Shown: positions 1 to 64,000 of the stretch, in pieces | Layout of the letters: each line of letters begins with the position of its first letter | Numbering within the stretch: the first letter of the stretch is position 1 | Source: an uncultured cyanobacterium | GTDB taxonomy: Bacteria; Cyanobacteriota; Cyanobacteriia; CACIAM-69d | Length of the DNA: 64,000 bases | Direction of reading: 5' to 3' | NCBI GenBank assembly: GCA_937883785.1 | Contig: CALGDE010000013.1 | Coordinates: forward strand, 1 to 64,000 | The notes under the pieces: model-generated | Database searches by the model: none | What the model was told of the DNA's origin: nothing | What the model saw: only the letters and a program-made list of their open reading frames with translations | Made by a program: the position numbers and the translations under genes

Positions 1-551
1 TCTGTTCTCGTTTTATCAGCTCTCGTCAAAAGCGGCATAAGTGGGATGCTCCCCCAGCCTATGACTGTAATCCAATGGATTGCAATAGGAGTCCAGATTG
101 AGCCTGATATCGTATATGCAAAAGTACAGGCAATTCCTAATACCGTGGTCGAGAATAGAAAGAATGGATTGATAAAAGTTTCTGAGGCTTGCTTATAGAA
201 AAGGGTCGCATTAATGGGGTGACTCGCTACATAGGCAGTCAAACTTACTGCACCTAGAAGTAACTTGACTTTTATTGAGATGAGATTGTTCTTTACAGGA
301 AGTAGTAGGACACGAAATATTAGTTCTTCAGCAAAACAAGGAAGAAGTAAACGGTCAACTAAAATACGGATGGTTTTTATTGCTGATAATTTTGGTGTTC
401 TAACGTCCAGAAATCTACACCAAAGTCCTAGAGGTAAACAGGTTGCCGCGACGATTAGCAATAGAACTGCTGCCACTATCCAATCTTTTGTGGTTGGAAC
501 AGTTAGCATCGCTGAAGTGACTTTTTCCTGGATTTGAAACAGAAATTCCAT
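1..551 (-). CDS. CPBP-family intramembrane metalloprotease (partial, 3' end outside window)
   Basis: Reading the minus strand from the ATG at 551 gives 183 codons with no stop before the window edge. Residues 75-80 read EELIFR, the EExxxR signature of CPBP (CAAX protease and bacteriocin-processing/Abi) glutamic-type intramembrane proteases. A second motif with a histidine (ASHPINA, H111) and a third (AIHWITV) follow at the expected distances inside hydrophobic segments. A transmembrane helix covers about residues 25-43. The frame stays open upstream to an ATG at 713, but that codon lies in the terminal repeat of the adjacent insertion sequence, so 551 is the safer start. Family members process membrane peptides or protect against bacteriocins; the substrate here is unknown. 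The insertion probably separated the gene from its original upstream region. Confidence 0.82.
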   Translation of the reverse strand, partial: MEFLFQIQEKVTSAMLTVPTTKDWIVAAVLLLIVAATCLPLGLWCRFLDVRTPKLSAIKTIRILVDRLLLPCFAEELIFRVLLLPVKNNLISIKVKLLLGAVSLTAYVASHPINATLFYKQASETFINPFFLFSTTVLGIACTFAYTISGSIWTPIAIHWITVIGWGSIPLMPLLTRADKTRT

Positions 552-703
552 CGGCGCAACCTTATGTTTACAGAGAGTTAAAAGAATGGCTGATTCTTTG
601 AAAGTTAAACTTCTGGGAAACTTAAAGCGCCTAGAAAAAACGCTTTGACGCAGACTAAATCCTATAGCTACATAACCAACTTTTGGATTAATTGATATCT
701 TTA

Positions 704-708
704 TTGAG
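704..708. repeat. Target-site duplication, left copy (TTGAG)
   Basis: Five bases immediately outside the left inverted repeat are identical to 1893-1897 outside the right inverted repeat. Confidence 0.85.
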
Positions 709-726
709 CTCATATCTTGCAGTAAG
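709..726 (+). repeat. Left terminal inverted repeat of the insertion sequence
   Basis: The 18 bases CTCATATCTTGCAGTAAG pair perfectly with 1875-1892. Confidence 0.88.
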
Positions 727-776
727 GGGAGGGGAGTGGCAGAACAGGGTTACCACACCTCCGACTGTCTCTCCCC

Positions 777-1891
777 ATGTCAAAGATTTTGCCTCAAGCC
801 CAGGCTTTAGTGGGCTTATTGTTAAGTCTGATGCCCACCTATCATCAGCGGCGTAGCCTACAAGCCTTGCTGGGCTTGTTTCTGGAAGCTCAGGGGCACC
901 CTTTGCCCGAGTACTGCCAAGATAAATCCCCTGCCGCCCTAAGCCGTTTCCTCAATTGCTATTCCTGGCCTACCCGTGCAGTGATTCGACAAGTGCGAGC
1001 CTATCTGGTGCAGGTGCTACTGGCCCATCGCCCGAAAGGACGCAGACCTCATCTTCAACTGATTCTTGACCTGACGTGTTTGCCCAAGCGAGGGCGTTTC
1101 AAGGCGTTAGCCCCCCTCATCCGAGTCTTTCATGGCAAGCGGGGTTTGCACGTGGTGCTCCTGTATGTGGTTGTGGGGCATTGGCGCTTTCCCTGGGGGG
1201 CGCGTGTCTATCGCGGTAAAGGCACTCCCAGTCAGGCACAGCTTGGATTACGGCTGCTGCGAACCATACCTAAGCCCCTCAAGCAGCACTTTCGGATCAT
1301 GGTTCTAGCGGATGGTGGCTTTGGGAGCATCGCTTTCCTTCAGGGAGTGCGCCAGTTGGACATGCATGCCCTGGTTGGGGTGAGTCGACAGCGATGTATT
1401 CACGATGGTCGACACCTCCACGAATTGGTTCATTCTGGCTCCCAAGTGCGCCTGCGAGGATGGGACCGCCCAGTGTGGGTCGGCTGGTATTGGTTCAAGC
1501 GTGAGAAGGGAGAGATGCGTCAGCGGTTTGTCGTTTGCACTCGGCGCTTGAAGGGGCCACCTTGAGCTGGTGGGGCAAACGTCGGTGGCAGATCGAGGGC
1601 TGGTTCAAGACCGCCAAACACCGGTTCGGATTACACCGCTTCGGGCAGGGCACACTGCTTGGGGTTTATCGCTGGCTGGCGCTCAGCCTGATCGCCTTCA
1701 CCCTGGCTCACTGGGGCTACTTACTGCTGGGGAAGCCCAGTTCTCTCGATTGGGGAGAAGCCGCCCAAGCGGCCCTAGAGCAGTTATTCCCAGCACTGGT
1801 AGCTTCCCTATTGCTACGGGAGTGGGAGCGCTTGCGACCGTTGCTGCGACAGCAAGGAATCGACTTCAACATCACTTACTGCAAGATATGA
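777..1891 (+). CDS. DDE transposase encoded in two overlapping frames (-1 frameshift near 1554)
   Basis: The first frame (777-1565, 262 residues) holds the first catalytic aspartate region (LILDLTCLPKRGRF) and the second (VLADGGFGS). It then stops shortly after RRLKG. The remainder, with the glutamate motif (RRWQIEGWFKTAKHRFG), continues in the -1 frame to 1891. The frames join naturally at AAGGGG (1551-1556): slipping back one base on GGG gives an uninterrupted LKGATLSWWGKRRWQIE, as expected for an IS4-like transposase. This could be programmed -1 frameshifting or a disabling mutation; the intact ends and target duplication fit recent activity. Product: cut-and-paste transposase of its own element. 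Confidence 0.8.
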
Positions 1892-1892
1892 G
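1875..1892 (-). repeat. Right terminal inverted repeat of the insertion sequence
   Basis: Exact reverse complement of 709-726. The transposase stop codon (TGA, 1889-1891) lies inside this repeat. Confidence 0.88.
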
Positions 1893-1897
1893 TTGAG
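1893..1897. repeat. Target-site duplication, right copy (TTGAG)
   Basis: Matches 704-708 exactly and lies directly after the right inverted repeat. Confidence 0.85.
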
Positions 1898-1899
1898 TG

Positions 1900-2203
1900 G
1901 GCATAATCAACGCTTTTCTCGCTTCTATTGCAAGTGCATCGGCGTTATCAGAATCTCTTGGCAAAACCGCCGCCGCTGCGTTAGCAGCTTCGATGGCTGT
2001 GTTGTCTGCAATCACAACATTTTTGAATCCTGCTGATCGATCTTCACAGTATAAAAAAGAAGGCCAAGGATAGATTTATTGCCGTTAATGTAGAGGCTCG
2101 AAAAGTTGCCATTGACTGTAATTCGGCAGATTCTGATGAGAGTTCGCAGCAAGTCAAGGAGAGGTTATACGAAATCCGTTTTTCTAGCCCCATAATTCTA
2201 AGA
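1900..2203 (+). pseudogene. Remnant of a SLATT/DUF4231-like two-helix membrane protein
   Basis: One frame from 1900 encodes a hydrophobic helix followed by TTFLNPADRSSQYKKEGQG and a stop at 2071. The frame shifted by one base continues as DRFIAVNVEARKVAIDC and a charged stretch ending in SSPII. A membrane helix, then a TFLNP-type motif, then a soluble helical part resembles SLATT domains, the membrane modules of putative pore-forming effectors in SMODS/SLOG conflict systems. No start is available: the codon before GTG 1897 is a stop, so the first helix is missing. The frameshift and the missing ends make it a pseudogene. The family call rests on motif memory and should be treated as tentative. 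Confidence 0.55.
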
Positions 2204-2210
2204 TGGAGCC

Positions 2211-2470
2211 ATGGCTAGAAAAATACACCTTTGCTCCCATCTGTCAGCAGCCGAACTGAAGGAGCGATATCAGACCAACACCGACCCCGTCGAGTCAAGG
2301 CGCTTTCACCTGCTCTGGTTGTTGACCCAGGATTACCCCCTCACCCAAGCAGCTCATGTGGTGGGACTCAATCGTGACTCTGGTTCGACGCTATAGCCAA
2401 CACGGACCTAAGGGGCTACGCAATGGTCGCCGCACCCGGGCGAACGTAGGGCGCAAACCTCTGCTAATAT
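2211..2470 (+). pseudogene. IS630-family transposase fragment (N-terminal part, frameshifted)
   Basis: The frame from ATG 2211 gives a helix-turn-helix N terminus (SAAELKERYQTNTDPVESRR, later LTQAAHVVGLNRD) typical of IS630-type transposases. It fails at about 2380. The next frame carries on with VRRYSQHGPKGLRNGRRTR, which is the normal continuation, and homology ends near 2465. The catalytic DDE domain is absent, so this is a dead 5' fragment. It lies directly against the SLATT-like remnant, which it may have interrupted. Confidence 0.72.
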
Positions 2471-2713
2471 CAAGTCCGGCTATTGAGGTGCGTCTTCAAA
2501 TACAGCTCGCGCATATCGTCGCTGTAACCGCAACGAGTTTGATGATTCTCAATAAACTACCGTCCGCAGTGGCGACAGCGGTGATTTTGCTTTTTTCCTC
2601 GGAAGCCATTTTTTGAGATTGCGGTGGAGTGGCAACTAGGGCATTGCATAGGACGTTATCGAAGTGCGTTACTACGGCGGACTTCATCATCTCTGATATC
2701 TGCAACGCCGATA
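2471..2713. other. Non-coding stretch between the IS630 fragment and pyk
   Basis: I see no recognisable gene, RNA or terminator here. Short open frames exist on both strands, but none has a ribosome binding site or a familiar sequence. Confidence 0.5.
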
Positions 2714-4510
2714 TTACAGTCTGCCGTTGCGATCGCCCACCATCGCCATTTCTCCCGGCAGAGACTTAGTACCCGAATAGATTTCGCCTTTTTTAGTGTC
2801 TAGGGTGATAATCGCCCCTTCTCGCACCAAGGTTGTGGCGTTCTCCACTCCCAGCACCGCCGGAATATCCAGCTTTTTAGCAATCACCGCCGCATGACCA
2901 TTAAGGTCATCATCTTCGGTAATAATGCCCGACGCTCGTCGCAGGGCCTCAATGCAGTCAACGCTTGTGGAAGGCACCACCAGGATTTCCCCAGGGTTAA
3001 GGTTATTGGCATCCATAGTTGACCGGGCCACATGGGCACGGCCGCTAACGGTGCCACTACCCAGCCCTCTTCCCTGTCCCAAAACGGACGTTACCACCTC
3101 CACTTTCAGCAGGTCCGTTGAGCCGGAAATACCTTGAAGGGTGCCCGCCGTCAGCACCACCAGGTCGCCCTCCTTCACTTGCCCCTGCTCTTGGGCTAGG
3201 GAAATCGAAGCCTCAAAGGTTTGCTGATAGGAATCTAGATCTAAAACCATTAATGGTTTGACGCCCCACACTAGCTGCAACTGACGGGCAACATTAACGT
3301 GGGGAGTAACCGCCAAAATGGGAGTGCTGGGGCGGAATTTTGACACGTTGCGAGCAGTAGCCCCGCTTTTGGTCATGGTCATAATCGCCGCCGCTTCTAG
3401 CTGCTCAGCGATAGAGCTCACGGCTTTGGAAATGGCGTTAGGAATGGAGTGGGTTACCCAGTCGTGCTGGGGCCATAAATGATCCTGCTCAATACGCTCA
3501 GCGATACGAGCCATTGTGGCCACTGCTTCAACGGGATGCTCACCCACTGCCGTTTCGTTAGACAACATGACCGCATCGGTGCCGTCAATAATGGCGTTAG
3601 CCACGTCGGAAATTTCTGCCCGTGTTGCCCGGGGGCTCGACACCATGCTGTCCAGCATTTGGGTGGCCGTAATGATGGGGATGCCCAGGCGATTGGCAGT
3701 GCGAATCAAGCGCTTTTGCAAAATTGGCACATCTTCCGCCGGTAGCTCTACCCCCAAATCCCCCCGGGCCACCATTACCCCGTTACATAAGGACAAAATG
3801 GCTTCCATTTGTTCAATGGCTTCGTGCTTTTCAATTTTCGCCACCACGGGCACGTTTTTCCCCGCCGCTGCAATCAACTCACGAATTTCCAGCATGTCCT
3901 GGGGGTTGCGCACGAAGCTTAGGGCAACCCAGTCCACCCCTTGATCCAGGCCAAAGGCTAAATCCTCTTTGTCCTTCTCCGTCAACGCCTTTACAGATAA
4001 ATATACGCCGGGGAAATTGACCCCTTTGTTGTTGGAGAGCTTTCCCCCCACTATCGTTCGACAGTGTAAGGATTTGGACTCTTGATCCACTGACTCCACA
4101 ACCATTTCCACTTTGCCATCGTCCAGCAGGATCGTTGCCCCAGAAGGCACTTCTTCCGCTAATTTGTCGTAGGTGACTGAGCTAATACTTTGGTCCCCAG
4201 GGACGCTGCGGCTGGTGAGCACGAAGGGGTCGCCTTTTTTGAGGTGAATGGGACCGCCTTCAAAGATTCCCAAGCGAATTTTGGGTCCCTGTAAATCCTG
4301 CAAAATCGCCACTGGACGATTCAGGTCAAAGGAAATTTGGCGAATTAGCTTAATGTTCCGCTGGTGATCGGCGTGGGTGCCATGGGAAAAGTTAAGACGC
4401 AAAGTGGTTGCCCCGGCCTCAATTAGGGCTCGCAGCACCTCGGGTTTACTGGTTGCCGGACCGATAGTGGCAACAATTTTGGTTCGGCGCACAGAGGGTT
4501 GCGACTGCAT
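2714..4510 (-). CDS. pyk: Pyruvate kinase with C-terminal PEP-utiliser-like extension
   Basis: Converts phosphoenolpyruvate and ADP to pyruvate and ATP, the last step of glycolysis, in the cytoplasm. The 598-residue product starts QPSVRRTKIVATIGPAT, the family N terminus, and has VARGDLGVELP and ITATQMLDSM, which carry the metal- and substrate-binding residues. The final ~100 residues (SGRAHVARSTM to HAAVIAKKLDIPAVLG) resemble the mobile domain of PEP-utilising enzymes, an extension known in some bacterial pyruvate kinases. The usual TSH triplet around the domain's histidine reads NGH here. The ATG at 4510 is chosen because GGA lies 6 bases upstream; the longer frame begins with TTG at 4528. 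No clear terminator follows. Confidence 0.96.
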   Translation of the reverse strand: MQSQPSVRRTKIVATIGPATSKPEVLRALIEAGATTLRLNFSHGTHADHQRNIKLIRQISFDLNRPVAILQDLQGPKIRLGIFEGGPIHLKKGDPFVLTSRSVPGDQSISSVTYDKLAEEVPSGATILLDDGKVEMVVESVDQESKSLHCRTIVGGKLSNNKGVNFPGVYLSVKALTEKDKEDLAFGLDQGVDWVALSFVRNPQDMLEIRELIAAAGKNVPVVAKIEKHEAIEQMEAILSLCNGVMVARGDLGVELPAEDVPILQKRLIRTANRLGIPIITATQMLDSMVSSPRATRAEISDVANAIIDGTDAVMLSNETAVGEHPVEAVATMARIAERIEQDHLWPQHDWVTHSIPNAISKAVSSIAEQLEAAAIMTMTKSGATARNVSKFRPSTPILAVTPHVNVARQLQLVWGVKPLMVLDLDSYQQTFEASISLAQEQGQVKEGDLVVLTAGTLQGISGSTDLLKVEVVTSVLGQGRGLGSGTVSGRAHVARSTMDANNLNPGEILVVPSTSVDCIEALRRASGIITEDDDLNGHAAVIAKKLDIPAVLGVENATTLVREGAIITLDTKKGEIYSGTKSLPGEMAMVGDRNGRL

Positions 4511-5385
4511 GAATTTTCCAAAGACCAACGGGTACTAAACATACCACTGCGATCGCGCTTCCCAGACAGATTGCTCCGTTATTCCACCGCCAACCCAACC
4601 ACAGGCGGCAGCAAAGTTAAGGCTAATTGCGAGTAAATAACCCAGCAACTTGTGGAACTAATCTGTCCCCTGGAACACACAGCAGCGGCGCAGGAAACAC
4701 TGACGATGCCACAGCTAACCCCAAGCAAGTTTTCAATAACGTCCTGGCTAAATTTCTAAAGCTTTATTATTAAGGCTTTGGTTTAGAGAAGTCGTCTTTC
4801 AAAATAAGCGTTAAGGCTCAGCTTCAAAATTTATTGATAGGTGGCGCTTGATGATGTCGATTATAGGATGTGAAGTCGATTTTTAAACTGAGAATAGAAT
4901 CCTGGCAACGCAGCAGCAGCGCTGGTCCCCATAGCCTAAGGCTCCATTGCCGTCTGGCAACTCAGAGTCTCCCAGGCATCTTTTAAGGGTGGTCAACATT
5001 ATCAAAGACTTATCAATTTTATTGTGGTGATTTATCTTGCGTTGGTTTATCGCCCCCTGAACCGGGTCCAATTTAGCCTTTAGAAATAACCCCCTTGGAA
5101 AAAGTGCCCGTTATTACCAATACTGGAGAATCAGGGGTGCACTCCTGCAAGCCATTGATTTTGAAGCTTTATCAATGACCATCCTTGGGAGGTGTAATCG
5201 CCAGAGGCGATGAAGCTCTGATCAGTTAGCCATACATGCATTTCCAGAAACGCATGCTTTTTCAGATAAGAAATAATGAAAATCGCAACCCTTATCCCTT
5301 TTGGATTTGAGGTTTACCTGATCCCAGTCCCTGGGACTTAGGATTTTTTAAACGAACCATTGATACCGACAGGGGGAAAAGAGGT
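4511..5385. other. 875-bp intergenic region upstream of pyk and of the DUF3598 gene
   Basis: It separates the divergent pyk (minus) and DUF3598 (plus) genes. No open frame here looks real. A hairpin with one mismatch (5236-5243 with 5248-5255, ATGCATTT/AAACGCAT) is followed by a short T run. A second small hairpin TCCCAG-TCC-CTGGGA lies near 5325-5339. Either could be a terminator of an unseen small RNA, but nothing supports that directly. Confidence 0.4.
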
Positions 5386-6279
5386 ATGGGATCGCAGTGG
5401 GAGTGCTTGCTGGAAAACGAGGGGGACTGGTGGGGATCCTTTGATGCCGTGGACGAGGAAGGTACCGTTCAGCCAGGTCCTTTGAGTTTTACGCAGCTGA
5501 AAGCCACCAGCGATCGCAAAACGATGAATCAAAAGGTGCTGCAATATGACCGCACTCAGTATCCCAAATGGGAAGGAATTTTGGCGACAGATGAGCCTTG
5601 GAGAGATTGGCCAACGGTGCGAAAAATTGAGGTGAGCTACCAGGCGGTCGGGCAAGGGCTGCTGTTCCAGCAAACGGGGGCATTTTCCCAAGGGGCATTG
5701 TTTGTGGGGCCCTATTCCCAATTCGGAGCAGAGATGGGGCTGAAGTCGGGGGATCGGCGGGTACGGTTGGTGCAACGCTATGACCCCAAGGGCAAAGCTA
5801 TGCCCCTGACCCTGATTCGCGAAGCCAGCAGTCAGCCGTGGTTTGTGCCGCCGGGCACTCCGGAAACACCGGAGGATTTATTGGCAGCCTTGGAAGGGCG
5901 TTGGGTGGGGACGGCAACAACGGTGTTTCCTGACTTTCATTCCACCACCAGCGATAGTTCTTTAGTGCTGGAGCGCAAGGGTGAGCGCCTCCAGCAAAGG
6001 TTGACCTTTACGATGGGGGGCACGCCACGCACTGTGACGTCTTCCGCCCGCATTGAGGGACCGGAGCTAATTTTTGACGAGATGGGCCCCACCGTTGCGG
6101 TGCTGCTATTGCCCCAGGGAATTTCCTCCAATCGCCCCAAAGAACGCCCCTTTCGCCAGTCTTTTGGGCTAGAGCTAGGGTGGATGACTTCGGAGCGCGA
6201 TCGCCAGCGCCTTATTCGCCGCTATAACGACAAAGGCGAGTGGGTTAGCTTAACCTTAGTGCAAGAAACAAAACGGTAG
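5386..6279 (+). CDS. DUF3598 family protein
   Basis: A 297-residue soluble protein. The start (GSQWECLLENEGDWWGSF) and the internal repeat of the theme (LLAALEGRWVGTATTVFPDF, about residues 165-185) match the two lipocalin-like halves of the cyanobacterial and plastid family DUF3598. Each half ends with a similar RLVQRYDPKGKAMPLTLIRE / RLIRRYNDKGEWVSLTLVQE strand pair, indicating an internal duplication. The family has a calycin-like fold and no settled function. The start is supported by AAAAGAGG directly upstream of the ATG. It is transcribed alone. Confidence 0.85.
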   Translation: MGSQWECLLENEGDWWGSFDAVDEEGTVQPGPLSFTQLKATSDRKTMNQKVLQYDRTQYPKWEGILATDEPWRDWPTVRKIEVSYQAVGQGLLFQQTGAFSQGALFVGPYSQFGAEMGLKSGDRRVRLVQRYDPKGKAMPLTLIREASSQPWFVPPGTPETPEDLLAALEGRWVGTATTVFPDFHSTTSDSSLVLERKGERLQQRLTFTMGGTPRTVTSSARIEGPELIFDEMGPTVAVLLLPQGISSNRPKERPFRQSFGLELGWMTSERDRQRLIRRYNDKGEWVSLTLVQETKR

Positions 6280-6473
6280 TCACCCGCCATCTCCACGCGC
6301 CGCTTCCCACAAGAGCCTTATGTAAAGGGCGGTTCCAAGTGCCCCACACAGTTGCGACAAATGGCAGTTGCGACAAATGACAGTTGCGGCGAATGACAGT
6401 GCTAGATTTCCGAATCTGGGGAACCGTTGTCAGAGGGAAGGTTAGCAGGATTAGGATTCGGTGGCGTTGGCGA

Positions 6474-7772
6474 TCACCCACTTTCTGCGGAATCAAACAA
6501 CACCTCGCCGTCGCGTACCGCCACAAATCGCATCCATAGGGGGCCCACCGTTTGCAAATCGTCATTAGCTAAAATTTGCACCTCCACCGGATCCCGCTGC
6601 TCCGTCAACCACACGGCCAAGCGAACTAAACCTTCCACCGTTGCAATGCGCGGCGTGTCGATCACCACCCCTGCCAGTCGAGCCCGAAACTGGGCTTGGG
6701 CAATCAATAGTTCCAGGCGATCGCGCACCTCGTCTCGGCTGAGGTTATCCCGCCCAAAGGTACCCCGAGTCAGAAGCGCCCCCGCTCGGATAACCGTTCG
6801 GTTCTCAATTACCTCCAAACCCACCTGCACCGGACCTTCGCCCACAACGTAATTGGCCGCTGATAGTACCCGCACCAGATATTCTTTACCATCGGGCAGC
6901 TGGGCAATGCCGCTGTCTAACTCTCCCCGACTAATGCGCAGCACCTGTTCTCGATCTAAGCCGGGGCGAATCGCCTGGGACGCCGTCTCATTTGCCACAT
7001 TTAACAACTGCTGAAGCACCAGCCGCGCTTCCTGGGGCGATCGCACCTGTACCAGCGTCCCTGCTAGCACTTGTCCCCGGCGCAGGGCAACGCTGCCCCC
7101 CCGTAGAATTTGCGCCTGTTGCTCTAGGGATCGCACCTCCTCCGCCAACCTTTCTAGCTGCACCTGGGATTGGGAAAACTGCCGCTGAGCCGCCTGGAGT
7201 CGACTGCCCACCGACCGAAGCTGGGCTTCCCGCTGGGCAATTTGCGCCCCTTTCTGGCGATTTTCCACCCCTAGGCGATCACGGTCCACCTGTAAACGCT
7301 GCAACTGCTGGTCTAACCGCTTCCGTTCCGCCCCCAGCCGCTGAATATCCTTCTGTAAGTCTCCCGCTCGCTTCGACACCTGACCAAAACGCTTTTGGGC
7401 GGCGTCTAACCGTTCTTGGGAACGTTCCAGTTGCCCCCGCGTCATCCGCTGGGTCGCCCGTAGCCTATTTAGGCTTTGACTCACCTGCTTCTGGTCAGTG
7501 CTCGCCTCATCCAAATCTTCCCGCGACTGGCGCAGCTGGGTTTGCACTTGCTCTAATTCCAGAGCTCCCAACAGCACCACCAAGCCTACGGTTAATGCGG
7601 AAATCAGCCCGCCGGTAGCGATGGTAATAACCGTTGCAGTTTGGCGAGGACGCAAATTGAACAATCGCAGCCGCGCCTTTCCCACGCGGGAGCCCAGGCG
7701 ATCCCCCACCGTGGCAATCAGCCCTCCCAGAGCGATCGCCGCCAAAACAATTAGTACATACCCAAACGCCAT
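6474..7772 (-). CDS. DUF3084 family membrane-anchored coiled-coil protein
   Basis: The product has 432 residues. The N terminus has two membrane segments (about residues 3-22 and 47-70) flanking GDRLGSRVGKARLRLFNLRP, the hallmark of the cyanobacterial DUF3084 family. Residues ~73-225 are a long Gln/Arg/Leu-rich coiled coil. The C-terminal ~200 residues form a conserved globular part. The topology suggests a protein fixed in the plasma or thylakoid membrane with the coiled coil in the cytoplasm. No biochemical role is established. It lies upstream of nothing obvious and is probably monocistronic. Confidence 0.88.
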   Translation of the reverse strand: MAFGYVLIVLAAIALGGLIATVGDRLGSRVGKARLRLFNLRPRQTATVITIATGGLISALTVGLVVLLGALELEQVQTQLRQSREDLDEASTDQKQVSQSLNRLRATQRMTRGQLERSQERLDAAQKRFGQVSKRAGDLQKDIQRLGAERKRLDQQLQRLQVDRDRLGVENRQKGAQIAQREAQLRSVGSRLQAAQRQFSQSQVQLERLAEEVRSLEQQAQILRGGSVALRRGQVLAGTLVQVRSPQEARLVLQQLLNVANETASQAIRPGLDREQVLRISRGELDSGIAQLPDGKEYLVRVLSAANYVVGEGPVQVGLEVIENRTVIRAGALLTRGTFGRDNLSRDEVRDRLELLIAQAQFRARLAGVVIDTPRIATVEGLVRLAVWLTEQRDPVEVQILANDDLQTVGPLWMRFVAVRDGEVLFDSAESG

Positions 7773-7952
7773 GGACCGCCCGTTACACTACACCGCCTAA
7801 AACAGGCGTCCCCTCCGGGTTTCCACCGCCAAAACCATTAAGACGCTTCTACGCCTTTTCCGTTCCAGTCATTAGCTACCCCGTCGAAGTTTCAGGCTAA
7901 TGCCAATGGCATAAAAAACACAAGCGCTGCCCCAGAAAGCCATTACGCGTCC

Positions 7953-8648
7953 CTAGGCAAACTGATTACTTAAAGCCACCGGATCGTGGACGGTAATTTT
8001 CTTTTTCAAAATCGATATCATTTGGCGATCACGCAAGTCCCCCAACAGCCGCGTCACCGTTACCCGCGTAGAACCAATCGCCTCAGCGATCGCCTGGTGA
8101 GACAACTTTAAATCCACCGTCACCCCATCCGGGCTAGGAATACCAAAATCCCGGCACAAAATCAGCAAAAAGCTTACCAGCCGCGACTCCATATCTCGGT
8201 GAGCCAGGGTCTCAATCATCATCTCCGTCTGCAAAATCCGCGATGAAAGCCCTCGCAACATCACCATCGCCAGCTCCGGCTCCTCTTTTAAGCTCTTTTC
8301 CATCTGCTCAATGGACACCGATAGCAGCTCCACTGGCGTAAAGGCCACCGAATGATAAAACCGATCTGATCGATTTCCCGTTAGCAGGGATAGCACCCCA
8401 AAAACCGTATTTTCACGCAGGAGCGCCACCGTGATTTCTTCTCCTGACTCATAAACCCGAGACAGCTTTACCGCCCCCTTCAGCAGGAAATACACCCGCT
8501 CCGCCGGATCCCCTGGAAAGAAAATCGTCTTGCCCCGGTCGAAGGATTCCACCACAGGCGGAAACGCACCACCGCTAAGCTGCCGAAAAACAGTGAGTAA
8601 CGGTTGTTCTGAAGTAACGGGCATAGAATCAGTGTTTTCCCCAGCCAT
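7953..8648 (-). CDS. ntcA: Global nitrogen regulator NtcA
   Basis: A CRP/FNR-family transcription factor that senses 2-oxoglutarate and controls nitrogen assimilation. The 231-residue product contains [40 protein letters not shown] and the DNA-recognition helix region [20 protein letters not shown] (about residues 181-200), almost the canonical cyanobacterial NtcA sequence. The N terminus is about 9 residues longer than usual; an internal ATG (MPVTSEQ) could be the true start. The nearby nirA promoter carries an NtcA-type site, so a direct target lies within 3 kb. I do not see a GTA-N8-TAC site in front of ntcA itself. Confidence 0.98.
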
Positions 8649-8854
8649 TAGTTTTCGATCATCAAAAGCCTTAAACTGTCAAAGCCCAAGCACCGAGCCT
8701 CGGTCCCAGCACCAATCGCTTCTGCTCTGGGCGCCTAACACTGCAAACATCAAACCATTTGCATTATCAGGACAGCACCTAGCCTTAGAAAGTTTAATAA
8801 AGGCGCGACGTAACGCTGGTCGTTATTCAAGTTTTACCACTGACAGTAGCAATT

Positions 8855-9631
8855 ATGCTGAATTTAACCGGAAAAAACGCATTAGTCACGGGAATTGCAA
8901 ACAACCGTTCCATTGCTTGGGGCATTGCCCAACAGCTGCACGCCGCCGGAGCCAACTTGGGAGTCACTTACCTTCCTGACGACAAAGGTAAATTTGAAGC
9001 CAAGGTGGGCAAGCTGGTGGAGCCCCTCAATCCTTCTGTGTTTTTACCGTGCAACGTGCAGGATGACGCCCAAATTGACGAAAGCTTTGCCGCCATCAAA
9101 GAAAAATGGGGGCGCATTGACGTGCTGATTCACTGCCTAGCCTTTGCGGGCAAAGAAGAGCTAACGGGGGACTACAGTAAAACCAGTCGCGCCGGCTTCA
9201 CCCGCGCCCTCGATATCAGTACCTATTCCCTGAGCCGCCTTGCCGCGGCCGCCAAGCCTTTGATGACCGAAGGGGGCAGCATTGTCACCCTCAGCTACCT
9301 AGGAGGCGTTCGCGTTATTCCCAATTACAACGTGATGGGCGTGGCAAAGTCGGCGCTGGAGTGTAGCGTTCGCTATTTGGCTGCAGAAATGGGACCCGCC
9401 AAGATCCGCGTTAATGCAATTTCCGCTGGTCCAATTCGCACCTTGGCATCGTCAGCGGTGGGAGGAATCTTGGACATGATTCACCACGTGGAAGAAATTG
9501 CACCTTTACGGCGCACGGTGACCCAAACGGAAGTGGGCAACACGGCGGCGTTTCTATGCAGCGACCTGTCTAGCGGCGTCACCGGACAAACCATCTATGT
9601 GGATTCTGGCTACAACATCATGGGCATGTAG
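8855..9631 (+). CDS. fabI: Enoyl-[acyl-carrier-protein] reductase (NADH), FabI
   Basis: Reduces the trans-2 double bond of enoyl-ACP in the last step of each fatty-acid elongation cycle. The 258-residue short-chain dehydrogenase has the nucleotide-binding start TGIANNRSIAWGIAQQL and the FabI-type catalytic pair in YNVMGVAKSALE (Y-x6-K). It also has SAGPIRTLASSAV and the conserved tail TGQTIYVDSGYNIMGM. Length and motifs are full. It is divergent from ntcA, with a 206-bp gap holding both promoters. Confidence 0.97.
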   Translation: MLNLTGKNALVTGIANNRSIAWGIAQQLHAAGANLGVTYLPDDKGKFEAKVGKLVEPLNPSVFLPCNVQDDAQIDESFAAIKEKWGRIDVLIHCLAFAGKEELTGDYSKTSRAGFTRALDISTYSLSRLAAAAKPLMTEGGSIVTLSYLGGVRVIPNYNVMGVAKSALECSVRYLAAEMGPAKIRVNAISAGPIRTLASSAVGGILDMIHHVEEIAPLRRTVTQTEVGNTAAFLCSDLSSGVTGQTIYVDSGYNIMGM

Positions 9632-9666
9632 CCCGTGGAGATGTAAGTAAAGCGACGGTTTATCAC

Positions 9667-9710
9667 TGGCGGCAAAATTCAGGGCATCAAGGCATGTAAA
9701 TATGCCGCCA
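9667..9710. terminator. Possible hairpin between convergent fabI and the 9743-10873 gene
   Basis: TGGCGGCA (9667-9674) is complementary to TGCCGCCA (9703-9710) with a 28-base loop. There is no strong T run on either side, so its role as a bidirectional terminator is only suggested by its place between two convergent genes. Confidence 0.4.
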
Positions 9711-9742
9711 ACTTTGCATTTCTAACAATCACCAGCAGGGTC

Positions 9743-10873
9743 CTAGCGTCCATAAGGGTTGGAAAAAGAGCTAAAGTTGCGACCGCCAATATTGCTAGAA
9801 GGGGTGGGTTGCGGCTGGTCTAAGGCACCTGCGCCCGTTTGCGATCGCAACGGGCGGTTACCACCAACGGCGCCGGTGGACAATCCAGCATTGGGGGGCG
9901 GAGCGGTGTTGAGCTGATAGTTACGCAGCCCACGACTATAGCCTGGTCCACTGGTAGACGGCACAAGGGGACCAGATCCAGCAACGCTAGGCACCGTGGG
10001 GGCAACTCCATAGCCAGGGGTGGTGTAGGTTCTGGGCTGTCCCACAGGAGCGCTGCCATAGCTAGGAACCTCACCAGTTACTCCCACCCCAGCACCGGGA
10101 ATGGGGCGGTTTGCACCATAGCCAGGGGTTGCCACCGCGGGCGACAGTGGCGACGATCGCCCAACGGTACCCGAGACGCCCGCCCCAGGCACACTGCCAT
10201 CAAAAGTTCCCTGACGAGCGTTCACTGGCAGTTCAGCCTGCCCCTGAGCACCTCCTATGCCCGCTTGCCCCGGCTGCAAGCTTTGGAATCGTCCCAAGGC
10301 AGCATTCCTAGCCAACGCCCGTTCAGCAGGCGCTAAGGATAATCCCCGTTCAACAGGGGCTAAAGACAGCCCTCGCCCTTGGAAACTCCCGTCGGGCTGA
10401 AACTGTCCCAAGCTGAGGCGGCTACCGGAACTGCTATTGAAAATTGATGTGGCTGGCAGTGCCTGACGGGCACCGCCCCCTGTGGGACTTTTAGAAACGT
10501 TGTTCAGCAGCTTCAAAATGTCTTCTGACGATTTGGCTTTGGGCTCACTGTCCTTTTTGTTGCGATCGCGATTGCGATTCCGCTGCTGTCCCTCTATGCC
10601 CCCCAGGCTCCGCAATTCACCACTCAATACCTGGGAACTATCGATGTCCGCCGCTAACGCTTCAGGCGATCGCTGACTAGCTTCAAACTCCGCCAGCAAA
10701 TCTTCAAACCCGTTTTGCCCCTCCTCCGAACTACCAGAAAAAGCATTGGGATTATCCCAATAGCGCCAGGCAGCCACCACCCCCAAAGTTAGCGCCATCA
10801 CCGGCACCAGCAAAATGGGCTCCAGCAGAGGATTTCTACCAGAAGATCCGCTTTTAAACGTAGGTTCATTCAT
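9743..10873 (-). CDS. Hypothetical protein, single membrane segment with Gly/Pro/Ser-rich tail
   Basis: The product has 376 residues. I do not recognise a family. Residues ~17-36 form a membrane helix (LEPILLVPVMALTLGVVAAW). After it comes an acidic segment and then a long low-complexity tail with internal repeats such as GLSLAPVER/GLSLAPAER (about residues 170-190) and several PGYG motifs. This looks like a periplasmic or cell-envelope protein anchored by its N terminus. It converges on fabI, and its 5' end faces the nirA promoter region. Confidence 0.65.
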   Translation of the reverse strand: MNEPTFKSGSSGRNPLLEPILLVPVMALTLGVVAAWRYWDNPNAFSGSSEEGQNGFEDLLAEFEASQRSPEALAADIDSSQVLSGELRSLGGIEGQQRNRNRDRNKKDSEPKAKSSEDILKLLNNVSKSPTGGGARQALPATSIFNSSSGSRLSLGQFQPDGSFQGRGLSLAPVERGLSLAPAERALARNAALGRFQSLQPGQAGIGGAQGQAELPVNARQGTFDGSVPGAGVSGTVGRSSPLSPAVATPGYGANRPIPGAGVGVTGEVPSYGSAPVGQPRTYTTPGYGVAPTVPSVAGSGPLVPSTSGPGYSRGLRNYQLNTAPPPNAGLSTGAVGGNRPLRSQTGAGALDQPQPTPSSNIGGRNFSSFSNPYGR

Positions 10874-11151
10874 GGGTCAGAGGCAACACCGCCACCAGAG
10901 ATTGTGCAGAGGGAGGCAGCAAGAAGTTGAAAACCTTTTCGTTGCTCCTCGAGACTATTCTATCTTGCACGCTAAGGTCCGAAACAATTGGTTAGCCAGG
11001 TCACCACGGCTACTTTTATCGCTCACCCACATTGAGAGACAACAACTCAAGAAGCAACAGCATCAAACAGGTTAAAGGAATTTCTATCCAAAAGACATTA
11101 TGCAAAACCTGCAATCTAGTTATGCCTTATGACACTTACAATTTTCGTGTC

Positions 11152-11194
11152 GTAGCCGCAACTACAAAACGGACCAGTATATTCCTCCTAGTAT
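11152..11194 (+). promoter_or_regulatory. NtcA-activated promoter of nirA (GTA-N8-TAC and -10 box)
   Basis: GTAGCCGCAACTAC (11152-11165) matches the NtcA consensus GTA-N8-TAC exactly. A TAGTAT box (11189-11194) of the TAN3T form follows after 23 bases, the spacing seen in class II NtcA-activated promoters. Transcription would begin near 11200, leaving a leader of about 50 bases before nirA. The pattern predicts induction when ammonium is absent. Confidence 0.82.
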
Positions 11195-11249
11195 TTATGC
11201 GAAGGTATCAACTTCAATAACCGTTAGATTCTAGAGCGGGAGAGAGACC

Positions 11250-12854
11250 GTGGCAGACACTGAAAAGAAGCCGATCAAAATTAATCCTGTTGAGAAAGTC
11301 AAAGCAGAAAAGGACGGTCTGGACGTCATAGGCCACCTTGAGGAATACGTGGAGGCTGGCTGGGAAAACGTCGAAAAGTCCGATATTCAGGTGCGCCTGA
11401 AGTGGATCGGAATCTTCTTCAGACCTGTGACGCCCAACAAGTTTATGCTGCGGCTGCGGGTGTCCGGCGGGCTGATGACTGCTCCTCAGATGCGAGCCAT
11501 GGCTGACGTTATTCAGCGTTATGGAGACGACGGCAGCGGAGATATTACCACCCGTCAGAACCTACAGCTACGGGGAATCCGCTTCGAAGATTTTCCTGCC
11601 ATTTTCAAAACCATGGACGAAGTGGGCTTAACGTCCATGCAGTCAGGCATGGACAACGTGCGGAACCTGACCACTTCTCCCGTGGTAGGAATCGATCCTG
11701 ATGAGTTGATCGACACCCGCGAACTGATTCAGAAAACCCAAGATGCCATCACCGACTATGGCAAGGGCAATCGCAAGTATTCCAACTTGCCCCGTAAGTT
11801 CAACATTGCCTACGAAGGCGGTCGCGACAACTCTATCCACGCTGAGATTAACGACCTAGCTTTTGTGCCCGCTTACCGGGAAGGCGTGCTTGGCTTTAAC
11901 GTGCATGTGGGTGGATATCTATCTGCACAGCGAGCCCAAGAGGCGCTCAACATGGGCGTTTGGGTGCCCCCCAATGATGAAGCAGTGGAACTGTGCGAGG
12001 CGATTTTAACGGTTTATACAGAAAACGGATTGGAAGAGGGCTTGCGTACAGCTCGTCCCAAGGCCCGGCTGTTCTGGCTGATGGAAAAGTGGGGCATGGA
12101 GCTTTTCCGCGAGCGTATTGAGGCAGAGCTGGGGCGCTCCCTATTGAGTGCGGCTCCTGAAGATGAAATTTGCCAAGACAAGAAAGATCACTTGGGCGTG
12201 CATCCTCAGAAGCAGGAAGGCATGAACTATATCGGACTCCATGTGCCCTCCGGTCGCTTTAATGCGGAAAATATGCACGCGTTGGCGGATTTGGCGGAAG
12301 CCTATGGTAACGGAGAAATTCGCTTAACCGTTGAGCAGAATGTGGTGATTTCCTTTATTCCTGACGATCGCATTGAGGCGTTGATGCAGGAGCCCTTGCT
12401 GCAAACCTTTAAAACTGAGCCTGCCACCTTGGAGCGTTCTATCGTTTCCTGCACCGGTGCCAGCTATTGCAACTTTGCCATTATTGAAACCAAGATGCGT
12501 GCCTTGGAAATTGCCCGCGAGTTGGACGCCAAGTACGACATCCCCGAGCGAGTGCGGATGCACTGGACCGGCTGTCCCAACTCCTGTGGTCAGGCTCAGG
12601 CAGGCGACATTGGTTTGATGGGCACTAAGACCAAGAAAGACGGCAAGTCCGTGGATGCGGTGAAGCTGTTTCTGGGCGGTCAAGTGGGTAAAGATGCCAA
12701 ACTGGGCGAACTGGTACAGAAGGGCATTCCCTGTGAGGATCTACCGGAAGTGCTGGGCGGTATTTTGGTAGAGAAGTTCGGCGCAACGCTGAAATCTCAG
12801 GCTGCTGATTCGGAGTCTGCTCAAGAATCCATTGCTGAAGCCGTTTCAGTGTAG
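11250..12854 (+). CDS. nirA: Ferredoxin-nitrite reductase NirA
   Basis: Reduces nitrite to ammonium with six electrons from ferredoxin, using siroheme and a 4Fe-4S cluster. The 534-residue product has the nitrite-reductase signature VRNLTTSPVVGIDPDELIDT. Its cluster and siroheme ligands are C401 and C407 (CTGASYC) and C442 and C446 (CPNSC). Translation starts at GTG, with GGAG eight bases upstream. The C-terminal tail after residue ~510 is a short acidic extension. It lies behind an NtcA promoter, converges on a HEAT-repeat gene, and is near cobA, which supplies the siroheme pathway. Confidence 0.96.
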   Translation: MADTEKKPIKINPVEKVKAEKDGLDVIGHLEEYVEAGWENVEKSDIQVRLKWIGIFFRPVTPNKFMLRLRVSGGLMTAPQMRAMADVIQRYGDDGSGDITTRQNLQLRGIRFEDFPAIFKTMDEVGLTSMQSGMDNVRNLTTSPVVGIDPDELIDTRELIQKTQDAITDYGKGNRKYSNLPRKFNIAYEGGRDNSIHAEINDLAFVPAYREGVLGFNVHVGGYLSAQRAQEALNMGVWVPPNDEAVELCEAILTVYTENGLEEGLRTARPKARLFWLMEKWGMELFRERIEAELGRSLLSAAPEDEICQDKKDHLGVHPQKQEGMNYIGLHVPSGRFNAENMHALADLAEAYGNGEIRLTVEQNVVISFIPDDRIEALMQEPLLQTFKTEPATLERSIVSCTGASYCNFAIIETKMRALEIARELDAKYDIPERVRMHWTGCPNSCGQAQAGDIGLMGTKTKKDGKSVDAVKLFLGGQVGKDAKLGELVQKGIPCEDLPEVLGGILVEKFGATLKSQAADSESAQESIAEAVSV

Positions 12855-12901
12855 AAACGCTTTTGACCACAGATTTAGGGGGAAGATTTATTCCCCTGTG
12901 C

Positions 12902-12939
12902 CAGGCTGCCGCCCTTAAACAGTTGGCAGCCTGTTTTTT
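12902..12939 (+). terminator. Rho-independent terminator of nirA
   Basis: CAGGCTGCC (12902-12910) pairs perfectly with GGCAGCCTG (12925-12933), followed directly by six T. It lies 47 bases after the nirA stop codon. Confidence 0.9.
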
Positions 12940-12999
12940 GTGGTGATGATACTTCTGGCTGTCCTTTCTACCCAAGGAATGGTCTAGGGACAGTAAACG

Positions 13000-14532
13000 T
13001 CATGGTTGTTGGCTGGGGCAAACGGTACGCAATGCGGCTTCAGCACGGTATCTTACGCTAGGCGCTTCGTCTTGAATCAAGATTTCTAGAATGCCTTGGC
13101 TGCTGGGGTTGCTTAAGCGTCCCAATGTCTGGGCGATCGCCTCTCGCAGCGGCACTGACAGCCGTCGACTGGGCATTAGCTGAGATAAGTTCAAAGGATC
13201 ATCAAAAAGGGTAGACCACCAGCCTTGGACAATCTCGCTCGCTCGCAGTCGCCGCTCATCGCCGTTGACCCGCCCCAACATTTGAATGATGTCTTTGACC
13301 GTTTCCTGTTGAGTCAGCAGCTCCTGGTTCTCAAAACCAGAAAACACAATTCCCATGGATGCAGTTTTGTTAACACTGTCACCGTCGGCACTAGTTTGAA
13401 TTTGGCTGGAATGGTGCGATAGCTGAGGTTCCGCCGCCAAGTTTTTAATTGTTTCGTGGAGGTATTGGGACAGGACTTCCAAGGCTTCTTCCCGGTCTGT
13501 CCAAATCAAAGCCTGTGTAACGTTGCGACGTAGGGGCACCGGCGTGGTGCTTTTATTTAACGTTTCGCTTAGGGCCACAACAGCACTGGGAGTTTGTAGA
13601 CGCCCGAGGGAAATTGCCGCTTGCTCGCACACCACCAAACTAAAATCACTCAGGCGCTCCACTAAAATCGCCTCTATGTCATGGGCGCTGCTGATACCTT
13701 GGGCGCTGATGTCTGGAACGCCACATCCTTGAGCGTCGCTATCAATGTGAATGTGCTCTCCTGGGGAATCACCACCGTCGCTGTTTTCCCCTTCCCCTTT
13801 TTCTGCATCCTTAAACAGAGCCTTTGCCTTTCGCCCCAGCCCCAGCACCGCCTCTCGACGCACAGCACTGGCGGGATCCTTAAGTCCAGACAGTAGCAGC
13901 GGCAACGATCGCTCATCTTGAAAATTACCAATGGCTTCCAGAGCGATCGCCCGCAGTTGGGGGTCAGGGTCGTCCAGCACCATGGCCAGGGGCGTCACAA
14001 TGCTAGGGTGGCAAATTTTCACCAGCGATCGCACCGCCGACGGGCGCGTTTCCGCACTGCCCAGTAAATCGGTCAACGTTTCGATGGCCGCCGCCCCCAT
14101 AAACGTAATCGCCCCGGACAAAATCGCTAGGGTGTCGTCGTCCTGGCGCTGGCTCATTAACCGCAGCACCGTATCCCGTGCCTCGGTCATCCCGTTAGCA
14201 CCCAGTTCCCCCAGCGATCGCCCCGCCATCCAACGCCCGTGAAAATCCTCTTCACTGTCCAGCAAAATCCGTTCCAGCACAGCAGCGCCGTAGGCTCCCA
14301 TGCGCTTCCAAAACCGCGACACCGTCCGCCGCGACTCCGTATCCCCCAGGGACAGAACCAACCCCATCAGCTGAGCAATACGCTGACCATCGGCAGCTTT
14401 TTTTCCCTGCTTTTCCCAAACTTCAACTAGCCAGGGCAGTGCGTCGCAAACATCGTCCCACTGGGCAACAATTGCTGCCTCTTGAGCCTGGGCAAAATTA
14501 TCTTCAAACCGCTGCGCCACATTTTGATCCAT
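13000..14532 (-). CDS. HEAT-repeat protein
   Basis: The product has 510 residues. From about residue 60 it is a series of ~30-residue helical pairs of the PBS-lyase/HEAT type, for example RSLVKICHPSIVTPLAMVLD, LRAIALEAIGNFQDERSLPL, VRREAVLGLGRKA and VRYRAEAALRTV at the end. An acidic low-complexity insertion (about residues 218-248) interrupts the solenoid. HEAT solenoids are protein-binding scaffolds; in cyanobacteria relatives include phycobilin lyases, but no lyase-specific residues are evident. It is convergent with nirA and follows cobA on the same strand after a 399-bp gap, so a role linked to nitrite reductase is only a guess from position. Confidence 0.8.
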   Translation of the reverse strand: MDQNVAQRFEDNFAQAQEAAIVAQWDDVCDALPWLVEVWEKQGKKAADGQRIAQLMGLVLSLGDTESRRTVSRFWKRMGAYGAAVLERILLDSEEDFHGRWMAGRSLGELGANGMTEARDTVLRLMSQRQDDDTLAILSGAITFMGAAAIETLTDLLGSAETRPSAVRSLVKICHPSIVTPLAMVLDDPDPQLRAIALEAIGNFQDERSLPLLLSGLKDPASAVRREAVLGLGRKAKALFKDAEKGEGENSDGGDSPGEHIHIDSDAQGCGVPDISAQGISSAHDIEAILVERLSDFSLVVCEQAAISLGRLQTPSAVVALSETLNKSTTPVPLRRNVTQALIWTDREEALEVLSQYLHETIKNLAAEPQLSHHSSQIQTSADGDSVNKTASMGIVFSGFENQELLTQQETVKDIIQMLGRVNGDERRLRASEIVQGWWSTLFDDPLNLSQLMPSRRLSVPLREAIAQTLGRLSNPSSQGILEILIQDEAPSVRYRAEAALRTVCPSQQP

Positions 14533-14931
14533 CGTTCCTTGCCGCTAGAATTTCACCCCAGTTTGATAAGCAGTACATAAACGAGTATCGGGGTCGCCAT
14601 TACCAGACTACAACTGATTCAGACACCCACCGAAATCGTCCAGTAATTTCTACATCGGCGGCGACAGGAGGCCACGCAGGTCTTGTAGCAAAGCTTCGGC
14701 AAACGCGGAATTAACAAGTAACGAGTACTGCCTCAAAACGTTGGTGCGATGACCAAAACGAACGTGAAATCAAAAACTTAACCCAGCGTCCCGTTTGACG
14801 GAACGTTACCGAAGAAAAAATCGCCCTCTTGTTGCTCTTCAGTAACGTTTCTGTGAACACGTTTCCCCCTCTCTTGAGGGGAATTTTCACCCACGTTTAG
14901 TGGTAACACCGACGTCAAAAATGAATTCTAA
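14533..14931. other. 399-bp spacer between cobA and the HEAT-repeat gene
   Basis: No convincing gene, tRNA or structured RNA. It should contain the promoter of the HEAT-repeat gene. Two GTA...TAC pairs occur, but with 5-base spacing, so they are not NtcA sites. Confidence 0.4.
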
Positions 14932-15912
14932 TTAGTCACAGGTTCCAGCCATAGGAGGCGTGGCACCCATCGCTTGCATCGACAAAATATGGTGGCGGAA
15001 GTTCACCACGTCGCCGATGACCGCGATCGCCGGAGCCGCAAAGTTATTTTCCTGCACCTTTTCCACAATGTCTTCCAAGGTGCCATAAAGCTCCTCCGCA
15101 TCGGGACGTGTGCCCCAGCGCACCAACGCCACCGCCGTATCCGGCGATCGCCCCGCCTCCATCAGCGTCACCGTCACCTGGGGCAGAGTATGGACCCCCA
15201 TGTAAATCACGATGGTTTCCGCCCCATTAGCGATCGCCGTCCAATCCACCGGAGAACGATATTTACCGGTGGACTCATGGCCGGTCACAAAGGTTACCGA
15301 CGAGCTGTAATGACGATGGGTTAAGGGAATTCCTACGTAAGCTGGTGCAGCGATACCTGCTGTGATGCCCGGCACCACCTCCACCTCCACGCCAGCGGCC
15401 ACGAGCTCTTCCATTTCCTCACCACCGCGTCCAAAAATAAACGGGTCGCCCCCCTTTAACCGCACCACAATTTTGTGGCGCTGGGCTTGAGCCACCAAAA
15501 GCTGATTGGTTTCCTCCTGGGGCAAGGAATGCCGTCCAGAACGCTTACCCACATCAATACGCTGGGCGGTGGGGCAAATTAGCTCCAATATCGGCGCACT
15601 CACTAGGGCATCGTAAATTACCACATCGGCCCGCTCCAGCAACCGCAGAGCCTTCACCGTCAACAAACCTGGATCTCCAGGTCCTGCCCCCACCAAGTAC
15701 ACCTTCCCTAGGTCACCCACTTGGGGCGATCGCGAACCCCCCTCACTCACCCTCTTTAAACTGGGCACATCCGGCGAAGACTGCCCCTGGGAACCTCCAC
15801 TGCGCAGGGAAGGGAAGGGAGTGTTTTCAAGGGTGGAGTAGTCGGAAAAAGAGTCGCGATTAACGCGGTCCGTAAATCCGGCTCCAGGGTTTAAAGCAGT
15901 GAAAGATGTCAT
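14932..15912 (-). CDS. cobA: Uroporphyrinogen-III C-methyltransferase with N-terminal extension
   Basis: Methylates uroporphyrinogen III twice with S-adenosylmethionine to make precorrin-2, the branch point to siroheme and cobalamin. The catalytic part begins at about residue 70 with [20 protein letters not shown] and includes [20 protein letters not shown] and [19 protein letters not shown], all family hallmarks. About 68 Ser/Gly-rich residues precede it, which the family normally lacks; the real start may be an internal codon near the domain edge. There is no fused uroporphyrinogen synthase or CysG domain. Placement beside nirA fits supply of siroheme to nitrite reductase. Confidence 0.94.
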
Positions 15913-16433
15913 GGGTACTCTCTAGTTGGAATTGGCGTAGGTTAAGTTAAGGCCAGGCAGTGCCGGGAATGTTCCCGAAATCGGCGCTTCTTTACATCCA
16001 ATCGCTTCAAAATCCCTGATTTCTGCATCTCAGTCTGTTGGGAGAAAACAATTTAGAAGAAATAATAAGAAAGACAGGGAAACAACGACCAAAACAGGCG
16101 AAATCAGCTAGCGACGAAGGATAAAGAAAGTGTGCGGGACGGGACGAACCAAATCCCGAGGGCAACGACAGGACAATCCCGGCTACTGAGTCATGCAGAA
16201 ACCAGGGTTCAGCGAACGATGAACGGGGCAGTGTGAGAAATGGCAGGATAGGGGCGCTGGGGCACCAGGGGCAATACAGGTAACGTTGTAAGCAGCGGGC
16301 AAAAGTTTTGATACAAGTTGATTTGAGACTGATTTTAAATTGACGGAGAACCAATCAGCATCAGGAGTTTAGCGGTCCTGTCGTTAATTTTTCACGTACC
16401 CCTTCACTTGCCTTTTTTATCTGCCCTTTCTCG
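15913..16433. other. 521-bp intergenic region between cobA and a glycosyltransferase gene
   Basis: It holds the divergent promoters of cobA (minus) and the glycosyltransferase (plus). An open frame at 16007-16354 on the minus strand is Cys/Phe/Ser-rich, has no familiar sequence and is probably chance. I looked for a cobalamin riboswitch upstream of cobA and did not find its conserved core. Confidence 0.45.
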
Positions 16434-17564
16434 ATGAAAATTCTTTTAGTTTCTAACTACTTACCGGACGGGCAACAAAGCATGCAGCGCTTTGCAGCGC
16501 TTTTGGAAAAAGAGATTCGGCAGACGGACCATAGGGTAAAGGTAAGTCGTCCGGCGCCGGTGTTGGGATATCTTAAGCGATCGCCCCACGGTATTGGGAA
16601 ATGGCTGGGGTATGTTGATAAATTTTTGATTTTTCCAATAGTTTTATGGTGGCAAAAGCATTGGGCCGACGTGGTGCACATTTGCGACCATTCAAATGCA
16701 TTTTATGCAAAGCACCTTCAGGGAGTGCCCCATTTAGTCACCTGTCACGATTTAATGGCGGTGCGCTCCGCCTTGGGAGAAATTCCGGAAAATCCCACTA
16801 AGTGGACCGGGCAAAAGCTCCAGGATCTAATCGTACGTGGACTGAACCGATCCCAAATGGTAGTTTGCGTTTCGGAAAGTACTCGCCAGGACCTGATGCG
16901 TCTAACCACGGTGGAGCCCTCCGCCACAGAACTGATTTATATGGGGCTTAACTATCCCTATTCGCCCATGGATGCTTCCCAGCAAACGCTGCATCTTCAG
17001 GAAATTGGACTATCGTCAGACACGCCATTCTTATTTCACATTGGCAGCGACGCCTGGTATAAAAATCGCCCTGGGCTGCTGGAGATTTTTCGCCAGTTAG
17101 TGCAGGCTCAGGGACTTACCCATTTACGGCTGGCGATCGCCGGTTCTCCCCTGGGGGATCACTCCCTGGAGTTTATTCACCACCACCGCCTGACAGATCA
17201 CGTTGTGGAGCTGGGTCCCGTTTCCAATGAAGGGTTGCGGGCATTGTATTCATCGGCGATCGCCCTCTTGTTTCCTTCCCTACAGGAAGGCTTTGGTTGG
17301 CCAATTATCGAAGCCCAAGCCTGCGGCTGTCCGGTTTTTACCTCCAATGCCCGGCCGATGACTGAAGTGGGCGGCGAAGCGGCCACCTACATTGAGCCCC
17401 GTCAGCCTAGCCAGGCGGCTAAAACCCTGGCAGACCGTTTAAATCCGGAAGATTTGGGAAAAATGAAGGAGAAAGGATTAGTTAACGTCCAGCGATTTCA
17501 CCCGCAGACCATGATCCATCAATACTTCGATGCCTATGCCCAGGCGTATAATGCCAGGCGGTAA
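16434..17564 (+). CDS. Glycosyltransferase, GT4 family (GT-B fold)
   Basis: A 376-residue product that should transfer a sugar from a nucleotide-sugar donor to a lipid or polysaccharide acceptor at the cytoplasmic membrane. It starts KILLVSNYLPDGQQSMQRF, the first Rossmann half. The donor-binding half has FHIGSDAWYKNRPGLLEIF and the conserved ALLFPSLQEGFGWPIIEAQACGCPV (about residues 275-300), with the E-x7-E motif of GT4. Two more glycosyltransferase genes follow on the same strand, suggesting an exopolysaccharide or lipopolysaccharide cluster. Confidence 0.92.
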   Translation: MKILLVSNYLPDGQQSMQRFAALLEKEIRQTDHRVKVSRPAPVLGYLKRSPHGIGKWLGYVDKFLIFPIVLWWQKHWADVVHICDHSNAFYAKHLQGVPHLVTCHDLMAVRSALGEIPENPTKWTGQKLQDLIVRGLNRSQMVVCVSESTRQDLMRLTTVEPSATELIYMGLNYPYSPMDASQQTLHLQEIGLSSDTPFLFHIGSDAWYKNRPGLLEIFRQLVQAQGLTHLRLAIAGSPLGDHSLEFIHHHRLTDHVVELGPVSNEGLRALYSSAIALLFPSLQEGFGWPIIEAQACGCPVFTSNARPMTEVGGEAATYIEPRQPSQAAKTLADRLNPEDLGKMKEKGLVNVQRFHPQTMIHQYFDAYAQAYNARR

Positions 17565-17729
17565 AAAAAACGTTGCGAAATGCCTTAAATGCGGGCTCTG
17601 CCTCCATTCGTTTGAGTGTTTTTGTCACAGCATTTTGCCCACACTGTTTTTGCCTACGGTCTTTCTGTCCGTATGACGATGGCGCAAACACAATTTAAAA
17701 GCGCCGATAACGCCGCGAAAAATAACCCT

Positions 17730-18917
17730 ATGAAAGTACTACACATCATTCCATCAGTGGGACCGGTGCGCGGGGGCACCAGCGTGGCGGCCTTGGAGCT
17801 GGTGCAGGCCCTGCGATCGCAAAATATTGACGCGGAAATCGCCACCACCAACGACAATGGCGACACCTGTTTAAATGAGCCTTTGCATCAGCTAACGGAT
17901 TATAAAGGGACACCGGTTCGCTTCTTTCAAAAGCATTTATCCAGCGTCAACGCCATTTCTGAATTTATATTTTCTTGGGAGTTTAGCAAGTGGATTTGGC
18001 AAAATATTGACCACTATGACTTAGTGGAAATCCACTCTTTTTTCTCCTATGTTTGCACCTTTACAGGAGTAGTTTGCCGCTGTAAAAATAAGCCCTATAT
18101 TATTAATCCCCACGGTCACTTTTTACCTTGGGTTATTAGTCAAAAGGCTCTTAAGAAAAAAATTTATATGATATTGGCGGAGGGCAAAAACTTAAACCGC
18201 GCCAATGCAATTCACTGTTCCACAAATCAAGAAGCCTTAGACGTTAAACACTATGGCGTTCGTGCCTCTCCTTTTGTGGTGCCCTATGGCGTTGATTTAT
18301 CACCGGATCTTCCCAGCCCAAAGAAGTCTTTACAAGAAAAATATGGGGTGTCCACAACCACACCGGTAATTTTATTTTTATCGCGGCTACATCCTAAAAA
18401 ACGCCTTGATTTTCTACTGGATGTATTGGCACCCCTGAAAGACAAGACTCCGTTTCATTTAATGGTTGGCGGATCGGGAGATCAAGATTACGAACAGACT
18501 TTAATCGAACAAGTTAGCCGTCTTGGGTTAGGCGATCGCGTTACCTTCGCTGGTTTTGTGGGAGGCGTAACTAAGGATTTATTGCTGCAATCGGCTGATA
18601 TTTTCGCCTTGCCCACCTACGGGGAAAACTTTGGTATCTCGACGGTGGAAGCAATGGCGGCTAAGGTGGCGGTAATCACCACTCCGGCTTTACAGCTTGC
18701 CCCAGACATTGAGGGTGCGGGGGCGGGAATAATTGTTCCAGGGGAGCATCAACTGTGGATTGATGCGTTGGAAAAGTTGCTAACGTCGCCGGAACAGCGT
18801 CAGGCAATGGGACAGCGAGGTGAACATTTGGCGCGATCGCAATACGATTGGAATGTGGTGGGGCGTCAACTAGCCGACGTTTACCAAACAGTGTTGGACG
18901 GGCAAGGGTGTAGGTGA
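17730..18917 (+). CDS. Glycosyltransferase, GT4 family
   Basis: The GT-B fold begins immediately with MKVLHIIPSVGPVRGGTS, a classic GT4 N terminus, so the ATG at 17730 is taken as the start (395 residues). In-frame starts at 17616 (GTG) and 17673 (ATG) would add up to 38 unstructured residues. LFLSRLHPKKRLDFLLDVL and ADIFALPTYGENFGISTVEAMAAKV are the donor-site motifs. The gene follows the previous glycosyltransferase by 165 bases. Acceptor and donor sugars cannot be told from sequence. Confidence 0.9.
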   Translation: MKVLHIIPSVGPVRGGTSVAALELVQALRSQNIDAEIATTNDNGDTCLNEPLHQLTDYKGTPVRFFQKHLSSVNAISEFIFSWEFSKWIWQNIDHYDLVEIHSFFSYVCTFTGVVCRCKNKPYIINPHGHFLPWVISQKALKKKIYMILAEGKNLNRANAIHCSTNQEALDVKHYGVRASPFVVPYGVDLSPDLPSPKKSLQEKYGVSTTTPVILFLSRLHPKKRLDFLLDVLAPLKDKTPFHLMVGGSGDQDYEQTLIEQVSRLGLGDRVTFAGFVGGVTKDLLLQSADIFALPTYGENFGISTVEAMAAKVAVITTPALQLAPDIEGAGAGIIVPGEHQLWIDALEKLLTSPEQRQAMGQRGEHLARSQYDWNVVGRQLADVYQTVLDGQGCR

Positions 18918-19086
18918 AACCTTAAATTCTGTGACCGTTTAATTGCTTACGAGCTTTCTAAAATTAGCTTTTTAACTTGCCTCAAAAATTCAGCATTAAA
19001 ACACAAACCAACTTTTAAAAATCAGCTTCAAATAATAGCGTTTCTAACGGCTACTTTAGCGAATCAAATTTGCCGACCCAAGACCT

Positions 19087-20112
19087 ATGACTGCTTCTCA
19101 AATTGCTCCCCTTCCCTTTGTTTCTTTAGTGGTTCCAACTTATAACCGGGAGGAACCTTTAAAAAATACTGTGATTGACTGTATCGCCCAAGATTATCCC
19201 AATTTTGAGGTGATTGTTGTAGATCAAACTAAAGAGCACACCCCTGAAGTTGCTGAATATTTAGAAGAAGTTGCTGCGACAGGAAAAATCACCTTGTTTG
19301 CACCGGATTTTGCTAGTTTGCCGGGGGCGAGAAACTATGCAATTCGTCGAGCCAAAGGTGACATTATTATTTTCATCGACGACGACATTCGCATGGATCC
19401 TGAATTTATCAAAAGCCATGTGAACGTATTTACAGAAAAGCCAAAAGTTGGTGCCGTTGCTGGTCGGGTCTTGCCTCCAAGTGTTGACGAAACAAAGTTA
19501 AAAACTTTCGCCGTTCAGCAGCTTCCTCCTGAGGCGTTGGATCCAGGAATTGCCTGGTATTATTTGGACTTTACCTACGTGGAAAACCCCCAGGAAGTGC
19601 TGTCGGCGCGGGGGTGCAATATGTCTTTTCGTCGAGAAGTTTTTGACGATTATGGTTTGGCTTTTGACGAACGAATGCAGGGCAGCGCCATTCGGGAAGA
19701 GTCTGATTTGTGTCTTCAGGTTCGCAAAACTGGCTATGATATTTGGTACGAGCCGAAGGCTGCTTTGGTGCATATTGGTGAGCCTACGGGGGGATGTCAC
19801 AACATCAGTACTCGCACGTTTCAGTATCAGGTAACCCACTATCACAACCACTTTTGGATGGGGTTTCGAAACCTGACTTTATGGCAGAATTTGCGGCTCT
19901 ATGTCCGACTATTTGATTGTCATGTTTTAGGCAATCCCCCCTGCAATAAAGATAAGTCTCTGAAGAAGGGAATTGTGCGGGGGGTATTTTATTTTTATGG
20001 ATTTTTTAGTGCGGTGAAAACGGCGATCGCTTCCCTATTTTCTGATGGACAAATTTATAGTCACCAAGATCCTCAGCGGGGAGAAGTCACTAGAGAGATG
20101 ACCGTTAGTTGA
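19087..20112 (+). CDS. Glycosyltransferase, GT2 family (GT-A fold)
   Basis: The product has 341 residues. The start VSLVVPTYNREEPLKNTV and the metal-binding motif IIIFIDDDIRMDPEF (about residues 95-108) are those of GT2 enzymes. A later ARGCNMSFRREVF and IREESDLCLQVRKTGYDIWY carry the acceptor-side acidic residues. There is no clear C-terminal transmembrane pair, so it is probably a peripheral membrane enzyme. It lies downstream of two GT4 genes on the same strand after a 169-bp AT-rich gap. Confidence 0.92.
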   Translation: MTASQIAPLPFVSLVVPTYNREEPLKNTVIDCIAQDYPNFEVIVVDQTKEHTPEVAEYLEEVAATGKITLFAPDFASLPGARNYAIRRAKGDIIIFIDDDIRMDPEFIKSHVNVFTEKPKVGAVAGRVLPPSVDETKLKTFAVQQLPPEALDPGIAWYYLDFTYVENPQEVLSARGCNMSFRREVFDDYGLAFDERMQGSAIREESDLCLQVRKTGYDIWYEPKAALVHIGEPTGGCHNISTRTFQYQVTHYHNHFWMGFRNLTLWQNLRLYVRLFDCHVLGNPPCNKDKSLKKGIVRGVFYFYGFFSAVKTAIASLFSDGQIYSHQDPQRGEVTREMTVS

Positions 20113-20193
20113 GGAAAATAGTTGAGGGAAATAACCGGGAGAGATACACTATCTAACCAGTGTGAACGCATCAGTAGCGGGTGACGAAAAACA

Positions 20194-20976
20194 GTGGCTG
20201 GACATAGTAAATGGGCCAATATTAAGCGACAAAAAGCCCGCGTCGACGCGGTTAAAGGAAAGGTATTTACCAAGCTGTCGCGGGAAATGATTGTGGCGGC
20301 GCGAGCGGGCGGTCCAGATCCGGCGGCGAATTTCCAGCTGCGGACGGCGGTGGAAAAGGCGAAGGCGGCGGGGATGCCCAATGCCAATATTGACCGGGCG
20401 ATCGCCAAAGGTAGCGGAACCCTGGATGACGGGGTGCGGCTAGAGTCGATCCGCTACGAAGGCTATGGTCCCGGCGGAGTGGCAGTTTTGGTGGAAGCGC
20501 TGACGGATAATCGCAATCGAACGGCGGCGGATTTGCGGGTGGCGTTTAGTAAGAATGGTGGGAATCTGGGAGAGACGGGCTGCGTGGGCTGGATGTTTGA
20601 TCAGTTTGGATTTGTAACAATTATTGGGGAAAACATTGATGAGGAGACGCTATTGATGGCGTCTTTAGAAGGGGACGGGGAAGGGTACGAGCCGTTTGAG
20701 GGGGAAGATGGGAAAGGGTTTGAAATTATTGGGTTTGAGGTGACAACTTCAGCTGAAAATTTAGAGAATTTAGAAACAGTTTTAAAGGGAGAAGGGTTTA
20801 CGGTGTATCAATCGGAGGTTCGCTGGGTTCCTAATAATGTGCTGGAAATTAGTGAGATTGACCAGGCTAAGTCTTTGGTGAAAATGATGGACGCCCTTGA
20901 GGATTTAGACGACGTACAAACGGTGTCGGCAAATTATGAAATGGATGATGAGTTGATGGAGCGGGCGATCGCCTAA
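20194..20976 (+). CDS. yebC: YebC/PmpR-family protein (TACO1-like)
   Basis: The product has 260 residues starting at GTG with the universal AGHSKWANIKRQKARVDAVKG. It continues with GGPDPAANFQLRTAVEKAKA and GYGPGGVAVLVEALTDNRNR. YebC proteins are annotated as transcription regulators, and homologues (TACO1, YebC) help ribosomes through proline-rich stretches. Full family length (about 250 residues). It is probably transcribed with the following flavoprotein gene, which starts 65 bases later. Confidence 0.95.
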   Translation: MAGHSKWANIKRQKARVDAVKGKVFTKLSREMIVAARAGGPDPAANFQLRTAVEKAKAAGMPNANIDRAIAKGSGTLDDGVRLESIRYEGYGPGGVAVLVEALTDNRNRTAADLRVAFSKNGGNLGETGCVGWMFDQFGFVTIIGENIDEETLLMASLEGDGEGYEPFEGEDGKGFEIIGFEVTTSAENLENLETVLKGEGFTVYQSEVRWVPNNVLEISEIDQAKSLVKMMDALEDLDDVQTVSANYEMDDELMERAIA

Positions 20977-21041
20977 GACCCTTTCCAGCGCAATTTATAT
21001 GACAATAAACAGGGGTTACTAATAGTAGGGATCAAGCACCC

Positions 21042-22724
21042 ATGAGCAATTTTGAAACCTGGTTGGCGGCACTGCCCAACAATGCGGCGACGGGTTTGGC
21101 GCGGGCGGATGGAGTGTGGGAGCAGGTGCGATCCCAGACGCTGCCTCGGCGGGAGGTGTTGGATGAGACGGTGACGGCGCTAGGGATGGATGTGGAGGCG
21201 GCGTGGGATGGGGTGATTGCTGGGGGGACTTTGGGGATTGTGTTGGGGTTGGCGCTGGTGCAGCGTGGCTGGCGGATTTTGGTGGTGGAGCGGGGGGCGC
21301 TTCAGGGACGATCGCAGGAGTGGAATAGTTCGCGGCTGGAGCTGAGGGAGCTGGTGTCCCTGGGGTTACTGACGCCAGCGGAGTTGGAGGAGGCGATCGC
21401 CAGTGAATATAATCCGGTGCGCATCAAGTTTGATGGGGGCAAGGACTACTGGGTGCGGGATGTGCTCAATGTGGGCATTAGTCCGGCAAAGTTACTGTCA
21501 GTTTTAAAGAAAAAGTTTCTGGCAGCGGGAGGTATTTTATGGGAAAAGACAGCATTTGAATCGGCGACGGTGCACCCTGATGGGGTGTCGTTGATTTTAA
21601 AAAAACTGGGCAGTCGCGCTCCCGTTGGTGCCGGTGGTCAGGGCAGTGCTGATGCTTATAGAAGTATTGGCGACTCTGATAAGAATAGCGACGAAGTATC
21701 TCAGTTTGAGCAGATACAAACGCGGTTATTTATTGATGCCATGGGACACTTCTCTCCCGTGGTGCGACAGGTGCGTGGAGAGACGAAGCCCGATGGAATT
21801 TGTTTGGTGGTGGGAACCTGTGCGGTAGGAAATGAGGGGGAGTTCGGTAAGAACGATACGGCGGATTTAATTGCCACCACGGGACCAATTACGGGTAATA
21901 AAAAGTCGGCGTATCAATATTTTTGGGAAGCGTTTCCGGCCTCTTCTGGGCGTACCACTTACATGTTCACTTACGTAGATGCCAGTCGCGATCGCCCTAC
22001 GTTAAAACAATTATTTGCTGACTATTATGATCAAATGCCTGCCTATCAAGGGTTAGAAGGAAATCCTGATGAACTGTGGCGATCGCTCGAAGTAAAACGG
22101 GCATTATTTGGGATGTTTCCTAGCTATAAGAACAGCCCCCTTTCGGCACCGTGCGATCGCCTAATTTTTGTGGGCGATAGCAGCGGCTGTCAGTCTCCTT
22201 TGAGCTTTGGTGGCTTTGCGGCGTTGCTACGGCACTTACCTCGTTTAACTGACGGAATTCATAGTGCTTTAACGTCGGAAAAGCTCGACAAAAAATCGCT
22301 CAATGAGCTGCAACCTTATCAGCCCAATCTGTCAGTAACTTGGCTATTTCAGCAGTCCATGAGCGTCAAGCCTGGGGATACGCCTAATCCCCAAGGCATC
22401 AATATTTTGCTGGACCGGGTATTTGGTGAAATGGCGATCGCTGGGGAATCAATTATCAAACCGTTCTTGCAGGACGTGGTGCAATTTCCCGCTCTATCTG
22501 TCGCTCTAATGCGCACCGCCTTTGCCGATCCGCTGATGGTTACCATCTTGGTGCCGCGCCTGGGGCTGCCCGCGTTGACCACTTGGATGAGGCACTATTT
22601 AAGTCTGGGAGCTTACGATGTTCTGGACCGCACGCTAGGGCAGCTGAAGTCAGATGACAACTTCCGGTTACAGCAATGGCAGGCGGCTTGGCGCTATGGC
22701 AGCGGGCGTGATTACCATTCGTAA
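21042..22724 (+). CDS. FAD-dependent oxidoreductase, uncharacterised plastid/cyanobacterial type
   Basis: The product has 560 residues. The dinucleotide-binding motif sits unusually late (WDGVIAGGTLGIVLGLALVQRGWRILVVER, about residues 55-86), after a conserved helical N-terminal segment. The C-terminal FAD motif is LIFVGDSSGCQSPLSFGGFAALLRHL (about residues 372-400). The layout recalls the uncharacterised lycopene-cyclase-like flavoproteins shared by cyanobacteria and chloroplasts. It is not a standard CrtL cyclase, and the substrate is unknown. The first ~350 bases are strikingly G-rich on the coding strand. It ends 37 bases before the convergent SNF2 gene. Confidence 0.8.
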   Translation: MSNFETWLAALPNNAATGLARADGVWEQVRSQTLPRREVLDETVTALGMDVEAAWDGVIAGGTLGIVLGLALVQRGWRILVVERGALQGRSQEWNSSRLELRELVSLGLLTPAELEEAIASEYNPVRIKFDGGKDYWVRDVLNVGISPAKLLSVLKKKFLAAGGILWEKTAFESATVHPDGVSLILKKLGSRAPVGAGGQGSADAYRSIGDSDKNSDEVSQFEQIQTRLFIDAMGHFSPVVRQVRGETKPDGICLVVGTCAVGNEGEFGKNDTADLIATTGPITGNKKSAYQYFWEAFPASSGRTTYMFTYVDASRDRPTLKQLFADYYDQMPAYQGLEGNPDELWRSLEVKRALFGMFPSYKNSPLSAPCDRLIFVGDSSGCQSPLSFGGFAALLRHLPRLTDGIHSALTSEKLDKKSLNELQPYQPNLSVTWLFQQSMSVKPGDTPNPQGINILLDRVFGEMAIAGESIIKPFLQDVVQFPALSVALMRTAFADPLMVTILVPRLGLPALTTWMRHYLSLGAYDVLDRTLGQLKSDDNFRLQQWQAAWRYGSGRDYHS

Positions 22725-22761
22725 CTGGGACTTCCGCTAAACTTAGTCCGCATAGGTTACG

Positions 22762-25700
22762 CTACCCTTCCAGCGCGGCGGTGCGGTCCAGCAACAACAG
22801 GTCGCGTAAGCCGTTGGTGTCCAGGTCGGAGAGCCAGTTTTCGCCGGTGCCGACGATTTGTTCCGCTAGGGCTTTTTTGCTTTCGATGAGGTCGTGGATT
22901 TTTTCTTCCAGCGTGCCCGTACACACAAATTTATGCACCTGCACATTGCGGGTTTGACCGATACGGAAGGCGCGGTCCGTGGCTTGGTTTTCCACGGCGG
23001 GATTCCACCAGCGGTCAAAGTGGAAAACATGGTTAGCGCGGGTTAGGTTAAGCCCGACGCCGCCGGCTTTTAGGGACAAAATCAAGATCTTTGGCGCTTG
23101 GGGGTCGCTTTGGAAGCGCTCCACCATGGCGTCCCGCTTGGCTTGGGCAGTGCTGCCGCTTAGGTACAGGATTTCTTCGCCAAGGTGCTTGGAAAGTAGA
23201 GATTGCAGGCGATCGCCCCACTGAGCAAACTGGGTAAAAATCAAGGCGCGATCCCCTTCCGCCACCAGCTCATCCACCATTTCCAAGAGCCGCTCTAGCT
23301 TAGGGGACAGCTCCGGATCCGGCAATGTGCCCGCCCCTTTGTTTTCCTTGAGTAAGTCGGGATGGTTACAAAGCTGCTTGAGTTTTGTGAGCAGCGCCAA
23401 CACCTGACCATGGCGCTGAATACCGTCGCTGCTTTCGATTTCTGCCAGGGATTTTTCCACCAGGGCTTGGTATAGTTCCGCCTGAGGTTTGGATAGCCCG
23501 CAAAAGACGGTCATTTCTTGCTTTTCGGGCAGGTCATCAATAATGGAGCGGTCCGTTTTGACCCGACGCAGAATAAAAGGCTGCACCAGCGATCGCAACG
23601 TTTGCAACGAAGCACTGTCGCCGTATTTTTCAATGGGCAACGCAAACCGCCGCTGGAAAAATTGCTTTTGCCCCAAATAGCCCGGATTGAGGAAATCCAT
23701 AATTGACCACAGCTCCGACAGGCGATTTTCCACGGGCGTACCGGTGAGGGCAATGCGGAACGGGGGCGCAAACTCCGTGTCCTCCGCTTTATCGCTGGCG
23801 TCCAAATTTACCAACCGCCGCACCGCCTGGGACTGCTTCGAGTCGGAATTTTTAATATTTTGCGCCTCATCCAGCACCACCCCCCGCCAAGGCACCGATT
23901 GCAAGGTCATTTCATCGCGAAACACCAGGGCATACGTGGTCATGATTAGGTCGCATTTTTCTGCTTTCCGCGCCAGCGCCTTGCCCTTTGCCCGTTTATC
24001 GCCGTGGTGCACCACAATATCCAACTTGGGCGCAAATCGCTGGGACTCCCGCCGCCAGTTCCCCAACACCGATGTGGGGCAAATCAATAGCACCGGTCCG
24101 TTCAACGCCTCCCGCTCTTTAAGGTGCAGCAAAAATGCCAGGCACTGGATGGATTTTCCCAGTCCCATATCGTCCGCCAGACACGCCCCCAACCCCCAGC
24201 GCTCCAGGAACGACAGCCACGCCACCCCCCGCCGCTGGTAAGGTCGCAACGTTCCCGTCAAGGTTTCGGGATCCTCCACCGCTTCCAGGGACTGATTATT
24301 GCTGAGGATGCCCAGGAGCTGTTCCATGGTGCCGGACGCCTCAAAACCCACCACCGGCAGCTTGTCGATAACCGGTGAGTCTCCAGTGCTAATGCGCAGC
24401 GCCTCATCCAAAGACAGAGACATATTGCCCTGACGCTTATCGAAAAATTCCCGCGCCGCCCGCACATCCGCCGGTCGCAGCTCGATCCACGTGCCCTCAA
24501 TTTCCACCAGGGGCAGCTCGTCTAAATCTTTCTCCGCCAGGATTTGCTCAAACTGGTCTTTGGTAAGCGATCGCCCCCCAAGGGTCAACGACCAGCGGAA
24601 ATCTAGCAAACTGCTGAGCCCCAGTTTTATGTCGTCCTCTTGAATCGTCTCCGCCGTTTCCAAATTTAGCCCCAGCCGACTGGCGCGACTGTCGCGGTCC
24701 GCTAAGCTGGGCGGCAGCACGACCCCTAAGCCGCTGTCCTTAAACCGCCACGCCACCGTTTTAATAAACTCGTATGCCTGCGCCGCCGTTAATTCTTGAG
24801 ATGTGGGCGATCGCTCTGCCAAGGTGGGCTCCAACACCGGATATAGCCGTGCCGCCAACCCCAACCCTCGCAACAGGGTGGACAGAGGATCATCCACCAG
24901 GCGATCGTCCGCCCGCAGCTGCTCCACGGGATACTGCCACAAAATTTCCGCCCCCAGCCATAGGGAGCGCTCGTCCAAACTTTGCAGCCCAAAGGCCAGC
25001 ACCCAGGCATTGTCCTCTTGCTGGGGCGGCACCAGCTTAAACGCCGGGCGGAAGCTGGACTGGGTTTGGGCGCGGAGGGTGGGCTGGGTGCCTTGGGGAT
25101 CGCGCATCAGCTCCGCCCAGTCCTGCACCGACGCCAGGGCCACCGTCCAGTTATTTAAAATCGTTCCCAACGGCATCAGGTCCGATAGGGGACTTTCGCA
25201 AGTACCGTCGGAGGATGCCAACTGCACCAACCAATCTTTCACCGTGGGGGCGATCGCCAAATTGGTGCTCACCCCACCCCGCGGTCGTTTTGCCGCCACC
25301 CGTCGCGCCCCCGGCAACGGCAACGTGCCCATCACCCGGCGCATATCCAGGTCCACCACCTGGGCAAGAAAATGCTGAATTAAACGACTGGGGGCAAGGG
25401 GTAGCTCCACGGTGGGAGGGGTAAATTTACGGGTGCGAATTTTGCGGCTGCGGCTGGCGGGTTCCACCTTAGACTCCGGCGGCGTTTGATCCTGATAAAA
25501 ACGACACACCGTGGGCATGGTGCGCCCCAGCCGCTCTAGACGCAGTTGGTCCGCCTCGCTTTCCAACACCGGCCACCACTGGGCGCGCACGGTGCCATCA
25601 AACTGGGGTAACAAGCTGGGCACTGCCTTGCTGCGTGCCACCAAATCTAACCCCCACCGGGCCACATGGCTCCAGTAGCGTAGCTCCTCCCCAAAGACCT

Positions 25701-26109
25701 GTTCCTCACCCCGCGCCAGGGGTAGCTCCCGCAAAAAGGCGATCGCCCCTTCAATATCTAGGGCCAGCCCAGTGACCCACCAATTTTGCAAGGTAATTTT
25801 TCCGGCAGCATCTTCCGGGATAGGCTCGGCAGCTAGCAATGGGCTGTGGGCGTTCTCCACCGTGGGTAGGGCGATGGCAAAGGTGCGCGATTTCCCCTTC
25901 TTGGCGATCGTCGTCGCCGTATCCGCCGACAAGGGTCCGTCCTGCCCCAAATGCTGTAGCCACTCTTTAAAGGGCTTGGGAGCGAGGGTACGAGGATGGG
26001 GAGCCACCTCCCAGGTCATCGTCTTTTTGGGCTTCAAAGGTTGCCATGCCTCGCCCCAAAGCCAAAACTGTTGGGTTTGAGGATGCCAACTGCCGTGTAA
26101 GACTGCCAT
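22762..26109 (-). CDS. SNF2-family ATP-dependent DNA translocase/helicase
   Basis: The product has 1115 residues. The N-terminal ~620 residues are the bacterial SNF2-associated region. The motor follows: motif I CLADDMGLGKSIQCLAFL (about residue 643), DEAQ-box VVLDEAQNIKN (about 746), LTGTPVENRLSELWSIMDFL, and the second lobe with GGVGLNLTRANHVFHFDRWW and ATDRAFRIGQTR (about 1020-1055). Such proteins remodel protein-DNA or RNA polymerase complexes using ATP; true strand unwinding is not expected. HepA-like proteins of heterocyst formers belong to this class, but orthology cannot be judged here. Monocistronic. Confidence 0.95.
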   Translation of the reverse strand: MAVLHGSWHPQTQQFWLWGEAWQPLKPKKTMTWEVAPHPRTLAPKPFKEWLQHLGQDGPLSADTATTIAKKGKSRTFAIALPTVENAHSPLLAAEPIPEDAAGKITLQNWWVTGLALDIEGAIAFLRELPLARGEEQVFGEELRYWSHVARWGLDLVARSKAVPSLLPQFDGTVRAQWWPVLESEADQLRLERLGRTMPTVCRFYQDQTPPESKVEPASRSRKIRTRKFTPPTVELPLAPSRLIQHFLAQVVDLDMRRVMGTLPLPGARRVAAKRPRGGVSTNLAIAPTVKDWLVQLASSDGTCESPLSDLMPLGTILNNWTVALASVQDWAELMRDPQGTQPTLRAQTQSSFRPAFKLVPPQQEDNAWVLAFGLQSLDERSLWLGAEILWQYPVEQLRADDRLVDDPLSTLLRGLGLAARLYPVLEPTLAERSPTSQELTAAQAYEFIKTVAWRFKDSGLGVVLPPSLADRDSRASRLGLNLETAETIQEDDIKLGLSSLLDFRWSLTLGGRSLTKDQFEQILAEKDLDELPLVEIEGTWIELRPADVRAAREFFDKRQGNMSLSLDEALRISTGDSPVIDKLPVVGFEASGTMEQLLGILSNNQSLEAVEDPETLTGTLRPYQRRGVAWLSFLERWGLGACLADDMGLGKSIQCLAFLLHLKEREALNGPVLLICPTSVLGNWRRESQRFAPKLDIVVHHGDKRAKGKALARKAEKCDLIMTTYALVFRDEMTLQSVPWRGVVLDEAQNIKNSDSKQSQAVRRLVNLDASDKAEDTEFAPPFRIALTGTPVENRLSELWSIMDFLNPGYLGQKQFFQRRFALPIEKYGDSASLQTLRSLVQPFILRRVKTDRSIIDDLPEKQEMTVFCGLSKPQAELYQALVEKSLAEIESSDGIQRHGQVLALLTKLKQLCNHPDLLKENKGAGTLPDPELSPKLERLLEMVDELVAEGDRALIFTQFAQWGDRLQSLLSKHLGEEILYLSGSTAQAKRDAMVERFQSDPQAPKILILSLKAGGVGLNLTRANHVFHFDRWWNPAVENQATDRAFRIGQTRNVQVHKFVCTGTLEEKIHDLIESKKALAEQIVGTGENWLSDLDTNGLRDLLLLDRTAALEG

Positions 26110-26219
26110 AGGTGGGAGTTAGGAAAAGATGCTAAGGGCCGCAATTTTAAAGGATTAGGGGCGGTGTTTTTGTTGAGATTTTGGTGAGGGCGCTGTCGCG
26201 ATCCCTTCGTAATCTCTAT

Positions 26220-27650
26220 TTATCTGCGGGATCCCATGGACGAAATAGACCAGGTGGCTAGGGCTCCGGCGATCGCCACCCCCGCCAATGTGAACAGCAC
26301 CGTGGGCAGCCCCACCCAACTTTCCGCCAAGCTAGCCAACGCCAACGGCAAACTTAGGGCAATATTAATGGCGTTATTTTGTAGCCCAAACACCTTGCCG
26401 TGCATGGCTTCCGGCGTGGTGTTTTGAATGGTGGTTTGCATGGGAATGCCGCTTAGGGCGCAGCCGATGCCCACCACCCCCAGACAAATCAGCGTGCCCC
26501 ATAGGGTGTTCAAATTAAACGCCAGGGCTGCCAAACCGCCCGCCACCACCGTTGAGCCCACAAAGGATAGTCGGGTATAGGGAATGCGATCGCCAAACTG
26601 CCCCAAAATCGCAGCCCCGATGCCCATTCCCACGCCGCCCATAGCCATCAACACCCCAAACTGGGACGCCTTTAGCACCGGAATCAGCTCCGCAATGCGC
26701 ACGGCAATGACCGCCAGCGCTGCCACAATGGAAAACAAAATGGTGAGCTGAATAATGGCGTTGCGCACCACTGGCGTCTGGCGCAGATAATCTAACCCCT
26801 CTTTTAAATCCTCTAGGATATGGGGCTGATTTTGGCTATCTTCATCGCGCTTTTCCCCGGTCCTTACCAAAATCAGCAATAGCCCCGCCAGCAAATAACT
26901 GCCGCCCACCGCCAGTTCCTGACCCAAATCGGCACTGCCGGACCAAGGCTCGACCCAACCGTTGGCGATCGCCAACAGGGGCTCCCCCAAGGCAAACCCA
27001 ATAATCACCGCTCCCATCATGGTGGTGGTGTACAGGGAATTGGCGGACAGCAGGTTTTCTTTCTTGACCAACATGGGCAAAGTGGACTGCTCAGCGGGGG
27101 CAAAATATTGGGTCAAAGTGGATACCGCAAACGTAATCCCCAGCAGCGCCCCAAAGCCCACGGGGGTGTAATAGTCCCCAATGGTCCATCCCGGCAAATC
27201 CGCCGTCACCAGCAACAGCGGCGGAATGCCTAACACCAGCAAACCGCGCACCAGGTTAGTGAGCACCAGCACCGTTTTTTTCGACCACCGGTCCACATAA
27301 ACCCCCGCCAGGGAGCCAAACAGTACCGCCGGAATGGTAAACGCAATCATCACCGACGACACCCAGCCGCTAATGGGCTGGTCCGCCTGTTGGAATCGGG
27401 TGGTAATGATGGCGATCGCCATCACCAAAAATACTTTGTCCGCAAGCTGGGAAAAAATTTGTCCCGCCCACAGCGCCAAAAACTGGCGATTTTTCAAAAC
27501 CGGCCAAAAACCGCGATCGCTCTCATCAAAAGCCGCCGCCGCGTCCTGTAAATCCTGATGTAAATGCCCGTCCCCCCCGTCACCGCGATCTGAACCCTGG
27601 GACGAGCCTTTAGACTCCTCCAAATCTGCGGTGATACCTTCTTTTGCCAT
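26220..27650 (-). CDS. MFS transporter (EntS-like exporter type)
   Basis: The product has 476 residues. After a 45-residue acidic cytoplasmic N terminus the membrane part begins with FWPVLKNRQFLALWAGQIFSQ, the typical start of the MFS-3 (EntS/multidrug) branch. It continues with about 12 hydrophobic segments and the loop motif GVYVDRWSKKTVLVLTNLVRG between helices 2 and 3. It probably exports a small molecule by proton antiport; the substrate is unknown. It starts 12 bases after recO ends on the same strand, so the two are probably co-transcribed. Confidence 0.9.
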   Translation of the reverse strand: MAKEGITADLEESKGSSQGSDRGDGGDGHLHQDLQDAAAAFDESDRGFWPVLKNRQFLALWAGQIFSQLADKVFLVMAIAIITTRFQQADQPISGWVSSVMIAFTIPAVLFGSLAGVYVDRWSKKTVLVLTNLVRGLLVLGIPPLLLVTADLPGWTIGDYYTPVGFGALLGITFAVSTLTQYFAPAEQSTLPMLVKKENLLSANSLYTTTMMGAVIIGFALGEPLLAIANGWVEPWSGSADLGQELAVGGSYLLAGLLLILVRTGEKRDEDSQNQPHILEDLKEGLDYLRQTPVVRNAIIQLTILFSIVAALAVIAVRIAELIPVLKASQFGVLMAMGGVGMGIGAAILGQFGDRIPYTRLSFVGSTVVAGGLAALAFNLNTLWGTLICLGVVGIGCALSGIPMQTTIQNTTPEAMHGKVFGLQNNAINIALSLPLALASLAESWVGLPTVLFTLAGVAIAGALATWSISSMGSRR

Positions 27651-27662
27651 GGGAACGAAAAA

Positions 27663-28649
27663 CTAGGGACGGGTTTGGGTGTAAGTGTCGATTAGGGTCG
27701 CCGAGCGAATCCCCTTTCCTAAATGATATTGGGCATAGTGCCGAAGTGTGCGTTCAATTTGTACCCACGCTATGAAATCTTGCGGAGACTCTGGACGAGA
27801 ATCTTGCGAAGGCGAGCTAATCCGATCCGTGTGCTCCGCATGCTCTCCCTTGGGTGACGCTAAGGATTGCAGCAAAGTGACTTCACGGGCGGTGAGAGAT
27901 CGCGGCATAAACTTCGCCTTAGTGCGGGGATTTAACCGAGCTCCCTCTCCAGTATCCCCCCCATTCGCCCCAGAACCATCCCCCTCAAGTTCAGGAACCT
28001 GCACCCCATGCCCCGCCAACATGGCCGGACTGGCTCGGTCCAACGCATCCAACGTCACCACACCCCCGATCGCCGCACTAAATCCAATGCGCCACTGGGA
28101 ATCTTCACCAATCACTACCGGCTGTTGGGTCAGCCCACAGGATTTAACCTGGGGAGCCACCCCCGCCACCCGCAGCAAATGGTAAATGCCGTGACATAGC
28201 AGCGCCAATAGTGACGCCACTCGCTCCTGGAAGTTGGGGGCGATCGCCAATGAATCCAGCCGCTGTAAATGCTCCAAAAGCGTATCGAACAATTCCGACT
28301 GGGGTTGCTCACTCAACGCCTGGGATAACACCAGCTCCGACCAATATTGCGCCGCCGCCAGCCGCCCCAAATCCCGACTGAGACCGGGATAGGACACCAC
28401 CAACTCCGCTTGACCGATACGGTCCAGATTACGCCCCGGTCGGATGAGCAGTTGGTTCACCACAAACAACCGACTGCGCCCGCCAATTTTTGACTTGGGC
28501 TTCCGCGCCCCCGACGCCACCACCCGCATCAGTCCCCGCTCCGGCGTCAGCACCGTCAAAATTACATCCGCCTCCCCTAGGGGCATCGCCTTTAGATTAA
28601 TCCCCGTTACTTTGTAGGGCGATCGCGACCCACTTCCCTCCTGTGCCAT
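27663..28649 (-). CDS. recO: DNA repair protein RecO
   Basis: Works with RecF/RecR to load RecA on gaps coated with SSB. The 328-residue product has the OB-fold start YKVTGINLKAMPLGEADVIL and TPERGLMRVVASGARKPKSK. A helical zinc-type region follows, and the usual Cys cluster is reduced to a single CGLTQQP. The C-terminal part contains a long low-complexity insertion (about residues 220-285) rich in Gly, Ser and Glu. The ATG at 28649 is preferred; a GTG two codons upstream is possible. Divergent from the giant kinase gene across 160 bp. Confidence 0.92.
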   Translation of the reverse strand: MAQEGSGSRSPYKVTGINLKAMPLGEADVILTVLTPERGLMRVVASGARKPKSKIGGRSRLFVVNQLLIRPGRNLDRIGQAELVVSYPGLSRDLGRLAAAQYWSELVLSQALSEQPQSELFDTLLEHLQRLDSLAIAPNFQERVASLLALLCHGIYHLLRVAGVAPQVKSCGLTQQPVVIGEDSQWRIGFSAAIGGVVTLDALDRASPAMLAGHGVQVPELEGDGSGANGGDTGEGARLNPRTKAKFMPRSLTAREVTLLQSLASPKGEHAEHTDRISSPSQDSRPESPQDFIAWVQIERTLRHYAQYHLGKGIRSATLIDTYTQTRP

Positions 28650-28812
28650 ATTCACCGTCCATCACGTCAAAATTCAGTCTAGTGGCAATCGAAACTGTCC
28701 CTGGGTACTTCATCCTTAAACGCCCTCTCCGGAAGGACAAGCGTTCAACACGAAAAAGCCATAAAGTTGGATGTGATTCAGGTAATCTTTGATGCCGCCA
28801 CACCTGTGCCCC

Positions 28813-31800
28813 ATGATTAACGCGGACTCCTCACCTAACCCTTTTCCCCAGCTAGACGGATATACCGTTACTGAGCTCCTTTACCTGGGAGCACGAGCGG
28901 GGGTATATCGTGCCACATGCAACAAAGATGGGCGCTCAGTGGCGATTAAGGTGCTGCGCGATGGATTACCCAGGGTGAGTGATCGGGTGCAATTTCGCAA
29001 TCAGTATGCGATCGCCAGCAACCTGGATATTCCCGGCATCGTCAAGCCTCTAGATCTTAAGGTTGACCAGGGATTTGCGCTGGTGATGGAGGATTGGGCA
29101 GGAATTCCCCTGGGTCAGTATCTTCAGCAACGGCGACAGCTGGATATTGGTGAAGGGCTAGCGATCGCCCGGCAGCTCACCAATATCCTCCACGATCTGC
29201 ACCAAGAACGGGTGATCCACAAGGACATCAGGCCCGACAATATCTTGACTGATCGATCCTCAAGCCAGGTCACGCTGATTGATTTCAGCATTGCGTCGCT
29301 GTTGCCGAAGGAAGTTCAACAACTGCAAAGCCCGAATGTGTTGGAGGGGACGTTGGGGTATCTCGCGCCGGAACAGACGGGGCGCATGAACCGGGGTATC
29401 GACTATCGAACGGATTTTTATGGGTTGGGGGTGACGTTATATCAGCTGTGGAGTGGCCGGTTACCCTTCGAAGCGGATGATCCCCTAGCTGCCATTCATT
29501 CTCATATTGCCAAGACGCCGGAGCCTTTGGATCGCCTCAATTCCACAATCCCGGCGGTGGTGGCGGCGATCGTGGGCAAGTTGATGGCGAAAAATGCGGA
29601 GGATCGTTACCAGAGTGCTCGGGGAATTGAGTTTGATTTGGCGACCTGTGCGGCCCAATGGCGGGAAACGGGAGAGATTTTAACGTTTGACTTGGGGACG
29701 CGGGATCTGAGCGATCGCTTCTCCATTCCCGAAAAACTCTACGGTCGCGAGGCGGAGGTGGACGCTTTGCTGGAGGCCTTTGGGCGGGTGACCCAGGGAC
29801 AGTCGGAAATAATGTTGGTGGCGGGGTTTTCCGGCATTGGCAAAACGGCGGTGGTGAATGAGGTGCATAAGCCGATCGCCCGCCAGCGAGGCTATTTCAT
29901 CAAGGGAAAATTCGGGCAGTTCAATCGTGATATTCCCCTGTCGGCGTTTGTGGGCGCTTTCCGGGAGTTGATCGCCACCTTGCTGTCGGAGCCGGATGCC
30001 CAGCTAGCAGAGTGGCGATCAGCAATCTTAGGGGCAGTGGAACAGAGCGGTCGCGTGATTGTTGAGGTGATTCCCGAGCTGGAGCGCATTATCGGTCCGC
30101 AACCACCGGTACCTGAGCTGATGGGGGCTGCTGCCCAAAATCGTTTTAATCGACTGTTTCTAAAATTTGTGCGGGTGTTTACTCGGGCGGATTGTCCGCT
30201 GGTGATTTTTCTGGACGATTTGCAATGGGCGGATTCGGCGTCCCTGGAGCTGATGAAACTACTGATGAAGCAGGGGCAGTACCTACTGTTGCTGGGGGCG
30301 TATCGGGATAATGAGGTGTCGCCGTCCCATCCCATGATGCAAGTGATGGGTGAGTTGGAGTGGGCGGGGGAAACGGTGTGGACGATCGCCCTGGAGCCCT
30401 TGGATCTGGACCATACGGTGCAACTGGTGGCGGATACGTTGCACTGTTCCACGGAGTTGGCCCGTCCGTTGGGGGCGTTGGTGCGGCGCAAAACCGATGG
30501 GAATCCATTTTTTGCGACCCAGTTTCTTAAGGCGCTATACGAGGACGGGCAGATTACGTTTAACGGCGATCGCCAGCATTGGGAATGCGATATCACTGCG
30601 ATTCAGCAGTTAGCTCTGACGGACGACGTGGTGGAGTTGATGGCGTCCCAGCTACGCAAACTGCCGGCGGCAACCCAGGAATTGCTTCAGCTCGCAGCCT
30701 GCGTTGGGAGTCAGTTCGATTTGGCAACGTTGGGCATTGTGGGGGAGCGATCACCTCTGAAAACCGCAGACCTGCTGTGGCCGGCGTTGGAAGACGGATT
30801 AATCTTACCCATCGATCAGATCTACAAATTTTTCCAAACTGGTGAGGGGGCGATCGAGGCGGGTGAGGTGGGTGACATGGGCGATCGCGCCAATCCCACC
30901 TACCGTTTTTTGCATGACCGCGTCCAGCAGGCCGCCTATATCCAGGGAGAGGACGACGATCAACGGTTGCTGCATCTGCGCATTGGTCGGCTGTTGCAGC
31001 GGGAGCTGACGGCGGACGAACGGCAAGAGCGATTGTTCGATATTGTGGGTCACCTCAATTTGGGGCGCACTGCGATCGCCGAAGCCGCCGAACGGAACGC
31101 CTTAGCGGCCCAAAACCTGGATGCTGCCCGCAAAGCCAAGCAGTCTACTGCCTATGATGCTGCTCAACGGTTTGCGGAGATTGGCATTGAGTTATTGGGG
31201 GGCGATCGCTGGGAAACCCAATATGAGCTGAGTTTGGCCCTGCAAACGATTTTGACGGACGCCCATTGTCTGGGGGGGAATTTCGAGGCGACCGACGCCT
31301 GTGGAGCAGTGGGGCTCGTCCACGCTAGGACGGCGATCGATAAAGTGCCGATTACCCTTGCTCAGATGAGCGTTCTCACGACTCTACGTCAGATGCCTGA
31401 AGCGATCGCCCTTGCCACCGGTGCTTTGGCGGAACTTGAGGTGACATTCTCGACGGAGGCGGACGTCGCCTGGAGCACCGAAGTATTCACAACCTTGGCG
31501 ACGCAGCTGCAAGCCCACCCCATCGAGAGCCTGGTGGATTTGCCAACGCTGCGGGACCCACGGATATCGGCGGTGATGCAGCTCCTGGCAACCTTGACCA
31601 CTCCTGTGCTTATGGTCAGCCCCGCCCTATTTCCACTGATATGCGCCAAAGTTATTTCCCTCTCGTTGGAATTTGGCAACAGCGCTGTCTCCACTACGGG
31701 CTATGTCGGTCATGGAATGGTTTTAGCCAACTATCAGGGGGAGGTGATGCAGGGCTATCGCTTCGGCAAAGTGGCCTTAGAACTCCTTGATCGCTTTGAG

Positions 31801-34263
31801 TCCGACTCCTATCGTCCCCTGGTGATGCTGCTGTTTGGCGGTTTCTTACAACATCGCAGGGAACCGATCACCGCAGCGCAAGCCCTATTGAAAGGGGGGT
31901 ATCGCGCCGGGATGGAAGTGGGAGATTTTTTATTCGCGGGCTACAACATCAACCATTACTGCTTCAGTCGCTTTCTTGCTGGGGACAATTTGACGCCCCT
32001 AAATGATGAACTGCAACAGTATCGGGTTGTATTAGAGCAGGCGAAGCAATCTTCACCCGCTTCCTATTGCGCGATGAGCCAGCAAATGTGGCACAACCTC
32101 ACCACTCCCACTACTGCGCCAGATCTACTGGTGGGGTGTTTTTTCGATGAGACAGAAAGATTTCCCCATTACGCCCAGAGCCATGAACTGGTGGGAATCG
32201 GCTTAGCCTACATCACCAAGTTGCAGCTAGCGTACCTGTTTGATCGTGATGATGCCGGTCTCGAGCATATTGAAGAGACCGAGCCTTATCTAGGAATGGT
32301 GATTGGCTACCTGAACCAGTTCGTATTTCACGCCTATGCGGGATTGACCTATCTACGGGTAGCGGGCAAACAATTGGCGGTGGACCAAGCCCTCGAACTC
32401 GCGACCCCACACCAGGAAACCGTGGCCCAGTGGGCACAACACGCACCGATGAACTATCAGCACCTGTGGGAGCTAATGGAAGCGGAACGGTTGCGGGTGC
32501 TGGGACGGTCCTACGAGGCGGCGGATTATTATGACCGCGCGATCGCCGGAGCCGCTGAACAGGGGTTTGTCAATAACGTGGCGATCGCCAACGAACAGGC
32601 CGCTAAGTTCTATCTCGCTTGGGACCGCCCCACCCTGGCAGCTAGCTATATGCAAGCGGCCTACGACAACTACGAGCGCTGGGGAGCCAAAGCCAAAGCG
32701 ATCGCCCTCAAGCAAACCTACCCCCAATGGTTCGGCAAGTCCCAATCCCCCAGCCGCACCGGAGGCACCGATGGGAGCAATAATGACCAACTATTCGACG
32801 TCCCCACGGTCATGCAAGCCACCCAGGCCATCTCCCAGGAAATCGAACCGGATAAACTCCTGTCCCGCCTGGTGCAGCTTGCCTTAGCCAATGCGGGGGC
32901 AACGCGGGTGGACTTAGCAATCAAGCGCAAGGCCCACTGGACCCTCGTCGCCCGAGCCGAGATTGCCACAGCCGATACCCCAACAATCGGATCAGATGAA
33001 ACGGGCTCGGATTTGGTGGTCGAGCTTTGCGATCGCCCCTTGGAGATGGCGGACTCGGTGCCCCACAGCGTTATCAATACCGTAATCCGCACGGAGCAGG
33101 TGGCGGTTTTTGACAACCTCAGCCAGGTCCCAGAATTCGCCGCCGATCTCTACATCACCCTCAATCAACCCAAATCCGCCCTCTGCGTTCCCCTAAATCG
33201 CCAGGGCAAAACCCTCGGAGTGCTGTATCTGGAAAATAACCTAACCACCGGGGCGTTTGTGGGCGATCGCGTGGATGTGCTGCAAACCATTGCCGGTCAA
33301 GCGGCCATTTCCTTAGAAAATGCCCGACTTTACCAGGAAGTTGCGAGCTACTCCCAAACCCTTGAAGCCGAAGTCGCCAACAAAACCCAAGCCCTCCGCC
33401 AGAAGACCCAAGACCTGGAACAGACCCTCGTTGACCTCAAGCACGCCCAAGCCCAGCTCATCCAACGGGAAAAAATGTCTGCCCTCGGTCAGCTGGTCGG
33501 CGGCATCGCCCACGAAATCAACAACCCCGTCACATTCATCCGGGGCAATATCCACCATGCCAAGGGTTACGTTGAGGACCTGCTTCAGTTGGTGTCCCTC
33601 TACGCTCACCATTACCCCGAGCCAGTTTCTGAAATTGAAGATGCTTTAGAGGACATTGATCTCCCCTTTTTGCAGGACGATGTCCAGAAGATATGGCAGT
33701 CCATGGCGACCGGCAGCCAGCGCATTGCCCAAATTGTCACGGACCTGCGCAATTTCTCGCGTTTGGACGAGGCGGATATGAAGGCGGTGGATCTCCACAC
33801 CGGCTTGGATAGCACCCTGTTGGTATTACGTGATCGCTGCAAAGGCTCCGACAAACAACCGGCGATCGCCATCCTCAAAAACTACGGCGACTTACCCAAG
33901 GTCAAATGCTACGCTCGCGAGCTGAACCAAGTATTTTTCAGCCTGCTGGACAATGCGATCGACGCGATCAATGAGCTGGGTGCAGCAGCATCCCAGAGCA
34001 CTCCCCAGATTCACATCGAAACGACAGTCCAAGGCGATCGCCACGTCACCATCAAGATTTCAGACACTGGCTGCGGCATCCCCGAGACGGAGCGATCGCA
34101 AATCTTCGAGCCATTTTTCACCACCAAACCCGTCGGCAGCGGCACTGGGCTGGGGCTATCGGTGAGCTATGCGATCGTCCAGCGCCATGGGGGCGAACTA
34201 AGCTGCAAACCGTTCCCCGGTGGCGGCACAACCTTCACCGTCGCCATTCCCCTAAGCACCTAG
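28813..34263 (+). CDS. Giant Ser/Thr kinase - AAA-type ATPase - GAF - sensor histidine kinase
   Basis: A 1816-residue signalling protein. Order: Ser/Thr kinase (~15-280) with K46 (AIKVL), catalytic loop HKDIRPDN (D138) and metal motif DFS (D157) in place of DFG. Next is a signal-transduction ATPase module with Walker A GFSGIGKT (K344) and a Walker [13 protein letters not shown] (~455-466), then a ~850-residue TPR-like helical region. A GAF domain (~1355-1510), a coiled coil and a histidine kinase follow, with the phospho-acceptor in [10 protein letters not shown] (H1567) and ATP-binding DTGCGIPE and [18 protein letters not shown]. There is no membrane segment, so it is cytoplasmic. The architecture is typical of large cyanobacterial hybrid kinases. 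No response regulator is adjacent. Starts at TTG 28789 or ATG 28792 are alternatives. Confidence 0.95.
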
Positions 34264-34303
34264 GATCGACACTCCTTAAAAATATGATGCACTAAACGCA
34301 AAA

Positions 34304-34342
34304 TTGGGAAGCCCAGCGATCGCGCCAAGCTTCCCAACTCTT
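34304..34342. terminator. Bidirectional terminator between the giant kinase gene and ftsH
   Basis: TTGGGAAGC (34304-34312) pairs perfectly with GCTTCCCAA (34329-34337). On the plus strand CTCTTTAT follows; on the minus strand TTTTGCG follows, serving ftsH. It lies between the two convergent stop codons, and its loop contains a HIP1 octamer. Confidence 0.8.
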
Positions 34343-34379
34343 TATCAGCCATATTCCAGGCTTCTATGTCGCCTAAGCT

Positions 34380-36275
34380 CTATAGCTGAGGAACCACCTG
34401 ATCCTTCACGGGAACCTCGGCGTATTCAGCCACGATTTGACGGAATTCCTCGCCATCAATGGTCTCCTTGTCCACCAATAGGTCAACTAGGCGATCCACA
34501 ACCTCGCGATTATCTTCAACGAGCTTCAGGGTGTCCTGATAGCAGGCTTCAGAAATAGCGCGCACTTGGGTATCAATACGAGCTGCCACTTTCTCCGAAT
34601 ATTCAGAGCGGGAAGCACCCAGGTCGCGTCCCAAGAACACTTCGCCTCCCTGGCTTTCCAGAGAGAGGGGACCCAAGTCGGACATACCGAAACGGGTCAC
34701 CATCTGACGCGCCATATTAGTCACCTGCTGCAAGTCGTTGCTAGCACCGGTGGTAATCTCAGAGTCGCCAAAGACAATTTGCTCAGCGGCACGACCGCCC
34801 AAAGCTCCGCAAATGCGAGCCAAAAGCTGTGATCGCGACACCAGCATCTGATCTTCGTTGGGGGTAAACCAGGTCAAACCGCGAGCCTGACCGCGAGGAA
34901 TCAAGGTCACCTTTTGCACCGGATCGTGATCCTTCAGCAACGTTCCCACGATCGCGTGACCCACCTCGTGGTACGCCACCAAACGCTTACTCTTGCTGTC
35001 CACCATGGCAGTGCCTTCCATACCGGCAATCACCCGGTCAACGGCATCGTCAATTTCCACCATCTCAATGGCTTCCTTACGACGGCGAGCGGTCAAAATT
35101 GCCGCTTCGTTCAGCAAGTTCGCCAAGTCCGCACCGGTAAAACCAGGGGTACGACGGGCGATCGCCTCCAAAGAAACCTCGTCAGCCAACTTTTTGTTGC
35201 GGGCATGAACCTCAAGCACCGAGCGACGACCCTTCACATCGGGAGCCTCAACGGTCACCTGACGGTCAAAACGACCGGGACGCAACAGGGCAGAGTCCAG
35301 CACGTCAGGACGGTTGGTTGCCGCGATGATGATGATTCCGGTATTACTCTCAAAACCATCCATCTCGGTCAGCAGCTGGTTCAGAGTCTGCTCACGCTCG
35401 TCGTTACCGCCACCAATACCGGCACCACGCTGACGACCTACGGCGTCAATCTCATCAATAAAGATGATGCAAGGGGCGTTCTCCTTGGCTTTCTTAAACA
35501 GGTCGCGCACACGGGACGCACCCACACCCACAAACATTTCCACAAATTCAGAACCGGAGATGCTGAAGAACGGTACGCCCGCTTCACCAGCGATCGCTTT
35601 AGCCAAAAGGGTTTTACCGGTTCCCGGAGGTCCCACCAGCAAAACGCCCTTAGGAATGCGAGCACCAATGGCAGTGAATCGCTCAGGTTTCTTCAGGAAG
35701 GTAACAACCTCTTCCAGCTCTTCCTTCGCTTCGTCCACACCAGCCACGTCGTCAAACAACACGCCAGTTTTCGCATCCATTTGGAATTTGGCGCGGGACT
35801 TACCAAAGTTCATCGCCTGCCCAGGACCGCCGGGCACGTTGCTGGAGCGGCGGAACAGGAAGAACAAGCCCACCACCAGCAATAGCGGGAACACCAAGTT
35901 CCCCAAAATTCCAAACACAGCACCGTCGTTGCGCACCGGGTGGGAATCCAAGTTCACGCCGGACTCACGAATTTTGGACACCAAATCAGGGGCCGCCATG
36001 GGCAAGTCCACCCGCAAGCGCTGCACCCGATCGTCCAGCTCAGGATCAACCGCTTCAACGATCGCCGTTTGTCCGCCTTCATAAAGGTCAACCGACGTCA
36101 CCCGACCTGCGTCGAGATACTCCAAAAAGCGACCGTAGGTCATGCGAGTATTCGCCGCGTTCTGTCCGGCACTGGTGGTGCCCACGTTGCTAGAAAACGC
36201 CCCTTGCCATAGGAAAAATCCCACCACCAACACGGGCAGGGTCCATAGCAGAATGACTCTCCAAGGTAGTTTCAT
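34380..36275 (-). CDS. ftsH: ATP-dependent zinc metalloprotease FtsH (thylakoid FtsH2 type)
   Basis: Degrades damaged membrane proteins, notably photodamaged D1 of photosystem II. The 631-residue product has an N-terminal membrane anchor, a lumenal segment, a second anchor ([17 protein letters not shown]), Walker A GPPGTGKT, the second region of homology and the zinc motif HEVGH (about residue 432). It closely follows, from N terminus ([20 protein letters not shown]) to C terminus ([16 protein letters not shown]), the Synechocystis Slr0228 form, which works as a hetero-complex in thylakoids. Monocistronic, with a long 5' region. Confidence 0.96.
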
Positions 36276-36846
36276 CGATATCGCCCCTATGAGAACGTCT
36301 AAAAAAGTTTGCGATCGCCGGTAACGAAACCTCGCTGCCCAAAAAAGCAGCTTTGCCGGTGTTCATTGTGTCCAAAATCTTTGGACCTCAACCAATAGCC
36401 GGATTGATAGGCATCTTAGTCATCGGCCTAATTACGCGATGCTGCCTGCAAAGCATTAATTGAAAAATTAATTTCAAAGCAGTTGTTTCTTAATTAAATG
36501 TAACCTATCGTTAAGCAAGGCAGCAAGACGACTATTTTTCGCCTCAGCCCTTTCCCCCGTCAGCCTTGGCGTAGCGCAATTTTATTTATAGCTAACTCAT
36601 GAGTTCCTGAGGGATTTATCCGCCACCCCGCCTTTGCAATGGGGCGAAAAACCCGGGCACAGATGAGAAATCAAGGCGTAAATATTAAAGTCTTCCCGTA
36701 ATCCCTAGGGGCTGTCATCACTTAAACTCCAAATTTAAATTCCAAAGGCTTTGACCGTAACGGTTTCAGTCCCTAGATCTTTTGGTTTTAAAAGGGCGTG
36801 TACTCCCCACTGTATAAGGCCTCTGGCACTTAATTGATGATGCGCC
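36276..36846. other. 571-bp intergenic region upstream of ftsH
   Basis: No gene is evident. It should hold the ftsH promoter and leader. AT-rich palindromic words occur near 36455-36500 (TTAATTGAAAAATTAA type), possibly an operator or promoter. The 36640-36720 part is probably the 3' region of the cyclic-nucleotide-binding protein gene. Confidence 0.4.
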
Positions 36847-37518
36847 CTAGCGATCGCCCAGGGAAACCTTGGCAAACCCATGGGGAACATCCGACGCCCC
36901 CCCCATAGACCCCGACGGAGTATTTCCTGAAAAGGGGTTGAGGCGATCACCCTCTGTCAAGTCCTCTAAATCATTAAAGTGGCGCAAAATGCTGTCTTGA
37001 TCCTGAGAACGCCTAATATCAGCGCAGCTTAGGGTCTTCAGTCGCTTTAAATATTCATGATCACTGACCTGCCGCCCAGCCACAATCTTTGCCAACACTT
37101 CAGGCATCTCCGGGCGCAGAGACAACAAATGGGAAAACGCCATCGGCGACAACTCCAGCAGCTTAACGTTACTGGAAGCCCAAACGGTGGCGGTACGACG
37201 AATACCAGACATTAGGGAAATTTCCCCCATCAACGACCCCGGCGCCAAAGAAAAAACCTTCGGGGGCGCAAAATCCGTAAACTCCACCTCGCCACGAACC
37301 ATGCCAGCCGCCAATATATAAGCCGTAAAGCCCTCATCGCCCTGGCGAAACAAGGTGTGCCCCTCTCGGTGGTGAACAATACTGACCCGTGACACCACAC
37401 TCCAAATCTCACTGGGAGACAGTGAAATGTTTGATGATGCGAGCAAATCCATCAGAGCTGCCTGAATGATCTCGAAGACATTTTTGGGACGTGTAGTCAT
37501 AAATCTCAAGCCCGCCAT
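36847..37518 (-). CDS. Cyclic-nucleotide-binding domain protein without DNA-binding domain
   Basis: The product has 223 residues. One cNMP-binding beta-roll spans about residues 45-150: EGHTLFRQGDEGFTAYIL and the phosphate-binding cassette GSLMGEISLMSGIRRTATVW, with the Glu and Arg that contact the cyclic nucleotide. No helix-turn-helix follows; the C terminus is helical and then disordered, so it is not a CRP-type regulator. A stand-alone sensor or regulatory subunit is likely; the partner is unknown. MTTRPKNVF at residue 7 is an alternative start. Confidence 0.82.
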   Translation of the reverse strand: MAGLRFMTTRPKNVFEIIQAALMDLLASSNISLSPSEIWSVVSRVSIVHHREGHTLFRQGDEGFTAYILAAGMVRGEVEFTDFAPPKVFSLAPGSLMGEISLMSGIRRTATVWASSNVKLLELSPMAFSHLLSLRPEMPEVLAKIVAGRQVSDHEYLKRLKTLSCADIRRSQDQDSILRHFNDLEDLTEGDRLNPFSGNTPSGSMGGASDVPHGFAKVSLGDR

Positions 37519-37892
37519 ATTTCCACGTTGCTAGTGATCGATTCGCCAATGGTGAGTGATCTTGGTCACAATGCCAAGGATTGTCTAACTCTAGCGTCTC
37601 CAATTACCTGCTGGTTGTTCCCAAAGCCACTTTTCCAAGTGTTCCTGCCGGCACCCTGGAAGGAATTACACCGTAGCCCGCCTCCCCTGACCGTTTCAGC
37701 GTTAGCCCAAAAAAACCAGAAAATTGTTAATTTCTTATAACTCGCCTTTGATTTAAGTACAAAAATCGAATACGGTGACTATATTCAAACCTGAGGCGCG
37801 AAAACTCGAGCCTTTGGTTGAGTTTTGTTTATGGAAATTTGCTGTGGAAGCTGCTTTTTGAGGAGGCTCAATGGGGGGCGCACTCGGTTGGT

Positions 37893-37998
37893 TTTCGCGG
37901 ATTTTTGCGGATTTCTTTTTTTGTTCTTTTCGCAAGTTTACTGTTTCGCAGATTTTTTGCCCCTGAAATTGCGGTGTTAACTGCGACTTTAACTGCGA
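37893..37998. repeat. Short repeated motifs upstream of the actin-like gene (candidate parC-like site)
   Basis: A perfect direct repeat TTAACTGCGA occurs at 37977-37986 and 37989-37998 (12-bp period). Related words precede it: TTCGCGG and TTTGCGG (37895-37910, 10-bp period), TTCGCAA (37930) and TTCGCAG (37946). The region is otherwise T-rich. Repeats directly upstream of an actin-like/RHH gene pair are where a ParR-binding centromere and autoregulated promoter would be. Function is inferred from position only. Confidence 0.5.
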
Positions 37999-38029
37999 AT
38001 TCATGTGTAGTCTTTCAGGTCAGCGAGTT

Positions 38030-39046
38030 ATGGCGTTATTAAGTGTGGATTTGGGGCGGACGGCAACCAAAGCCTGTGTCGGTCGCAACCCTGAAGAGGC
38101 GGTGATTATTCCGTCCAACGTGGCACCGGTGGGAGTAGACCGGGTACGCCAGGGCAGTTTTGAGGCGGGTTTTGCGGAGCCCCTTTGGGATATTTGGCTG
38201 GAATATCAGGGGGGCGGTTATGCCTTGGGGCAGCTAGCGGCAGACTTTGGGGCAGATTTGGGCGTTGGTCAGTCCAAGGTGGAAGACGCACTGGTAAAGG
38301 TATTGGCCTGCGCGGGACATTACCGGCTGTCGGGGCGTATTGCGGCGGTGCTGGGGTTGCCTTATCTGTCCCAAGAGCAGTTTGACCGAGAAAAGGAGCA
38401 GATGTTGAGTTTGCTGCGATCGCCCCATATTTTTAGCTATCGCGGTAAGGCGGTGGCGGTGGAGCTGGATCCGGTGTGGGTGGTGCCAGAGGGCTATGGC
38501 AGTTTTGTGTGGACGGAAGCCTGTGGCGGGTCGGCGGCGGAATTGCTAGGGCGGTCTGTGGCGGTAATTGACATTGGTCACCAGACCACGGATTTGCTGA
38601 CCATTGACCGATTTCGGTTTGCTCGAGCGGCATCGCGCAGTGACGACTTTGCCATGGATGAGTTTTATCGGCGGGTGGCGAAGAATATTCCCGGTGCCGA
38701 CAGTCAGTCCCTGGCGCTAATCGAGGCGGTGAATCGTCCGGAGGGACAGCGGCGGTTCCGGCCACGGGGAGAAAGTCAGCCCACAGATTTAGATCAGATA
38801 TTGCCCAATTTGCGGCGGGCATTTGCGAAGGAGCTATCCCAGCGCTGTATTTCCTGGCTGCCGGAGCGGGTTACGGACGCCATTATCAGCGGCGGCGGCG
38901 GCGAGTTTTTCTGGCCCGATTTAGAAACGCTGCTTACGGAGGCAGGACTACAGGTACATTTGGCGGCTCCGTCTCGCTTGGCTAATGTGCTGGGTCAGCA
39001 TGCCTATGCCACAGCGATGGTACGAGCTTCAAAGCGCAGCGCTTAG
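38030..39046 (+). CDS. ParM/StbA-like actin-family ATPase
   Basis: The product has 338 residues. All three nucleotide-binding signatures of the actin superfamily are present: phosphate-1 LLSVDLGRTATKACVG (D7, G9), phosphate-2 VAVIDIGHQTTDLL (D181) and the adenosine motif AIISGGGGEFF (from about S287). Length and motif spacing match ParM/StbA rather than DnaK, FtsA or MreB. Such proteins form ATP-dependent filaments that push apart DNA molecules held by ParR. ATG 38030 is preferred; an ATG at 38003 lies in frame. The next gene, 92 bases on, encodes a probable ParR-like partner. Residence on a chromosome is unusual. Confidence 0.82.
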   Translation: MALLSVDLGRTATKACVGRNPEEAVIIPSNVAPVGVDRVRQGSFEAGFAEPLWDIWLEYQGGGYALGQLAADFGADLGVGQSKVEDALVKVLACAGHYRLSGRIAAVLGLPYLSQEQFDREKEQMLSLLRSPHIFSYRGKAVAVELDPVWVVPEGYGSFVWTEACGGSAAELLGRSVAVIDIGHQTTDLLTIDRFRFARAASRSDDFAMDEFYRRVAKNIPGADSQSLALIEAVNRPEGQRRFRPRGESQPTDLDQILPNLRRAFAKELSQRCISWLPERVTDAIISGGGGEFFWPDLETLLTEAGLQVHLAAPSRLANVLGQHAYATAMVRASKRSA

Positions 39047-39075
39047 GTGCCTCGTATTGGATTCCTCGCTTTGGA

Positions 39076-39103
39076 GCAGGAGTATTTGGGGCAGGAGTAT
39101 TTG
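39076..39103. repeat. Tandem 15-bp repeat between the actin-like and RHH genes
   Basis: GCAGGAGTATTTG occurs at 39076-39088 and again at 39091-39103. It lies in the 92-bp gap of the gene pair and could be a second binding site for the RHH protein or a spacer duplication. Confidence 0.55.
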
Positions 39104-39138
39104 AAGCAATTTGGACCGTTGAAATTGGAGCATTGACA

Positions 39139-40185
39139 ATGGCAGCTCGACAGACATCAGTGACAAAAACATCCACGCGACGCAAAGCCACAAAAGGCAA
39201 GGTCACAAAGAAAACGGTTTCATTTTCCTTGGAGGAAGATCAGGGGCTGCTTAGCGCCATTGAAATTACTTTGGAGGAGGGAGAGTTTGATAGTTTCAAT
39301 GCCCTGTGTCGCCATGCCCTAAGTCAGTTTTTATTTGCTGATGATGAGCCGGAGGAGGAGGTTGAGACGGTGTCTGCCCAGCCTGCGTTTGACCCCAGTG
39401 AAATGGGGGTGGCGATCGCCCAGGCACTACAAACCAATCTCCAGGCAAATTTGCAGGCAACTCTCCAAGCAAATACGCCGCAACCTCAAGCAAGTCCTGA
39501 TGCAGAAAGTTTGGGCGGAGCGATCGCCCAACAGCTTATGGAGCAACTAAAGGCGACGTTACTGCCTCAGATAGAGGACTCCCAACCCACGATTAATATT
39601 GATATCGACTCCCAAGAAATTGGCTTAGAGGTGGCCCAGAAGCTGCTCCCAACCTTGCAAAACGCACAGGAAAGAACCATTACTGAGGCGGTGCATGATG
39701 CGATTCTTGAGGAGGGCATTGTGGGGGGGATTGGCAATAAATTAGAACTGACGCCCACAACGCCGACAGTGGCTACCAGTTGGGAAGAGGCGCGGGGCGA
39801 AATTATTGCCGGTGTGGCGACCCAGCTAGAGGCAAAGTTGCGGGAGAAAGATCGGGTGTTAAGTACCCTGCTGGAGGAGGTGAGATCGCTCCCTCGGCTG
39901 ATGCAGGAGCTAAAACACGAGGTAAAAAGTGAAGTTCAGGCAACGGCTCCAGCTATTGCTCCCCAATCGGAAGATAACGGGGCGATCGCCAGTGAACTGG
40001 TGGCGGATCGGGTCGTCGGCGAGTTGGACGCCAAGCTAGATGCAAAATTGGATGCCATTGAGGCAGCAATCTCCCAAAAAATCCCCGTTGTTCCCCCCGA
40101 ACCCGAAACCTCTGATGAAGAGAAAGCGCTTGAGGCAAACGACCAAAACATTGATCGCCTAGCTGCCTTTTTGGAGCAGTTTTAG
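39139..40185 (+). CDS. Ribbon-helix-helix protein with long acidic/coiled-coil tail (candidate ParR-like adaptor)
   Basis: The product has 348 residues. A basic Lys/Thr-rich leader is followed by KKTVSFSLEEDQGLLSAIEI and FDSFNALCRHALSQFLF (about residues 23-67). That is strand-helix-helix, the pattern of ribbon-helix-helix DNA-binding proteins including ParR. The rest is Gln/Ala/Glu-rich with repeats (NLQANLQATLQAN; LDAKLDAKLDA) and predicted coiled coil. In plasmid systems ParR binds centromere repeats through an N-terminal RHH and caps ParM filaments with its C terminus; this order is reproduced. The tail is much longer than classical ParR. ATG 39139 has GGAG eight bases upstream. Confidence 0.65.
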   Translation: MAARQTSVTKTSTRRKATKGKVTKKTVSFSLEEDQGLLSAIEITLEEGEFDSFNALCRHALSQFLFADDEPEEEVETVSAQPAFDPSEMGVAIAQALQTNLQANLQATLQANTPQPQASPDAESLGGAIAQQLMEQLKATLLPQIEDSQPTINIDIDSQEIGLEVAQKLLPTLQNAQERTITEAVHDAILEEGIVGGIGNKLELTPTTPTVATSWEEARGEIIAGVATQLEAKLREKDRVLSTLLEEVRSLPRLMQELKHEVKSEVQATAPAIAPQSEDNGAIASELVADRVVGELDAKLDAKLDAIEAAISQKIPVVPPEPETSDEEKALEANDQNIDRLAAFLEQF

Positions 40186-40208
40186 CTACTGGAGTTTCCC
40201 TTGGCGTT

Positions 40209-41489
40209 TTACCAGGCATCCAACCTTGATCGGGCGATCTCTTGTAATACCGGTGAGGAAGAGCACCGAAGAATGTCATGGGAATTAGGCGATCGCCCCA
40301 AAGCATTCCGTAGTGTAGCCAGGGTATTAATCACCTGCTGTGCATCCTGACCCATGCCAACAGCGCCAACAATTTTCGATTGCGATCGCCATGATTTTTG
40401 CAGCATTATCCATAGGCTGCCGCCATCGTCACAGTGGATTTTGACAACGGATTGATCGGCATTGGCGTCACTGATTTGCCCCCATTGGGTGATGGGTGGA
40501 TTAGTGGGGATGCTCCAGGGAATCGCACCGTAGTCGATGGGAGGGAACGCTCGTCCGCGCCACTTTTTGCTGAGACCGTGGGAAATGGCGGTCAGAGCTT
40601 CTGTCTGGGCGATCGCTGGCAGCGTATGACCACCTAACGCCGCACCGCACAGGTAAAGATACGGCAGAGTGGTTTGGAGATGACGGTTGGCGATCGCTCT
40701 ACCGTTTTGGGTGGAAAAATTGGGACCGGCGTTAGGGATTAAGGGTGTGGGTTGGGTGCCCAGCAGAATGTGGTCCGTTTGGGGCGGGAATTGCTCAGCG
40801 GTGATTGTGGAAACAGAAGCATCCCAAACAATATCAATGCCGTCTATCTCCAAGAGATTTTGTAAGTGGCGATCAATGGGTTCGTATAGTCCATCTACTA
40901 AGCAGCGATTCGGCAGTAGCAAAGTGACCGAATCACCCTGTTGCGCCAACTTTTGACATTGGGCGATCGCCACCACATCTCCGCCAAAGACTGCCCAATT
41001 TTTTTGCGCCCCTTCCTCCCTGTCTAGATAGCTCTCTAAATCCTTCGGCAAGCAAACGGGGACATTGAACTGCTGGATATTTTTAGGGACTTGAGGAGAT
41101 AACGCTTCGGCGTAAAGGTAGCGATCGCCCCAAAGCCATCGGTTTTCAGTACGAACTAACCATGGCGATTTCGTTGACCATAGTTTTGCTAATCCCTTGG
41201 GTGCGGGCGATCGCTCCCACACCCAATCCTCCAGCACCACATCAACACCGTGCCCCATTAAGTGCCCCAGCTGCGCCATGGGTAGCGGCAAATTGTGTGC
41301 AGACATTGGTGCCGCTTTTGGGACCGATTTTGGTGCCGGTTCCACCAGCGCCACCCGTGCTCCTCGACTAACGGCGAACTGGGCCCCCCGGCGGGCTGAA
41401 TCAGTGCCCCCTAAGATGACCCAGTCGTAGCGATCAATGTAATCCAACAATACGAAGCCCCAGCAATTACGGCATTCCCCCAGTCCCAT
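40209..41489 (-). CDS. Pyridine nucleotide-disulfide reductase-like flavoprotein, redox disulfide missing
   Basis: The product has 426 residues. The FAD-binding start YDWVILGGTDSARRGAQFAVSRGARVALVEP (about residues 21-51) is of the glutathione/mercuric reductase class, but the G-x-G-x-x-G is altered to GGTDSA. The active-site CxxxxC expected shortly after is absent. NWAVFGGDVVAIAQCQKLAQQG (about 165-186) marks the NAD(P) domain, and PYLYLCGAALGG (about 278-289) the second FAD contact. It is therefore probably not a disulfide reductase; a binding or regulatory role is possible. The N terminus before residue 15 is uncertain. Divergent from the ccmK gene. Confidence 0.7.
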   Translation of the reverse strand: MGLGECRNCWGFVLLDYIDRYDWVILGGTDSARRGAQFAVSRGARVALVEPAPKSVPKAAPMSAHNLPLPMAQLGHLMGHGVDVVLEDWVWERSPAPKGLAKLWSTKSPWLVRTENRWLWGDRYLYAEALSPQVPKNIQQFNVPVCLPKDLESYLDREEGAQKNWAVFGGDVVAIAQCQKLAQQGDSVTLLLPNRCLVDGLYEPIDRHLQNLLEIDGIDIVWDASVSTITAEQFPPQTDHILLGTQPTPLIPNAGPNFSTQNGRAIANRHLQTTLPYLYLCGAALGGHTLPAIAQTEALTAISHGLSKKWRGRAFPPIDYGAIPWSIPTNPPITQWGQISDANADQSVVKIHCDDGGSLWIMLQKSWRSQSKIVGAVGMGQDAQQVINTLATLRNALGRSPNSHDILRCSSSPVLQEIARSRLDAW

Positions 41490-41555
41490 ACAAAGCTCTT
41501 ACAAAACCCGTCTGTAAACAAGGGTTGCGCGGGGTTAATGCTCGCGGGGGATTCG

Positions 41556-41583
41556 TTGGACCGTGCAGGAACCGGGATACACT
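41556..41583 (+). promoter_or_regulatory. Sigma70-type promoter of ccmK
   Basis: TTGGAC (41556-41561), a 16-base spacer and TACACT (41578-41583) fit a -35/-10 pair. The -10 box ends 30 bases before ATG 41614. This argues against the longer frame that would begin inside the promoter at 41563. Confidence 0.6.
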
Positions 41584-41613
41584 GTTGCGGTACTAGTGAG
41601 TGAGGACGAAAAA

Positions 41614-41922
41614 ATGCCCGTTGCCATTGGCGTAGTTGAGTCATTGGGATTCCCCGCAACGTTGGCGTGCGCCGATGCCATGGTGAAAGCGGCACGGGTA
41701 ACGCTGGTGTTTTTTGATAAGGCGGAAAAGGGAAATTTTTACGTGGCAGTGCGCGGTCCCGTATCTGAAGTGGAGCGGTCCGTGGAAGCAGGCATCTTGG
41801 CGTCGTCAGAAACCATGGGCGGCAAAGTGATGAGCCACTATATCGTGCCGAATCCACCGCCCAATGTGGAAGACGTGCTCGATCTGCTTTACACCGACGC
41901 GGTGGAACCTTTCAGGGTTTAG
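41614..41922 (+). CDS. ccmK: Carboxysome shell hexamer protein, CcmK3-like
   Basis: The product has 102 residues and is a single BMC domain that forms part of the carboxysome facet. The start MPVAIGVVESLGFPATLACADAMVKAARVTLV is the BMC signature. The middle FFDKAEKGNFYVAVRGPVSEVE and the tail GGKVMSHYIVPNPPPNVEDVL resemble CcmK3 more than CcmK1/2 or K4. CcmK3 normally pairs with CcmK4 in mixed hexamers and the genes sit together, but no ccmK4 lies in this window. GAGG eight bases before the ATG and the promoter upstream support this start. Confidence 0.93.
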   Translation: MPVAIGVVESLGFPATLACADAMVKAARVTLVFFDKAEKGNFYVAVRGPVSEVERSVEAGILASSETMGGKVMSHYIVPNPPPNVEDVLDLLYTDAVEPFRV

Positions 41923-42024
41923 GCGCTAACTTTGGGTCCAATATCAGCGTTAGGGCACGCAATTAAGGAATGCGGGCGATCCGCGTCGGCGCTAAATCGC
42001 TCGGCTTTGCATTTAGTCGCATCC

Positions 42025-42747
42025 CTAAAGGCCTAAAGAAGCGAGGGCGCTCTGGGCTTCATAGTGCAATCCGCCAGCGGTGCGGAACATTTCCTGGCCG
42101 GCGTGAAGGCGGGTTTCGTCGTAATTCAGGGGAAAGTACCCCAGCTCATCAAGCCCATCGCCAATGCGTTCCAAGCAGTAATACAAATGGGCAGCCACCC
42201 CGGCGACAACGCTAGGGTTGGGCATTGAGGCGAGGGAATGACGGGCTTGGCTGAGGCGATCGCCACATTTGTCCAAATAGTCACAAAATTTATCCATCAG
42301 CTCATCGTCAAAAGGGTCCGCCGATAGCTCCACCAGTTCCCCTTCCAACGAGTCCGTTAGGGTATCGATGAGGCGATTAATGGGTCTGTAAACCAACTTG
42401 ATCCACTGATCCAAATCGGCGTCGGTGGATTGCCCAGTTTTTCGCTGTTGATATTGTCGAGTGGCGGTTCGGGTGCGGCGATCGCGATCCTGCTGGGCCT
42501 GTTCGGGAGTGTTGGGAAAATACTGAGAAAAAGGGTGACGCAGATAGGCGTCGTATTGGCGGCGGCGCTGCTCGTCCCCCAGCACCTCGTAAGCCGCATT
42601 AATCTGCGCAATTTGATCGTGATTACTATTAGGACCGTTGATATCCGGGTGATGGCGCTTCACCAGGTTGCGATAGGCGCTTTTGATTTCAGCGGCGGTG
42701 GCGTCAGCGGTTATCTGCAAGACGGCGTAGAAACAGGTTTCACTCAT
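42025..42747 (-). CDS. J-domain (DnaJ-like) co-chaperone
   Basis: The product has 240 residues. The N-terminal ~70 residues are a full J domain with the HPD motif in NLVKRHHPDING (about residue 32) and INAAYEVLGDEQRRRQYDAYL. HPD stimulates the ATPase of DnaK/Hsp70. There is no Gly/Phe region or zinc finger; the C-terminal ~130 residues are helical and of unknown type, probably recruiting a specific client. It starts 88 bases downstream of glpD on the same strand. Confidence 0.9.
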   Translation of the reverse strand: MSETCFYAVLQITADATAAEIKSAYRNLVKRHHPDINGPNSNHDQIAQINAAYEVLGDEQRRRQYDAYLRHPFSQYFPNTPEQAQQDRDRRTRTATRQYQQRKTGQSTDADLDQWIKLVYRPINRLIDTLTDSLEGELVELSADPFDDELMDKFCDYLDKCGDRLSQARHSLASMPNPSVVAGVAAHLYYCLERIGDGLDELGYFPLNYDETRLHAGQEMFRTAGGLHYEAQSALASLGL

Positions 42748-42835
42748 GGAAATGCACAGGGATGCTCACGGTGCTCAGGCGGATGTTGGGACGTTGAAGC
42801 TCCAGTAAACGCCAGCTTACGCCGGTACCGAAATT

Positions 42836-44452
42836 TTAAACGCTGTTGGCAAAATAGTTCACCGCATCCTGATGATGCTGTTGCCGCTCACCCTCGGTCC
42901 ATCCCAGCTCATTCCCCAACAGTTCCACTACCCGCGTAATCGCCCCGTTTGTGGCCGCCGAATCTAAAAATCCCAGCCGGGTGCGCCGCGCCAAAATATC
43001 CACCGCCGTACAAGCCCCCTCGTGACGGGCTCCATAAATTACTTCTGCCTCCAAATAGGGATGATCGCCAGCCAGGGGTGACTCATAGCCGTCCTGGGCG
43101 ATCGCCATAACATCGGGGGTGCGATCGCCGTAAGCCCGCTGCAAATGGGTCGCCACCGCCTCAGACAGCCCATAGTTATGAACCCACTTCGCCGCTCCGT
43201 CAGGTTCGTAATGTTTCCCCCCCGCCAGCGGAATCGTCTCCGTTTGGGGACCGGCGTGGGTTGGCTGTAGGTTACCCAAGGCGATCGCCTGGTTCACCGC
43301 ATCCAGGGACATTTTTCGATAGGTGGTCCATTTGCCCCCCGAAATGGTCAGCAGCCCCGAATCGCTGATATTCACCACATGATCTCGCGACAGTTTCGCC
43401 GTATCGCTCGCCTTGGGATCAAACACCAACGGACGCAAGCCGGACCACGTTGACTTCACATCCTGGCGCGTTACCGGCAAAGCAAAATACTCCCGCACGT
43501 GACGCAATACGTACTCAATGTCCTCTTCCATCGCCTTCGGATTCGCCTGCAGCGTCGCCGCATTATCCGTGGTGCCCACCAACGTATGCCCCAGCCACGG
43601 CAGCAGAAACAGCAGTCGCCCATCCTCCGTTTTAGGAATCAGCATCCCCGTGGCTGGCGGCGAAAATTTTTCGTCCAACACAATATGAATACCGGAGCTC
43701 ACCTTCAGCATAGGCGAGCAGTGCGGTTCATCTAGCTTCCGCAAATTATCGGTAAAAGGACCGGTGGCGTTAACAATAATCTTGGCACCAATATCCCAGC
43801 TTTTATCACTGAGGGTGTCGTGGAGGGTGGCACCGTTCAGCCTGCCGGAATCGTCCTTTTTTAAAGCGGTCACTTCCACGTGGTTAGCGATCGCCACGCC
43901 CTTTTCCGCCGCCGTCACCGCGATCGACACATTCATCCGCGCATCATCAAACTGCCCATCGTAATAAACCACTGCTCCCCGCAATCCCTCAGAGCGCAAC
44001 ATGGGGAATTTTTCCAACGCCTCTTTGGGACCAATATATTGACTAGGAGCCAGGTTCGCCTTCCCTGCCAAAAAGTCATACATCTTTAGCCCAATGGTGA
44101 AATAGGGCACCCCAAACCAACTGTAAATGGGCGTCACAATGGGCAGTGGTTTGGCTAAATGAGGGGCAATTTTCAGCAGCGTTGCCCGCTCTTTCAATGC
44201 GTCGCGCACCAAATTTAATTGACTGCGGTCAAAGGTTTTAAACGCCTGCTCCAGATATCGCACCCCCCCATGAATCAGCTTGGTGCTGCGGCTACTGGTG
44301 CCCGCCGCAAAGTCATCTCGCTCCACCAAAGCCACCGACAGCCCCCGAGTCACCGCGTCTAGAGCAATGCCCGTGCCGGTGGCTCCTCCGCCAATAACCA
44401 GCAGGTCAAATTGTTCTGAGGCGAGGCGGGCAAGGTGGCGATCGCGATGCAT
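42836..44452 (-). CDS. glpD: Glycerol-3-phosphate dehydrogenase (FAD-dependent)
   Basis: Oxidises glycerol-3-phosphate to dihydroxyacetone phosphate and feeds electrons to quinone at the membrane. The 538-residue product has FDLLVIGGGATGTGIALDAV, the FAD site, followed by SRSTKLIHGGVRYLEQAF, a GlpD hallmark. The C-terminal DAO-type domain carries LTISGGKWTTYRKMSLDAV. Full length. glpK lies 3.1 kb away on the same strand with two plus-strand genes between, so the glp genes are not one operon here. Confidence 0.96.
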   Translation of the reverse strand: MHRDRHLARLASEQFDLLVIGGGATGTGIALDAVTRGLSVALVERDDFAAGTSSRSTKLIHGGVRYLEQAFKTFDRSQLNLVRDALKERATLLKIAPHLAKPLPIVTPIYSWFGVPYFTIGLKMYDFLAGKANLAPSQYIGPKEALEKFPMLRSEGLRGAVVYYDGQFDDARMNVSIAVTAAEKGVAIANHVEVTALKKDDSGRLNGATLHDTLSDKSWDIGAKIIVNATGPFTDNLRKLDEPHCSPMLKVSSGIHIVLDEKFSPPATGMLIPKTEDGRLLFLLPWLGHTLVGTTDNAATLQANPKAMEEDIEYVLRHVREYFALPVTRQDVKSTWSGLRPLVFDPKASDTAKLSRDHVVNISDSGLLTISGGKWTTYRKMSLDAVNQAIALGNLQPTHAGPQTETIPLAGGKHYEPDGAAKWVHNYGLSEAVATHLQRAYGDRTPDVMAIAQDGYESPLAGDHPYLEAEVIYGARHEGACTAVDILARRTRLGFLDSAATNGAITRVVELLGNELGWTEGERQQHHQDAVNYFANSV

Positions 44453-44649
44453 GGAAAAAATCGTGGGCTAGCAACTCCTTCGTTTTAGCGGACTTTTGCG
44501 ATCAATGGGGGACTAAAAGGGGATCTCTGCCTCAGGGTACTAGGGAAATAGGTCCGACTACAGTTGATTTAAAGATACCGCTGCGACCGGTGAGCTTAGG
44601 GTGGGGTTAGATTAGGGGCAATTCTTTCTATTCAGTGCCCTGTGGGAGT

Positions 44650-46851
44650 ATGGCGAATCGGGAACAGGTGGCGATGCTCCGGCGGGATGTGGCGGAGTGG
44701 AATCAGTGGAGACAGCGCAACCAGAGTGTTGTGCCGGATTTGCGGGGGGCGGATCTGCGGGGATGTGATTTACGGGGCGCGAATTTAGTTGGGGCGGATA
44801 TTCGCAGTGCGAAGTTCGGACGACGGGGTAGGGACAAGGACGCGGCAAATTTGACTGGGGCAGATTTGACGGGAGCGACGGCGGGGCTACAGCGTCGATA
44901 CATGGTGTTGCAGTTACTGATCTCAGCGGTTTTGGGGTTGCTCATTGGAGTATTGATGATGACTGTGGCGGTGTTTATTCAGGGGATAACCACAATCAAC
45001 TTTGACGGGGTCAGCGATGCGGGGCAGTGGGTCATCAGGGGATCTGTTCTTATGTGTGCTTTGATACCGTTTTGGGCGATCGCCCGCCAAGGATTTACTG
45101 TTAAGGCTGTTGGGACTATGGCGACGTTCTACTCCATATTCGGAGCCGGAGCCTTCGCCGTAATTTTCGCCATAGCCGGAGACGAGATCGTATTCGGAGC
45201 CTTCTCCTTCTCCTTCTCCTTTGCCGGAGCCTTCGCCGTAGCCGTAGCCTGCGTCGTAGCCGTAGTCGGAGCCTTCGCCGGGGACGCCCCCTTCGCCGTA
45301 TTAGCCTTCGCCGTATTAGCCTTCGCCGTAGGCATGGTCAGATATACAGTCACAGCCGTAGGCCTGGACGAAGCCTTCGCCTTAGTAGCCGTAGCCTCGC
45401 TTTTGTTGGGTTGGTATGTAGCTCGCACAGCGAAGCGAGGCTACGAAAAATTTGCCCTGGCCCGCCAACTGGGTCTTGCACTAGCAGCTATCGGTGGAAC
45501 TGACTTCACAAAAGCAAATCTTATAAAAGCGATATTCAAAAAATCAAAATTAAGAAGCACTACCTTTCATAACGCCACCCTGACCCACACCAACTTCCGC
45601 GACGCCCAACACCTGGACAAAGCCAACCCCGGCACCAGCCTCCTATCCAATTTCCAAATCCTCGACCTCCTCACCACCCCCAACGACCACTACAAGAAAA
45701 ACCTCTCCGCCATGAATCTGCGGGGAGCTTACCTCGCCGACGCCAACCTGGAACACTGCAACCTAACCAACACCAACCTCGCCGAAGCCGACCTCACTGG
45801 CGCATCCCTCAAAAATGCCAACCTCCGGGAAGCCAACTGCGTCGGCACCACCTTCACCCGCGCCCAACTCACCGGCGCCATCCTGGAATCCTGGAACATC
45901 GACAACACAACGGTCTTTAAAAACGTCGATTGCCAATACGTATTCCTATTAGAAAAAGAAACCCCCCAAGGAACCCGAGAACGCCGCCCCCACGATCCCA
46001 GCGCCACCTTCAACCCCGGCGACTTTGAAAAACTCTTCAGCGAAGCCAGCAACCTAGTGGAAGTGCTTATCCGCGACGGCTTAGATCGAGAAGCCTTCGG
46101 TAAAGTATTCCAAGAACTCATGGATAAATTCGGCATCACCCCCGCCGATATCAAAGGCGTCGAAAGAAAAGGCACCGACGTCCTCGTCACCGTTGAGGTC
46201 CCCGAAGAAACGGACAAAGGCGACGTGGAGAAAACCCTACGATTAGGCTACGACAAACAACTCGCCATCCTCGCCGAACAACGGGACGCCGCCCGCTTAG
46301 AAGCCAGCGAAGCCAAACAACAGACCCAACAAGAACGGCAAGAAAAACAACAACTCCTCGGCATTCTCGGCAATTTCGCTGATCGCCCCATCAACGTTAA
46401 AAACGAAATCAACAACCCCATCCACAACGAACCCAAAGCCATGAGCAACAGCGAAAGCGGCCGCACCATCAACACCGGCGGTGGCGACTACCGCGAAACC
46501 AACGTCAGCGAAGGCGGTCAATACGCCGAGCGGGACATCATCAACCAAGGCAACACCGGCATCAGCCTCCCCGAAGTCATCACCCTTCTAGGACAACTGA
46601 GCCAACAAATCCAAACCACTCCCGACCTGCCCGACAACCTAAAACAAAAATCCATGCGCTACCTCGGCGCAGCCACCGCCGAAGCAGAAGAAACCAAGCC
46701 CGATAAACAACTGATGGGCACCAACCTGAAAAAAATGGGTTCCCTCTTCAAAGAAGCCGCCACCACCACCGAATCCGCCGCCAAATTCACCAAGGCGATC
46801 GCCCCTGCAATGGCAAAAATCGGCGCTTGGCTCGCCATGACCCTCATTTGA
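44650..46851 (+). CDS. Membrane pentapeptide-repeat protein with Gly-rich motif and helical C terminus
   Basis: A protein of about 733 residues. Order: short pentapeptide run (LRGADLRGCDLRGANLVGAD, ~27-46); hydrophobic region with repeated Ala/Phe/Val segments (~80-255); second pentapeptide run (LRGAYLADANLEHCNL to LREANCVGTTF, ~355-405); a domain with DREAFGKVFQELMDKFGI; a charged coiled coil (~535-570). Then comes INTGGGDYRETNVSEGGQYAERDIIN and a final helical segment ending in hydrophobic residues. The Gly-rich motif followed by a helical end recurs in cyanobacterial multidomain proteins suspected of roles in conflict or signalling; function is unknown. Start uncertain (GTG 44635 or ATG 44650). 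A nuclease-like gene follows after 44 bases. Confidence 0.75.
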   Translation: MANREQVAMLRRDVAEWNQWRQRNQSVVPDLRGADLRGCDLRGANLVGADIRSAKFGRRGRDKDAANLTGADLTGATAGLQRRYMVLQLLISAVLGLLIGVLMMTVAVFIQGITTINFDGVSDAGQWVIRGSVLMCALIPFWAIARQGFTVKAVGTMATFYSIFGAGAFAVIFAIAGDEIVFGAFSFSFSFAGAFAVAVACVVAVVGAFAGDAPFAVLAFAVLAFAVGMVRYTVTAVGLDEAFALVAVASLLLGWYVARTAKRGYEKFALARQLGLALAAIGGTDFTKANLIKAIFKKSKLRSTTFHNATLTHTNFRDAQHLDKANPGTSLLSNFQILDLLTTPNDHYKKNLSAMNLRGAYLADANLEHCNLTNTNLAEADLTGASLKNANLREANCVGTTFTRAQLTGAILESWNIDNTTVFKNVDCQYVFLLEKETPQGTRERRPHDPSATFNPGDFEKLFSEASNLVEVLIRDGLDREAFGKVFQELMDKFGITPADIKGVERKGTDVLVTVEVPEETDKGDVEKTLRLGYDKQLAILAEQRDAARLEASEAKQQTQQERQEKQQLLGILGNFADRPINVKNEINNPIHNEPKAMSNSESGRTINTGGGDYRETNVSEGGQYAERDIINQGNTGISLPEVITLLGQLSQQIQTTPDLPDNLKQKSMRYLGAATAEAEETKPDKQLMGTNLKKMGSLFKEAATTTESAAKFTKAIAPAMAKIGAWLAMTLI
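45140..45345 (+). repeat. Imperfect tandem repeats of GCCTTCGCCGTA type inside the membrane region
   Basis: GGAGCCTTCGCCGTA and TTAGCCTTCGCCGTA variants recur many times, including consecutive 15-base copies near 45296-45332 and a CTCCTT run near 45203. They encode the alternating Ala-Phe-Ala-Val hydrophobic segments. This looks like local repeat expansion of a transmembrane region. Confidence 0.7.
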
Positions 46852-46895
46852 ATCACGTTACAATAAATCCAGAAACTGCAGGGGAGGCTTGACCC

Positions 46896-47540
46896 ATGGC
46901 AGAAGTCTTAAATGCCAGCTCACTGACGCTACGGGAAGTATACGAGCGCTTCCCATTGGAAGAACACGTGCAGCCGGACTTGGGAGCTTATCTGGATCTA
47001 GAGCCTTTACCTGATATTGGAGCCAGTCGGCTGGAGCTGATTCGACAATCTTGGCGGCGATCGCTATTCCAAGGGTTGCTCAATGAAGGTTGCGTCAAGT
47101 TCTTGACCGTATCGCCTTTGCTGATGGAAGCAGGATATTTAGGCTCTTCTGACGTCCGAACTTTGCTGGAGGAAAAAATCGCCGAAATCGCCATTGAAAG
47201 TGACGATAGGGTGATTCGCGGGCGCATGGATGTTCTGGTGCTGCAAAATCCGAGCGATCGCCCTTCCCTTTGCGTCTTGATCATTGAGGCAAAAAACAGC
47301 ACTGTCAACGTCTTGGAAGGGTTACCCCAACTGCTGGTTTATATTCACACTTTCCTAGACAAACAAAAATCCGTCTGGGGGTTATTAACCACCGGCACCG
47401 ACTACACTTTTGTGCGATTACAGCAAGGAAGTTATCAGCTTTTCAAGGGATTGAATCTGCTATTTCCCGATGATTCTAAAATCCTTCTACAAGCTCTAAT
47501 TGCAATCCGAAAACTGCAACCAGAGCCTGTTGTGGATTAA
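46896..47540 (+). CDS. PD-(D/E)XK nuclease-like protein (restriction-endonuclease-related)
   Basis: The product has 214 residues. The core motif is RGRMDVLVLQ (D112) followed after a beta strand by LCVLIIEAKNS (E131-A-K133), that is D...E-x-K, the catalytic triad of PD-(D/E)XK enzymes and type I restriction N-terminal nucleases. No helicase or methylase domain is fused or nearby. Such stand-alone proteins are frequent in cyanobacteria with unproven function. GGGGAGG upstream of the ATG is a good binding site. It is probably co-transcribed with the pentapeptide-repeat gene and ends 11 bases before the convergent glpK. Confidence 0.78.
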   Translation: MAEVLNASSLTLREVYERFPLEEHVQPDLGAYLDLEPLPDIGASRLELIRQSWRRSLFQGLLNEGCVKFLTVSPLLMEAGYLGSSDVRTLLEEKIAEIAIESDDRVIRGRMDVLVLQNPSDRPSLCVLIIEAKNSTVNVLEGLPQLLVYIHTFLDKQKSVWGLLTTGTDYTFVRLQQGSYQLFKGLNLLFPDDSKILLQALIAIRKLQPEPVVD

Positions 47541-47551
47541 TCGGGAATTGA

Positions 47552-49045
47552 TTAGGCGTCTACCCACGATTGCGATCGCCCCACCGCCTTTTGCCAGCGA
47601 GCTAACCGCCGATTCCGCTCCTCAGCATCCATTGTTGGTTCAAAGCGTCGCTCTTCTTGCCAAAGTTCAGTAATCTCATCGGGACTGGACCAATAGCCCA
47701 CCGCCAATCCGGCGAAGAAGGCAGCCCCCAACGCTGTGGTTTCGGTGATTTTTGGACGCACCACCGGCACTCCCAAAATATCTGCCTGGATTTGCAGCAG
47801 TAAATTATTCGCTGTGGCACCGCCGTCCACCCGCAGCTCCGTTAAAGGAATTCCGCTGTCGCTTTCCATGGCTTTCACCACGTCCGCCACTTGGAATGCA
47901 ATACCCTCTAACGCTGCCCGTGCAATATGTCCTGCCGTGGTGCCGCGACTGATACCGACGATCGCCCCCCGCGCATACTGATCCCAATGGGGAGCCCCCA
48001 GCCCAGTCAATGCTGGCACCAAATACACATCCCCCGTATCAGGCACCGACTCCGCCAATGCTTCCACGTCGCTGGCAGTTTTAATGATGCCTAGCCCGTC
48101 CCGTAGCCATTGCACCAGGGACCCCGCCACAAAAATGCTGCCTTCGAGCGCATAGTCAGTGATCCCGTCGCGCTTCCAAGCCACGGTGGTAAGGAGCTGA
48201 TTTTTCGACTCCATGGGGGATTTGCCGGTGTTCATCACCATAAAGCAGCCGGTGCCATAGGTGTTTTTCCCTTGCCCCGTTTCAAAGCAGCTTTGCCCAA
48301 AGGTGGCCGCCTGCTGGTCCCCGGCAATGCCCGCAATGGGAATGGCACTGCCAAATAAATCCGCGTCCGTTTCACCGTAAATTTCTGAGCAGGATTTGAT
48401 TTCCGGTAAGAGCGATCGCGGAATATTCAAAATCTGCAAAATATCGTCATCCCAATCCAGGGTGCGAATATTAAACATCAGCGTCCGGCAGGCGTTGGAC
48501 ATATCCGTTGCGTGCACCTTCCCCCCCGTCAGCTTGTACACCAGCCAACAGTCCACCGTGCCAAAAGCGAGCTTGCCTGCCTCTGCCTTTTCCCGTGCCC
48601 CTGGCACGTTGTCCAACAGCCACGCTAGCTTGCTGCCGGAAAAATATGCATCCAGCACTAGCCCCGTTTTGCTACGGAACGTTTCTCCTAAATCTTGTGC
48701 CTTAAGCCCATCGATAAACTGCGCCGTTCGCCGGTCCTGCCACACAATGCCGTTGGCGATCGCCTCCCCCGTATCCCGATCCCAAACGATGGTGGTTTCC
48801 CGCTGATTTGTAATGCCCAGCGCCGCGATATCCCCAGCGCTTAGGTTAGCCTGGGCCAGGGCATCGACCACCACCTGCGCTTGGCTCGACCAGATCGCCT
48901 CGGGATCGTGCTCTACCCATCCGGATTGGGGAAAAATTTGCGGAAATTCTTGTTGGGCGATCGCTTTAATCGTGCCAGCGCGGTCAAACACAATCGCCCG
49001 CGAGCTGGTCGTGCCTTGATCCAAGGCAAGAATAAAGCGACCCAT
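47552..49045 (-). CDS. glpK: Glycerol kinase
   Basis: Phosphorylates glycerol with ATP to glycerol-3-phosphate, the substrate of GlpD. The 497-residue product has the N-terminal ATP-site motif [18 protein letters not shown], the glycerol contacts [11 protein letters not shown] and [13 protein letters not shown], and the C-terminal [20 protein letters not shown] of FGGY kinases. Full length and no defect seen. Separated from glpD by two plus-strand genes. Confidence 0.97.
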
Positions 49046-49401
49046 AACTAAACTCCCAACACACTAATGTCCCAACAACAAATTTCAATGCCCATAAACT
49101 GACTTTCTAAGCCATTCTTTAGGGCATTTTTACTGATACCGGGCCCAAGCTAAACGCCCAGCATCTAGGGTGGCAAGGGACACCGATATAACTTCATTAA
49201 ATCCAAAAACTTATTCAAGAAAAAACTTCAAACAACAAATTCAAGACGAAGTAATTGGTATTTCTGAGTGATTGGAAGAGACCGCAGGTCATTTTTGTTC
49301 TTCCAATTTTGTCTTTGTAATTCACTACTTCTTTGTAATTCACTGCTTTAGATTCCACCTACCGCGCACCACTTTAATTTTCCAGCCAGAAATTAAAACT
49401 A
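49046..49401. other. 356-bp intergenic region between glpK and a glycosyltransferase
   Basis: AT-rich and divergent, with promoters for both neighbours expected. A direct repeat TCTTTGTAATTCACT occurs at 49312-49326 and 49330-49344 (18-bp period), 58-90 bases before the glycosyltransferase start, and could be a regulator site. No gene is seen. Confidence 0.45.
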
Positions 49402-50541
49402 ATGAGAACTGATACCCAGCGCCGCAGCATTGCTCTCTTCTATCCCATCTTTGCGGGGGGAGGAGCCGAAGCCGTTGCCCTGTGGACTGCCTATGCCCTA
49501 CAGGACACTTATGACGTCACCCTCTTCACCGCCCTTGATATGGACTTAGGTGACCTTAACTCCATGTATGCCACTGAAGTGTCGCCGAGCCGCGTCAAAA
49601 TAAAGGCACAGTTTTCTGGGTTTTTCTGTGAGTTTTTACGGTGGATTAGAACCAAAAAAAATATTTTTTCGAAAACAATTGTTCACTACTCAATTCGATG
49701 GTTCAAGTCCCAAAGTCGATCCTACGATCTGTGCTTTTCTGCTTACAATGCCATTGATTTTGGTCGTTTGGGGCTACAGTACGTTCATTGGACCAATGTA
49801 TTAAGGCACCCCGGCTTCTTCTGGATTTCAGGGTTTTCAGAGAAAAAAGCATTTAGCAATATTTCTGTTGCTAATTCCAATTACACCGCCACGGAAGTCA
49901 AGAAAGTTTTTGGGCAGGAAGCAGACGTCCTTTATCCGCCAGTGGTACATGACGAAACCATTGAGGTGGTGCCTTGGGAGCAAAGGGAGCCGTTTTCCTT
50001 TGTGTGCAGCGGTCGAATTGTTAAAGCTAAGTCACCTCACCGCATTATTGAGATTCTCAGTGAGGTGCGATCGCAAGGATATGACGTTAAGCTCCATTTA
50101 ACCGGCGGGGGCGGTGGTGATTATGCCGATGGTTATGCTCGCAAAGTTGAGCGAATGGTGCAGCAAAATTCTGAATGGGTAACGCTACACACTAATTTGC
50201 CCTATCGAGAATATATGGATGTGCTGCGAAACTGTCGTTATGGATTCCATTTAAAGACAGAGCCCTTCGGTATTTCGGTGGCGGAAATTGTACAAATGGG
50301 ATTAATTCCTTTAGTCCGTTTTCAAGGCGGACAAGTGGAAATTGTGGGCAAAGAGCATCCTGAAATTTTATTTCACCCCAAAGATGATCATTGCGAAAAG
50401 ATCATTTCAATCTTGAAAGATCAGGCAAAGCAACAGGCGATTTTAAATACCTTGCACGATCGCCGCCATCTGTTTTCTCCCGACCGCTTTATCCAGGGGA
50501 CGCGAAAGCTAGTGGATAACTATTTCGCTGAGTTTGGATAA
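49402..50541 (+). CDS. Glycosyltransferase, GT4-like (GT-B fold)
   Basis: The product has 379 residues. The N terminus RSIALFYPIFAGGGAEAVALW carries the glycine-rich loop of GT4 enzymes. The C-terminal half starts FSFVCSGRIVKAKSPHRIIE and has FHLKTEPFGISVAEIVQMGL (about residues 285-305), a divergent form of the EPFG...E donor motif. Best related to the ALG11-like branch because of the insertion rich in aromatic and basic residues (about 70-130). It is not clustered with other sugar genes apart from a GT-A-like gene 1.4 kb away. Confidence 0.85.
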   Translation: MRTDTQRRSIALFYPIFAGGGAEAVALWTAYALQDTYDVTLFTALDMDLGDLNSMYATEVSPSRVKIKAQFSGFFCEFLRWIRTKKNIFSKTIVHYSIRWFKSQSRSYDLCFSAYNAIDFGRLGLQYVHWTNVLRHPGFFWISGFSEKKAFSNISVANSNYTATEVKKVFGQEADVLYPPVVHDETIEVVPWEQREPFSFVCSGRIVKAKSPHRIIEILSEVRSQGYDVKLHLTGGGGGDYADGYARKVERMVQQNSEWVTLHTNLPYREYMDVLRNCRYGFHLKTEPFGISVAEIVQMGLIPLVRFQGGQVEIVGKEHPEILFHPKDDHCEKIISILKDQAKQQAILNTLHDRRHLFSPDRFIQGTRKLVDNYFAEFG

Positions 50542-50593
50542 TCCCCTGGATGGACGAAGACAGGATCATGATAGGAAGGCAATGATGCGTCAG

Positions 50594-51544
50594 CTATTTG
50601 CTTAGGCGATCGCCTAGTTCTTTAAGCTGCCGTCCTAACCACTGGCGTCCTTGGGTTAGCTTGTGCCCCCACTGGTCCACCAGTTCACCATGGCGCTGGG
50701 CTTGACGATCAAAGGCTGCGGTGCGATCGTCAGACTTAATTTTGTCGAGCACCTGTTCCGCCTGGGCTTGAGCTGCCTTACCCCAGCGATTAATGTTAGC
50801 CGTTGCTGCTTTTTGCCAGCGGGCAACGCGATCGCGGAAATTGCCATTGGCGAAGGGGTTGACCGGAGCATTACGGCGACCAGCTTGGGCAGACATTTCC
50901 CGCATCATGACTTCAAAAACCCCCGCCATAGGGTTAGCGGTCATGGGCGGTTTCGCCATTTGACGCAGTTGATCCTCCGTCAAATGCCCCGGCTCCACCT
51001 TAGGCAAGATGATGGAAAGGGTGCTGTCGGTGGTGGTGATGGTGGGGCGATCGCCCTGCACAGCAACGGGCAGCGCCAACATCCGCGTAAAGCCAAGGGT
51101 GGGCGGCGCAGGAAATCCAGGGGGAACTAAAGCCGCTGCGTCCACTTGTCCAGTAATTTTCAGGAGCTGATCTTTAACGTCCACCTTTACCGACTCTTCC
51201 TGCAAGCCAGGCAAAGTTAGGGACACAATAATTGCCGTTTCCGAGTCCCGAAGCACATCTCCTTGGGGGACGGAGGCAGCCCCCGGAGATCCAAAACCTT
51301 GGGCTACGCCTTCTTCCTGCATCTGCTGCATTTGTTGCTGCATCTGTTCTTGAATCTTGCCAGCCATCGCCATCACCTGCTCCATCATGGCTGATGCCTG
51401 ACGCTGGGCAACCTCTTGATTAAATGCCTGAGTCCAATTGTCAACACCGTTGGCATTATTAGCCGCATTATTATCGTCGGAATTATTATTAAAGCCGTTG
51501 AATTGATCGCCAGAAAAGTTTGCGTTGTTATCGTTAATTGCCAT
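50594..51544 (-). CDS. Atypical Hsp20/alpha-crystallin-domain protein
   Basis: The product has 316 residues, about twice a normal small heat-shock protein. The N terminus is Asn/Asp-rich, then Met/Gln-rich coiled coil (QEQMQQQMQQMQEE, about residues 67-80). An alpha-crystallin-like domain follows (about 95-185: DSETAIIVSLTLPGLQEESV, DVKDQLLKITGQ, DSTLSIILPKVEPG). A 130-residue basic/Gln-rich helical tail ends the protein. The domain core is recognisable, but the IxI-type C-terminal anchor is not seen. It may hold unfolded proteins or form a scaffold. Confidence 0.75.
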   Translation of the reverse strand: MAINDNNANFSGDQFNGFNNNSDDNNAANNANGVDNWTQAFNQEVAQRQASAMMEQVMAMAGKIQEQMQQQMQQMQEEGVAQGFGSPGAASVPQGDVLRDSETAIIVSLTLPGLQEESVKVDVKDQLLKITGQVDAAALVPPGFPAPPTLGFTRMLALPVAVQGDRPTITTTDSTLSIILPKVEPGHLTEDQLRQMAKPPMTANPMAGVFEVMMREMSAQAGRRNAPVNPFANGNFRDRVARWQKAATANINRWGKAAQAQAEQVLDKIKSDDRTAAFDRQAQRHGELVDQWGHKLTQGRQWLGRQLKELGDRLSK

Positions 51545-51710
51545 CTTATTTATCCTTTTACTTCCGATTTAATCTGAAATGAGCCAAACAAAATTCACGC
51601 TCAAACGCCCTTCTTTTTGCGTTTTTTGTCGGCGCTTTTTGCTTGCGTTCGATGAATTTATCTTCGCGCCAATTTTCAAATCCAAAGCCGAGACAACCGA
51701 TAGGAAGAGG

Positions 51711-51727
51711 TGGGGTTTTCTACCCCA
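51711..51727. other. Hairpin TGGGGT-tttct-ACCCCA in the hsp20 upstream region
   Basis: A 6-bp perfect stem with a 5-base loop. The region lies between the 3' end of the GT-A-like gene and the hsp20 start. It could belong to an untranslated leader; no function is shown. Confidence 0.4.
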
Positions 51728-51800
51728 TATACGGCTAGCCGAAGCAAAAGTACGGCTCCTCACCCACCGCCAAGATCTTGAGCACTCCCCCCAGCAAAGA

Positions 51801-51832
51801 AGAGTACGGGGCGATCCACAAGCCCGTACTCT
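51801..51832. terminator. Strong hairpin downstream of the GT-A-like gene
   Basis: AGAGTACGGG (51801-51810) pairs perfectly with CCCGTACTCT (51823-51832), loop of 12. On the minus strand TCTTTG follows, giving a weak U run, so it may terminate the GT-A-like transcript (stop at 51958) or be part of the hsp20 leader. The rest of 51545-51957 holds no gene I can support. Confidence 0.5.
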
Positions 51833-51957
51833 CTTCCGCTGGCTATCCAGCCCTTCTCATCAAAAGGAGCAAGGTAATCAGAGGGGCGAAGCAGGTTGAG
51901 GTAAAAATCTGCTCAACATAAATCGAATCGACTCACGGGATGGATATCCCACTCAAA

Positions 51958-52791
51958 TCAATCGTAAAAAAACTCACGTTGACGCAATGCTTTCAGCCGC
52001 AGTCGGTTAAGTCGGTAATGGTACAAAAAGCGCGCCTGTAGCTTTTGCAATCGATTTTTCTTTATTTTGAGTCTTTTCTTTCCCGAAGAAACTTTCAGGT
52101 GTTCCACCACATTCTTTTCCATTTCGGTGGGCCAAATACTGTGACTTACATGAATGCCTGACTTTAGCGCCGCCATGCCCATTGCTGGTCCATCAGGGCC
52201 GTGGAGACGGTGCAGCTCAAGGTACTGAGCCGCTTTTTCCCAAGTATCCAGGAACAAGGCGTGTTTATTTTGATTACGCGACACCACAAAAATAAACTCG
52301 CCCACATGTTGAATGTCGTTGAAATTCACATCAAACTTTTGGGAAAGTGCGCGGTAAACCGGGATTTCGTGGGATTGATACTTTTCCATATGGGACGCCA
52401 AGGGCCGGGTAAAAGCAACAATCCCTCCGCTGGAAAAAAGCTCCGCAGGCAACGGCAACGGACGATGAATACGGATATCTGTGTCGATTTGGATGGTGTG
52501 TTCGAATCGTTTTAAGGCTTCTTCGATGGCAAAGCGGCGATCATGGTAGGGAAATAGAACACTTTTTTGCTTTCTTTGAATGGCAATAACGTTATCGATA
52601 CCGTCAAAATCCTCTCCTTTATCCGTTAGCAGAAGGTATTTAACGCCAGGGTGGTGAATGGCAAGATCTTTGGCTACGGCGATCGCAAAATCCCGGTAGG
52701 GCGGATTAAACGCTAGCCCACAAAAGCAATATGAATCGGGATTTGGCTGAGTGGTTGTGGAGGGTGAGTCGCTGGTTTGGAGCTGATTCAT
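51958..52791 (-). CDS. Putative GT-A-fold glycosyltransferase-like protein
   Basis: The product has 277 residues. CFCGLAFNPPYRDFAIAVAK at the start and the acidic motif TIQIDTDIRIHRP (about residues 96-108) resemble the nucleotide-sugar and DxD metal-binding parts of GT8-like or related GT-A enzymes. HGPDGPAMGMAALKSG (about 195-210) would be the catalytic C-terminal loop. The last 45 residues are very basic (KKRLKIKKNRLQKLQARF), suggesting membrane or nucleic-acid contact. No close family is recognised. Confidence 0.6.
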   Translation of the reverse strand: MNQLQTSDSPSTTTQPNPDSYCFCGLAFNPPYRDFAIAVAKDLAIHHPGVKYLLLTDKGEDFDGIDNVIAIQRKQKSVLFPYHDRRFAIEEALKRFEHTIQIDTDIRIHRPLPLPAELFSSGGIVAFTRPLASHMEKYQSHEIPVYRALSQKFDVNFNDIQHVGEFIFVVSRNQNKHALFLDTWEKAAQYLELHRLHGPDGPAMGMAALKSGIHVSHSIWPTEMEKNVVEHLKVSSGKKRLKIKKNRLQKLQARFLYHYRLNRLRLKALRQREFFYD

Positions 52792-52888
52792 TGGGACTTA
52801 CAGGGAATATTTGAACGCAGAAACCTTAAGCACCTTCCAATCCCATTAATGAACCAACTTCAAAGGGATGTCAAAAACAGCAATGACT

Positions 52889-53218
52889 CTAACTTTCCCC
52901 AGATCCAGAGGCTTTATCCACATTGTTAGAGCGCTGCCACGCCTTCATTTCTTCTTTAATAAATCGATTAATTAAATCCCGATAAACGCATTCCACAATG
53001 TCTGGATTGAGTCCTTCCGCCTCTGCCCACTTTCGGCGATCCCGCAGCATTGTTTGAAATCGCTGGGCAAATTCGTCACCGTCTTCTTCATTTCTGATCC
53101 GCAGGGCCGCTTTGACGTAACCAAGACGCTTGCCTAACAGTTGAATAATTTGGTGATCCAGATGATCGATTTCAGTGCGAATTTCGTTGATATCGTCGCA
53201 GTGCTCGGGAAGTTTCAT
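52889..53218 (-). CDS. Chorismate mutase-fold protein, isochorismate pyruvate-lyase (PchB)-like
   Basis: The product has 109 residues. KLPEHCDDINEIRTEIDHLD and LLGKRLGYVKAALRIR with ARG/Lys pairs, then RRKWAEAEGLNPDIVECVYR and KEEMKAW, follow the PchB/AroQ all-helical fold closely, more like PchB (MKxPExC start, RWAEExGL) than true mutases. PchB-type enzymes split isochorismate to salicylate and pyruvate and also act weakly as chorismate mutase. No salicylate or siderophore genes adjoin. ATG 53218 is chosen because homology begins there; the frame is open to 53269. Confidence 0.8.
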   Translation of the reverse strand: MKLPEHCDDINEIRTEIDHLDHQIIQLLGKRLGYVKAALRIRNEEDGDEFAQRFQTMLRDRRKWAEAEGLNPDIVECVYRDLINRFIKEEMKAWQRSNNVDKASGSGES

Positions 53219-53348
53219 GGAAAAGACAGTGGGGCAGACGCTACTAATGACTCTAACCTCTCCAGCCAAAGCAATTAGTTAGAACGTGTCCTCAATCAAA
53301 GGCAAAGCCCTTACGGCGGCCCCTCTGTAGGGATCCGAGCCGAGATCC

Positions 53349-54218
53349 CTAAGCGGTCCCTTTAAACAGCCCTTGGGGACGAATCAGCAGCACAACGATT
53401 ACCATCAGCAACGCCACCGCCAGTTTGTACTCGGTGGGTAGCCAGTAGGTGCTCACTTCCTGGGCAAGTCCGACGATTAGGGAGCCAGCGATCGCCCCAT
53501 AGGGGTTGCCGATGCCCCCAAGAATCACCGACGCAAACATGGGCAAAATGAGGAACCAACCCATATTGGGGCGCACCGCCTCCAGTAGTCCATACATGCC
53601 GCCCCCCAGGGCCGTTAATCCTGCCGCAATCACCCAGGTCCAAATCACAACGCGGTTCACATTAATGCCGGTGACTAGAGCTAAATCAGTGTCGTCAGCG
53701 ACGGCTCGCATGGCTTTGCCAATTTTGGTTTTTTGCAGCAGGAAGTGTAGCCCTACGGTGGCGATCGCCGTCAGCACTACCACTACCAAACTGTAGGTTT
53801 TAACCTTCAGCCCCCAAAAATCCAGGGCAGGCTGCACCGGCAAGTCATAGGTCTGGTTGCCGCCGCCCCAAATAAAAATCAGTCCGTTACGAATAAATAG
53901 GGCAAGACCGATAGAAATAATGATCAGCGTTGTGGAGTCAGCTCGGCGATCGCGCATGGGAGCCCAAATCAGCTTTTCCGTCACCAGCGAGATCAAGACG
54001 GTGCCCACGATGGCTAGGGCGATCGCCAGCCAAATATTTAGCCCCATAGAGTTACCTAATAGTGCCAAATACGCGCCCAGGGTTAACAAGTCCCCATGGG
54101 CAAAATTAGACAGGCGCAGGATACCGCAGGTTAAGGTCAACCCCACCGAAGCAAGGGCAATAATGCAACCGAGGGCAATGCCATTCACGATTAATTGTGC
54201 CAGTTGCAAATCGATCAT
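53349..54218 (-). CDS. Branched-chain/neutral amino acid ABC transporter permease (LivH/NatD type)
   Basis: The product has 289 residues with about eight membrane helices. It has the LivH start IVNGIALGCIIALASVGLTL and the motif GILRLSNFAHGDLLTLGAYL. The cytoplasmic coupling loop carries KAMRAVADDTDLALVTGINV, which contacts the ATPase. In cyanobacteria NatD is the permease partner of NatC in the N-I neutral amino acid uptake system. No ATPase, second permease or binding protein lies nearby, so it would assemble with products encoded elsewhere. Confidence 0.92.
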   Translation of the reverse strand: MIDLQLAQLIVNGIALGCIIALASVGLTLTCGILRLSNFAHGDLLTLGAYLALLGNSMGLNIWLAIALAIVGTVLISLVTEKLIWAPMRDRRADSTTLIIISIGLALFIRNGLIFIWGGGNQTYDLPVQPALDFWGLKVKTYSLVVVVLTAIATVGLHFLLQKTKIGKAMRAVADDTDLALVTGINVNRVVIWTWVIAAGLTALGGGMYGLLEAVRPNMGWFLILPMFASVILGGIGNPYGAIAGSLIVGLAQEVSTYWLPTEYKLAVALLMVIVVLLIRPQGLFKGTA

Positions 54219-54283
54219 TCACTTTTCCCCTGCCAAGCGCGGGTGTTATACCGTATGTAGTCTACCTGAACAGGAAAAATTCA

Positions 54284-54478
54284 ATGGCGCTTCAGTTTAA
54301 AGTTACGTCCATCACGTGTCCTTGCTGTGTGGACACCATTATTGCTGCGGTGCAGGCGGTGGATTCCGGCGCCACAGTGACGGGGGATCCGGACACTAAG
54401 GTGGTGAACGTGGAAACCAGTGTCAATGAGGATACGGTGAAAGCAGCTATCACCAACGCTGGGCATCTGGTGGAGTAG
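54284..54478 (+). CDS. Atx1-like copper chaperone (HMA domain)
   Basis: The product has 64 residues and a ferredoxin-like HMA fold. It carries copper in the cytoplasm to P-type ATPases such as CtaA and PacS for thylakoid plastocyanin. C12 and C15 of SITCPCCVDTI and H61 of NAGHLVE fall at exactly the positions of the copper ligands in Synechocystis Atx1. An extra cysteine (C14) makes the motif CPCC. The ATG at 54284 fits the family length; the frame extends upstream to 54197 without homology. The next gene begins 15 bases later on the same strand. Confidence 0.88.
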   Translation: MALQFKVTSITCPCCVDTIIAAVQAVDSGATVTGDPDTKVVNVETSVNEDTVKAAITNAGHLVE

Positions 54479-54493
54479 GAAGGGGCTAGGACC

Positions 54494-56326
54494 ATGACGG
54501 ATGGGCGATGGGGATTGAGCGTGGCGGTGGGGCTGTGGCTGGGGACAGGAGCGATCGCCCTAGTCCCCCCTTCAGCGGCGGCGGCAATGGGTGCAGAACA
54601 GGTTGCGGAATCAGAAGTTATGGAAGTTGCTCAAGGTCAGTCCACGTCAGTATTCCAGGGGGATCGCCTGCGGTTAAATGGGCGCAATGTGTCAGCGCCG
54701 TGGGTGCAGTGGACTCGAAACGGGCGTACCCATATTGGCATTGGCGACGGAGTGCTGGTGCGAGAGTTTGGGGTTGATTTGGACAATGGCGATCGCACGG
54801 ACATCCAGGCGGTGCGGTGGTTTAGTGACGCCCCCCTTCCCCTGCCAGTGTTGCACCATCAAAATACGCGGTATTTGGGAATTGGGGCGATCGCCCAGGG
54901 CGCAGGCTGGACCGTTAGCCCCAATGGCGCCACCCTCGATATTTCCTGGGAACCGGCGCAAATTGTGAATTTTCGCTCCCTGGTGCAAGGGGATCGGCGG
55001 CGGTATGTGTTGGAGCTGGATCGCCCGGTGCCTTTCCAGGTTAGCCCCGTCCCCGGCGAGCTAACTTTGGGCGTTGACGCGGACCTAAACCTGCCTGACC
55101 CGCTGCCCTCACTTGAAGCCCAACAGCCCGCCGCGCCGTTTTTGCCCATCACCGGCGAGCTATCTGCGCCCCTGGTTACTGCCCCCGGTCGCACGGTCAT
55201 TCGCTTTCCCACCGCCAGCCGCACCTGGTTGCCTCAGCCTTTTACCCTGTTGGGTCCCAACCGCATTGTTGTGGAAGCTAGCCCAGATATTTTGGTGCGG
55301 CGATCGCTCCAGTGGGCGCCCGGCGTGCGCTGGAATCAGGATTTTATCCGCCTGGGGAACGCCCAGTTTCCCACCACCTGGGTGGAGCTAGATCCCACAG
55401 CGCCTGAAGTGGAGCTGGTGCCCATTCCCGCCCTAAACGAAACCCGCACGGGCATCGCGTCTGTGTGGGATACGGCGCGGCGAAATCAGGTGGCGATCGC
55501 CGTTAACGGCGGCTACTTTAACCGCATTAACAAACTGCCTCTGGGGGCGATGCGGCGCGACGGCCAGTGGCTATCGGGTCCCATTTTGAATCGAGGGGCG
55601 ATCGCCTGGAATGATTCGGGTGAATTTACCTTTGGGCGGCTGGCGCTGGACGAATCGGTGACGGCGAATGGTAAAGCCTGGCCGGTGATTACCCTCAACA
55701 GCGGCTACGTAAAAGCTGGCATCGCCCGCTATGACCGCAACTGGGGTCCCAGCTACATCACCATGACCGACAATGAAGTGGCGATTATTGTGCAGGGCGA
55801 CCAGGTGGTGCAACAAATCCCGGTGGCATCCCCCGGCGGCACCATTCCCATCCCCGCCAATGGCTATCTGTTAGTGACGCGATCCTTTCAAACCGCCGCC
55901 AATGCCCTTCCTGTGGGCACCGCTTTAACCTTAAATCGGCAAACAACCCCAGCAGACTTTGAGCGCTTTCCCAATGTGGTTGCCGCAGGTCCCCTGCTGC
56001 TGCTTAACGGGCAGGTGGTTTTAAACGCTGCAGGAGAAGGATTTAGCGCCGCGTTTATTCGAGAACAGGCCGCTAGAAGTGCGATCGCCCAGCGCGCCGA
56101 CGGAAAAATTATGATTATTACGGTCCACAACCGCAAAGGGGGGCGCGGTCCATCCCTTTCGGAAATGGCGCAAATTGTGCAATCCATGGGGGCCGTCAAA
56201 GCCCTAAACCTGGACGGCGGCAGTTCTACCACGCTCTATGTGGGGGGACAAACGTTGGATCGCCCTTCTCGCACCTCCGCCCGGGTCCATGGAATTATCG
56301 GCATCTATTTAAACGTGCCCTTTTAA
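54494..56326 (+). CDS. Secreted phosphodiester glycosidase family protein (NAGPA/DUF2233)
   Basis: The product has 610 residues. A signal peptide (VAVGLWLGTGAIALVPPSAAAA, cut near residue 30) sends it to the periplasm. The N-terminal part resembles AMIN/copper-amine-oxidase-like beta repeats. The C-terminal ~290 residues carry VAIAVNGGYFNRINKLPLGA, GRGPSLSEMAQIVQSMGAVK and ALNLDGGSSTTLYVGGQ, signatures of the NAGPA-like catalytic domain that hydrolyses sugar phosphodiesters. It probably acts on cell-wall or envelope glycans. Possibly co-transcribed with the small copper chaperone. Confidence 0.9.
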   Translation: MTDGRWGLSVAVGLWLGTGAIALVPPSAAAAMGAEQVAESEVMEVAQGQSTSVFQGDRLRLNGRNVSAPWVQWTRNGRTHIGIGDGVLVREFGVDLDNGDRTDIQAVRWFSDAPLPLPVLHHQNTRYLGIGAIAQGAGWTVSPNGATLDISWEPAQIVNFRSLVQGDRRRYVLELDRPVPFQVSPVPGELTLGVDADLNLPDPLPSLEAQQPAAPFLPITGELSAPLVTAPGRTVIRFPTASRTWLPQPFTLLGPNRIVVEASPDILVRRSLQWAPGVRWNQDFIRLGNAQFPTTWVELDPTAPEVELVPIPALNETRTGIASVWDTARRNQVAIAVNGGYFNRINKLPLGAMRRDGQWLSGPILNRGAIAWNDSGEFTFGRLALDESVTANGKAWPVITLNSGYVKAGIARYDRNWGPSYITMTDNEVAIIVQGDQVVQQIPVASPGGTIPIPANGYLLVTRSFQTAANALPVGTALTLNRQTTPADFERFPNVVAAGPLLLLNGQVVLNAAGEGFSAAFIREQAARSAIAQRADGKIMIITVHNRKGGRGPSLSEMAQIVQSMGAVKALNLDGGSSTTLYVGGQTLDRPSRTSARVHGIIGIYLNVPF

Positions 56327-56379
56327 CCCCGCTCCGACGTAAGCCCCGTAAGAAGGGGGAAGATAAAGGCTTTCAGTTT

Positions 56380-58635
56380 TTAGATATCAGATCCGAACAA
56401 CTGGTTGCCGTCTCCGGGCAAGGGGTAATACTGGGTGGAGCGGTTGGTGGCAGAGCACTGGCGTGACTGGCTAGCTTTTTGCCCCGTATGCTGGCTTTCT
56501 AAATCAATCGCGATCGCCTCAAACTGCACCTCCAATAATCCCGGCGGCACCGTCACCGTGACACGACTTTCCACCCGACCGCGACCGTTGGGGGTAGGAT
56601 CCAAAATCCAGCGCGGTGGCTCTAATAACTGGCGCGTTTGCCGATCCTGATACCAAAACTTCAGCCCAATACGTCGCCCCGGCACTTCGTTCACCTGCAA
56701 ATGGACAGACACCGGCGTACCACACACCACCGGTTCCATGGGCAAGGTCATAATTGGCGTCGGAATTGACGGCACTGGGACAGGGGCTAGCTTTTGGTTA
56801 GGGTCCCGATAGCCACCAAAAGGTTGTTCCCCAGACGGCCCCGTGCTGGGGGGGCTCACCAGGGAAGCACTGGCGGGCGATCGCTGGTCGTCTAAATCCG
56901 GGTCAATCAAAATCTCCCGCTCCGTCAAATGGGCATCGGGCGTAGTAGGCTCGGGCTTGGGAGGCGCTGCCTGCTCCGTTTGGTACTCTTCCAGCCAGTT
57001 GCCCTGGGTTGGTTGAGCAAAGGAGCTAAGGCGAGACCAAAACCGTCCCTGCTTACCTTGGGGACTCGCCAACGGGCGAAAACTAGGTTCAGGAGACTGT
57101 TGGGGGGCCGAGTCCCCAAGGTTGGGGGTTTCTGGAGAGGGCGTAGGGGGTGCAGCGGTAGAGGCGGGAGCCTTGGATTCCTTGGATTCAGAAGCCTGGG
57201 GAGTGGCGGGCTGGGGCTCAGGATCCGGTGCCTTAATGGGGGAAACGCTGCCGTCGGGGGCGGACACAAAGGATAAAAACTGTAGGTCCAGGTTATTTTT
57301 TCGCAGTTGGTCGCCAGGGGTGGCAAAGGTGGGCAGTTGGGTGTTGGGCGCGCCAGGAATTTGGTCCGGGTTGCTGCAAGTTTCGGCGCTAAACTCCGGG
57401 TCCACCGCCCTCGCCAGCACATCAATATCCGCTGCCACGGTGAATGCCTGCTGGGCTAACGGGGGCTCGGAGCTATTGGCAAGGCTATGGGCGCTGAGTT
57501 CCCCTAGCAGCAAATAGGTGGACGTTTCAATGGGCAGCTCCACGGGAAACGCGAAGGAGCAGGGCAGGGGAATCACTTGGTTTGGGCGATCGCCGTCCAA
57601 AACCTGCAACAGGGGCATCTGTAAATTCACCAACACCTGTTGCGTAGCCGGGTCCCGTAAAATCGCGCTGAGCTGGCAGGTGGCGGGAATAGAAGCTCCC
57701 AGTAGCTCTCGCTGGGCCGGCTCCAATGTGCCACTTAGGGTGATATCGGCTCCCCAGGCGGTGATATAGGTGGATCGGTCTAAGCGAATGGTGATATCGC
57801 CGGGCAAAGTTGCCAACAGGGGCGTTTCTTCGGCGGGCACTGAATTAAATGGAGGGGCGATCGCCTCGTTCGTTTCTTCCGTAGCCAGAGGCGGCATGGT
57901 TGAAACTGGCGGTGCGACAGCCTCCCCAACTTCTGGCTGGACAGGCTCTGGAGGAATCGTTTCGTTCTCTTTCGCCGCTATCCCTTCAGCAACCGGCTCT
58001 TCAGCAATCGACTTTTCAACAATCGACTCCTCAGCAACCGGCTCTTCGACTACCGTTTTCTCTTCTACACGGTCCTTCTCCACCGCAGGATCTTTAATGG
58101 TGGACTCTTCCGTAGCTCCAGCGATCGCTGGCTCTGGCACTGGTTCAACGGACGCTGGCTCTTCCCGAGGAGGCACCGTTTCCATCGCCGTGGACTCTGC
58201 TGCCCCCGATCCATTCATGGCCGCCGCCAGGTTATTTTCCAGGCGGTCCAGGTCACCGCGATCGCCCCCTTCCCAAGGCTCACCCTCATAGGGATCCACC
58301 TGTAAACACAACTCATAGTGCCAATCCGCATCGGACTGGGCATTATCCCCGGAACATTCAAAGCGCCATTCCCCGGGAGTCAGGGAGGTAAAAGGCAACA
58401 CCACCATCAAGCCATCCTTATTGGTTGCACCAGGGCGGCTATGTTCCTGGGGACCTTCAATAAACCCCAAGTCTGACTGTTCCTGATAGGAAACCCGCAA
58501 AAGGATCGGTGTCTCGCAATAGCTAGACCGCGCAATAATTCGGTAGCGCCCCTCCAAAATCCCGGCGATGGGGCCCTCTAAAGGCAACCATGAGCGATCG
58601 CCTTCCTTCTGCAACAAAAACTCCCAATATTCCAT
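56380..58635 (-). CDS. Hypothetical protein with acidic Val/Glu repeats and Pro-rich linker
   Basis: The product has 751 residues. It begins MEYWEFLLQKEGDRSWLPLE and has three beta-rich stretches (~1-115, ~255-400 and ~630-740) joined by disordered segments. The first linker has repeats such as VEEPVAEESIVEKSIAEEPV; the second is Pro/Ser-rich. It has no signal peptide or membrane segment. Similar proteins occur in cyanobacteria without assigned function. Convergent with the glycosidase gene, 54 bases apart. Confidence 0.72.
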   Translation of the reverse strand: MEYWEFLLQKEGDRSWLPLEGPIAGILEGRYRIIARSSYCETPILLRVSYQEQSDLGFIEGPQEHSRPGATNKDGLMVVLPFTSLTPGEWRFECSGDNAQSDADWHYELCLQVDPYEGEPWEGGDRGDLDRLENNLAAAMNGSGAAESTAMETVPPREEPASVEPVPEPAIAGATEESTIKDPAVEKDRVEEKTVVEEPVAEESIVEKSIAEEPVAEGIAAKENETIPPEPVQPEVGEAVAPPVSTMPPLATEETNEAIAPPFNSVPAEETPLLATLPGDITIRLDRSTYITAWGADITLSGTLEPAQRELLGASIPATCQLSAILRDPATQQVLVNLQMPLLQVLDGDRPNQVIPLPCSFAFPVELPIETSTYLLLGELSAHSLANSSEPPLAQQAFTVAADIDVLARAVDPEFSAETCSNPDQIPGAPNTQLPTFATPGDQLRKNNLDLQFLSFVSAPDGSVSPIKAPDPEPQPATPQASESKESKAPASTAAPPTPSPETPNLGDSAPQQSPEPSFRPLASPQGKQGRFWSRLSSFAQPTQGNWLEEYQTEQAAPPKPEPTTPDAHLTEREILIDPDLDDQRSPASASLVSPPSTGPSGEQPFGGYRDPNQKLAPVPVPSIPTPIMTLPMEPVVCGTPVSVHLQVNEVPGRRIGLKFWYQDRQTRQLLEPPRWILDPTPNGRGRVESRVTVTVPPGLLEVQFEAIAIDLESQHTGQKASQSRQCSATNRSTQYYPLPGDGNQLFGSDI

Positions 58636-58811
58636 GGACTGGTCTACCTAAATGCCGGTGTGGCCCCTTATTAAAGCGTGCTTATTAGATTCGTACCTGC
58701 GGTGAACGAAGTGCTCCTATGCTACTTCAAACTCCCTCGTTACCTGCCAAAGTACCCGGATATAGGTAAGGACTGTCCTAATCAATATCATCCGCCCGTC
58801 CAATGGGATCT

Positions 58812-59381
58812 TCAAATTTCGCCCGCATCTAGCCCTAGCCGCATCTGCATTAGCTTTTGGCGCATCTTTTCGTTGACCCGGTTGCCTAAAAAACGGCTGG
58901 ATTTTGCCTTGGGGGCTTTGCGGCGATCGCGACGTAATTCACTAACGGACAAATCTAAATCCTGCTGAAGCTGCTGACAGGACATCCACTCCGCCCCATA
59001 GCCCGTCACCGTCATCTGCTGCGCCCGGTCTGACGTGGCCACAATAATTCGCCGACCATAATTTGCCACATTGTCTCGAAACGCAGCACAGGCTTTTTCA
59101 ATGTAAGTATCCGCCGTTTGCCCAAAGTCCGTGTAAGTGACGCTTAACAGGTCCGTCACTTTTTCCTGGAGGCGTCGCCGATCAAAATTTCTAGAGAACT
59201 GGGCGTCGAATACCACCTGGGTCTTGAAATTGCGATAGGCACTATAGCCCGTTAGCTGCTCCACCAACTCATCTCGGGACGCTTCCAATCCCGCCTGATA
59301 TTTCAACTCCTTAAGCCGCGACCACTGACCGATCGCGTTATAGCCGTCAACAAGGAGGATTGCATAGTGGGAAGAAGCCAT
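58812..59381 (-). CDS. NYN-domain protein (YacP/Rae1-type endoribonuclease family)
   Basis: The product has 189 residues. The PIN-like fold starts YAILLVDGYNAIGQWSRLKEL, with the first acidic residue in the nucleotide site, and continues QVVFDAQFSRNF, TDFGQTADTYIEKACA and RIIVATSDRAQQM, all signature blocks of DUF901/NYN proteins. Bacillus Rae1 of this family cleaves mRNA on the ribosome. The C-terminal basic tail probably binds RNA. It is co-directional with the next genes but separated by 90 bases. Confidence 0.88.
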   Translation of the reverse strand: MASSHYAILLVDGYNAIGQWSRLKELKYQAGLEASRDELVEQLTGYSAYRNFKTQVVFDAQFSRNFDRRRLQEKVTDLLSVTYTDFGQTADTYIEKACAAFRDNVANYGRRIIVATSDRAQQMTVTGYGAEWMSCQQLQQDLDLSVSELRRDRRKAPKAKSSRFLGNRVNEKMRQKLMQMRLGLDAGEI

Positions 59382-59471
59382 GGTTAGTCATTGGGAAAGC
59401 AGTAAGGTTCGTTCTCTATATTAAAACTTTAGAAACCTTTACGGTACTTAAAGCGATCAATCACCTTACGT

Positions 59472-61145
59472 CTAACCCTCGGGGTTGATTAAAGGCAGCA
59501 GCTCTTGACGTAAATCTAGCCATCCCTGCAAATAATCTGGATTCGACGGCACCCCTCGCTGCAACAGGGCCACCCCATCTTCCAAGGCCACAATGCCGTA
59601 GCTTTGGTCCGTCAGCTTTTGGTCAAAAATGGCCACAGTGCCTTGCAGCTCTCCCCGCTCTTTTTTGAAGGCGCTTTGGTAACGGCGCAGTCGCCAGGTG
59701 TCGCTAAACAGATAATCCACGGGCTGGGTTTCGCCGCTGTCGTTGGTCACCTCGGTCCAGGGTAGGCGGATAATGGCGCGACGGCTAGACAGGGGCGGCA
59801 CCAGGTAGGTGGTGGCAGACACGCTGGCATCGGGGGGAATTTGGTTCATGAGCGATCGCACATGCCCCACATGGCTCCACTGGGCAGGCAGGGACACAAA
59901 TACCCAGGGCTCAAAGGAGTCGGGAATCGCAAAGTAAAACACCCGGTGAGGGCTAGAGGTGACAGAGAAGAGCAGGGACAACGCCAAACAGCCCGCCCAC
60001 AGCTTTTTGATGCGCCGCACATCGTAGCGACCGCTATGGGTTTTCCACCACAAAATTGCCCCGTACGCCAACCCCGGCACCACCTCGATCGCGTAGCGAA
60101 TATTAATAGACTTCGCCGAATTTCCCTGCTGGAGGAAAATTTTCAGCAAGGGAAACGCGGTCATTGCCCACGCCGCCGGAGAAAACGCCGGAATAAAACC
60201 AAAGGGCAGCCACTGTCCCACCAAATAGCGCAGGGTACCCAACGGCGGCTGAATCACTTCCCACGCCACCAGCCACGGCTGGGACAACATCGCCAAAGCC
60301 ACATCAATGGAGCTAGCTTCCGTGCCGTCCACATATTGCCCAAAGCGCTCTACCATAAACCGCTTGGAAATATCCGGCGAGAAAAACGGCATAAACACGC
60401 TGGTACACAGCAACACATACAAAAACGACACCGCACACAGGGCAATGCCGGGGCGGGGAAAGCGCTTGCTCAGCACCATATAAACGCCAATGCTAAACAG
60501 CCCAAATCCTTGGTCTTCCCGCACCAGCAGCCAGAATCCTGCCATCAGCCAAAACAGCCACCAACAGCGCTTTTCCATGGCCAGCAACAGGGTAAAGGCG
60601 TACAGGGGCACCTGGCACAGGTCGTGAAAGTTGGAAAAGGTGGGACCGATAACGGCGTTGGCGCAGTAGTAGGCGGTGGAAATCCAGGCGGATGCTATGG
60701 GGGTAAGATGCTGGCGGGCGAGGGCGTAGAGGATTAGACCCGCGATCGCAATCAGCGACACCTGAATAAATACCAGGGTGATGGCTTGGGAATGGAGCGC
60801 ATAAATGGGCAGCCACAGTAATAATGCGGGCGTAAAATGCTGCCCCAATCGCCGATAAAACACCTCCGCCGCCTGCCCGTCCTGCTTTACCGCGCTGGAC
60901 AGGGACGAGGACAGGGAGCTTTCGAACCAGCGCCCGTGGGCGTTATTCCAAAACACCTGGTTAAAAATGCCCTGGTCATAGGAGGCATACAGGGTGAGAT
61001 ATCGGTGCAGGGCAAAGGTCATGGCAATCGCCCAAAACACCGCCGCCACCACAATCACTCGCCGAAATCCTGGCTGAGCGCCCATCCATCGAGCCCAAAG
61101 ACGGCGCAAAAATTTGCGGAAAGGGGCGATCGCAGCGGTCAGCAT
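59472..61145 (-). CDS. DUF2079 multi-pass membrane protein
   Basis: The product has 557 residues with about 10-12 hydrophobic segments. YASYDQGIFNQVFWNNAHGRWF in the first outside loop is the defining DUF2079 motif. The family is GT-C-like, with a large C-terminal soluble domain (here ~410-557, starting FEPWVFVSLPAQWSHVGH), suggesting transfer of a lipid-linked sugar to an envelope target; activity is unproven. ATG 61145 is preferred, since the 34 residues encoded upstream to 61247 are not hydrophobic or conserved in appearance. Divergent from psaK. Confidence 0.82.
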   Translation of the reverse strand: MLTAAIAPFRKFLRRLWARWMGAQPGFRRVIVVAAVFWAIAMTFALHRYLTLYASYDQGIFNQVFWNNAHGRWFESSLSSSLSSAVKQDGQAAEVFYRRLGQHFTPALLLWLPIYALHSQAITLVFIQVSLIAIAGLILYALARQHLTPIASAWISTAYYCANAVIGPTFSNFHDLCQVPLYAFTLLLAMEKRCWWLFWLMAGFWLLVREDQGFGLFSIGVYMVLSKRFPRPGIALCAVSFLYVLLCTSVFMPFFSPDISKRFMVERFGQYVDGTEASSIDVALAMLSQPWLVAWEVIQPPLGTLRYLVGQWLPFGFIPAFSPAAWAMTAFPLLKIFLQQGNSAKSINIRYAIEVVPGLAYGAILWWKTHSGRYDVRRIKKLWAGCLALSLLFSVTSSPHRVFYFAIPDSFEPWVFVSLPAQWSHVGHVRSLMNQIPPDASVSATTYLVPPLSSRRAIIRLPWTEVTNDSGETQPVDYLFSDTWRLRRYQSAFKKERGELQGTVAIFDQKLTDQSYGIVALEDGVALLQRGVPSNPDYLQGWLDLRQELLPLINPEG

Positions 61146-61305
61146 AGATTTTCTATATAAAGATTTGGAACGTGCCGTAAGCCGAGGCGAATTGTCCCAT
61201 ATTTCCTGAAGAGAACCCAGGGATAGGGCGAAAGTGAACCGTTGCAAAAATATAAAGTCTTGCTACAAAAGTGGCGATCGCCCCAGAATTGCAATGAACA
61301 TGACA

Positions 61306-61323
61306 TTTACGAACGGTTACGAA
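61306..61323 (+). promoter_or_regulatory. HLR1-like RpaB binding site upstream of psaK
   Basis: TTTACGAACGGTTACGAA is two direct repeats (TTTACGAA, GTTACGAA) with a 2-base gap. This is the HLR1 layout of (G/T)TTACA(T/A)(T/A)-NN-(G/T)TTACA(T/A)(T/A), with A to G at one position of each half. A third GTTACGAG lies at 61336-61343. It is 42 bases before the psaK start. In other cyanobacteria RpaB binds such sites to control photosystem I genes by light. Confidence 0.7.
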
Positions 61324-61364
61324 CACGCACCCTTCGTTACGAGAGACCTCTAGAGAGAACTACG

Positions 61365-61625
61365 ATGATGCACCTTTCCCTATTGGCGATCGCCTCTAAA
61401 TCCATTGTGTGGAGCCCCAAAGTGGCTGTGGTGATGATCCTTTGCAATATTATCGGCATCGCGATCGGCAAATATACCCTGCCCCAACTCGACGCTCGCC
61501 CTGCCCTTCCCGCCCCGGCCATGTTCGGCGGCATGGGCTTTCCCGCGCTACTAGCCACCTGCAGCCTCGGTCATTTAATCGGCGCAGGCGCAATCTTGGG
61601 TCTAGCCAGCGTAGGCTACCTCTAA
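61365..61625 (+). CDS. psaK: Photosystem I reaction centre subunit PsaK
   Basis: The product has 86 residues and is an integral thylakoid protein with two helices, binding peripheral chlorophylls at the photosystem I edge. WSPKVAVVMILCNIIGIAIGKY is helix 1. GKYTLPQLDARPALPAPAMFGGMG is the stromal loop and TCSLGHLIGAGAILGLASVGYL is helix 2, matching the PsaK family pattern throughout. ATG 61365 or 61368; the frame upstream to 61242 is not homologous. An HLR1-like site lies just upstream. Confidence 0.95.
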   Translation: MMHLSLLAIASKSIVWSPKVAVVMILCNIIGIAIGKYTLPQLDARPALPAPAMFGGMGFPALLATCSLGHLIGAGAILGLASVGYL

Positions 61626-61683
61626 AAATCCTTCCACGTCAGTTCAACCACACACCAACGACGCAAAATCAATTCAAATCCTC

Positions 61684-61803
61684 TCCCCTTATCAAGGGGG
61701 GATCGAGGGAGAATCCTTAGCCAACACCCCGCCTCCAAAGTTTCTGGCTGCGGGCTCAAGCGGTAGAGGATCTCCCCGTCCCCCTTGGCTAAGGGGGCTT
61801 TTT
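61684..61803. mobile_element. MITE-like element with inverted CCCCTT...AAGGGGG ends
   Basis: The left end (CCCCTTATCAAGGGGGGATC, 61685-61704) and the reverse complement of the right end (CCCCTTAGCCAAGGGGGACG) are nearly the same, and the similarity extends about 10 bases inward on both sides (AGGGAGAATCCT versus GGGGAGATCCT). The internal sequence has no coding potential. Such 100-150 bp inverted-repeat elements are scattered in cyanobacterial genomes. No target duplication could be confirmed. Confidence 0.6.
61780..61803 (+). terminator. Hairpin terminator downstream of psaK (inside the MITE-like element)
   Basis: CCCCCTT (61780-61786) pairs with AAGGGGG (61791-61797) around GGCT, followed by CTTTTTATT. 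A good rho-independent shape on the plus strand, 155 bases after the psaK stop. Confidence 0.65.
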
Positions 61804-61882
61804 ATTGAACCGATATTTTTTGAACTCATATTTTCCGCACCTTGAAAAACGCACTGCGATGTAGCGAAATGTAGCGACCTGT

Positions 61883-63097
61883 TTAAGCGGTGACGATACC
61901 CTGTTGAGCTGCCCACTGAGCCATATCAGTGCAACTGATTGCCGCTGCCATTAAGCTAGGAAACTGGTCGGGGGTGCAAGCAAAGGCGGGGCTGCCTAGA
62001 GCAGCAAAGGCGGCGGCATGGTTGTGGTTAAAACTGGGAGCGCCCTTATCGTTAAGGGCTAACAGCGTCACCACTTGAACGCCCGAGGAAATTAGCGACG
62101 CGACGCGCTTAAGCATTGCCTGATGGTTGCCTCCTTCATGCAGGTCGCTGATTAGCACCAGGATTGTGTCCTGGGGTTGGCGCACGTAAGACTGACAGTA
62201 GGATAGGGCTTGATTGATATCGGTGCCGCCGCCGAGCTGGGTGCCGAACAGAACGTCAACGGGGTCTTGGAGCAAGGGGGTTAGGTCAATGACGGCCGTG
62301 TCGAAGACCACAAATTTGGTGCTTACGGCGGGGATGGATGCCAGTACCGCTGCAAAAATGCTGGCGTACACCACTGACGATGCCATAGAACCACTTTGGT
62401 CTACGCACAGGATGATGTGTTTGAGGGCGGAGCGTTTGCGTGCGTAGCCGACAAGGCGATCGGGGATAATGGTTTGGTATTGGGGCTGATAGTGGCGCAG
62501 GTTGGCGCGGATGGTGCGGTTCCAGTCGATTTCGTTATGGCGAGGGCGGTTATTGCGCTGGCTGCGATTCAGGCTGCCCATCACCGCCTGTTGCATGGGA
62601 TTTTGCAGCCGACGTACTAGCTCGTCCACCACTTTGCGCACCACAATTCGAGCTGTTTCCTTGGTGCGCTTGGGGATAATTCCCTTGAGGGATATTAAGT
62701 TTGCCACCAGATGCACGTCCGGATCCACTGCCGCCAGCATTTCTGGCTCCAGCAACATTCGGCGCAGGTTTAGTCGCTCTAAAGCGTCCTGCTGCATAAT
62801 CTGCACCACCGAGCTGGGAAAATATTCGCGAATATCTCCCAGCCAGCGGGCCACGTTGGGGGACGATCGCCCCAGCCCCCCACGGCGATCGCCCTGACCG
62901 TCACCATAAAGGGCGGCAAGGGTTTTATCCATCGCCAAACTGTCTTTTCCCAGCACGCTTCTCAAGGATTCGCCCCCCTTGCCGCAAATGCCGTCCCCAT
63001 CCCCACCGCCGAGGATCAGTCGCCAGCGGCGTAACCGTTCTAGGTTGGAGTCGCTGGGGCGATCGCCGGTGGAAATGGGGGACGTGGTGAAAGTCAT
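61883..63097 (-). CDS. VWA-domain protein of the DUF5682 cassette
   Basis: The product has 404 residues. The C-terminal half is a von Willebrand A domain: HIILCVDQSGSMASSVVYAS (MIDAS DxSxS at about residues 225-229), LFGTQLGGGTDINQALSYCQ (the MIDAS threonine) and ILVLISDLHEGG (third MIDAS acidic residue). The N-terminal half carries the IDWNRTIRANLRHYQPQYQT region common in VWA proteins paired with MoxR ATPases. It probably acts as a metal-dependent adaptor. The ATG at 63097 lies five bases after the upstream gene's stop codon, with AGGG upstream. The MoxR-type ATPase expected for the cassette would lie outside the window. Confidence 0.85.
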   Translation of the reverse strand: MTFTTSPISTGDRPSDSNLERLRRWRLILGGGDGDGICGKGGESLRSVLGKDSLAMDKTLAALYGDGQGDRRGGLGRSSPNVARWLGDIREYFPSSVVQIMQQDALERLNLRRMLLEPEMLAAVDPDVHLVANLISLKGIIPKRTKETARIVVRKVVDELVRRLQNPMQQAVMGSLNRSQRNNRPRHNEIDWNRTIRANLRHYQPQYQTIIPDRLVGYARKRSALKHIILCVDQSGSMASSVVYASIFAAVLASIPAVSTKFVVFDTAVIDLTPLLQDPVDVLFGTQLGGGTDINQALSYCQSYVRQPQDTILVLISDLHEGGNHQAMLKRVASLISSGVQVVTLLALNDKGAPSFNHNHAAAFAALGSPAFACTPDQFPSLMAAAISCTDMAQWAAQQGIVTA

Positions 63098-63102
63098 AGG
63101 TA

Positions 63103-64000
63103 TCAACCCTGTGAAGTTGTTGATGGGGGTTGCAATCCGAGCAGTTGGGCAATTAGGGGCAGGGCTGCGTCGGCGGAGTCGCGATCGTACTCTCGTTCTT
63201 CGGTGGTTACTTTTTGCCGTCCCAGCCGCACCCGTTCTCCCATTTGGCGACGCTCGGGATCGCTGAAGTTAGCGAAGGTACGACGTAGCAGGGGCAATAG
63301 GGCAATAAACGTTTCCCCCGGAAGCTGGGTTACCCAATCGTCCAACACCTGCCAAATGGCGTCGTCGTGAATTAGCAACAGCCCGCTGCCCTGTAAAAAT
63401 CCTTCCACCCACACCGCTGCCTGGGTCGGATCCGTGGTTAATGACAGGACCAGCCCGAGCCGTCTTGCTGCTTCGGTGGGGTCTAAGGTGCCCTCATCTA
63501 GCAGCATCCGACAGCAGCGCCCGGTGACTAAGCCGTGCAGATTGGTTCGGTTTCCAAGCTGTTGCAGGGTGGTAAGCCAGCTTTGTAGGTGCGAGTCTTG
63601 CTGGAGTAGTTTTAGGGCGCTGTGGGTGTGGTTGATACGGTGAACCATTTGCTTGGCGGCATCGTCATCGAGGGAGGCACAGGCTCCCGGCAGTCCAATG
63701 CAGATGCGGGTCACCAGCCCGTCCACTACGTGAGCAACGGCGGCGCTGTCCGTTTGGCGCACGTCCCGGTAGCGCAGCACGTTCACCAGGGGCGGCAACG
63801 CTTCCATTAGGTGGGTGACGTCGCTGGCGATCGCCGCCACTTCCTGCAAACGCTCAATCAACGGCGAAATTACCGTATTCAGCGCCGCCAGCAGAACCTG
63901 GTCTAACAGGTTTGTCAAATCAGCGAGAAAGAGAGCCTTCTCCGCCTGGGATTTCACCGACGCCGTGGCGGCTGATTCCACCGTATTGCCCCAGACCCCT
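63103..64000 (-). CDS. DUF5682 family protein, C-terminal part (5' end outside window)
   Basis: About 298 residues of the C terminus are visible, and the frame is open through the window edge. It is all-helical, with HEAT-like pairs (LVDGLVTRICIGLPGACASL, VAAIASDVTHLMEALPPLVN) and the conserved end RMLLDEGTLDPTEAARRLGL to VWVEGFLQGSGLLLIHDDAIWQVLDDWV. This matches the tail of DUF5682 proteins, which are encoded next to VWA proteins and MoxR ATPases. It shares an operon with the following VWA gene. Molecular function unknown; the family is known by conserved gene neighbourhood. Confidence 0.7.
   Translation of the reverse strand, partial: GVWGNTVESAATASVKSQAEKALFLADLTNLLDQVLLAALNTVISPLIERLQEVAAIASDVTHLMEALPPLVNVLRYRDVRQTDSAAVAHVVDGLVTRICIGLPGACASLDDDAAKQMVHRINHTHSALKLLQQDSHLQSWLTTLQQLGNRTNLHGLVTGRCCRMLLDEGTLDPTEAARRLGLVLSLTTDPTQAAVWVEGFLQGSGLLLIHDDAIWQVLDDWVTQLPGETFIALLPLLRRTFANFSDPERRQMGERVRLGRQKVTTEEREYDRDSADAALPLIAQLLGLQPPSTTSQG

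Follow-up and report, generated by a model that had tools for sequence, protein, structure and literature searches.

A chromosomal, ftsH-linked FcmBC/CorMR pair with a double-length adaptor in a cyanobacterial genome, probably serving cell shape

The window, by which is meant the whole stretch of 64,000 nucleotides analysed (positions 1-64000 of a contig 75,480 bases long, in a cyanobacterial genome of 4.84 Mb and 167 contigs), contains a pair of genes which, with a probability that we put at about 85%, encodes the FcmBC/CorMR chromosomal cytoskeleton controlling cell shape and not segregating DNA. Within this system, described only recently, it is somewhat atypical, and it does not constitute a new device for positioning chromosomes or carboxysomes; it belongs to that family, its adaptor has both of the conserved ends, and its site is chromosomal and linked to ftsH. 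A preliminary description of this DNA had proposed a ParM-ParR-parC-like segregation cassette. Its observation is partly confirmed, and its interpretation was right on ancestry and most likely wrong on the likely cargo. As FcmB and FcmC had already been described (PMC12645912), what it described fits a published system, and its suspicion that the cargo is something other than a plasmid accords with control of cell shape by the family in Nostoc.

That 2025 work on Nostoc punctiforme (Npun_R4472/R4471; PMC12645912) found FcmB in membrane-associated filaments around the cell, and FcmC to interact with it and to be required for the membrane localisation of the filaments. Mutants of the pair lose rod shape, their nucleoids being distributed without obvious change, and in the authors' view the system is derived from one for plasmid partition (PMC12645912). 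On this model FcmB, a ParM-lineage actin that binds ATP, would polymerise, and FcmC, a ParR-derived adaptor of the filament, would tie it to the cell envelope, probably dimerising via an N-terminal ribbon-helix-helix and probably binding the filament by a C-terminal peptide as ParR does ParM. The pair would in this way control cell shape, a role extended here from Nostoc to the organism of the window. That the role is the same in both is not assured, because the window FcmC is below the family cut-off, has roughly double the usual length and is devoid of the tryptophan-containing N-terminus considered below.

The actin and its adaptor

The features of the two genes are as follows.

38030 to 39046, plus strand: fcmB/corM, ParM-lineage actin-like ATPase, 338 aa (NCBIfam FcmB equivalog; phmmer match to CorM in the PDB)
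38048 to 38071, plus strand: phosphate-1 motif of FcmB, DLGRTATK
38570 to 38593, plus strand: phosphate-2 motif of FcmB, DIGHQTTD
38891 to 38914, plus strand: adenosine motif of FcmB, GGGGEFFW
39139 to 40185, plus strand: fcmC/corR, filament adaptor, 348 aa (NF052682 FcmC; both ends common to 20 aligned relatives)
39196 to 39345, plus strand: N-terminal ribbon-helix-helix-like domain of FcmC (alignment, 31-43% identity to relatives; weak ribbon-helix-helix matches among relatives)
39346 to 40140, plus strand: long variable middle of FcmC, probably helical (long helices in a model of low confidence; all relatives gapped here in the alignment)
40141 to 40182, plus strand: conserved C-terminal motif of FcmC, DQNIDRLAAFLEQF, family form DPLLxRLxxLLxDF (21 sequences)

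For fcmB an alternative ATG at 38003 would give 347 aa, and the ATG at 38030 is favoured because an AGG lies 10 nt upstream of it. The fcmC frame opens with TTG at 39133, and its ATG at 39139 has GGAG before it. FcmC is encoded directly downstream of fcmB on the same strand.

The frame from 38030 to 39046 is confirmed as a ParM-lineage actin. Its product matches Pfam ALP_N at 7.9e-14, and the three nucleotide motifs to which the preliminary description had drawn attention lie in columns strongly conserved among 12 FcmB proteins, apart from single variable positions. A profile search gave 533 bits (3e-160) with the NCBIfam equivalog for FcmB, NF052678, whose curated cut-off is 300 bits. By sequence the best match in the PDB is CorM, 9rmi (phmmer 1.7e-134), an entry titled 'Cryo-EM structure of the CorM filament in the presence of CorR from cyanobacterium Anabaena sp. 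PCC 7120'. AlphaFold models of FcmB with one relative, and of FcmC alone, were of low confidence (pLDDT 48-49; 48 for FcmC). A fold search with the FcmB model also put CorM at the top (1.7e-24, 52% identity), a match that is sequence-driven because the query model is of low confidence, and only that match was used from it. A CorM structure with CorR present implies that both systems have the same two components and, because of the sequence match, we take CorM/CorR and FcmB/FcmC to be one system. The window pair differs from CorM/CorR in the same points as from the FcmBC of N. punctiforme.

How far is this from the ParMs themselves? With plasmid type II ParM-ParR-parC systems (R1, pSK41, pCBH, AlfA/Alp7A) the pair has in common the actin fold, the operon order and an RHH-like adaptor that ends in a conserved peptide, whereas it is chromosomal, has only candidate repeats, and a profile of the FcmB family reaches true ParMs only at about 1e-6, and the solved ones at 6e-7 or weaker. 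The chromosomal cParMs of Desulfitobacterium and Clostridium (PMC12270681) are likewise ParM-type actins of the chromosome, but remote in sequence (1.5e-6 by profile). In the tree a branch with 100/100 support parts the FcmB rows, the window's included, from six ParM-like outgroup rows, cyanobacterial plasmid-type ParMs. The StbA_N profile (PF06406) had no match, and the control genomes gave none either.

The adaptor is more divergent. Against the FcmC equivalog NF052682 it scores 28.6 bits (E 1.5e-6), short of the curated cut-off of 90 bits; the same model is matched by all 21 downstream partners of FcmB, the window's among them. That it is far longer than ParR, as had been remarked, holds also within its own family, with 348 aa against 139-241 aa for FcmC relatives. 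What is conserved is the two ends, aa 22-71 and 337-350 in numbering from the TTG, and the window protein carries both. At the first, all 21-22 relatives have in common a 50-residue strand-helix-helix pattern, with invariant F, D, F, L and C in the 21 aligned partners, and individual relatives weakly match the Pfam families RHH_1 (E 0.0028), RHH_5, RHH_8 and CopG antitoxin. The Pfam RHH families have no match to the window FcmC itself, nor does the FcmC profile match anything in the PDB. The pattern and the relatives' weak matches support, without proving, the earlier proposal that this protein begins with a ribbon-helix-helix-like domain. At the other end D337 and F350 are invariant and P338, R342, L343 and D349 nearly so (21 sequences); by analogy with the ParR peptide bound to ParM in PDB 4a62, this motif is the probable filament-binding peptide. 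An internal repeat in the middle region was considered and rejected, the self-alignment scoring 47 where shuffled sequences had a mean of 38 and a maximum of 58.

In comparison with N. punctiforme the gene order, the chromosomal site and an actin above its cut-off are alike, as are the RHH-like N-terminus and conserved C-terminal peptide of the adaptor. The window FcmC, however, at 348 aa against about 160, has no MFQWSKK-type N-terminus and is below the FcmC cut-off, the window FcmB is without the N-terminal tail of ~40 residues of its N. punctiforme counterpart, and the window pair has ftsH linked to it, a gene that the shorter stretches around the f7 copies did not show. A tryptophan-containing start of FcmC (MFQWSKK, MALWAKNK or MLWANRK) is present in 37 of the 44 copies scanned, and we infer that it may help membrane attachment. 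Those in which it was not found are the window's, those of CCP2 (L001), G027 (L038), G360 (L044) and G320 (L043), and two from f17; it is missing also in L036 (G374). Apart from G320, the copies without it belong to a single FcmB clade, of seven rows (97/95). In the tree the window is joined to f17 at 93/95, a pairing on which we do not rely because both branches are long. Could the FcmC ribbon-helix-helix in this clade (the window genome, CCP2, G027, G360, G374 and f17) still bind DNA, its pairs being an evolutionary intermediate between ParMRC and the cytoskeleton that filamentous cyanobacteria have at the membrane? It is a notion to which we would give rather long odds. With ends that are fixed, and a middle and N-terminus free to vary, FcmC indicates where filament binding, and the switch from a DNA to a membrane cargo, might be sought.

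A chromosomal site beside ftsH

Two genes on the opposite strand lie before the pair.

34380 to 36275, minus strand: ftsH, divergent conserved neighbour of fcmBC (same head-to-head order at nine other fcmBC loci)
36847 to 37518, minus strand: cyclic-nucleotide-binding-domain protein, between ftsH and fcmB (Pfam cNMP_binding, 8.4e-12)

That the site is chromosomal, as had been supposed from its neighbours, is borne out by ftsH, which stands head to head with fcmB at nine other fcmBC loci from several families: CCP2, G027 of f8, and G099, G129, G157, G255, G320, G203 and G195 of f10. Some of these are on contigs of chromosome size (G099 6.7 Mb, G027 4.7 Mb, G255 5.5 Mb). The cNMP_binding gene is in this position in the window genome only, the other fcmBC loci having nothing equivalent. 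Since fcmBC adjoins ftsH as at those nine loci, it was probably inherited at this site.

Horizontal arrival was considered because FcmB was not found in the five other genomes of the window's order. In four of them ftsH is kept (82-84% identical), with no trace of fcmBC in the 11-12 kb around it, and the fifth, a fragmented genome of the same genus, has no FcmB match anywhere. The conserved linkage, and the retention of ftsH without fcmBC in four relatives, disfavour such an arrival and make loss of the pair in the relatives likelier than its gain in the window genome.

A 20-bp element, CTTAACTAAATTTAACTTAA, occurs upstream of six fcmB genes. It was considered as an fcmB operator and set aside, as it is on the ftsH side and occurs also once at loci without fcmB (G118, G191). 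Since an ORF with a relationship to the ftsH region is present at those fcmB-less loci, the element more probably belongs to an ftsH promoter. It lies upstream of ftsH in L001, L037, L038, L040, L042 and L049, and occurs also in L113 and L118, with one or two per genome; in the window genome it had no match.

Upstream repeats and the question of cargo

Directly before fcmB is one further feature.

37977 to 37998, plus strand: direct repeat, two copies of TTAACTGCGA at 12 bp, candidate operator (dinucleotide shuffles, P 0.022)

Is the pair then a working type II ParMRC, its adaptor binding these repeats as a centromere and FcmB pushing chromosome copies apart in a polyploid cell? The ParM ancestry of the actin, the RHH-like N-terminus of FcmC together with its basic tail, and the tandem repeat itself would all suit such a device. 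Of the repeats that the preliminary description had singled out, the exact 10-bp pair (37977-37986 and 37989-37998) is real, but a repeat as long occurs in 2.2% of dinucleotide shuffles of the 145 bp and in 1.4% of window tiles, and the TTCGCGG-like words are barely or not enriched over shuffles (P 0.045-0.7 by word length). Marginally non-random as they are, the repeats give no evidence of a parC, and upstream of the pair in CCP2 and G027, the nearest relatives, no comparable iterons or repeat pair were seen. With CorM, a cytoskeletal protein, the best match to FcmB, and with the Nostoc relatives acting on shape and leaving nucleoids without obvious change in the mutants (PMC12645912), the segregation cassette with parC is not supported, and DNA segregation by this pair seems to us very unlikely.

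What else might the repeats do? They may be an operator. FcmC could be the adaptor of a shape cytoskeleton while keeping DNA binding solely as an autorepressor of its own operon via the 12-bp repeats. Proteins of the ribbon-helix-helix class commonly repress their own operons, and the repeat pair is just before the fcmB start; it is not seen, however, upstream of the nearest relatives, and the operon is in no relative of the order. This would refine the reading as a shape cytoskeleton and is compatible with it, and though we think it improbable, it is the least so of the additional roles weighed here.

Positioning of carboxysomes or of some other cargo had been suggested from a ccmK-type BMC-domain gene at 41563-41919, 1.4 kb downstream. 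That gene, like ftsH, is indeed a neighbour. However, the window ccmK is unmatched in the DNA retrieved around other fcmBC loci, so is in no conserved arrangement, while ftsH recurs, and the family is known to function in cell shape (PMC12645912). Such cargo positioning is, to our mind, extremely unlikely. With respect to the shape cytoskeleton, mreB was found in all 11 genomes tested, the window genome included, as in Nostoc.

Breadth across the cyanobacteria

A survey of conservation and synteny, one of the checks proposed at the outset, found, in addition to the linkage with ftsH, that 62 of the 386 genomes sampled from the phylum have an FcmB above cut-off. No relative was found in viral contigs and phage genomes. 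All eight genomes of one deep-branching order, that of G241 (f17; 2.1-3.2 Mb), have FcmB (loci L034, L035 and L161-L169). This order is, we suspect, the unicellular Gloeomargarita group, and if so, the statement in the literature that unicellular strains have no FcmB needs to be revised. Its FcmC copies mostly carry an apparent second RHH-like segment. A divergent fcmBC with an adaptor of double length, and a site linked to ftsH across several families, argue for a system older and wider than the picture centred on heterocyst formers.

FcmB-like genes are present also on plasmids of Nostocales (L156-L158: Nostoc pNPM2, Dolichospermum pUHCC0315c and Trichormus plasmid A). Their products are 47-50% identical to that of the window and nest among chromosomal FcmB in the tree, and no FcmC was detectable beside them; for these reasons they look like secondary escapees. 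In the f7 genomes G030 and G245, second FcmB copies (L047, L048) are long open frames of 514 and 527 aa, with no FcmC detected beside them. In the 2.2 Mb genome G374 (L036:4640-5647, minus strand) fcmB has an in-frame stop, TAG, and the adjoining fcmC is open.
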